This document shows positions 1 through 39,077 of a DNA stretch of 39,077 nucleotides, piece by piece; positions within the stretch are counted from its first letter, which is position 1, and each line of letters opens with the position of its first letter. Below the pieces are notes generated by a model. That model was not told where the DNA came from and ran no database searches. It was given only the letters and a program-made list of their open reading frames with translations. The stretch is from Candidatus Izemoplasma sp. Lineage in GTDB: Bacteria; Bacillota_I; Bacilli_A; Izemoplasmatales; Izemoplasmataceae. Location of the stretch: NCBI GenBank assembly GCA_007131405.1, contig SLQR01000094.1, positions 1 through 39,077 of the forward strand, read 5' to 3'. A program made the position numbers and the translations under genes.

Positions 1-12
1 CCATGGGCACGC

Positions 13-534
13 TTATCCGAAGTAATCTTTTGGTAAAAATCTCATGCGTTTTGCAAATATTTTTGTTGGAAACGTATGAATTTTTTGGTTGTACAAAATG
101 ACTTTTGAATTGTACTTCAAACGACATTGTTGAAGACTCTCAAATTGACGTTTTAACGGTTCATAATTGAGTTCTTCGTTTTGATAAATTTCTCCATACA
201 TTTTTTGCATCGCTTTAAACAATTTTTGGCGATCGGAGAGTGTATGATGTCTCAAACGTTTACTATCGGCTGTTTTAAAGGATTCTATAAACTTAAAACT
301 TAAGTAATGTTCAAGGATATGGCTCTGTTCTTGGTAGAGTTTAACGGTCTCAAACAGTTTGGCATGGAAGGTGATTTCAAGACGGGACACTTGTTGCCAA
401 ATGGTAAACAGTTTGTTGCGAATGTAAAAACCATAGCCAATAATTAAGGCAACAAAGACAATTAGAATGATGTTATTGATAATAAATATCCAAAATAGAT
501 TTAAAACATACACACTTAATATATCGTATAACAT
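13..534 (-). CDS. LemA-like membrane protein (divergent)
   Basis: N-terminal TM segment, then YIRNKLFTIWQQV; C-terminal RLKYNSKVILYNQKIHTFPTKIFAKRMRF resembles the LemA pattern R-x-YN-x-x-V-x-x-YN-x-x-I-x-x-FP...A...F. Confidence 0.7.
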   Translation of the reverse strand: MLYDILSVYVLNLFWIFIINNIILIVFVALIIGYGFYIRNKLFTIWQQVSRLEITFHAKLFETVKLYQEQSHILEHYLSFKFIESFKTADSKRLRHHTLSDRQKLFKAMQKMYGEIYQNEELNYEPLKRQFESLQQCRLKYNSKVILYNQKIHTFPTKIFAKRMRFLPKDYFG

Positions 535-546
535 ATGGACCCTCCT

Positions 547-2091
547 TTACGCCATTTTCATTTTAAAGCGTTGGTAATAATCTTCAAATTCACTGCTGTA
601 TTTTAAGAATCGGTCAAGAATATACGGTTCAAAATACTCTTTAAACTCAAGTTCTAAAAGTTCCACAGCACGCTTATGGGTCAATGCTGTTTTGTAATTT
701 CGTGCTTGCCTAAGAATTTCATACATTTCTGCTACTAAGATAATTTGTCCTTCTTGACTACGTTGAACACGTTTCATGCGTTCGGTAAACGTACGGTCAA
801 CGGTTTTTTCAAAATGGGCGCGAATTATGTCTTCACTTTTTTGATTTAGTTGCATGCGTTTAATAATAACACTACCAAGAATCGTTTTGTCACGAATAAT
901 TTGATAGTCGCGTTCGTTCAAGACATCTTTGTTTTCATACTCAATAATCGATAAATCCGATACACGGTCAACGTGAATCTTTGAGTATTCGAAGATTTCC
1001 GTACACACATTTGGGCTAAGTCCGAGGACATTCCCTAAACGGGAAGCAATTTCTGCGACACGATGTGCACTGGATTGGTCTTCATTTAGTGAATGGCTAT
1101 TAAATACGCCAATGACATCAAAGACATCACCAACGACGGCTTTGAAGTCGTTTTCCATGTCGCGACGTTTAACCAGTTCTTCTTTTCGTTTTAAGTTCAT
1201 CATTTCACCAATCGCAACGGATGAGTAAAGCGCGATATTAAAGATGATTAAGACCAAGGTCCTTAAGACAATATCAATGGTAATATCGGGTCGTTCAAAC
1301 ACCAAATATTCATACAGTCTTGTAAATGATGTGGCGTGTTCGTGACCAAATAGTGGATGCATAATAAAGACATGAATAACCGTCATTAACACAAGCACCC
1401 ATTTAAATAAGAAACGCAAAAGTTTAGGGTCTTGGTATAAAGCGACCACCACAAGCGCAAAATAAATAAGCACGTAACCGGCTTGTGAAATCGACAACCC
1501 AACCCCATCGTCTGTAACACCAACACGCAGTTTAATGTAGACACCAAAGGCCGCTAAAACTATATAGACACTGGCAATATACATCGCCATTTGTTGTTTC
1601 AGAAGTGTCCGCGGTTGTTCTTTAATGATGCGTTTTAAGGTGGTGTTTATGGCAAACATTATTATCCCAAATCCGAAGATCAAAATATAGTTGGGATTTT
1701 CGCTTCCAATGGAGGTGAAGATTAAGAACACAATGTTCGTTAAAATTAAGATGTTTTTGATGACACGGTTGCGTCGATAAAGAACACTGGTGTCATCAAG
1801 AATATCGACACCCGATTCAAAATTAAATTTATCGGCGGCTTTTTTAAATAGCCTGCGATAAAACACACGAAAACGCCGACGAAAGTTCGAAACTTTCTTG
1901 TCGGGATTTTTTGTTGAGTACGCCTTTATTCGATCGACATTGCTTCTAAAAAACATGGCGATTTTATCGAGGCGTGTGGTTTTGTTGGGGTCGACACCTT
2001 TGCTAACTTTTTCAACGTATTCATCGAGTTCTTTTGGATCTTTATCGGCTTTTTTGAAAAAATCATCAAGGTTTTTTTCGTGTTTCACCAT
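547..2091 (-). CDS. Multi-TM protein with C-terminal degenerate HD-GYP-like domain
   Basis: About 6 hydrophobic segments (residues ~110-300). C-terminus follows HD-GYP spacing (SAHRVAEIASRLGNVLGLS; YSKIHVDRVSDLSI; LNERDYQIIRDKTILGSVII; IIRAHFEKTVDRTF; ILVAEMYEILRQARNYKTALTHKRAVELL) but lacks the HD, HHE and GYP residues. Confidence 0.65.
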   Translation of the reverse strand: MVKHEKNLDDFFKKADKDPKELDEYVEKVSKGVDPNKTTRLDKIAMFFRSNVDRIKAYSTKNPDKKVSNFRRRFRVFYRRLFKKAADKFNFESGVDILDDTSVLYRRNRVIKNILILTNIVFLIFTSIGSENPNYILIFGFGIIMFAINTTLKRIIKEQPRTLLKQQMAMYIASVYIVLAAFGVYIKLRVGVTDDGVGLSISQAGYVLIYFALVVVALYQDPKLLRFLFKWVLVLMTVIHVFIMHPLFGHEHATSFTRLYEYLVFERPDITIDIVLRTLVLIIFNIALYSSVAIGEMMNLKRKEELVKRRDMENDFKAVVGDVFDVIGVFNSHSLNEDQSSAHRVAEIASRLGNVLGLSPNVCTEIFEYSKIHVDRVSDLSIIEYENKDVLNERDYQIIRDKTILGSVIIKRMQLNQKSEDIIRAHFEKTVDRTFTERMKRVQRSQEGQIILVAEMYEILRQARNYKTALTHKRAVELLELEFKEYFEPYILDRFLKYSSEFEDYYQRFKMKMA

Positions 2092-2102
2092 GTGCTCACT
2101 TC

Positions 2103-2666
2103 CTATAAATCAAAGTCGAGTTTAATTTCTTGGTACGTAGGGTCTTTCAGTGCTTCGCGTTCGTTGGTCATTTGTGCAACACGTGTTGATGCAGCGGCTG
2201 CGATTGCGCCTACGATATCGTCAAGGAAGGTGTGGCACATTGCTTTTGTGCCTTTTCCGTCTGAATTTAAACGTGCAACAATTAGGGGTTTATTGACATC
2301 AATGTCCCCAAAATTGGTTTTTCCTATGGTTCCATAAAGGCCAGCAAGTTCAAGCCCAAAGAGTTCGTCAATGCCAAACATCCCAAGGTCTTCATGAAGA
2401 ATTTGGCGAATGGGTTCACGAATTAGGTTTTCTTCGGTTAATCGGTCGATTTCAGCCCCGAGTTGCAAGAGATGGAAGGTATCACGTAGTGATAAGATTT
2501 TTTCAACGGAACCCACACAGTCTTTCATCGAAATATCGTCGCTCCATTTGGATTGTTGCATATGCGCAATTTCGGCGATGTCATCAACGTTTACACCGCG
2601 TTCTTTCAGGGTTTTAATGTTCATTTCAAGCATTTCATCACGGCTAAATAATGCACGTTTTTTCAT
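2103..2666 (-). CDS. Phosphatidylglycerophosphatase A family protein (YutG/PgpA-like)
   Basis: TLKERGVNVDDIAEIAHMQQ...; C-terminal FLDDIVGAIAAAASTRVAQM typical of the PgpA family. Confidence 0.7.
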   Translation of the reverse strand: MKKRALFSRDEMLEMNIKTLKERGVNVDDIAEIAHMQQSKWSDDISMKDCVGSVEKILSLRDTFHLLQLGAEIDRLTEENLIREPIRQILHEDLGMFGIDELFGLELAGLYGTIGKTNFGDIDVNKPLIVARLNSDGKGTKAMCHTFLDDIVGAIAAAASTRVAQMTNEREALKDPTYQEIKLDFDL

Positions 2667-2738
2667 ATTCGATTCTCCTTTAAGTAATTAATATACAATT
2701 ATAGCATTTTTTCCATTAAAGATAAAGTCGCTTTGTCC

Positions 2739-3689
2739 TTAATTACCAAGAACAACGCCTTTATCAAGCAATCTTTTGCCAAGACCACGCATGAACTCAC
2801 TTGCAGTCATTGGTTTTTTCCCAGCTAATTGCACACGAGTCAGCACAAGCGCGCCGTCTGAGCATTTAATCACAACGCCGTCATCGAGTGTTTTAATCAC
2901 GGTTCCATTGGCTTCTTCCGCGTGGTTTTTTAGAAAGTTTGAACACGTATGGATGCGGGCTTTTATAACTTTAAGTTTCTGCCCATTGATAGTGGTATAC
3001 GTATTGGGTGTTTCATAAAAGGCTCGAATTTTTGCGTCTAAATCCAACACTGATTGGTTAAAATCTAAACGTTCTTCTTCCCTTTTTAAGGTGTAGGCAT
3101 AGGTTGCTTCTTCGTGATTTTGAGGGCTTGGGGTTAAGGTGCCATCGATAATTTTAGGCAGCGAATCAATGAGGAGATCTTTAGCGAGGTGTGATAAGCG
3201 GTTAAATAGACTCGAACCTGTTTCATCCTCACGGATGGTGAGAGTACGTTGGATGAGGATGTCGCCGGCATCCATTTTTTTTGCCATGCGCATAATCGTG
3301 ATGCCAGTTTCTTTGTGACGGCGTTCAATGGCGCGTTGAATTGGGGCACCACCACGTAAAGCAGGTAAGAGTGATGCATGCACATTAATGGCTTTATGTG
3401 GGGGTGTTTCAAGCAAAACATCGGGAATTATTTGCCCGTAAGCGGCGGTCACGATGATGTCTGGTGAGGCATCAAGAATGGGCTGATACGCTTGTTTAAT
3501 TGAAGCAGGTTGGTAAACATCAAGGCCAAGCGCTTCGGCTTTTTCTTTAATTGGGGGCGCAGTGAGGATGCGTTTGCGTCCTTTTGGCATATCAGGTTGT
3601 GTCACCACGAGTTTGATGGTGTAACGCTCATGTAAGGCTTCTAAAAGTGGAACGCTAAAATCAGGGGTACCCATAAAGACAATGTTCAT
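2739..3689 (-). CDS. fmt: Methionyl-tRNA formyltransferase
   Basis: MNIVFMGTPDFSVPLLEAL..., NVHASLLPALRGGAPIQRAI; RBS GGAG upstream of the internal ATG at 3689. Confidence 0.95.
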   Translation of the reverse strand: MNIVFMGTPDFSVPLLEALHERYTIKLVVTQPDMPKGRKRILTAPPIKEKAEALGLDVYQPASIKQAYQPILDASPDIIVTAAYGQIIPDVLLETPPHKAINVHASLLPALRGGAPIQRAIERRHKETGITIMRMAKKMDAGDILIQRTLTIREDETGSSLFNRLSHLAKDLLIDSLPKIIDGTLTPSPQNHEEATYAYTLKREEERLDFNQSVLDLDAKIRAFYETPNTYTTINGQKLKVIKARIHTCSNFLKNHAEEANGTVIKTLDDGVVIKCSDGALVLTRVQLAGKKPMTASEFMRGLGKRLLDKGVVLGN

Positions 3690-3703
3690 AATCATGCTCC
3701 TTT

Positions 3704-6043
3704 CTAAATGATGCGTGGGTGATAGTCAAGCTGAATGGTAAACTGTTTATGGTCAAGGTTTTTAACGATTTGATTAATCAGTTCGGTGAGTGTCGGTTCG
3801 TCGTCGTATTTTATCAACACATGCATGCGGTATCGATTATTCAGGCGATGCATTTTTGGTTTTATTGGTCCAATAATGCGTGCTTGTGCAGACAGTTCCC
3901 GTGAAAAAATCGTTTTGATGCTTGTCGCTTTTTTAAGCGCTTCGTTGCTTTTTTCATGGGTAATGGTCAACGCGAGCATTTTTTTAAACGGTCGAATTTG
4001 TGCCTTTTGACGCATCGCAATTTCTTGTTCATAAAAATGCTGGTAGTTGTGCTGTTGGACATCGTCTAAAACGGGGTGATTGTGATGGTAGGCTTGAATG
4101 ATTACTTCACCCTTTTGTTTTCGTCTTCCAGCGCGTCCTGCCATTTGGGTCAACAAACTAAAGGTTTCTTCTTTGGCGTAATAATCTGGCACAAAGAGTG
4201 ACATATCTGCACTTAAAACAGCAACCAGTGTTACTTTTTCAAGATCAAGGCCTTTGGAAATCATTTGTGTTCCGACCAAAAAATCACCGTCCTCTTCGAA
4301 CTGGTGCAAGAGGATTTCATGGGCATTTTTTGTTTGGGTTGTGTCGCGGTCCATGCGGGTGATGGTTGCATCTTTATAGCGTGCTTGCAGTGCTTGTTCA
4401 ACCCGTTCACTCCCAATGCCCATGTAGCGTATGTGTGGACTGTCACAATTCGGACAGGTTTTTGGCATCGGTTTTTCGTGGTTGCAGTAATGGCATTTAA
4501 GTTTATGATCGCGGTGATGATACGTCATCGTGACATCACACGCATCGCATTCAATGGTCTGCCCGCATGATCGGCATAAAACAAAGTTTGCATGGCCACG
4601 GCGATTGATTAAAATAAGCGTTTGTTCGCCTTTTTGGATGCGGTCATCCATGGCTTTTTGCAAGGTTTCTGAGAAGAAGGTTTTATTGCCCTTTAAAAAT
4701 TCCTGTTTCATGTCGACAAGACGGATACTCGGCATGGTACTGTCTAACGCCCGTGTTTTTAATTCAAGTAAGGTGTAGGTTCCTTGTTGGGCGTAATAGT
4801 AACTTTCAACCGATGGGGTGGCGCTTCCAAGCACAAGTGGTACGCTGTGATGCTTTGCCCTACTTTGTGCGATTTCGCGGGTTTCGTATTTTGGGTTGTC
4901 GCTTTGAATGTACGAATCACTGTGTTCTTCATCCATGATAATGAGTCCAAGATTCTCTGTAGGGGCAAAAATCGCACTGCGTGCACCGATAATCACAGAT
5001 GCTTCTTTGCGTTTAATGCGGCGCCAACTGTCGTATTGTTCTCCGGTGCTCATCGCGCTATGGTAAACCGCCACACGTTTTGCAAAAACGGATTTAAATC
5101 GCGCGGTCAAGGCAGGGGTTAAACTGATCTCCGGGACTAAGATGATGGTGGTTTTTCCTTTGCTTTCCATCGCTTTGGCGAGTTCAATGTAGACCTCGGT
5201 TTTTCCACTTGAGGTCACGCCATGCAGTAAATAGGTGTCACATTGATGGGCAGTTGACAACACCGTATCGACCGCGTTTTGTTGTTCCGGACTTAAGGTA
5301 ATGTTGCGTTCTTTGATGGCGTATAAGCTTTTAAGTTCGCGTAGTTGCTCTTTTGGCACAATGCGAACAAGGCCTTTTTCTTCAAGACTCTTTAGCGTAG
5401 TCGAACTGCTACTGGTTGATTCAAGAAGGTCTTTTTTCGGCAAAGGACTGTGCGCTTTTAAGTAATCCAGAATGCTTTGCTGTTTCGTGCCCTTAACCGT
5501 TTCATGGTTAACGAGATGCACATAAGGAATGGTTAACGCACTTTGCTTTTGTTTAATAATCGCGCGTTGTTCAAGTTTACCTTGTTCGATTAAGTCTTTA
5601 ATAAGTGGAAGGTTGGTTTTTAAGGCATCGTTCATGGTGGCTTTGCCTTTTGTGTTAAAATGCGGTTTTAATGATTCTGGTAGGTCGGTTAGAGAATCCG
5701 TATAAAGTTCTGTGTTATAAACCATGCGCATGCCACTTGGCAACATCGCATTTAAATAAAGCATTCTTGGGGTGGCGTATCGTTCACTTAACAAGGCCGC
5801 AAGGGTCATAAGTTCAGACGAAAAAACCGGGGTCACATCGACGATATCGATGACCGTCTTCAATTTACCGATTTGTGAAGTTGATTGTAAGTCGACCACG
5901 ATGCCTGTGATTTTACGCGGACCAAAGGGAACTTTTACCCGTTGACCAATCGCGATAATCGATTCGAGATGTTCAGGAACGCGGTAATCATAGCCTTGAT
6001 CTACGGCTTGGTGTTCGACATCAACATAAATAACTGCAATCAC
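3704..6043 (-). CDS. priA: Primosomal protein N' (PriA helicase)
   Basis: GVTSSGKTEVYIELA, MDEEHSDSY, zinc-binding cysteines CRSCGQTIECDAC...CPNCDS. Likely GTG start at 6043 behind AGGAGGG; the ATG at 6064 overlaps the upstream stop. Confidence 0.95.
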   Translation of the reverse strand: MIAVIYVDVEHQAVDQGYDYRVPEHLESIIAIGQRVKVPFGPRKITGIVVDLQSTSQIGKLKTVIDIVDVTPVFSSELMTLAALLSERYATPRMLYLNAMLPSGMRMVYNTELYTDSLTDLPESLKPHFNTKGKATMNDALKTNLPLIKDLIEQGKLEQRAIIKQKQSALTIPYVHLVNHETVKGTKQQSILDYLKAHSPLPKKDLLESTSSSSTTLKSLEEKGLVRIVPKEQLRELKSLYAIKERNITLSPEQQNAVDTVLSTAHQCDTYLLHGVTSSGKTEVYIELAKAMESKGKTTIILVPEISLTPALTARFKSVFAKRVAVYHSAMSTGEQYDSWRRIKRKEASVIIGARSAIFAPTENLGLIIMDEEHSDSYIQSDNPKYETREIAQSRAKHHSVPLVLGSATPSVESYYYAQQGTYTLLELKTRALDSTMPSIRLVDMKQEFLKGNKTFFSETLQKAMDDRIQKGEQTLILINRRGHANFVLCRSCGQTIECDACDVTMTYHHRDHKLKCHYCNHEKPMPKTCPNCDSPHIRYMGIGSERVEQALQARYKDATITRMDRDTTQTKNAHEILLHQFEEDGDFLVGTQMISKGLDLEKVTLVAVLSADMSLFVPDYYAKEETFSLLTQMAGRAGRRKQKGEVIIQAYHHNHPVLDDVQQHNYQHFYEQEIAMRQKAQIRPFKKMLALTITHEKSNEALKKATSIKTIFSRELSAQARIIGPIKPKMHRLNNRYRMHVLIKYDDEPTLTELINQIVKNLDHKQFTIQLDYHPRII

Positions 6044-6053
6044 ATTGTCCCTC

Positions 6054-6842
6054 CTACTCGTCAATCAATTTCATTTTAATTAAGGCGTTATAAATACCAC
6101 CTTCATCGTAACGCTCAGTAGTGTGCGTCGCGCGATGCTTAATATGGTCTTTGGCGTTGCCCATGGCAAACGAATGTGGGATGTATTCAAGCATCTCAAT
6201 ATCGTTTTCACCATCACCAAATGCATACGCCTGCTCAAGAGGAATATCAAGGTGCTTTAAAACCCGTTTGATGCCGTCTTTTTTGCTTTGGTCGGCAAGC
6301 ACAACATCAAAGCCATCACTTAACCAAGAAACGAGCTGATAATCACGCAAGTCTTGTTGAACGCGTTCAAAGGTGAGTGAGTCCGCAAAGGCCCACATTT
6401 GATAGACTTTCGCATGCTGATCAAATCGAGCATCCTCTATAGGGAGTGGCATGCATGCTTCCTCAAACATCCTCACGGCGTCTTCATCAATACGGTTAAT
6501 TGCTTGGTGTTCAATGCCGATGCATCCATAGACGAGTTGATGTTTGTGAAATACATTTTTTACGGTATTAATGGTGGCTTTATCTAAAGGTTTTTCGTAA
6601 ATAACTTTATTTTTATGAACAATGACTTGTCCATTAATCGTAATGTAAACTTCGATATACGGTTTTAATGAGTCAATAATATCGAGCATATAAAAAGCAC
6701 GACCGGTCGCAATGGCGATCACAACATCGTCTTTTTGTGAAAGTTTTTCAAAAGCTTCTTGCGTTGCTTTGGGGATTGTTTTACGTATTGGATCATAAAT
6801 AGTGTGATCAATATCAAAAAACACGATTTTTTTGGCGTTCAT
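6054..6842 (-). CDS. HAD-superfamily (Cof-type) hydrolase
   Basis: VFFDIDHTIYDP, ATGRAFYMLD, AFGDGENDIEMLEY; start MNAKKI at 6842 behind AAGGTG. Confidence 0.88.
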   Translation of the reverse strand: MNAKKIVFFDIDHTIYDPIRKTIPKATQEAFEKLSQKDDVVIAIATGRAFYMLDIIDSLKPYIEVYITINGQVIVHKNKVIYEKPLDKATINTVKNVFHKHQLVYGCIGIEHQAINRIDEDAVRMFEEACMPLPIEDARFDQHAKVYQMWAFADSLTFERVQQDLRDYQLVSWLSDGFDVVLADQSKKDGIKRVLKHLDIPLEQAYAFGDGENDIEMLEYIPHSFAMGNAKDHIKHRATHTTERYDEGGIYNALIKMKLIDE

Positions 6843-6877
6843 AGTATCACCTTCAAAAAAATTATAACACATAAGCA

Positions 6878-6906
6878 TTGGTTTATCGTGCTAAATAAGA
6901 TATAAT
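6878..6906 (+). promoter_or_regulatory. Sigma-A-type promoter for rnjA
   Basis: TTGGTT (6878-6883), 17-bp spacer, TATAAT (6901-6906). Confidence 0.7.
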
Positions 6907-6947
6907 AAGCATAGAAAAAATCGATACATTTTTAGGAGGACACCATA

Positions 6948-8627
6948 ATGCAACAGCAAAGTTTACAAAAACATGAAGTTGGTGTTTTTGCATTAGGCGG
7001 TCTTGGTGAAGTTGGAAAAAACATGTATTGTGTGGAATATCAAAACGAGATTTTAATCATTGACGCGGGAATTATGTTTCCCGATGAATTTTTACTCGGA
7101 ATTGATTACGTCATTCCAGACTATACCTATTTGCAAGAAAATCAAGATAGAATTAAAGCGCTGGTTATTACCCATGGTCATGAAGACCATATCGGTGGTA
7201 TTCCGTGGCTTTTACGTCATATCAAAATACCAAAAATTTACGCCAACGGATTAGCCATTGGGCTCATCAAGAACAAAATGCAAGAACATCGAGGAATACA
7301 GTATAACTTACTTGAGTACTTTGAATCGGATATCATTCGTTTTGACAAACTCAGTGTAGGGTTTTTCCGTACCAATCATTCGATTCCGGATTCATTCGGC
7401 GTCGTGGTGAGAACGCCTGAGGGGAATATTGTCCATACAGGCGATTTCAAGTTTGATTTTACACCAACAGGACCGGATGCAGACTACGCAAAAATGGCCA
7501 AGCTAGGTCAACGTGATACGTTGCTTTTATTAAGTGATTCAACCAATGCTGAACTCGACGCTTTCACCAAAAGTGAAACCACCGTTAGTGAAAGCATTAA
7601 AGAACTTTTCACAAAAATTGAAGGCCGTGTTATTATTGCGACATTCGCCTCAAACATCCATCGTGTTCAACAGTTTGTTGAAGCAAGTATTGCGACGAAC
7701 CGTAAGATTGCCGTCTTTGGACGCAGCATGGAACGTACAATTGAAGTTGGACAAGAAATGGGCTACATTAAAGCCCCTCATGGAACGTTTGTCGGTTCGC
7801 GTGCCTTGCGTCACTTTAAAGCAAATGAAATTACCATTATTAGCACAGGGTCACAAGGTGAACCTTTTGCGGCTTTATCGCGTATTGCAAATGGCACACA
7901 CCGTGACATTAAAATTATCCCAGGGGATACCGTTATCTTCTCATCAAGTCCAATTCCAGGGAATCAAGCAAGCATTTCAAAAACCATCAACCAGCTCTTT
8001 AAACGTGAAGCCAATGTAATCACGCATTCACCTCTCACGGATACCCATACGTCAGGTCACGGTGCACGCATGGAACTTCAACTTATGTTAAAACTGATTA
8101 AACCGAAGTTCTTTATGCCGATTCATGGTGAGCATCGCATGCTAAAAACGCATGCGGAAACCGCCATTCAATGCGGGGTTAAACGTGGCAATGAGTTTGT
8201 GCTTGACAATGGTCAAGTGCTCGCCGTTACCAAAGATTCAGCACGCGTTGCAACTAGCATTCAAGCAGGCAGCGTCTACATCGATGGGAAAGGCATTGGC
8301 GATGTTGGTAATGTGGTTTTACGCGACCGAAAAATATTAAGTGAAGATGGCTTACTCAGTGCGATTGTCACAATTGATCCTGAGAATAAACACATCATTG
8401 GAAAACCGGTCATTATGTCACGCGGATTCGTCTATATGCGCGATCACACGGTTCTCACCAATGAAATAAGTGACATGGTCCTTAACCTTGTTGAAGATAA
8501 AATAGCGAAAGCAAAATCAGTGAATGTATCCCAGTTAAAACGTGATATTATTAAGTTACTTAACGATCACATCTATGCGAAAACAGAACGAAATCCGATG
8601 ATTTTACCTGTCATTAAAACCATTTAA
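6948..8627 (+). CDS. rnjA: Ribonuclease J
   Basis: GGLGEVGKNMYCVEY, THGHEDHIGGIPWLL, HTGDFKFD, MPIHGEHRML; RBS AGGAGG. Confidence 0.93.
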   Translation: MQQQSLQKHEVGVFALGGLGEVGKNMYCVEYQNEILIIDAGIMFPDEFLLGIDYVIPDYTYLQENQDRIKALVITHGHEDHIGGIPWLLRHIKIPKIYANGLAIGLIKNKMQEHRGIQYNLLEYFESDIIRFDKLSVGFFRTNHSIPDSFGVVVRTPEGNIVHTGDFKFDFTPTGPDADYAKMAKLGQRDTLLLLSDSTNAELDAFTKSETTVSESIKELFTKIEGRVIIATFASNIHRVQQFVEASIATNRKIAVFGRSMERTIEVGQEMGYIKAPHGTFVGSRALRHFKANEITIISTGSQGEPFAALSRIANGTHRDIKIIPGDTVIFSSSPIPGNQASISKTINQLFKREANVITHSPLTDTHTSGHGARMELQLMLKLIKPKFFMPIHGEHRMLKTHAETAIQCGVKRGNEFVLDNGQVLAVTKDSARVATSIQAGSVYIDGKGIGDVGNVVLRDRKILSEDGLLSAIVTIDPENKHIIGKPVIMSRGFVYMRDHTVLTNEISDMVLNLVEDKIAKAKSVNVSQLKRDIIKLLNDHIYAKTERNPMILPVIKTI

Positions 8628-8656
8628 AAAAAATCCTCTTTCTAAGAGGATTTTTT
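8628..8656. terminator. Bidirectional intrinsic terminator between rnjA and the galactokinase-like gene
   Basis: AAAAAATCCTCT-TTCT-AGAGGATTTTTT hairpin with A/T tracts on both sides. Confidence 0.85.
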
Positions 8657-9812
8657 AGTATTTATGGGCCCCATCGGCACTTTGTATGTCTAAAATATGA
8701 AGTTTCTTCTTATAAAGTTTCTCATACTCTTTTACAAGGTCTCGAAGTTGGGTTTCCTGTTGGGGTTCCTTAAACAGTGTAACCACGAGTTTATACGTTG
8801 TGCGGTTGCTGATGCGTGAGCATAATGCTTCATTAACCATCGTGTGATCGACAATTAGATTTAAGTCGTTGGTTGATAAATCAAACAGAAGGTTTAATGA
8901 TTTTTGAGATTGGTTCATGTATTCGATAAACCAATCAAGGTCGTTATCTTGGAGCGCGTCTTTTGCGTTTTTAACACGGTCATGTTCAAAGATGATGTGT
9001 TCGGCGACGCTGCGTTCTTCTTCATCATGAAGTTGACTTTTAAAGCGGTTAAATAAATCGTATGGAAACTCACATAAGGTGCGAATCGGACGAATATCGT
9101 CAAAATGCATCGTTGCATTTTTTGCCGAGCGTAAGCGGCGTTTGTATTTTTCAAGCTTATCATCATGAACCTTATCTGGGAAAAAGGCATAAAGCTGATT
9201 GGCTTTAAAGGAATAAGGAATCAACTCAACGTCTTTTGTTTTTCCTTGAATGTATGTTGCATGATTCGCTTTACTATAGGCTATTGTCATTAGGTCATGA
9301 AGGCGTGTCATCGACCCTAGATACTCTTTAAATACGGTATCGGTAAAACGAACGAGTTTATTGTTTGAGATCCCTAAATCACAGGCATCGTTTAGCGCGA
9401 ACATGACGGCATAGGTAAAGGCGGGTGTTTGCGCAAACCCGTGTGGTCCTGGAAAATCCGTTACAATGCTTATATCTAGGCCTTGATCAAATGTATGGCC
9501 TTCTTTAAGCAGTTTGTTGAGGACACCCTGAACATTGTTTTCAAGGGCTTTTTCGGGATTGTAGTCCTTACTTTTATTGAGTTCAAATTCATGGGTAAAG
9601 GCAAAACAACCTTCACAGTTAAGTTGAAGGCGCTTTTCTTTTCCAAAGCTTAACCCAAGATAATAGCCTCTATCAATAGCTATGGACAAAGTGTCACAAC
9701 CCATTTCTTCGGCTTGTTCACCCATTAGGTTTATGCGTCCTGGAACAAAATAGGTATGACTTGGGTTTGTGCTGAATGTCTCATGATGAAGGTTATTAAG
9801 TTTTTCTTTCAT
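8655..9812 (-). CDS. Galactokinase-like GHMP-fold protein, probable pseudoenzyme
   Basis: VPGRINLMGEQ..., KYKRRLRSAKNAT, EHIIFEHDRVKNAKDALQDNDLDWFIEYMNQSQKSLNLLFDLSTNDLNLIVD align in order with galactokinase; catalytic motifs are replaced. Confidence 0.75.
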   Translation of the reverse strand: MKEKLNNLHHETFSTNPSHTYFVPGRINLMGEQAEEMGCDTLSIAIDRGYYLGLSFGKEKRLQLNCEGCFAFTHEFELNKSKDYNPEKALENNVQGVLNKLLKEGHTFDQGLDISIVTDFPGPHGFAQTPAFTYAVMFALNDACDLGISNNKLVRFTDTVFKEYLGSMTRLHDLMTIAYSKANHATYIQGKTKDVELIPYSFKANQLYAFFPDKVHDDKLEKYKRRLRSAKNATMHFDDIRPIRTLCEFPYDLFNRFKSQLHDEEERSVAEHIIFEHDRVKNAKDALQDNDLDWFIEYMNQSQKSLNLLFDLSTNDLNLIVDHTMVNEALCSRISNRTTYKLVVTLFKEPQQETQLRDLVKEYEKLYKKKLHILDIQSADGAHKY

Positions 9813-9842
9813 CGAATCCCCTCCACTTCCATTGCTACTTTT

Positions 9843-9871
9843 ATTGTATCGATAGATTAGCGTTTACACAA
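9843..9871 (-). promoter_or_regulatory. Promoter for the galactokinase-like gene
   Basis: On minus strand: TTGTGT, 17 bp, TACAAT. Confidence 0.5.
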
Positions 9872-9876
9872 GTAAA

Positions 9877-10755
9877 TTACATAAGTTCAGAGACGTCTAC
9901 AGTGATTTTTTCGTTTAAATACTGTTTAAATCCATTAAAGATTTTCATCGTCATTTGTGCATCTTCTAAGGCATCGTGGCGCTGATCGTCGCTTTCATGG
10001 CCGTATAGATTATAGGCTTTAAGCAACCCTAAATCGTTTTTTAATCGAAAAATATTTTTGTGAAGATTCAGTAGATTCACAAAGCGGGTGGTTTCACTTA
10101 CTGCAGGTAGGTCATTCACTTCGGCGGTTTCATTGAGCGCAAGATGATCATTTTTACCCCAAACAATAACCGCCGGTTGATAGTCGTTAAGCAGTTGTAT
10201 GAAATGGTTGTAAAAGGTTTCAAATTCGATGCCTTTATCGACATCGTCTTGAGATAAATCAAGAAATTTTAGGGTGCGTTTTGTCAGTTTTTTATGGCGC
10301 GCAGGTTTAATAAATGCCATGTATTTTTGGATTACTTGATCGTTTTCATCGACAAGCACGTAGCCCGCTTGGATGATCTCTTGAACAAAGTCTTTTTGAA
10401 AATGATACGGATGCATACTCATCTCAAGGTCTAAAAATAGCTTGTTTTTCAAGGTATTTATAAACTGTTTTGTTTGGCTAGAGAGGCGATCATGACTAAA
10501 TAAGGTCACGGTTTTACGACGAGTGTTTTTGGTAATCTTAATCAGGTCAGAAATAGTGTATTTTTGATACGGTTTTGCTGGGTTTTCACGCTCTTTGACG
10601 TAAGCCACGATGTAGTGATTAACAATAAGATATTTGATGAACTGATTGAACATCGCACGCTGCATGTAGAGTTCGATGATGCGGTTGCGTCGGCGAAGAT
10701 AAATAATGCGTTTATTTGCATCGATTTTTACAATTTTTCCGTATGTTTTTTTCAT
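9877..10755 (-). CDS. DEDDh-type 3'-5' exonuclease-domain protein with N-terminal extension
   Basis: DLE (LFLDLEMS), D (WGKNDHLAL), H-x(4)-D (RHDALEDAQMT). Confidence 0.8.
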   Translation of the reverse strand: MKKTYGKIVKIDANKRIIYLRRRNRIIELYMQRAMFNQFIKYLIVNHYIVAYVKERENPAKPYQKYTISDLIKITKNTRRKTVTLFSHDRLSSQTKQFINTLKNKLFLDLEMSMHPYHFQKDFVQEIIQAGYVLVDENDQVIQKYMAFIKPARHKKLTKRTLKFLDLSQDDVDKGIEFETFYNHFIQLLNDYQPAVIVWGKNDHLALNETAEVNDLPAVSETTRFVNLLNLHKNIFRLKNDLGLLKAYNLYGHESDDQRHDALEDAQMTMKIFNGFKQYLNEKITVDVSELM

Positions 10756-10756
10756 G

Positions 10757-12523
10757 TCAATCCCCTATGCTATTCTTATTTAGTGCTTCTTTGATATTTT
10801 TAATGGTTTTTTTCGGTATGCCAAGTTTTTGGTACGCCGTATCATCGGCTTTACGCATTTGATCAATGGTTTTAAACGTCTGCAAAAGTTTTTTCTTTGT
10901 CTGTTCCCCAACACCTTCTATGGTATCGAGTATAGTTGCGTAAACGCCTTTACTGCGTAAATCTTTATGGAAGTTAACGGCAAAGCGATGGGCTTCTTCT
11001 TGAATAAACGCAAGCAAACGGAAGACTTTTGAGTGAGGGTCAAGTTCGATTTCACGATCTTTATCGTCAATTAAATAATGTGTTTTGTGCTGCGCGTTTT
11101 TGGCAAGCCCAGCAAGTGGAATCGCTAAGTCGAGTGCGGCAAGCACTTTTTTGGCAGTATTTAATTGGTGAATGCCACCATCAACGATGATTAAATCCGG
11201 TGGTTTTTGATCTTCATAAAGTAAGCGCTGATAACGTCGATACAACACTTCTTCCATTTGCTCGGTGTCACCCGATTGCGGTTTCGATTCATCAAGTTTG
11301 TATTTGCGGTAATCCTTTTTGCTGGGGACGGCGTTTTTAAAAACCACCATGCTGCTGACTGGGTAGGTGCCAAATAAATGAGAGTTATCAAAGGCTTCGA
11401 TGTGATAAGGTGTTGGAATGTTTATTAGTTCCGCCAGTTCATCAAGGGCGCCAAAGGTTTTTTCAGTTTGCTGTTTGATGTGTTCTGTTTGGGCACTTAA
11501 TTGTTCTTTTGCGTTTAACACAGCAAGGTCAAGCAAGGCTTTCTTTTCGCCACGAATCGGTTCTTTAATGGTGGTTTTAAAAAGCTTTTCTATTGGGTTG
11601 AGCAGGTCAAGTTCATTGGTTAATATTTCACTTGGAATGGGGTAGTTTTGATAAAATTGCATTAAATACTCAAGTGCGGGTTCAAGCGGTTCTAAGTAAT
11701 ACGCCATCAGTTTTTGATCACGTGCCACAATTTTTCCATTGCGTACGAAGAAAATATTTAACGCCACATGATGGTCGTCGTGGGTAATACCAATTAAATC
11801 ACGATCGACTAAATCGCGTAAGTTTACCGCTTGTTTTGTCGTGGTGGTTTCAATCGCATCAATGGTGTGTTTGTATTCTTGGGCACGTTCAAATTCGAGC
11901 ACATCACTAGCATCATGCATTTTTTGTTTGAGTTCTTGGACAATCTTTCGTGTATCGCCTTTTAAGAAGGCGGTAATTTCTTTGCTGATTTCACGGTAAG
12001 TTGAAGGGTCAACTTTGTGAATACACGGCGCTAAACATTGCCCTAAGTAATAGTATAGACAAGGTTCTTTTGGTAATTTATGGCATTTTCTTAGTGGGTA
12101 AAGTTTATGCAATAAATCGAGTGTGTCTCTGGCTGCTTTTACGTTTGGGTAAGGCCCAAAGAGGTGTTTTTTTGTTTTGGATAAGGTTCGGGTAATCACC
12201 AGTTTAGGGTGACGCTCGTTGGTGATTTCAATGTACGGGTACGATTTATCGTCAGTGAGTAATATATTGTATCGAGGTTGATGTTTTTTAATGAGATCAA
12301 TTTCTAAGATTAAAGCTTCGAGTTCGGTATTGGTGACAATGTATTCAAAGGTATTGACGGATTGAACCATTTTGGTGGTCTTGTAGTCATGGGATCCTGT
12401 AAAATAGGTGGTGAGACGATTTTTAAGATTTTTGGCTTTGCCAACATAGATGATGTTTCCATAAACATCAATCATTTGATAAGAGCCTGGTTTTTGGGGT
12501 ACAAGTTTCAGTTTATCCTTCAT
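10757..12523 (-). CDS. uvrC: Excinuclease ABC subunit C
   Basis: GIY-YIG domain KPGSYQMIDVYGNIIYVGKAKNLKNRL; EAFDNSHLFGTYPVSSMVVF; LIIVDGG; C-terminal helix-hairpin-helix. Confidence 0.95.
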   Translation of the reverse strand: MKDKLKLVPQKPGSYQMIDVYGNIIYVGKAKNLKNRLTTYFTGSHDYKTTKMVQSVNTFEYIVTNTELEALILEIDLIKKHQPRYNILLTDDKSYPYIEITNERHPKLVITRTLSKTKKHLFGPYPNVKAARDTLDLLHKLYPLRKCHKLPKEPCLYYYLGQCLAPCIHKVDPSTYREISKEITAFLKGDTRKIVQELKQKMHDASDVLEFERAQEYKHTIDAIETTTTKQAVNLRDLVDRDLIGITHDDHHVALNIFFVRNGKIVARDQKLMAYYLEPLEPALEYLMQFYQNYPIPSEILTNELDLLNPIEKLFKTTIKEPIRGEKKALLDLAVLNAKEQLSAQTEHIKQQTEKTFGALDELAELINIPTPYHIEAFDNSHLFGTYPVSSMVVFKNAVPSKKDYRKYKLDESKPQSGDTEQMEEVLYRRYQRLLYEDQKPPDLIIVDGGIHQLNTAKKVLAALDLAIPLAGLAKNAQHKTHYLIDDKDREIELDPHSKVFRLLAFIQEEAHRFAVNFHKDLRSKGVYATILDTIEGVGEQTKKKLLQTFKTIDQMRKADDTAYQKLGIPKKTIKNIKEALNKNSIGD

Positions 12524-12549
12524 CCTCGCTTCACCTCCGAGTGTTTGCT

Positions 12550-12560
12550 TAATTATAGCA
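12550..12560 (-). promoter_or_regulatory. Extended -10 element upstream of uvrC
   Basis: Minus strand TGCTATAAT directly downstream of the rbfA terminator. Confidence 0.5.
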
Positions 12561-12572
12561 TTTTTTTTGAAA

Positions 12573-12600
12573 GTAAAAAAGCGACAAGAGTCGCTTTACT
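12573..12600 (-). terminator. Intrinsic terminator of the rimP-rbfA operon
   Basis: Minus strand AAAGCGAC-TCTT-GTCGCTTTTTTACTTT. Confidence 0.8.
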
Positions 12601-12605
12601 TACTT

Positions 12606-12947
12606 TTATTTATCGTCTTTTAGGACGTCTTTAAGGCCTGATTCAATTTTGTTTCCACGATCAAGGGATTCGTCGTATTTAAAAACTAAATTTGGTAATT
12701 TACGCAGTTGAACGTGTTTGCCAAGCGTGGTACGAATGTACGCTTTTGACCGTTCAAGCGCTTTTTCAGTGGCGGTTCTTTTGTCCGCATTGAGGGCAGT
12801 GTAGTAAATAGTTAAGTACGATAAGTCGTTTGTCAGTTTGACAGCTGTCAATGTGACAAAGCCTACAGCGGGGTCTTTAACATCTTCACGCAAAATGCGT
12901 GTTAAACTTCGCATAATTGTTGATTCAGTTCTTGCATGTTTTGACAT
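12606..12947 (-). CDS. rbfA: Ribosome-binding factor A
   Basis: ARTESTIMRSLTRILREDVKDPAVGFVTLTAVKLTNDLSYLTIYY. Confidence 0.93.
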   Translation of the reverse strand: MSKHARTESTIMRSLTRILREDVKDPAVGFVTLTAVKLTNDLSYLTIYYTALNADKRTATEKALERSKAYIRTTLGKHVQLRKLPNLVFKYDESLDRGNKIESGLKDVLKDDK

Positions 12948-12948
12948 C

Positions 12949-14805
12949 TTAACGAACGACCTCCTTCATAACGGATGCTTCAATAACGTCACCGTTTTTG
13001 ATGTCGTTATAGTTTTCTACCATAATACCACATTCAAAGCCTTGACGCACTTCTTTTACATCATCTTTGAAACGTTTCAAACTTGCCAGTTTGCCTTCGT
13101 AAACGACAACGCCCTCACGCAATACACGAACCATCGCGTCGCGTTTGATGTACCCATCAGTGACATAACATCCAGCAATCGTTCCAACACGGGATACTTT
13201 AAATGTTTCACGAACTTCAGCTTGACCGGTGACAATTTCTTTAAACTCTGGGTCGAGTAATCCAGTCATGGCCATTTCAATATCTTCTAAGGCTTTATAA
13301 ATAATGTTGTAGAGTCGAATGTCGACGCCTTTTTCGACGGCTGTCTCACGGACGGCCGAACTTGGACGGACGTTAAACCCAAGAATAATCGCACCTGAAG
13401 CGAGCGCAAGGGTGACATCGGTTTCGGTGATGGTCCCGACACTTGCACGAATAATCTCAACATCGGCCCCTTCAACGGTAATCGTTTCAAGGGATGATTT
13501 TAAGGCTTCTATTGAGCCATGGGTATCGCCTTTAACCACGATACGTAAATGTTTCGTTTCGCCTTCTTGAGCGTTTGCAAACATTTCATCAAGTGACATG
13601 GCTTTTGACACGCCGTGTTCTTCTTTCCATGTACGGTGGGTACGTTGTTCAGAAATTTGACGCGCTTCACGTTCATCGCTAAAGACCATAAAACGGTCTC
13701 CTGCTTGAGGCACGTCGCTTAATCCAGTAATCTCAACAGCGGTACTTGGGCTAGCCGCATCAAGGGCTTGGCCAAGATCATTTTCCATGGTACGGACTTT
13801 TCCGTATGTGTCACCAACAACGATGATATCGCCAACGGTTAAGGTTCCATTTTGAACGAGTAACGTTGCAACAGGTCCACGGCCTTTGTCGAGTTTACTT
13901 TCAATAACCGTCCCACTTGCCAAGCGTTTTGGGTTTGCGGTAAAGTGTTCAACTTCTGCGGTGAGCAGAAGCATTTCAATGAGGTCATCAACGCCTTCGC
14001 CTTTGAGCGCAGACATTTCAACAAAAATCGTGTTTCCTCCCCAATCTTCCGCAATCAGGTTAAATTCAGAAAGTTCTTGTTTGACACGGTCTGGATTTGC
14101 ACCCGGGCGATCCATTTTGTTCACAGCAACAATAATTGGGCAACCTGCAGCTTTTGCGTGATCAATCGCTTCACGCGTTTGTGGCATGACGCCGTCATCG
14201 GCTGCGACAACTAAGACTGTAATGTCGGTAATTGAGGCTCCGCGAGCACGCATTTCGGTAAATGCAGCATGGCCTGGTGTATCAATAAAGGTGATGGCTT
14301 TACCATCTTTCACGTATTGATAGGCTCCAATGTGTTGTGTGATTCCGCCAGCTTCACCTTCGGTGACGCGGGCATGTCGAATCGTATCGAGTAACGTGGT
14401 TTTTCCATGGTCAACATGGCCCATGATGGTCACAACTGGTGGGCGTTCAACAAGGATGGATTCATCATCTTCAAGGATGATTTCTTCAAAGCGTGTTGGA
14501 TCTGTAACCACTTCGTCTTTGACTTCTTTGCCATATTCGATGGCAATAAGTTCAACCGTATCTCGATCGAGTGATTGGTTTTGGGTTGCCATAATGCCAA
14601 GTCCCATGGCTTTTTTAATGACATCGGATACCGGACGATTTAAGGCCGTTGCAAAATCACCGACGGTCATGTTCGGTTTATAAATCACCACGGAATCATC
14701 TGTGCCTTTTTCGGTCTTTTTCGGTTTTGATGGGATATTCTGTGTGCGTGTTTCGTGATTTTTTCGTTGTTTTTTGATGTTTTTTTTGCGTGTTTTATCT
14801 GACAT
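12949..14805 (-). CDS. infB: Translation initiation factor IF-2
   Basis: [55 protein letters not shown]. Confidence 0.97.
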
Positions 14806-14825
14806 CAAAAATCACCTCTTTCTAT

Positions 14826-15110
14826 TTAATCGATAAAGCGTGGATCAATAAGCATCACGACTTTTCGATTGAGTTTTCCTAAAGCTTTTGACAACTCATC
14901 ACTTGAATAATCTTCGTTCAGTGTGAGTTGGTAATACGTGGTTTTGTCGTAAATCTTTTTTTTAATGTTGTCGCCTGCATCTTGGGCCAAGAAGACAATC
15001 GCTTTTGGGTGTTTACTCATTGCCTGAAGAACACGGCCTTCACCGTCGATGATGCGTCCGGCACGGAGTGCAAGACCAAGTCGGTTTAGGGTTTGGTCGT
15101 TAGACTTCAT
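14826..15110 (-). CDS. ylxQ: L7Ae-family ribosomal protein (YlxQ-like)
   Basis: LNRLGLALRAGRIIDGEGRVLQAMSKHPKAIVFLAQDAGDN; position between ylxR and infB. Confidence 0.85.
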   Translation of the reverse strand: MKSNDQTLNRLGLALRAGRIIDGEGRVLQAMSKHPKAIVFLAQDAGDNIKKKIYDKTTYYQLTLNEDYSSDELSKALGKLNRKVVMLIDPRFID

Positions 15111-15372
15111 CTTGAATCAACGTTCTTAATTGATTGAAAATGGTGTCAGGTATAGCGATGCCAAGATGTTTTTCAAGTATCTTATGTTTTTCTGCTTTGT
15201 CAACAACGGCGAGTGAACGTTTAACATACGCACCACGTCCATTCATTTTGCCACTTGGGTCGACAAAGACTTGGTTGTCTTTTGTTTTAACGATGCGGAT
15301 CAGTGTTTGTTTTGGATGTTGTTCACGGGTAACGACGCATTTACGCAGTGGAACTTTGTGTGGTTTATTCAT
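15100..15372 (-). CDS. ylxR: YlxR-family RNA-binding protein
   Basis: PLRKCVVTREQHPKQTLIRIVKTKDNQVFVDPSGKMNGRGAYV. Confidence 0.92.
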   Translation of the reverse strand: MNKPHKVPLRKCVVTREQHPKQTLIRIVKTKDNQVFVDPSGKMNGRGAYVKRSLAVVDKAEKHKILEKHLGIAIPDTIFNQLRTLIQDEV

Positions 15373-16447
15373 CGTCTTCTTCGTTAAATGGGCGGTAGTT
15401 TAGCCCAAGTTCTTTCGCATCTGAGATGCTTTTAATATCAATTTTCCATCCACTTGACTGTGCCGCTAAGCGTACATTTTGTCCACGTGAACCAATCGCG
15501 CTTGTAAAGTGCTTATCCTCCACAATAACAATCGCTGTTTTATCCTTTTTGTTGGGATTAATAGCAACAATTTTCGCAGGTTCTAAAGCGTTTTTAATGA
15601 GTTCTGCAGGGTCTTTTGACCATTCGTAAATGTCGACGCGTTCACCTTGTAAGGATTCGAGCACTTCGTTGATACGCTGTCCTTTGTACCCAACGACTGA
15701 CCCAACTGGATCAACGTGTTCATCGTGTGAGAAGACAGCGACTTTGCTGCGGTCACCCGCGTCACGAGCAAGACCCATGATTTCGACAGTTCCGTCTTGA
15801 ATTTCTGGGGTGACTTGTTCGATTAAACGTTTCACAAGGTTTTTATCATTTCGTGACACAAAGACTTTTGGTCCTTTTGGTGTCATGTCAACTTTGGTGA
15901 TGTAGACTTTAAGTTTTGCATCGATGCGTACTTCATCACTTTTTAAGAGTTCTTTACGTGGTAAACTCGTTTCTAGGTCATGCCCCAAATCGAGTGTAAC
16001 GTAATCTTTATTCAGCGCTGAGATGGTGGTGTTTACCATTTCACTCTCTTTGGCTTTAAAGATTTCGTAAATCTTATCGCGGTCGAGTTGTTTTAAGCCT
16101 TGCGTTAAGATTTGTTTCACGCTGACAGCGGCGATGCGCCCAAATTCTTTAATACGAACTTCGCGCGTCAAGATTTCACCAACTTTGATGGTTTTACGTG
16201 TTTCGCGTGCATCAGCGAGTGAAATTTCACCTTTTTCCGGTTCTTGTTTTACCACGAGTAAGTTTTCAAAAACTTTAATGGAATCTTTTTCTTCATCAAA
16301 TTCGATGCTAATGTTTTCGTTATAATCAAGTTCTTTTTTTACCGCGTTTAAGAGTCCGCGTTCCATGACTTCCAACACTTTTTGTTTGTCGAGTCCGCGT
16401 GTATCTGAGATTAAGTTTAATGCGGCGAAGAATTCTTTGCTTTGCAT
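15365..16447 (-). CDS. nusA: Transcription termination/antitermination factor NusA
   Basis: S1 and KH domains: GDRSKVAVFSHDEHVDPVGSVVGYKGQRINEVLESLQGERVDI; AIGSRGQNVRLAAQ. Confidence 0.96.
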   Translation of the reverse strand: MQSKEFFAALNLISDTRGLDKQKVLEVMERGLLNAVKKELDYNENISIEFDEEKDSIKVFENLLVVKQEPEKGEISLADARETRKTIKVGEILTREVRIKEFGRIAAVSVKQILTQGLKQLDRDKIYEIFKAKESEMVNTTISALNKDYVTLDLGHDLETSLPRKELLKSDEVRIDAKLKVYITKVDMTPKGPKVFVSRNDKNLVKRLIEQVTPEIQDGTVEIMGLARDAGDRSKVAVFSHDEHVDPVGSVVGYKGQRINEVLESLQGERVDIYEWSKDPAELIKNALEPAKIVAINPNKKDKTAIVIVEDKHFTSAIGSRGQNVRLAAQSSGWKIDIKSISDAKELGLNYRPFNEEDDE

Positions 16448-16457
16448 AATGCCCCTC

Positions 16458-16889
16458 CTAAAAATCGATTGCCATGCGGATCAGTTCGATGTCCGTCATG
16501 AAAATAGTGGTTTTTTGTTTGTTTTTTTCACGTATGGTGATGTCTGATTCCGTGACGTCTTCAAGTGTGCCTTCATAAATTTGATCAAAGGTTTTAATGT
16601 AAACGTAGTGTCCGTGTGCGCGTTTAATTTCATCGTACGTGCGCAATTCACGTTCAGCGCCAGCGCTTGTCACTTCAAGCCCATACGATGAGTCAATCGG
16701 ATCGGCCTCATCAAGGTAAGTGCTTATCACGTCAGATACTTTGACGCAATCGTCGATGGTGATGCCATCGTCGTGGTCAATTTCAACGCTTAAGACAAGT
16801 TCACCCTCACGTGGACCAAAGGTAATATCATATAAGTAGTAGTTCATGTTTTCGACGAGTTCTTTAATTTTTAGTTTCCATGCTTCCAT
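16458..16889 (-). CDS. rimP: Ribosome maturation factor RimP
   Basis: DGITIDDCVKVSDVISTYLDEADPIDSSYGLEVTSAGAERELR; start MEAWKLK at 16889 with GGAGG RBS. Confidence 0.92.
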   Translation of the reverse strand: MEAWKLKIKELVENMNYYLYDITFGPREGELVLSVEIDHDDGITIDDCVKVSDVISTYLDEADPIDSSYGLEVTSAGAERELRTYDEIKRAHGHYVYIKTFDQIYEGTLEDVTESDITIREKNKQKTTIFMTDIELIRMAIDF

Positions 16890-16910
16890 TGATTTTGCCT
16901 CCTGTTTCAA

Positions 16911-16940
16911 TAAAAAGAGCGGGCATTGACCCACTCCTCT
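16911..16940 (-). promoter_or_regulatory. Terminator-like hairpin in the rimP-nusA operon leader (candidate attenuator)
   Basis: Minus strand AGAGGAGTGGGTCAATGCCCGCTCTTTTTA: 8-bp GAGTGGGT/GCCCGCTC stem (with G-U pairs) followed by a U-tract, between the promoter and the rimP RBS. Confidence 0.7.
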
Positions 16941-16957
16941 AACACATATGCAAAGGT

Positions 16958-16986
16958 ATCTTATCATAAGTCGCCTTAAAATGCAA
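16958..16986 (-). promoter_or_regulatory. Promoter of the rimP-nusA operon
   Basis: Minus strand TTGCAT, 17 bp, TAAGAT. Confidence 0.6.
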
Positions 16987-16997
16987 GTCCTAAGGGC

Positions 16998-17717
16998 TTA
17001 TTTGGTGGTAAAAATACGCTTTTGTGTCAAGGCTTGCATGAGGATACTTCCCGCTACCCCAACATTCAAGGATTCAACGGTTTCTGTGGGAATATGAACC
17101 GTTGTATCGGCTAAGGCTTCTGTGGATGGTTCTAGGCCTTGGCCTTCGTTTCCGAGCATAAGGACAAAGGGTTCACTCGGGTAACTTGGTGACCCTTTTT
17201 GGGTGATTGCTGTTGCAATCATGGTGTATTCAGGATGGGTCTTTTTAAACGTTTGGGCATCCGTATAACGGACCGCAAGGTGAAAAATTGCGCCTTGTGT
17301 ACTGCGTAAGACTTTTGGATTTAAAATATCCACACAATCATCGAGGATGATCGATCGAAAATTAAACGCAAGCGCGCTACGCAACAAGGTTCCCATGTTG
17401 CCTGGGTCTTGAACTTTTTCAAGCAACAAAACGCGCTTATGAAGCGTATCCGATAAGGCAAAGTTACATACTGCAATGATGCGTGGGGCCGTTTTTGTGT
17501 CGGTGATTTTTTTCATGACCGCTTCGTTGACAAGCGTCGCTTGTTTAAAGTCCGGATGGCTACTTAAGGCAATCACTTCACGGATTACGCCAGCACGCGC
17601 GGCTTCAATCACTAAATGTTCTCCTTCAACGATAAACATGTTTGTGGCATCGCGGTACTTCTTCTTGGTTAATTTTGCGTAGTCTTTCATGCGTGGGTTA
17701 CTCAGACTTGTGATCAT
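16998..17717 (-). CDS. SpoU/TrmH-family RNA 2'-O-methyltransferase
   Basis: EKVQDPGNMGTLLRSALAFNF, LMLGNEGQGLEP, SLNVGVAGSILMQA. Confidence 0.93.
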   Translation of the reverse strand: MITSLSNPRMKDYAKLTKKKYRDATNMFIVEGEHLVIEAARAGVIREVIALSSHPDFKQATLVNEAVMKKITDTKTAPRIIAVCNFALSDTLHKRVLLLEKVQDPGNMGTLLRSALAFNFRSIILDDCVDILNPKVLRSTQGAIFHLAVRYTDAQTFKKTHPEYTMIATAITQKGSPSYPSEPFVLMLGNEGQGLEPSTEALADTTVHIPTETVESLNVGVAGSILMQALTQKRIFTTK

Positions 17718-18954
17718 GGTTTTCACCTCCGTTTAAGGCTTCTTTGACCGTAAGGCCGTGACGGGTTAAATCCATCGAGCTCGTTGATGTGATGGTAAGT
17801 GTTTTAATGGATTGAACGGCCTCGTCGATCAAGGTTTTGTAATCAAACAAGCGTTCATAGCGTACAGCGTACATGCTTCTTGGATTGGTCGTTGGCTGGT
17901 TTGGGGTATAAAGGGTGCAACAGTCTTCAAACGGACGTATCGATACCGAATACGTATCAATCGTGCGTGCTAGATTGACAATATCATTTTTATCAATGGT
18001 CGCGAGAGGTCGTATGACAGGACGATGCGTGACTTCATTCACGACTTTGATGCTTTCTAACGTTTGTGAGGCCACTTGGCCAATGCTTTCGCCGTTCACG
18101 AGTATTGGGATATGGTCAAGTTCGGCAAATTGATCGGCAATTCGGTACATCATGCGTCGCATGATGGTGATTTGATAGGGGTCTGGGACGTTTTCGAGCA
18201 TGGCTTGATGCAATGACGTAAACGGTACTAAATGCAGTTTAATGGTTGATTTGGGTGCATAGACACTCAGCTTTTTCACGAGGTCAATGGTTTTTTGCAC
18301 ACTTTCGATGCTTGTCAGCGGGGTAGACTCAAAGTGGATTGCTTCAAGTTCAACGCCTTGTTTCATCGCAAGATACCCAGCTACAGGGGAATCAATACCA
18401 CCTGAAAGCATCAAAAGACCTTTGCCTGCAATCCCAACGGGAAACCCGCCCATTGCTTTGTAGCGGTCACTGTATAGGTAGACACCTTGTTTGCGTATTT
18501 CAATCGATAGCGTTAAATCTGGATTGCTTAAATCGACACTTAGTGTGTCTTTATACATTTTCAGTAAAGCACTTGAGACGCGTTTTGAGACTTCCATTGA
18601 TGGGGTGGCAAAACTTTTATCGGCGCGTTTGGTTTCAACGCGGAATGTTTGTGGTGTGTTGACTTTGTCTTTAAGCAGTGTTTTTGCGTCTTCGATGATG
18701 GTGTCAATGTCGCGTGATGAGTGCATAATCGGTGAAAAACTTGAGAGTCCACTGACTTTACGTAAGCCCTGCATGACTTTTTCAGGGTCCGCACCATGTA
18801 AATGCACATACAAACGGTCATGCACCGCTTCAAAGGTAACATCTTCTGCTTGAACTTTTTCGCGGACAAGCATTAATACTTGTTTTATAAAACGCTTTTT
18901 GTTGACACCTTTTAAGACAAGGTCTCCATAGCGCACTAAAATTGATTTGATCAT
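17698..18954 (-). CDS. thiI: tRNA 4-thiouridine synthase ThiI
   Basis: ILVRYGDLVLKGVNKKRFI (ferredoxin-like/THUMP), LMLSGGIDSPVAGYLAMKQG PP-loop; GGAG RBS before ATG at 18954. Confidence 0.93.
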   Translation of the reverse strand: MIKSILVRYGDLVLKGVNKKRFIKQVLMLVREKVQAEDVTFEAVHDRLYVHLHGADPEKVMQGLRKVSGLSSFSPIMHSSRDIDTIIEDAKTLLKDKVNTPQTFRVETKRADKSFATPSMEVSKRVSSALLKMYKDTLSVDLSNPDLTLSIEIRKQGVYLYSDRYKAMGGFPVGIAGKGLLMLSGGIDSPVAGYLAMKQGVELEAIHFESTPLTSIESVQKTIDLVKKLSVYAPKSTIKLHLVPFTSLHQAMLENVPDPYQITIMRRMMYRIADQFAELDHIPILVNGESIGQVASQTLESIKVVNEVTHRPVIRPLATIDKNDIVNLARTIDTYSVSIRPFEDCCTLYTPNQPTTNPRSMYAVRYERLFDYKTLIDEAVQSIKTLTITSTSSMDLTRHGLTVKEALNGGENHDHKSE

Positions 18955-19018
18955 TATATTCATCTCCTAAACCAACACTATTTTATCATAAATATTGTTT
19001 TTTCGAGGGGTTTTTATT

Positions 19019-19519
19019 ATGATGGGTTTGGGTGATATTATGTTTTCTACAATACCATTGTCAAAAAACCGTAAAGCGAACTACGGAATGTGCCTTGATA
19101 TGGCACCGCATTACATTGATCCAAACGAACCACTGATCACAACGTTATCGAATGTGAGTGCACTTTTAAACTTTTTTATGGACAACATTAACTGGGTTGG
19201 TTTTTATCTTTATGATGATGAAAAGCTTTATCTCGGTCCCTTTCAAGGCTTGCCGGCTTGCACAGAAATTCAACTGGGACGCGGCGTATGTGGGTTAAGT
19301 GCACAAACGCGTGAAACGGTTATTGTCAAAGACGTTACCGCGATTGACGATCACATTGTCTGTGACGGTGCCTCACGAAGTGAAATTGTGGTGCCAATCG
19401 TTAAAGACAACAAACTTATTGGGGTGCTTGATGTTGATGCACCCGTTGTGAACCGTTTTGATGAGCAAGATAAGCAGTTGCTTGAAAAGATTGTGGCGCT
19501 AATAGTTGACAAGTTGTAA
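19019..19519 (+). CDS. GAF-domain free methionine-(R)-sulfoxide reductase
   Basis: GPFQGLPACTEIQLGRGVCG...HIVCDGASRSEIVVPI with the three expected Cys. Start is ambiguous between 19019 and 19040. Confidence 0.88.
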   Translation: MMGLGDIMFSTIPLSKNRKANYGMCLDMAPHYIDPNEPLITTLSNVSALLNFFMDNINWVGFYLYDDEKLYLGPFQGLPACTEIQLGRGVCGLSAQTRETVIVKDVTAIDDHIVCDGASRSEIVVPIVKDNKLIGVLDVDAPVVNRFDEQDKQLLEKIVALIVDKL

Positions 19520-19534
19520 TATATAGGATAAAAT
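19506..19534 (+). promoter_or_regulatory. Sigma-A-type promoter of rpsD
   Basis: TTGACA (19506-19511, inside the 3' end of the preceding ORF), 17 bp, TAAAAT (19529-19534). Confidence 0.75.
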
Positions 19535-19540
19535 ACTTGC

Positions 19541-19710
19541 GCATGTGTAATAAAGGCAGCTACATAGGTCGTTTTAAGTTCACTGAATAATCCTGATTTT
19601 AGGTTACAAAGTAGTCTCAGCTGACGAGATGAAATGTGTTAAATTATTCTGTCCTTAAGATGGCTATGACTCACTTTATAGTGTGCAAATCTAATAAAGG
19701 AGGAATACGT
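19541..19710 (+). promoter_or_regulatory. Long rpsD 5' leader, candidate S4 autoregulatory RNA
   Basis: About 170 nt between the inferred TSS and the rpsD ATG, with short candidate stems (e.g. TCTC...GAGA, CACT...AGTG). Confidence 0.45.
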
Positions 19711-20310
19711 ATGTCAAGATATACTGGACCAGCATGGAAAATCTCACGTCGTTTAAAATATTCGACACTCGAAACCGGTAAAGAACTTGGTAAACGTCCT
19801 TACTCACCAGGTCAACATGGACAAAGACGCGGAAAGTTAAGTGAATATGGTATTCAGCTTCAAGAGAAACAAAAAGTACGTTTTACGTATGGTGTAAATG
19901 AACGCCAATTTAGAAAAACGTTTAATGAAGCGAAGAAACTTTCTGGTAGACAAGGGGAAAACTTCTTATTCTTACTCGAATCAAGACTCGATAACCTCGT
20001 ATACCGTGCAGGGTTTACAAAAACCCGCCGTCAAGCTCGTCAACTCGTAAGCCATGGACATTTCTTAGTCAATGGTAAAAAAGTGGACATTCCATCATAC
20101 CGAGTAAGCGTTGGACAAGTCATTACACTCAAAGAAGCTTCACGTAAATTGCAAATTGTTCAAGATAACCTTGAATCCGTTGTAGAGCGTTTAGGCTTCG
20201 TTGAATATGACGACAACAAATTCGAATTTAAATTTGTTCGCTTTCCAGAGCGTCAAGAGATTCTATCTGAAATTAAAGAAAATCTTATCGTTGAGTTCTA
20301 TAACAGATAA
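19711..20310 (+). CDS. rpsD: 30S ribosomal protein S4
   Basis: [49 protein letters not shown] directly before 19711. The track start at 19636 is too far upstream. Confidence 0.98.
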
Positions 20311-20313
20311 CGT

Positions 20314-20346
20314 AAAAAGGTGCCTTTTGAAAGGCACCTTTTTTTA
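20314..20346. terminator. Bidirectional terminator between rpsD and nadB
   Basis: AAAGGTGCCTTTTGAAAGGCACCTTTTTTT hairpin. Confidence 0.85.
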
Positions 20347-21846
20347 TTAGTTTAAACGGAAATGACAACCAATGCTTTTGGGTTCATTCAGTGCATCGTC
20401 AATCACCAAACGAGCAACCATTACCATGTTTAAGGTTTCATAATAGGCGATGGTGTGATTGGGATGTTCTCTTAATGATTGTTCCATGTGACTAAGTTCG
20501 TCTTTGGCCTTAAATAGGCCTTTTTTTGTGCGAACTATGCCAGCATATTCATCCATTATGCTTCGGAGTTTATGGCGAATCGGATCATACGGGAAGTTAT
20601 GTGTTTCAACGGTTTGCACCGTCGATGGTGTTGAGACCGATGCGGCGCGTTCTTGATCAATGTGCTCGGCGATACGGTTCCCGAAGACGACGCATTCAAG
20701 TAAGGAGTTAGACGCGAGTCGGTTCGCGCCATGGACGCCCGTTGAGGCACATTCCCCAACCGCGTAAAGATGCGGAATCGAGGTTTCACCATGTAAGCCT
20801 GTTTTTACCCCACCAATATTAAAATGTTCAACTGGGCGGACGGGAATCATGCTTTCACCGAGTCGATACCCATGCGCTTTTAAATAGCGGTCAATGGTTG
20901 GGAATCGTTGCCTTAAATAGGTTCGTTCGAGATGCGTTGTGTCGAGGTAAACATAGTCACACCATGTATTGTACATCTCGCGATGAATCGCTTGGGATAC
21001 AACATCACGTGGGGCTAAGTCGGCTTTATCATGGTAATTTTTCATAAACGCTTCATGTTCAATGTTGCGTAAAATAGCGCCTTCACCGCGCATCGCTTCT
21101 GAGATTAAGAAGCGTTGATGGGTGCTTTTTTCATCGGTATCGTAAAAAGCGGTTGGGTGAAACTGCACGAAGGCCATTTTTTCTATCTCTGCACCCGCAC
21201 GCTCAGCCATGGCAATGCCATCGCCTGTGGCAATTGGGGCGTTAGTTGTTGAAGCGTATATTGCGCCGATGCCACCGGTTGCGAGTATGATATCACGGGT
21301 ATAAAATGTATACATACGGTTTTTTTGGTCAAGGGCTGTCATGCCTTTAATTTTTTGTTTATCGTGTAGAATATCAATTGCCATGGTGGATTCCATGATG
21401 GTTATGTTGCTTCGTTGCATCGCTTCTTCATAAAGCGCTTCGATCATGGTTTTGCCTGTGGCGTCGCCTCCGCTGTGTAAAACACGTGACACACTGTGCC
21501 CACCTTCGGTGGTTGTTTTAAATTGGCCAGCGGTGTCTTTATCAAAGGTGACTTTAAAGGTTAAAAGCTTTTCAATATTTTTTTGTGCTTCTTCGACTAA
21601 CACATGGACAGCTTCTTTGCGGTTTTGGTAATGACCTGCCTTTAATGTGTCTTCGACATGGTCTTTGAGCAAGGCTTCCTCAGCTTTCATCTCTGCCGCA
21701 ATGCCGCCTTGGGCTAAACTTGAATTGCTTTCTTCAAAGCGTGTTTTCGCTAAGATGACTATTGTGTGGTTTGGGTTAAGACATAAGGCCGTGTAAAGTC
21801 CGGATAGGCCTGCGCCTACGATGACTATGTCGGTTTTTTTCGTCAT
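20347..21846 (-). CDS. nadB: L-aspartate oxidase
   Basis: DIVIVGAGLSGLYTALCL, SLAQGGIAAEMK, HSGGDATGKTMIEAL, GVHGANRLASNSLLECVVFG. Confidence 0.93.
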   Translation of the reverse strand: MTKKTDIVIVGAGLSGLYTALCLNPNHTIVILAKTRFEESNSSLAQGGIAAEMKAEEALLKDHVEDTLKAGHYQNRKEAVHVLVEEAQKNIEKLLTFKVTFDKDTAGQFKTTTEGGHSVSRVLHSGGDATGKTMIEALYEEAMQRSNITIMESTMAIDILHDKQKIKGMTALDQKNRMYTFYTRDIILATGGIGAIYASTTNAPIATGDGIAMAERAGAEIEKMAFVQFHPTAFYDTDEKSTHQRFLISEAMRGEGAILRNIEHEAFMKNYHDKADLAPRDVVSQAIHREMYNTWCDYVYLDTTHLERTYLRQRFPTIDRYLKAHGYRLGESMIPVRPVEHFNIGGVKTGLHGETSIPHLYAVGECASTGVHGANRLASNSLLECVVFGNRIAEHIDQERAASVSTPSTVQTVETHNFPYDPIRHKLRSIMDEYAGIVRTKKGLFKAKDELSHMEQSLREHPNHTIAYYETLNMVMVARLVIDDALNEPKSIGCHFRLN

Positions 21847-22760
21847 GATGTTTCACTAAGTTCTAGCATTAAATCAAGCGCTTTTCGTGCTTGAACGGCG
21901 ATGGTTTGGTCGACTTCAATTTGATGTTTGTCATCACGAAGCGCTTCATAAAGGGTTTTAAGTTCTGTCTTTTTCATGCTTTTGCAAAGCAGTTTTTCGG
22001 TTAAGACGACGATGTCTTTTCCGGTGGTCTGCTTTTTCATTTGGTGCAAAATACCTTCTTCTGTGCCGACAATAAACCCTTTGCTTGAGCTTGATTTTAC
22101 GTATTCAAGTAAGCCTTTGGTGCTGCCTACATAGTCTGCCATGTTCACCACGTCTAGTTGGGCTTCGGGGTGAACGATAAATTCATAGTCTGGGTATTTT
22201 GCTTTCATCGTTTGAACTTGTTCGACCGTCAGATTGTTATGGATGCAGCAAAAACCTGGCCAGACATCGAGATCCAATTGGTGGCGATCGGCAAGATAGG
22301 TGCCTAAGTTTTTATCGGGAACATACATCAGCTTTTCCCCTTCAAAGTGGCGGATAATTTTTTCCGCATTTGAACTGGTCACACAAACATCGCTTAAGGC
22401 TTTTACCTCGGCTGTTGAGTTCACATAACAGACGATTTTGCGGTCAGGATTTTTTTCTTTGTATTGTTTTAAGTCCGTATAGGTAATCGTATCGGCCATG
22501 GGGCATCCTGCGTCTTTTGCTGGAAGCAATACAGTTTTTTCTGGGGCAAGTATTTTGGCTGTTTCTGCCATAAAATGCACACCACAAAAAACAATCATAT
22601 CGGCATCAGTTTTACTGGCTTCTTTACTGAGTTGGTAGGAGTCACCAACAAAATCTGCAAGATCTTGAATGATTGGCGATTGATAATAATGCGCTAAAAT
22701 AACAGCGTTTTTTTCTTTTTTTAAACGGTTAATTTCGTGGATCATTTCACTTTGTGTCAT
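21843..22760 (-). CDS. nadA: Quinolinate synthase
   Basis: KKEKNAVILAHYYQSPIIQDLADFVGDS; VCVTSSNAEKI; GFCCIHNNLT; ATG at 22760 overlaps nadC. Confidence 0.95.
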   Translation of the reverse strand: MTQSEMIHEINRLKKEKNAVILAHYYQSPIIQDLADFVGDSYQLSKEASKTDADMIVFCGVHFMAETAKILAPEKTVLLPAKDAGCPMADTITYTDLKQYKEKNPDRKIVCYVNSTAEVKALSDVCVTSSNAEKIIRHFEGEKLMYVPDKNLGTYLADRHQLDLDVWPGFCCIHNNLTVEQVQTMKAKYPDYEFIVHPEAQLDVVNMADYVGSTKGLLEYVKSSSSKGFIVGTEEGILHQMKKQTTGKDIVVLTEKLLCKSMKKTELKTLYEALRDDKHQIEVDQTIAVQARKALDLMLELSETS

Positions 22761-23598
22761 GGGGTTCGCCTCCAATTGAAAAACGTAAACTAATGTCAAA
22801 CGCTTTGACTGAATGTGTCAAGGCGCCGACTGATATGTAGTCAACACCGGTTTGTGCTACACTTTTTACCCGGTCAAGGATCATGTTGCCACTTGCTTCT
22901 AATATCTTTTGATTTTGGTTTAATCGTACACATTCACGCATCGTTTCATTGTCCATGTTATCGAGCATAATCCAGTCAACCGATGTCTTCAATGCTTCGT
23001 TAAACGCTTCAATCGATTCGACTTCAACTTCGATTTTCAAAGTATCACCAACGTGATTGCGGACGCGTTTGACGGCTTCTGTGATGCTGCCTGCAGCGTG
23101 GATGTGATTGTCTTTAAGCATGGCCATATCCGATAACGAGAAGCGATGATTGACACCACCACCGTGTTTCACTGCGAGTTTGTCAAGCAGGCGCAAGGTT
23201 GGGACGGTTTTTCGGGTATCTAAAATTTTACATCTTGTGCCGCTGAGGGCATCGACGTAACGCCTTGTTTCTGTGCTTATTCCACTCATGCGCTGCAAAA
23301 AATTAAGCGCAGTACGTTCGGCTTTTAAGAGCGATTGGGTTTTGCCTTCAAGAGTTGCAAGGATGGTTTTCTTATTTACCTTGTCGCCATCGCTTGCGTG
23401 AATGGTTACATTAACGGTTGGATCGACAAGTTCAAAAACCCGTTTGAATACATCGAGTCCAGAGATAATTCCATCGTCTTTTGCGATGGCTTTGGCGTGG
23501 CTTATTTCATTGTTAAAGAGTGCACTCGAAGTTGCATCGCCATCTGGCATATCTTCGCGTAATGCTTGTTGAATCAGTTGATCAATTGCTTCGTTCAT
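22747..23598 (-). CDS. nadC: Nicotinate-nucleotide pyrophosphorylase (carboxylating)
   Basis: ALREDMPDGDATSSALF, ERTALNFLQRMSGIST, DTRKTVPTLRLLDKLAVKHGGGVNHRFSL; ends on TGA. Confidence 0.95.
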   Translation of the reverse strand: MNEAIDQLIQQALREDMPDGDATSSALFNNEISHAKAIAKDDGIISGLDVFKRVFELVDPTVNVTIHASDGDKVNKKTILATLEGKTQSLLKAERTALNFLQRMSGISTETRRYVDALSGTRCKILDTRKTVPTLRLLDKLAVKHGGGVNHRFSLSDMAMLKDNHIHAAGSITEAVKRVRNHVGDTLKIEVEVESIEAFNEALKTSVDWIMLDNMDNETMRECVRLNQNQKILEASGNMILDRVKSVAQTGVDYISVGALTHSVKAFDISLRFSIGGEPHDTK

Positions 23599-23708
23599 CA
23601 GCTCACCTATTTTCATCATGGTATCGTTAAAATTAGCTTCACGTTAAAGTATAGCATATTTTTCTTCTTTATAAAGGTTTTTAAGGTGAATAATGACCAT
23701 TTTATTGC

Positions 23709-23738
23709 AAAAGAAAAAGCCTTTTAAAAAGGCTTTTC
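23709..23738 (-). terminator. Terminator downstream of tpiA
   Basis: AAAAGCCTTTT/AAAAGGCTTTT hairpin with T tail on the minus strand. Confidence 0.75.
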
Positions 23739-23739
23739 G

Positions 23740-24498
23740 TTATTGTTTGTAAGCAGCGTCCACAAGGGTCATAAATGATTTTGGACTGAGGGATGCGCCA
23801 CCGACTAAAGCACCATCAATGTGTGGTTCTTTCATCAGCGATTCAATGTTTTCCGGTTTAACACTGCCACCATATAAAATACGAATGGCTTCTGATGTGG
23901 TTGTGTCGTAAAGTGTTTTTACTAAATCACGAATCATTTTGATGGTTTCATTGGCTTGTTCACTCGTCGCGGTTTTGCCTGTGCCAATCGCCCAAATCGG
24001 TTCATAAGCGATGACAAGCGATTGAACTTGGTCTTTGCCTAATCCTTGAAGGGCTATTTTGACTTGATCGCCCACAAAGGTTTCCGTTTTGTTTGCTTCG
24101 CGTGTTTCTAGTGTCTCGCCAACACAAACAATTGGTGTAATATCATAACGGAAGGCTTGGTGAAGTTTTAAGTTAACTTTATCGTCCGTTTCATTAAAAT
24201 ATTGACGGCGTTCGCTATGCCCGATTACTGCGTATTCAACCCCAATATTTTCAAGCAGAGCCGCGCTGACTTCACCTGTAAAGGCGCCTTCGGTTTCTTC
24301 GTGCATGGTTTGCGCAGCAATGCGTACGTTTTCGCCTTGACGTTTCACAAGGTCACGAAGTACTGGTGCTTGTGCACAAATCACGGTATCGATAAACTCG
24401 CGTTTTGGGACTTCCATATTTACCGCGTAGATGAATTGTAATGCTTCATCACGTGTTTTAAACATTTTCCAGTTTCCTGCAATCATTGGTTTTCTCAT
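23740..24498 (-). CDS. tpiA: Triosephosphate isomerase
   Basis: MRKPMIAGNWKMFK, IGHSERRQYF, AYEPIWAIGTGKTA, ILYGGSVKPEN. Confidence 0.97.
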   Translation of the reverse strand: MRKPMIAGNWKMFKTRDEALQFIYAVNMEVPKREFIDTVICAQAPVLRDLVKRQGENVRIAAQTMHEETEGAFTGEVSAALLENIGVEYAVIGHSERRQYFNETDDKVNLKLHQAFRYDITPIVCVGETLETREANKTETFVGDQVKIALQGLGKDQVQSLVIAYEPIWAIGTGKTATSEQANETIKMIRDLVKTLYDTTTSEAIRILYGGSVKPENIESLMKEPHIDGALVGGASLSPKSFMTLVDAAYKQ

Positions 24499-24507
24499 TG
24501 TCATCAC

Positions 24508-24753
24508 CTATCCTATAATTCTTTCAATCTCTTTGATGATTTTATCTGCGTCGTTTCCTTCGGCAACCACGGTTACATGTTCACCACTTGGTACGGCGAG
24601 ACTAATGAGTGATAAGATTGATTTAGCATCAACGATTTTATCTTCATAAATGAGTCTTAACTCACCATCAAAACGGGTAGCCGTTTGAACAATCTCACTC
24701 GCGAGTGCCGCATGCAATCCTTGGGTTGTGTTGATCATCATTTCTTTTTTCAT
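24508..24753 (-). CDS. HPr-family phosphocarrier protein (atypical active-site loop)
   Basis: NTTQGLHAALASEIVQTATRFDGELRL and DAKSILSLISLAVPSGEHVTV; His and KSI Ser present, canonical Arg-Pro absent. Confidence 0.85.
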   Translation of the reverse strand: MKKEMMINTTQGLHAALASEIVQTATRFDGELRLIYEDKIVDAKSILSLISLAVPSGEHVTVVAEGNDADKIIKEIERIIG

Positions 24754-24766
24754 TGTTATTCTCCTT

Positions 24767-25315
24767 TTAGAACATCGGTGGTGTGCTGACCCACAACACG
24801 ATGGCTTTAGTTTCCGTATGGTTTTCTAATACGTGGGATTTATTGGTAAGGTAGTAAAACGAGTCACCTTGTTTGACGGTTTGACGTTTTTTACCTACTT
24901 TTAGCACAATTTCTCCTTCTAACACATACCCAAATTCTTCTCCAGAATGTGGGGTGTCTTCAAAAGAAGATCCACCAGGTTCAATCTCAATGATAATCGG
25001 TTCCATTTCGTATTTTTGTGCGTTTGGCACAATCCAGCGAATTGTGTGTTTTAATTGATTATCATTTTTTTCATAAAAGTCTTGTGGTGTAAACACATAG
25101 ATGTCATCAACATCCTCGCTGAAAAATTCACCGAGCGTTGTCCCAAGTACTTCAAGAATGTCTGTGAGCGTGGTAATCGAGGGACTTGTCAGTTGACGTT
25201 CCACTTGGGATATGAAACCTTTGGTAAGTTCACAGCGATTAGCTAATTCTTGTTGGGTTAAGCCGTTTTCAAGGCGTAGAGCTTTAATTTTCTCGCCAAT
25301 TTGTTTGTCAACCAT
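24767..25315 (-). CDS. XRE-family HTH + cupin transcriptional regulator
   Basis: IGEKIKALRLENGLTQQELANRCELTKGFISQVERQLTSPSITTL; C-terminal cupin HSGEEFGYVLEGEIVLKVG. Confidence 0.9.
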   Translation of the reverse strand: MVDKQIGEKIKALRLENGLTQQELANRCELTKGFISQVERQLTSPSITTLTDILEVLGTTLGEFFSEDVDDIYVFTPQDFYEKNDNQLKHTIRWIVPNAQKYEMEPIIIEIEPGGSSFEDTPHSGEEFGYVLEGEIVLKVGKKRQTVKQGDSFYYLTNKSHVLENHTETKAIVLWVSTPPMF

Positions 25316-25317
25316 GG

Positions 25318-26511
25318 TTAGATTGTATCCAAGCAGCTAAGCCCGGGCAGTTCTTTTCCTTCTAAGTATTCTAAACTTGCGCCACCACCGGTTGAGATGT
25401 GGCTAAAGTCGTTTTCAAAACCGAAGTTAATGGCGGCTGAGGCTGAATCGCCACCACCGATAATGGTTGTTGCATTTTTTAAGTTTGCAAGGACTTCACA
25501 GACACCGCGTGTCCCGTGAGCGAAGTTGCTAAATTCAAAGACACCTACTGGTCCGTTCCAAACAACCGTTTGTGCTTCATTAAGCATGGCTTTGTATTTT
25601 TCGAGTGTTTTTGGCCCAATATCTAATCCTTCTTCATCAGGGTTAACATCGGTGTAAGCCGCAATACGAACTGGTCCTTCATTGGAGAATTCTGTGGTGA
25701 CACGGAAGTCAACAGGCAGTTCAATTTTTCCGTCTGCTTCTTTCAGTAACTCCGCAGCCAAATCCAACTTATCGTTTTCAACAATGCTTTTACCCACTTC
25801 GATGCCTTGTGTTTTTAAGAAGGTATAACTCATCCCTCCACCAATTAAAATCTTATCGGCTTTTGTCAACAAGTTACGAATAACGCCAATTTTATCGCTT
25901 ACTTTAACACCGCCTAAGATGGCAATAAATGGACGTTTTGGATTGTTAATGGCGTTGCCAATGTACTCAATTTCTTTTTCAAGTAAGAACCCTGCAGCGC
26001 TTTCTTGTGCATTGGATGCAATGCCTACGTTTGACGCGTGTGCACGGTGTGCGGTTCCAAATGCATCGTTGACAAATACATCGCCAAGGGATGCCCAGTA
26101 TTTTCCGAGTTCTGGATCGTTTTTCGATTCTTTGCTGCCTTCGATATCTTCAAAACGTGTGTTTTCAAACATCAGTACATCGCCTTCGTTGAGTGCTTTA
26201 ATGGCATCTTCTAATTTTTTGCCACGGGTTTCAGCGATGAACGTTACATCTTTTTCTAAGTGGTCTGCTAATGCGTTTGCAATCGGGGCTAAACTTTTTC
26301 CCGCTTTATCTTCTTCTGTTTTAATACGCCCTAGATGTGAAAAACAAACAACTTTAGCGCCTTGGTCAATTAAGTAGTTGATGGTTGGTAACGCTTGACG
26401 AATACGGTTATCGTCCGTAATCTCACCTTTTTTCATTGGAACATTAAAATCGACACGTACTAAGACGGTCTTTCCTTTTACGATTAAATCACGAATGGTT
26501 TTCGTTGCCAT
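25318..26511 (-). CDS. pgk: Phosphoglycerate kinase
   Basis: [57 protein letters not shown]. Confidence 0.97.
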
Positions 26512-26619
26512 AACTAATTCTCCTTTAGACTTCTTTTAACCTCTAGTGTCATTATACTAAAACTTACGCATAAAATCTATTGATTAGGCGGTAGTGAAAA
26601 CACTTTCTTAAATAAAAAA

Positions 26620-26640
26620 AAGACCATATCAAATGGTCTT
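26620..26640 (-). terminator. Terminator of the ComK-like gene; stop codon lies in the loop
   Basis: Minus strand AAGACCAT-TTGAT-ATGGTCTTTTTTTT. Confidence 0.8.
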
Positions 26641-27036
26641 ATTGATTTGGTCAAGGATTCGTGCGGTTTGCGCGTGTTTTTTGATTAGCAGTGAATAGGG
26701 AATATTGACCTTAAGTATCTTTAAGTTTTTAAAAATGATTTCTGAATTCGTGTCGTCTCGTTCACGTAAAGACAAAACATTGCAAAAATTAATGCAGATG
26801 GTTTCATACTCTCTAAGTGGTTTGGTGGTGTAAAAACAGATTGATTCGTTGATGTAAATCGGGATATTTTGTGTTAACTTATACCTCTTTTTTAGTGCAT
26901 CAAGCCGACCATTTAAGGTCACATGGCTTTTTAGCATAAGTTCATTTAGGTATTTCTTTAGTCCCATGTTTACGTAGTCTTCTTGATATTCTTTGACGAC
27001 ATAGAGCCCCTTCTGTGATCGTCGAATATAATACAT
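26629..27036 (-). CDS. ComK-like competence transcription factor
   Basis: GRLDALKKRYKLTQNIPIYINESICFYTTKPLREYETICINFCNVLSLRERDDTNSEIIFKNLKILKVNIPYSLLIKKH has the ComK pattern (GR...K.PI.V......F.PT...R...C.WI....V........T.V.F.NG....LPIS...). Confidence 0.7.
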   Translation of the reverse strand: MYYIRRSQKGLYVVKEYQEDYVNMGLKKYLNELMLKSHVTLNGRLDALKKRYKLTQNIPIYINESICFYTTKPLREYETICINFCNVLSLRERDDTNSEIIFKNLKILKVNIPYSLLIKKHAQTARILDQINKTI

Positions 27037-27103
27037 AGCCTTCGCCTCCTTGTTTTTAGTTTAAAAAACTTTTTGACGAAAATCGATGCTTTATGCGTGA
27101 AAA

Positions 27104-27131
27104 AAATCCTCGGTTTTTTAACCGAGGATTT
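27104..27131 (-). terminator. Terminator of tkt
   Basis: Perfect 12-bp stem AAATCCTCGGTT/AACCGAGGATTT followed by T-tract on minus strand. Confidence 0.85.
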
Positions 27132-27134
27132 GGG

Positions 27135-29081
27135 TTAGATTGATAAATATTTTTTGACGATGTTTTCAACGGTGAAACCAAAGTGTTTTTGGGCATCTTC
27201 ACCGGGTGCACTAACACCGAAACTTTCCATGCCGTAAACGTTTGAGGCGAACTGATACCATAGGTGTGGCGCCCCGAGTTCAATGGCTAAGCGTTTGGTG
27301 CATGATGATGGAAGCACGGCTTCTTGAACTTTTTTCGGTTGTTGTCTAAAGAGTTCCATCGATGGCATCGAGACAACACGAACATGAATATCTTTTTCGT
27401 TTGCGAGATATTCTTGGACATTCAATGCAAGTTCGACTTCGCTACCTGTTGCAATTAAGATGCCTTCAAAGTTGTCGGCGTCGCGTGCAACATAGGCACC
27501 TTGTTTAAGATTTTTATAGGTGACGTCCGTTAAGACTTTTGTGTTTTGTCTGGTTAAAACGATGGCAACGGGTGTGCGTTTTGATTCAAGTGCATAGCGC
27601 ATCGCAAAGCGTACTTCATTCGCGTGTGCTGGTCGAATCGTCACAAGATGCGGGGTGCTACGGAAAACAGCTAATTGTTCAATCGGTTCATGCGTTGGTC
27701 CGTCTTCCCCAACCGCAATGGAATCATGGGTGAAGATAAAGATGGATGGAATTTCCATTAATGCGGCTAAACGAATCGATGGTTTCATGTAATCTGAGAA
27801 GATAAAGAATCCACCACTATAACCTTTTAAGTTATGAAGCACCATGCCGTTGACAATCGCTGCCATGGCGTGTTCACGGACACCAAAGTTAATGTTTCTT
27901 CCAGTCGGGTTATCTTTGGTAAAGTTCCCGTTAATCCCTTTAACTTTTGTGCTGCCGGAAAGGTCCGCTGACCCACCAACCATTTCAATGATTTGCTCGC
28001 TTAGTTTTGGTAAGATTTTACCAATGGAAGCACGGGTTGCTTCTTCAGTTCCAATGGGTTCGAGTTCGAGTAAGTCCTCGTAATCAACATCAACTTCACG
28101 GCTGATAATTTGTTCGAATTGATCAGATAGTTTTGGATAACGCTCTTGGTACTCATCCATTTTTTCGACCCATTCCGCATGGGCTTTGCCGTTACGGTCA
28201 TTAATTTTTTCAAAGAAATCGCGGTAGACTTCTTCAGGAATGTTAAACGGTTCATGCGGGAAATTAAATTTTTCTCGCATGCGTTCGGTTTCTTCTTTGC
28301 CAATCGGCGCACCATGTGTGGCACTTGTGCCTTGTTTTTCGGCGCCGAATCCAATAATGCTTTTGACTTCGATGAAACTTGGTTGATCGCTTGATTTGGC
28401 GTTTTCAATCGCTTGATCAAGTGCGTCTAAATCGTTGGCATCATCAACGCGTTGGTAATGCCAGTTCATGCTTTTCATTTTCATTTCGATGTCTTCACTC
28501 ACGGCTTCGTGAGTTGGGCCATCGAGTTGAACATCATTTGAATCAAAAAGGATAATTAAACGCTCGAGTCCGAGATGACCTGCTAAGCTTAAGCCTTCTA
28601 AAGCAACGCCTTCTTGTAAATCCCCATCACCGCATAGCACGTAAGTGTAGTGGTCGACAATGTTCAAGTCGTCTTTGTTGAAGGTTGCGCGTAAATAACT
28701 TTCAGCTATCGCCATACCAATGGCATTTGAAATACCTTGTCCTAGTGGTCCGGTTGTGGCTTCAACCCCATCGGTGTGACGGTACTCTGGGTGCCCTGGT
28801 GTGATTGAATTTAATTGACGGAATCCCTTTAAATCTTCTGTGCTAAGTTCATAGCCTGAAAGATGTAATGTTGCATATAACAACGCGGATCCATGACCGG
28901 CAGATAAGACAAAACGGTCTCGATCAAACCACGCTGAATCGGATGGGGTAATTTTCATGTGTTTGGTAAATAGTTGATACATAACTGGGGCGGCCCCAAG
29001 CACGATTCCTGGGTGACCACTGTTTGCTCTGTTGATCATATCAAGACCTAAAAAGCGTATTGCGTTAATTGATTTTTCCAT
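27135..29081 (-). CDS. tkt: Transketolase
   Basis: AINAIRFLGLDMINRANSGHPGIVLGAAP, GPLGQGISNAIGMA, GDGDLQEG, THDSIAVGEDGPTHEPIEQL. Confidence 0.96.
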   Translation of the reverse strand: MEKSINAIRFLGLDMINRANSGHPGIVLGAAPVMYQLFTKHMKITPSDSAWFDRDRFVLSAGHGSALLYATLHLSGYELSTEDLKGFRQLNSITPGHPEYRHTDGVEATTGPLGQGISNAIGMAIAESYLRATFNKDDLNIVDHYTYVLCGDGDLQEGVALEGLSLAGHLGLERLIILFDSNDVQLDGPTHEAVSEDIEMKMKSMNWHYQRVDDANDLDALDQAIENAKSSDQPSFIEVKSIIGFGAEKQGTSATHGAPIGKEETERMREKFNFPHEPFNIPEEVYRDFFEKINDRNGKAHAEWVEKMDEYQERYPKLSDQFEQIISREVDVDYEDLLELEPIGTEEATRASIGKILPKLSEQIIEMVGGSADLSGSTKVKGINGNFTKDNPTGRNINFGVREHAMAAIVNGMVLHNLKGYSGGFFIFSDYMKPSIRLAALMEIPSIFIFTHDSIAVGEDGPTHEPIEQLAVFRSTPHLVTIRPAHANEVRFAMRYALESKRTPVAIVLTRQNTKVLTDVTYKNLKQGAYVARDADNFEGILIATGSEVELALNVQEYLANEKDIHVRVVSMPSMELFRQQPKKVQEAVLPSSCTKRLAIELGAPHLWYQFASNVYGMESFGVSAPGEDAQKHFGFTVENIVKKYLSI

Positions 29082-29173
29082 TAGGATCTCCTTCTTTCTT
29101 CATTATCAACACCATTATATAACAAAGTGCTTAAAAGTAAAACCTTATCCCGCATGAAAAGGTTTTTTAAATG

Positions 29174-29198
29174 AAAAGAGCACAAATGTGCTCTTTTT
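29174..29198 (-). terminator. Terminator of the suf operon
   Basis: AAAGAGCACA-AA-TGTGCTCTTT hairpin just after the sufB stop. Confidence 0.7.
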
Positions 29199-30611
29199 TT
29201 AGCCGATTGATCCTTCCATTTCGAGTTTGATGAGTTGATTGAGTTCAACAGCATACTCCATCGGAAGTTCTTTCGCAAAGGGTTCAATGAAGCCCATGAT
29301 GATCATTTCAATGGCTTGTTCTTCGCTCAGGCCACGACTCATCAGATAAAAGAGTTGTTCTTCACTGACCTTAGACACGCTCGCTTCATGTTGGACCGTT
29401 GCGTGATTATTTTGAACGATATTGTACGGCAAGGTATCGGAGGTGCTTTGATCATCTAAAATGATCGTATCACACTCAACGTTGCTTTTGGCACCTGTTG
29501 CGTTCTTTCCGTGCCTAATCATGCCTCGATAGTTCACTTTTCCACCCTTAGCACTCATGGATTTTGAGATAATCGAACTGGTGGTGTTTTTCCCAATGTG
29601 AATCATTTTTGCGCCGGTATCTTGATGCATGCCTTTACCAGCGAAAGCAATGGATACTGTCGTTCCTTTGGCGCGATCACCAAGTAAGATGCAGGCTGGG
29701 TATTTCATGTTAATGCCTGAACCAATATTTCCATCAATCCATTCCATGTGGGCATCTTCTTCAACAAGCGCACGTTTGGTGACTAAGTTGATGATGTTGT
29801 TGGCCCAGTTTTGAATGGTGGTGTATCGACAGTGTCCGCCCTTTTTAACAAAGATTTCTACGACAGCAGCATGGAGGCTGTTCGTGGTGTAAATCGGTGC
29901 TGTGCAGCCTTCGACATAATGCAGACTTGCGCCTTCATCGACAATGATTAAGGTGCGTTCAAACTGCCCCATTTGTTCGGAGTTAATGCGGAAATATGAT
30001 TGCAATGGCTTTTCAACTTTGACGCCTTTAGGCACATAAATAAATGAACCGCCACTCCATACAGCGCTGTTTAGTGCGGCGTATTTATTGTCATCGTAGG
30101 GCACAATTTTATTAAAGTATTCGGCGAAAAGTTCAGGGTACTCACGTAACGCGGTATCGGTGTCTGTGAAGATGACGCCTTGGTCTTCGAGTTCTTTCAT
30201 GGTGGAATGGTACACGACTTCACTTTCAAATTGCGCACCAACACCCGCTAAGAATTTTTGTTCCGCTTCGGGAATCCCGAGTTTATCAAAAGTGTTTTTA
30301 ATTTCTTCTGGCACATCTTCCCAGTTGCGTTCACTTTTATCGCTCGGTTTAACGTAATAGGTGATGTCTTCAAAATTGACTTTCGCAAGACTAGGTCCCC
30401 AGGTTTGCGTTGGGGTATCTAGAAATTTCTGGTAGGATTTTAAGCGAAATTCTTCCATCCATGCTGGTTCTTTTTTGATTGCAGAAATCTCTTTTACTAT
30501 TTTATCGGTAAGGCCTTTACCGGTATCAATAACGCTTTTGGTTTCGGTTTTAAAGCCGTATTTGTAATCGCCAATAATGCGTTCTATTTCTTTTTTTGTA
30601 TCGTTATTCAT
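29199..30611 (-). CDS. sufB: Fe-S cluster assembly protein SufB
   Basis: [66 protein letters not shown]. Confidence 0.96.
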
Positions 30612-31047
30612 GCTTCTCACTCGCTTTCTTGAGAGTTTCTTCGAAGGCTTTCCAAGCAATCGATGCGCATTTTACACGCGCTGGAAATTTGGTAACCCCT
30701 TGATAGGCTAAGGCGTCTTCAAGCTCGATGGATTCATCAAATGGCTTATTCATGATCATCTTCAAGTAGTTGGTCGTTAGCGCTTGGGCTTCATCGACGT
30801 GTTTGCCTTTAAGCAGGGTTGAAAGGACACTTGCGCTTGAGCAACAAATGCTACACCCTGAGCCTTCGTGACGAATATCTTTGACAACGCCTTGTTCAAT
30901 AAAACTCTGAATGGTGATGTCGTCGCCACAACTTGGGTTTTTTATATGATGTAACGTGTAACGTGGATCATCAACAAGCCCTTTGTTTCGTGGGTTTTTG
31001 TAGTGATCCATGATGATTTGTCGGTAGAGTGATTCCAGTTGGTGCAT
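30604..31047 (-). CDS. sufU: SufU-type Fe-S assembly / zinc-dependent sulfurtransferase
   Basis: [54 protein letters not shown]. Confidence 0.93.
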
Positions 31048-31058
31048 AGTATGACCTC

Positions 31059-32267
31059 CTAAAATCCGATGTCGGTGAAAAATGCACGCGCACGTTTCAC
31101 GGAATCAATAAAGGTTTTGACATCGTCTTCGGTGTTGTAGATGTAAAAGGTTGCACGTAAGGTGGCTGGAACGTTTAACCATTTAATTAAGAGTTGTGCA
31201 CAATGGTGCCCAGCGCGCAAGGCAATGTGGTCTTCATCAAAGAAACTAACCACATCGTGAGGGTGCACACCATCAAGATTAAAATTAATAATACCGGTTT
31301 CCGCGCTTGGATTATAGACGGTGACACCGTCGATCGACTCGAGCGCTTTAACGGCCGTTGTTTTTAAGGTATGTTCGTGGGTGATGATGGCATCAAACCC
31401 AAAGGTTTCTAAGTAATTGATGGCTTCCGATAACCCAATGGCTTCGGCAATTGGTGGCGTGCCGGTTTCAAACTTATACGGGGAATCCTTCCAGTCGCCT
31501 TTAAACTTATCGACGTTGTCGTTCATGTCACCACCGTATTCAAGTGGTTCCATTTGATCAAGCAATGCCCGTTTGCCATACAATATGCCAATCCCGGTTG
31601 GGCCAAACATTTTATGGCCTGAAAAGGCTAAAAAGTCGCAGTCAAGTTTCTTTACATCAATCTGCATATGGGGCGCTGCCTGTGCCGCATCGACACTAAC
31701 GATGGCGCCTTTTTCATGGGCCAGGCGAATAATCGTTTCAAGTGGCGTAATATATCCCATCACGTTCGATATGTAGGTGAGGGCAACGACTTTGGTTTGA
31801 TTCGTTAAGACCGATTTGAAGTTCTCAATGGTGATGCGTCCATCTTTATTTAAGGGTACATAAATAAGGGTTGCGCCGGTTTTTTTAGCAACCTGTTGCC
31901 AAGGCAAGACATGCGAATGGTGTTCAAGTTCACTTACAATGATTTCATCACCGGGTTTTAAGGTTTCACGACCATACACTAAGGCAACAAGATTCAGTGC
32001 ACTTGATGCGCCGCGGGTGAAAATCGTTTCTTCGAAATCCGCATTGATAAAGCGGGCGATGTTTTCACGGGCTTTGGTATAGGTTTCCGTTGCACGGTAG
32101 CTTAGTTTGTAGACGCCACGATGAACATTTACTGGGTAATCTGTGTAATATTCGGTCATTTTATCGATGACCGATTGTGGGGTTAAACTGCTTGCGGCCG
32201 TGTCTAAATAAACCAAGTCATGCTTGGTTAAAATTGGAAAGTCTTTTCGGCTTGTGGCTAAAGACAT
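31059..32267 (-). CDS. sufS: Cysteine desulfurase SufS
   Basis: LDTAASSLTPQSVIDKM, VSELEHHSHVLPWQQVA, FSGHKMFGPTGIGILYG, LRAGHHCAQ. Confidence 0.95.
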   Translation of the reverse strand: MSLATSRKDFPILTKHDLVYLDTAASSLTPQSVIDKMTEYYTDYPVNVHRGVYKLSYRATETYTKARENIARFINADFEETIFTRGASSALNLVALVYGRETLKPGDEIIVSELEHHSHVLPWQQVAKKTGATLIYVPLNKDGRITIENFKSVLTNQTKVVALTYISNVMGYITPLETIIRLAHEKGAIVSVDAAQAAPHMQIDVKKLDCDFLAFSGHKMFGPTGIGILYGKRALLDQMEPLEYGGDMNDNVDKFKGDWKDSPYKFETGTPPIAEAIGLSEAINYLETFGFDAIITHEHTLKTTAVKALESIDGVTVYNPSAETGIINFNLDGVHPHDVVSFFDEDHIALRAGHHCAQLLIKWLNVPATLRATFYIYNTEDDVKTFIDSVKRARAFFTDIGF

Positions 32268-32275
32268 ATCATCAC

Positions 32276-33289
32276 CTACTGAATTTTTGAATTGAGTAAT
32301 GCTTGAACGTGTTCTTTGAGTAAGTCGTTTTTAAGGACGTCATTGAGTGGCGCTAAGTATCCGTTTATGATTAAACGTTCGGCGTCTTTTTGACTTAACC
32401 CACGACTCATTAAATAGTAGAGCTGATCTTCGTCAATTTGGCCGATGGCTGCGCCATGGCTTGCTTCAACATCGTATTCGTCAATCAGTAAGAGTGGGTT
32501 GGCGTCAAGTCGTGCTTTATCGCCTAAGACAACGCCTTTGTTGCTTTGACGGGCGTTGCTTCGTTTCATGTTTTTATGAATTTTTCCAATGCCTTCAAAC
32601 AGCAATGTGCTTTCATCGTTTGCCACCCCATAGTGTTCAATAAACCCTTCGGTTTTTGGTGCTTTATGTTCGACAACGGTTTTAATTAAGGTTTCCTGTT
32701 TGTCTGAGGTGAGGGCGATGGTTTTGGCGGTTCCGCTGGCGTATTCGCCGGCTAAAATAATGTGGTTATCTTGTTTGGTCACGGCATCTGAAAACGCTGC
32801 GTTGGTATAGGTTACTTGACCGTAGCGTTTAACATAAGCTGAGCGCTTAATGACAGCAGCAGAATCTTTTGGCATCGACGCAAGACTTGTGTACGTTAAG
32901 TTTGCGTTGGTGTCAATTACACTTTCACTGGTGAAGTTCACGGTTGAGATGGTGTCATTATATAGGTATTCAAAAACATTCGCTTGAGCGTTTGATTCAA
33001 GGAGAATGGTTGTTTTGTGATTAAGCGATGTGGTCTTGCCTCGATAAATAATATATATCGGAGCTTCAACGACATGGTTTTTCTTAATGGTGATTGTGGA
33101 TGCGGTGTCTGCTGGTATTCTTAAATCATCATCTGTATTGTCAAACAACGCATTAAGTGGTGCGTTTTTGTCTTGAATGGTAATCGATGCATCAGAGAGG
33201 GTTTGTTTAATTAAGTGGCCATCTTCAAAAATAAGCACGTTATCGAGACGATCAATTAGCTCGTTAAAGGCTTCTTTATTCATCGCCAT
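32276..33289 (-). CDS. sufD: Fe-S cluster assembly protein SufD
   Basis: C-terminal [35 protein letters not shown]; start overlaps sufC stop (TAATG). Confidence 0.92.
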   Translation of the reverse strand: MAMNKEAFNELIDRLDNVLIFEDGHLIKQTLSDASITIQDKNAPLNALFDNTDDDLRIPADTASTITIKKNHVVEAPIYIIYRGKTTSLNHKTTILLESNAQANVFEYLYNDTISTVNFTSESVIDTNANLTYTSLASMPKDSAAVIKRSAYVKRYGQVTYTNAAFSDAVTKQDNHIILAGEYASGTAKTIALTSDKQETLIKTVVEHKAPKTEGFIEHYGVANDESTLLFEGIGKIHKNMKRSNARQSNKGVVLGDKARLDANPLLLIDEYDVEASHGAAIGQIDEDQLYYLMSRGLSQKDAERLIINGYLAPLNDVLKNDLLKEHVQALLNSKIQ

Positions 33290-34119
33290 TATTCGTCGAG
33301 TGCTTCTTTCGTTGCGCACTGACCTAAGATGATACGCTCTTCTTCCTCAGGAACGACGCGTTCATCGTCAATGCCGAGTTCCTCTTTGATCCAGTCATAC
33401 CCGTTTTGATCGATTTTTTTCATGAGTTCTGTGTCGCCTGATTTTACAATGCGCCCTTGCATCATGACATGCACCATGTCCGCGTTTATGTAATCAAGCA
33501 AGCGTTGATAGTGGGTAATAAGCAAAAGGCCAAGTTCGCCATTTTTCATCTCGGTGACATTATCCCCAACAACTTTCAAGGCGTCAACGTCAAGCCCTGA
33601 ATCAATTTCATCTAAAATGGCAATGCTTGGTTTAAGCATTTTCATCTGTAAGATTTCGTTGCGTTTTTTCTCACCACCACTAAAGCCTTCGTTTAAGTAA
33701 CGGTGTGGTAAGTCATCGCTCATTTTAAGTTCTTTAACGGCTTTATCGTAGGCACGAATAAATTTGAAAAGTGACAACTTATTGTCGTCATCTAACCGCG
33801 CATTCATCGCCGTTTTAATAAAGTCACTGTTTGTGACACCTGGTACTTCAGATGGCGCTTGCATCGCTAAAAATAAGCCTGCTCGTGCACGCTCGTCGAC
33901 ACTCATTTCAAGAACATCTTTTCCGTCTAATGTGATGGTTCCTTTAGTTACTTCGAAACGTGGGTGTCCCATGATGACACTGGCAAGGGTGCTTTTTCCT
34001 GTCCCATTGGGTCCCATGATGGCATGGGTTTCGCCACCTTCTATGGTTAACGTCACGCCTTTTAGAATTTCTTTTCCTTCGACCTCGGCGTGAAGGTTTT
34101 CAATTTTTAATATTGCCAT
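33289..34119 (-). CDS. sufC: Fe-S assembly ATPase SufC
   Basis: MAILKIENLHAEVEGKEILKGVTL, GPNGTGKSTLASVIMGHP, FSGGEKKRNEILQM, LDEIDSGLDVDAL; ATG at 34119. Confidence 0.96.
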   Translation of the reverse strand: MAILKIENLHAEVEGKEILKGVTLTIEGGETHAIMGPNGTGKSTLASVIMGHPRFEVTKGTITLDGKDVLEMSVDERARAGLFLAMQAPSEVPGVTNSDFIKTAMNARLDDDNKLSLFKFIRAYDKAVKELKMSDDLPHRYLNEGFSGGEKKRNEILQMKMLKPSIAILDEIDSGLDVDALKVVGDNVTEMKNGELGLLLITHYQRLLDYINADMVHVMMQGRIVKSGDTELMKKIDQNGYDWIKEELGIDDERVVPEEEERIILGQCATKEALDE

Positions 34120-34148
34120 AAATATTACCTCCTTAAGTCCATGTTTAT

Positions 34149-34176
34149 TGTATAAGAAATTGCTAGGTATTGCTAA
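34149..34176 (-). promoter_or_regulatory. Candidate sufCDSUB promoter
   Basis: Minus strand TTAGCA, 16 bp, TATACA, overlapping a 7-bp direct repeat. Confidence 0.4.
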
Positions 34177-34199
34177 TGATATGATATAAAATTTCACAA

Positions 34200-34222
34200 A
34201 AAAAAGACACTTACGTGTCTTT
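34200..34222 (-). terminator. Terminator downstream of mgtC-like gene
   Basis: Minus strand AAAGACAC-GTAA-GTGTCTTTTTTT. Confidence 0.85.
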
Positions 34223-34230
34223 AATGTTTT

Positions 34231-34710
34231 TTAATGCGTAGGGTCTTCAACCATATGTCTGAAGACGTTTTTGATAATTGTTAAAACAAACAGGGTTAAG
34301 AGCGATAAGGTAATTCCTAACCAGTAAAATCCATAGCCAAAAATAATTCCAATAATCGCACCAATCCATAAGGTTGAAGCGGTGGTAAGGCCACTAATAT
34401 AGCCATTCGTTTTAATGATTGCCCCTGTACCTAAGAACCCAATTCCGGATACAATTTGCGCCACAATACGTTGACGTTCAATCGTGACTACGCCCGAAAA
34501 ATCAGGATTTTCTCGAATAAACATAACGGCATCATAGACCATGTATTCTTGGGCAATGGTGAGTCCTGCTGCACCAAGCGCTACTAAAAGGTGGGTCGTT
34601 AGCCCTGCAATTTTATTACGTCGTTGGCGTTCAAAGCCAATTAAACCAACAAAAAGCACGGTTAAACCGAGGCTTTGCAATATATAAATTAGATCGACTT
34701 CTTGTCCCAT
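34231..34710 (-). CDS. MgtC/SapB family membrane protein
   Basis: LTVLFVGLIGFERQRRNKIAGLTTHLLVALGAAGLTI, GIGFLGTGAIIKTNGYISGLTTASTLWIGAIIGI. Confidence 0.93.
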   Translation of the reverse strand: MGQEVDLIYILQSLGLTVLFVGLIGFERQRRNKIAGLTTHLLVALGAAGLTIAQEYMVYDAVMFIRENPDFSGVVTIERQRIVAQIVSGIGFLGTGAIIKTNGYISGLTTASTLWIGAIIGIIFGYGFYWLGITLSLLTLFVLTIIKNVFRHMVEDPTH

Positions 34711-34738
34711 AAAATCACCACTTCTCTATTAACAATAT

Positions 34739-34767
34739 ATTATACCCTTGAAATGCAAATAAATCAA
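34739..34767 (-). promoter_or_regulatory. Promoter of the mgtC-like gene
   Basis: Minus strand TTGATT, 17 bp, TATAAT. Confidence 0.65.
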
Positions 34768-34790
34768 GATGGGTCGTGATTTATTTGCAT
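34753..34790. repeat. Perfect 14-bp inverted repeat, 10-nt spacer
   Basis: ATGCAAATAAATCA-AGATGGGTCG-TGATTTATTTGCAT. Confidence 0.95.
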
Positions 34791-34819
34791 TAAAAAGGCG
34801 CTTGAAAATCAAGCGCCTT
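34791..34819 (-). terminator. Terminator of PFOR
   Basis: GGCGCTTGA/TCAAGCGCC stem followed by TTTTTA on minus strand. Confidence 0.85.
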
Positions 34820-34828
34820 AAAGGTTTA

Positions 34829-37800
34829 TTATGAACTGTAGTCCATTGCTGCGTAACGTTTGTACATTTTGTAACGACGTTGAGCTTGTTTTAAGTTGCC
34901 TTCATAGAGTTGTTCGGCTCGATCTGGGTTGATATCGACAAGCTGTGCGTAACGGGCTTCGTTCATTAGGAATTGTCTGTATTTATCCCATTTTGGTTCT
35001 TTTGAATCAATTTGGAATGGATTTTTGCCTTCAGCTTCAAGTTTCGGATCGAAGCGGAATGTTGGCCAGTATCCACATTCAGTAGCCAGTTTCGCTTGAT
35101 CGTTTGAGAAGGTCAATCCACCTTTAATCTTATGCGCGATACATGGGCTGTAAGCGACCACAATGGATGGTCCTTCGTGGGCTTCAGCTTCACGGATAGC
35201 ACGGAGAACTTGTTGCTGGCTTGCACCGTGTGAGACTTGAGCAACATAGACATGTCCATAACTCATAGCGATCGCAGCAAGGTCTTTTTTCTTGCCTTCT
35301 TTCCCGGCTGCGGTAAAGGCTGCAATCGATCCAGTTGGAGCGGCTTTACTTGATTGCCCACCCGTGTTTGAGTACACTTCAGTATCTAAGATTAAAATGT
35401 TAATGTCTTCATTGTTTGCGATAACATGGTCAAGTCCACCGAATCCGATGTCGTAAGCCCATCCATCGCCACCAATGATCCAGTTTGATTGTTTCACAAG
35501 GTAAGGCGCAACAGCTTTTAATTCTTTGCCTAAATCCCCATCAAGGTTTTGAATAAGTGGTTGAAGTTTGTTCGCGATTTCAAGTGTTTTTTCGCCGTCT
35601 TCGCGGTTGTCTACCCATTCAGCAAAGAGGGTATTCATCTCGCTCGGTAATTTTTCTTTGTTTTCTGCATATAAGGTTTGCACGCGGTCACGGATTGCTT
35701 GTTGAGCATGACGCATACCGAATCCGAATTCTGCGTTGTCTTCGAATAAGCTGTTTGCCCACGCTGGTCCGCGGCCATTATCATCGGTTGTATACGGTGT
35801 TGATGGGAATGATCCACCATAAATTGATGTACATCCTGTGGCGTTTGCAATCATCATACGGTTTCCAAATAATTGGGTCACAAGTTTAATGTACGGTGTT
35901 TCACCACATCCAGCACACGCACCACTGAATTCGAAGAGTGGTTTTGCGAACTGTGAGTTTTTCGCATTGGTTTTTTGAACGAGGTTATCTTTGTATGATA
36001 CTTCGTCAAAGAGGTATTTCGCGTTGTCGATTTCACCTTTTTCGATTTCATCACCGATTGGGCTCATCTTAAGCGCTTTATCAGGTTTGGCTGGACAGAC
36101 TTGCACACATACACCGCACCCTGTACAGTCAAGCGTTGAAATTTGGATTTTGTATTTAAGGCCTTCGAGTCCTTTGCCTTTAGCGTCTAATGTTTTCAGA
36201 CCCTCTGGTGCTTTTTCCATCTCCTCATCGGTTAAGAGGAATGGACGAATGACACCATGTGGACAGGCAAACGCACATTGGTTACATTGAATACAGTTGT
36301 CGTCAATCCATTCAGGTACGTAGTTTGCGATGCCGCGTTTTTCGTACGCACTTGATCCGTTAAGCATCGTTCCGTCTGCATAGTCTTCAAAGGCTGAAAC
36401 TGGTAAGCTGTAGCCTTCAATTGCGTTGACTGGTTCAGCGATTTCACGAACGTATTTCGGTTTCGATTGATCCACTTGTTTTTCTTCGACTTTAAGATCT
36501 TTCCATTCGGATTTAACCTTAACTTCGATGAGACCTTCTTCACCTTTATCAATCGCTGCAAAGTTTTTCTCAACAATTTCTTCACCTTTACGGCTATATT
36601 CTTTTTCCGCGTATTTTTTCATGAGTTCTTTCGCGCGTTTATACGGCATGATTTGTTCGTTGAGTGCAAAGAATGCCGATTGCATAATGGTATTAATCAT
36701 ACCACCTAAGCCAACGTCTTCAGCCAGTTTAACCGCGTTGATGACGTAGAGTTTTGCGTCTTTTTCAGCCAGTTGTTTTTTGATTTTATTTGGTAACATT
36801 GCTTCAACTTCATCAGGACTTTTTACGGTATTTAGTAAGAAGGTTCCACCTTTACGTAGGCCACCGAGCATGTCGTAAAGACTAAGGTACGATTCTTTTG
36901 AACATGACACGAAGTGAGGGTGACTGACTAAGTACGTGCTGCGGATTGGTTTCTCGCTGAAACGTAAATGCATGCGGGTAACTCCACCGGATTTTTTCGA
37001 GTCATAGCTTGAATACGCTTGCCCGTAAAGATCGGTGTTTTCTCCGATGATTTTAATGGTGTTTTTGCTTGCGCCAACGGTTCCATCACTACCGAATCCA
37101 AAGAATAGGAGTTCGGTCGTTGTTTTGTCGGCAACGTCGATTTCTTTTGGTACTGGTAAGCTTGTTTTATTAACATCGTCTTCAATACCGATGGTAAAGC
37201 GGTCTTTTTGTTCACCTTTAAGGTTTTCATAGACAGCAACAATTTGCGCAGGTGTGGTGTCCTTGCTTGATAGTCCGTAACGTCCACCAATGACGAATGG
37301 CGCGTTTTCTCTTCCGTAATATACGGCTTTAACATCCAAATAAAGCGGTTCACCAAGTGAGCCGTTTTCTTTGGTACGGTCAAGGACAGCAATACGTTTG
37401 ACGTTTTTCGGCATCGCATCAAGAAAATATTTTGTGCTAAATGGACGGTATAAGTGAACAGATAATAGTCCAACTTTACGTCCTTGGCTTGTAAGATGGT
37501 CAACGGTTTCGCGAATGGTTTCTGTGACAGAACCCATCGCGATGATGACATCGTCTGCGTTTTTATCGCCATAGTAAACAAACGGTGCGTAATCGCGTCC
37601 AGTTTCTTTGCTGATTTCTTGTAAGTAGTTGTTGACGATATCTGGGATGTCTGTATAATATTGTTCTTGCAATTCACGTGCTTGCATGTACACGTCGTCA
37701 TTTTGTGCTGACCCACGCGTGACTGGGTTTTGACTGTTCAACGCACGCTTTCTGAATTTAAGCACTGCGTCTTTGTCTAAGAGACGGTCAAAGACATCAT

Positions 37801-38368
37801 AAGATAAAACTTCAACTTTGTTGACCTCATGTGATGTTCTAAATCCATCAAAGAAATGCATAAATGGTATGCTTGATTCAATGGCTGCAAGGTGTGCTAC
37901 CCCTGCAAGGTCCATGGTTTGTTGAACCGATCCTGATGCAAGCATCGCAAAGCCTGTCTGGCGTGCGGCCATTACATCTTGATGGTCCCCAAAGATTGAT
38001 AATGCTTGAACTGCAATGCTTCGTGCTGAAACATGAATAACAGCTGGCAAAAGTTCCCCTGCCATTTTATACATATTAGGCAATTTTAATAAGAGCCCTT
38101 GAGATGCTGTGTAAGTGGTCGTGAGCGCACCTGCTTGCAATGAACCATGTACTGTTCCAGCAGCACCTGCTTCCGACTGCATTTGAATAACTTTTACAGG
38201 CATTCCGAAAAGGTTTTTCTTCCCTTTTGAAGCCCATAAATCAGTAAGCTCAGCCATGGGTGAAGATGGGGTGATCGGATAGATCCCCGCAACCTCAGTA
38301 AACGCGTAAGATGCGTATGCTGCGGCTTGATTACCATCCATTGACTGGAATACTTTTTTTGTCGCCAT
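34829..38368 (-). CDS. nifJ: Pyruvate:ferredoxin (flavodoxin) oxidoreductase
   Basis: FTEVAGIYPITPSSPMAELTDLWA, two 4Fe-4S motifs CIQCNQCAFACP and CTGCGVCVQVCP, ILDTEVYSNTGGQSSKA; ATG at 38368 behind GGAGG. Confidence 0.96.
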   Translation of the reverse strand: MATKKVFQSMDGNQAAAYASYAFTEVAGIYPITPSSPMAELTDLWASKGKKNLFGMPVKVIQMQSEAGAAGTVHGSLQAGALTTTYTASQGLLLKLPNMYKMAGELLPAVIHVSARSIAVQALSIFGDHQDVMAARQTGFAMLASGSVQQTMDLAGVAHLAAIESSIPFMHFFDGFRTSHEVNKVEVLSYDVFDRLLDKDAVLKFRKRALNSQNPVTRGSAQNDDVYMQARELQEQYYTDIPDIVNNYLQEISKETGRDYAPFVYYGDKNADDVIIAMGSVTETIRETVDHLTSQGRKVGLLSVHLYRPFSTKYFLDAMPKNVKRIAVLDRTKENGSLGEPLYLDVKAVYYGRENAPFVIGGRYGLSSKDTTPAQIVAVYENLKGEQKDRFTIGIEDDVNKTSLPVPKEIDVADKTTTELLFFGFGSDGTVGASKNTIKIIGENTDLYGQAYSSYDSKKSGGVTRMHLRFSEKPIRSTYLVSHPHFVSCSKESYLSLYDMLGGLRKGGTFLLNTVKSPDEVEAMLPNKIKKQLAEKDAKLYVINAVKLAEDVGLGGMINTIMQSAFFALNEQIMPYKRAKELMKKYAEKEYSRKGEEIVEKNFAAIDKGEEGLIEVKVKSEWKDLKVEEKQVDQSKPKYVREIAEPVNAIEGYSLPVSAFEDYADGTMLNGSSAYEKRGIANYVPEWIDDNCIQCNQCAFACPHGVIRPFLLTDEEMEKAPEGLKTLDAKGKGLEGLKYKIQISTLDCTGCGVCVQVCPAKPDKALKMSPIGDEIEKGEIDNAKYLFDEVSYKDNLVQKTNAKNSQFAKPLFEFSGACAGCGETPYIKLVTQLFGNRMMIANATGCTSIYGGSFPSTPYTTDDNGRGPAWANSLFEDNAEFGFGMRHAQQAIRDRVQTLYAENKEKLPSEMNTLFAEWVDNREDGEKTLEIANKLQPLIQNLDGDLGKELKAVAPYLVKQSNWIIGGDGWAYDIGFGGLDHVIANNEDINILILDTEVYSNTGGQSSKAAPTGSIAAFTAAGKEGKKKDLAAIAMSYGHVYVAQVSHGASQQQVLRAIREAEAHEGPSIVVAYSPCIAHKIKGGLTFSNDQAKLATECGYWPTFRFDPKLEAEGKNPFQIDSKEPKWDKYRQFLMNEARYAQLVDINPDRAEQLYEGNLKQAQRRYKMYKRYAAMDYSS

Positions 38369-38414
38369 ATTCGCTACCTCCAATTTAATTTTTACTATGT
38401 TGTCATACAACAAA

Positions 38415-38443
38415 ATTATACACTAAACTTACGTTTTGAGCAA
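38415..38443 (-). promoter_or_regulatory. Promoter of PFOR
   Basis: Minus strand TTGCTC, 17 bp, TATAAT. Confidence 0.55.
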
Positions 38444-38463
38444 CCGCAAAAAAGATAAATAAA

Positions 38464-38501
38464 AAAAAGAAAACACTTACATTTAAGCGTTTTCTTTTAG
38501 T
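38464..38501 (-). terminator. Terminator of the choline/aminoglycoside kinase-like gene
   Basis: Minus strand AAAGAAAACGCTTA-AATG-TAAGTGTTTTCTTTTTTTT. Confidence 0.75.
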
Positions 38502-38518
38502 TTAGAAAAAGGGTGGTG

Positions 38519-39077
38519 TTATTTCAAATTAGCAATCAGTTTCTCGGCTTTATCAAGATACATTGTTGCGACTTTTTTAAAGTCGACATGCAAAGCTTCG
38601 CTTAGGCCGATAAACTCTTTATAAAGTGCTACGTTATGCCATTGTAAGCACTGGAAAACACGCCATAGATGGAGGCGATTATGCTCGTCGTTACTTGGTT
38701 CATGGCCTAAATAGACTGGCAGTAAAGCAAGGGCATGGTCGAAGTCGTTGTTGCCAAAACAAGCGATATCGTAGTAAGGATCGTTGTTGCCAGTAAACTC
38801 CCAATCCATGAGACGGAGTTCTGCGTCTGTGACGACAAAGTTGCTTATTTGGGCATCGCCATGGGTTAGAACTTTTGGTTGTTTGTCTAAGAAAGGTTTG
38901 TGACTAAGTAAGGTGTTTTTGTACGATTGATACCGGGAGCCATGTTCATGATCGTAGGCTCTAACGAGCTTTTCATATTTTTCAAGACGCTTAAACGGCG
39001 CATAGTCATATTCGCTAATGAGTTCACTCTTATGAATCGTTTTAAGGGTAAGGGCTGCTGCGCCTAAATAGTCAAGG
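38519..39077 (-). CDS. Choline kinase / aminoglycoside phosphotransferase-like protein, 5' end beyond window
   Basis: Same frame reads through upstream of the track start: LTHGDAQISNFVVTDAELRLMDWEFTGNNDPYYDIACF (HGD..xxNF and D-W-E motifs). Confidence 0.85.
   Translation of the reverse strand, partial: LDYLGAAALTLKTIHKSELISEYDYAPFKRLEKYEKLVRAYDHEHGSRYQSYKNTLLSHKPFLDKQPKVLTHGDAQISNFVVTDAELRLMDWEFTGNNDPYYDIACFGNNDFDHALALLPVYLGHEPSNDEHNRLHLWRVFQCLQWHNVALYKEFIGLSEALHVDFKKVATMYLDKAEKLIANLK

Follow-up and report, generated by a model that had tools for sequence, protein, structure and literature searches.

A conserved six-pass membrane protein with an HD-GYP-like domain lacking the metal site, in Izemoplasmatales and other families of the class

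The window, a stretch of 39,077 nucleotides from Candidatus Izemoplasma sp., encodes a 514-residue protein that is probably a membrane receptor or adaptor and not an enzyme. Sequence comparison and structure prediction establish its homology to HD-GYP proteins, the family-wide loss of the catalytic metal site, the membrane topology, the purifying selection acting on it and its conservation across the class. The explanation favoured here, with a probability of about 60%, is that of an ancient pseudoenzyme: a non-hydrolysing six-pass membrane receptor or adaptor in which a domain of HD-GYP fold would act as a switch.

Gene organisation and topology

The open reading frame starts with an ATG at position 2091 and stops at 547 on the minus strand. 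The features of the gene and of its direct neighbours are as follows.

547..2091, minus strand: whole gene, 514-residue membrane-anchored pseudo-HD-GYP protein (open reading frame; orthologues in the order and the class)
1204..1827, minus strand: residues 89-296, six transmembrane helices with their conserved entry segment, FNFEAGVDILD...RN (hydropathy, predicted helices, conservation in 81 sequences, loop charges)
1090..1290, minus strand: residues 268-334, TM6 running on into the juxtamembrane stalk (AlphaFold2 model, conservation)
550..1074, minus strand: residues 340-514, HD-GYP-like domain with erased metal site (Pfam, PDB searches, profile-profile comparison, Foldseek, alignments)
688..711, minus strand: residues 461-468, RQARNYKT, matching the base-contact motif R-x-Y-K of HD-GYP proteins (alignments with PmGH and DvhD; conservation)
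2103..2666, minus strand: PgpA-like gene, directly upstream (PF04608, 49.0 bits; synteny; identity)
13..534, minus strand: LemA-like gene, directly downstream in this genome (PF04011, 32.3 bits; synteny)

A sequence-only reading of this DNA had counted about six hydrophobic segments, and hydropathy confirms six between residues 110 and 290, with peaks at approximately 110-128, 134-152, 168-186, 199-217, 225-243 and 270-288. Among 81 relatives, the inner loops carry on average 3.9 and 1.0 lysines plus arginines, and the three outer loops 0.5, 0.4 and 0.9. These charges fit the positive-inside rule with the N- and C-termini both in the cytoplasm. In the full-length AlphaFold2 model (mean pLDDT 81), residues 268-334 form a single unbroken predicted helix leading from TM6 into the stalk.

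Conservation follows a polar pattern along the chain. In the membrane helices or beside them, N108, N119, Q166, Y171, Y206, Q220, H240 and D273 are conserved in at least 77 of the 81 sequences; R302, E305 and R309 of the stalk are invariant or conserved in at least 77/81, and in the C-terminal domain the same threshold is reached by R412, R424, Y457, R461, Y466, K467 and H472. Such a distribution suggests that the bundle holds a functional site and that a coupling element is conserved.

The C-terminal domain is predicted to adopt an HD-GYP fold

An HD-GYP-like C-terminal region had been proposed from the letters alone, and Pfam, profile-profile and predicted-fold comparisons all bear this out. 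Residues 381-489 match HD_5 (PF13487) with an E-value of 5.5e-8 and 33.2 bits (cut-off 27.2), as do 37 of 47 relatives. Profile-profile alignment (hhalign) with four genuine, intact HD-GYP domains of the same genome reaches a probability of 98.7 (E 1.7e-16) over 185 columns, and a PDB sequence search retrieves PmGH, the HD-GYP phosphodiesterase of Persephonella marina, with E 6.9e-5 for the single sequence and 2.6e-10 for the family profile. The domain-only AlphaFold2 model (mean pLDDT 90.8) displays the HD-GYP fold together with its additional C-terminal helices, and its top four Foldseek matches are all HD-GYP structures. The best of them, 4mcw and 4r8z, show E-values of 1.3e-4 to 7.4e-4 and TM-scores of 0.43-0.46; together with 9rbz they reach a probability of 1.00, yet TM-scores of only 0.42-0.50.

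Other assignments were discarded. Matches to DALR_2, PHM7_cyt and PDDEXK_10 are weak and below the Pfam cut-offs, a PgpH-type protein is ruled out by the lack of any PF07698 match, and the PADLOC match that might have indicated a defence protein is at chance level.

The metal site is erased throughout the family

The metals of PmGH are held by E185, H189, H221, D222, H250, H276, H277 and D305, and alanine substitution of these ligands, E185 and D305 excepted, essentially abolished activity (PMC4159591). When 61 distinct close relatives, all from the order, are aligned to these positions, only two of the eight ligands persist in nearly all of them: H221 as H373 (61/61) and H276 as H426 (54/61). 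The aspartate of the HD dyad (D222) is V374 in the window protein and I, V, A or T in 61/61; H250 is replaced by K402 (K in 61/61), H277 by F427 (F in 58/61) and D305 by E455 (E in 49/61), while the H189 position holds a histidine in 30/61. The GYP motif is missing, its segment reading VDRTFTERM, and the position of its tyrosine is occupied by F435 (F in 60/61). The two PmGH residues in contact with a guanine base, R314 and K317, are retained as R464 (56/61) and K467 (58/61). Within RQARNYKT, R464, Y466 and K467 occupy base-contact positions, and R461 is a new, family-wide residue.

The motifs quoted in the sequence-only reading are all present, namely KIHVDRV (H373, V374), HFE (H426, F427) and the absent GYP; its account of the active site had missed the replacements of H250, D305 and the GYP tyrosine, as well as the kept R464 and K467. 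The site is lost in every relative. It is as degraded or worse in five more families (f5, f10, f12, f16 and f22), and an intact site was found in no family member, whether from Izemoplasmatales or from these five other families of the class. In f10, both surviving histidines are gone in most sequences, H373 being replaced by I in 7/8 members and H426 by R; in f22, K402 is replaced by Q, E or N. No alternative alignment restores a conserved metal site. Conserved H, D and E residues of the domain were also searched for another metal site, and no set is constant across families.

Because alanine at most of these ligands kills PmGH, hydrolysis by the PmGH mechanism is very unlikely. A rewired active site, in which H373, K402 and arginines would serve a different reaction, could be argued from the invariance of H373 and K402 in the order and from the conservation of R412, Y457, R461 and Y466 in at least 79 of the 81 sequences. 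The substitutions in f10 and f22, however, leave no constant catalytic set across the family, and such an enzyme is highly improbable. The retention of H373 in most families could be structural, or it could reflect residual chemistry.

Spread, neighbourhood and selective constraint

The gene is present in all 31 relatives from Izemoplasmatales that are at least 90% complete, the closest being Candidatus Izimaplasma/Izemoplasma. Long matches at E<1e-40 were counted by hand in 109 of 395 genomes sampled from the class; they fall in families f1, f2, f3, f5, f10, f12, f16 and f22. In one genome of the reduced genus g5, the orthologue (L027:61-1620, plus strand) is frameshifted within the HD-GYP-like domain, through decay or an assembly error, and two further, incomplete g5 genomes have no match. 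These absences and the frameshift indicate that the gene is not indispensable everywhere.

Strong constraint acts on the protein. Although synonymous sites approach saturation, the HD-GYP-like half shows a pN/pS of 0.10-0.15, compared with 0.15-0.22 for the membrane part and 0.20-0.34 for the N-terminal tail, making the dead domain the most constrained portion. This purifying selection and the class-wide conservation rule out local decay of one gene. Together with the family-wide loss of the metal site, the selection on the domain lends good support to the earlier suggestion of a non-catalytic protein.

The neighbourhood priA-fmt-pgpA-[gene]-metK-lemA is retained, whole or in part, in most relatives, metK intervening between the gene and lemA in many of them. 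These operon neighbours are housekeeping genes and point to no single pathway. The PgpA-like gene lies directly upstream in nearly all Izemoplasmatales and in f12 and f16 loci, and across 18 loci the PgpA-like protein evolves as slowly as the pseudo-HD-GYP protein (mean identity to the window proteins 79% and 75%, against 52% for Fmt and 48% for PriA). The protein might tether the soluble PgpA-like phosphatase to the membrane or serve as its scaffold, and so take part in phosphatidylglycerol synthesis. Shared slow evolution of two neighbours is no evidence of contact, however, and f22 and f10 keep the gene without an adjoining pgpA; this role is judged improbable.

The gene persists without canonical c-di-GMP enzymes

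The genome of the window is rich in c-di-GMP domains, with 13 GGDEF matches and 5 other HD_5/HD-GYP matches. A metal-free c-di-GMP receptor signalling through the membrane would have a model in DvhD of Desulfovibrio, a membrane HD-GYP protein in which HD has become SQ and the double histidine is lost, and which binds c-di-GMP without metal (PMC13090378). An ungapped alignment made by hand pairs the DvhD base and phosphate contacts M646, R650, Y652 and E668 with L460, R464, Y466 and E482 here, and R464, Y466, K467 and E482 (54/61) are kept within the order. Against such a receptor, distant families such as the GGDEF-rich f10 show K, Q, E or S at R464 and varying residues at E482, and the phosphate-contacting GYP tyrosine is replaced by F435.

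The distribution of the gene weighs further against it. At least eight near-complete genomes (G008, G037, G069, G265, G200, G259, G354 and G381) keep the gene without any other HD_5 match and with no GGDEF match or a single weak one; where read, the weak match was usually a degenerate membrane-PAS-GGDEF protein devoid of the GGDEF signature. Retention in genomes lacking canonical HD-GYP and GGDEF proteins means that c-di-GMP turnover cannot be the general role and leaves c-di-GMP, at most, as an accessory ligand of certain lineages. A DvhD-like receptor is thus a possible but doubtful description of the family. The earlier idea of a sensor or scaffold that may respond to a nucleotide stays conjectural. 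The base side of the pocket is partly kept, but a general requirement for c-di-GMP falls away.

A second degenerate HD-GYP domain (HD to HA, HHE to QNE), independent of the first, is encoded in the same genome (contig C94, L087:1462-3474, minus strand), where it is joined to a GGDEF domain that looks intact.

A degenerate GGDEF protein beside CdaA

On contig C42 of the same genome, a gene for a membrane PAS-GGDEF protein with an erased signature (TGIRF) adjoins a CdaA-type diadenylate cyclase gene (L168:3969-5117 and L168:5137-5889, both minus strand), and similar pairs occur at L170, L171 and L173. Full-length relatives of this degenerate PAS-GGDEF protein are found in about 99 of the 395 class genomes and are retained where canonical GGDEF proteins are missing. 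A second PgpA-like gene (L168:1161-1679, minus strand) lies in the same contig region.

The pseudo-HD-GYP protein might then be a component of c-di-AMP regulation, acting with CdaA and the degenerate GGDEF protein. Both this protein and a degenerate GGDEF protein are retained in genomes that have no canonical c-di-GMP enzymes, and the degenerate GGDEF gene adjoins the diadenylate cyclase gene in G000, G069, G381 and G200. At E<1e-40, a hand tally of the 395 genomes counts 95 with both families, 14 with the pseudo-HD-GYP only, 4 with the degenerate GGDEF only and 282 with neither. A search with PF07698 for PgpH, a c-di-AMP phosphodiesterase, finds it in none of the 20 genomes tested, although the genome of the window has a diadenylate cyclase. 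The co-distribution is largely at clade level, however, and is mostly explained by shared ancestry; f10 has the pseudo-HD-GYP without a clear degenerate GGDEF, and the pseudo-HD-GYP gene itself is not near cdaA. A part in c-di-AMP regulation is therefore rather unlikely. In a Bacilli lineage including Izemoplasmatales, the dead HD-GYP protein and the dead PAS-GGDEF protein beside CdaA may conceivably be conserved pseudoenzymes that have outlasted canonical c-di-GMP signalling and form a joint membrane module for another signal, possibly c-di-AMP; we hold this to be a long shot.

Proposed role and implications

In the favoured explanation, that of a non-hydrolysing membrane receptor or adaptor, the HD-GYP-fold domain would lack catalytic metals and would not hydrolyse cyclic dinucleotides. 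The domain would work as a switch that dimerises by way of the stalk helix extending TM6 and couples a conserved polar site among the membrane helices to a ligand or partner protein in the cytoplasm; these steps, like the direction of signalling through the protein, are what we infer.

To our knowledge, dead signalling enzymes are known mostly as single-protein cases. Here, a class-wide family lacks the metal site and is yet more conserved than the adjoining housekeeping enzymes PriA and Fmt. A Pfam HD_5 match alone would get these proteins labelled phosphodiesterases. The family survives in genomes that dropped canonical c-di-GMP enzymes, which provides natural c-di-GMP-free hosts as controls, and the role of the HD-GYP fold outside c-di-GMP enzymology becomes directly testable.

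Comparison with known systems

PgpH and the other 7TMR-HD c-di-AMP phosphodiesterases (PF07698) likewise combine a multi-pass membrane bundle with a C-terminal HD-superfamily domain; the PF07698 match is lacking here, and the HD domain is a dead one of the HD-GYP type. NosR of Burkholderia pseudomallei (NCBIfam NF053512; PMC12570481) shares a degenerate HD-GYP domain and is the only NCBIfam match. Its 39 bits are far under the family cut-off of 400 bits, however, and NosR is a soluble response regulator with a REC domain. Among the papers searched, none combines HD-GYP with the term "pseudoenzyme".

The best match in both sequence and fold is PmGH (PDB 4mcw, 4mdz and 4me4), a c-di-GMP phosphodiesterase. 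The C-terminal helices are shared, and the base-contact R-P-Y-K of PmGH corresponds to R-N-Y-K here. In contrast, the trinuclear iron site, HD, HH and GYP of PmGH are all erased, and six transmembrane helices are found instead of its GAF domain.

The closest precedent is DvhD of Desulfovibrio vulgaris (PDB 9rbz and 9rc0; PMC13090378), a dead HD-GYP c-di-GMP receptor. DvhD has lost other residues (SQ, MN) and keeps the GYP tyrosine. It carries dCache and PAS domains, whereas the window protein and its relatives have no Pfam match to a periplasmic dCache or a cytoplasmic PAS domain, and its organism relies on c-di-GMP. Beyond these differences, DvhD resembles the protein described here in being anchored in the membrane, in its helical stalk and in the erased metal site of its HD-GYP domain, which in DvhD is metal-free and non-hydrolysing.
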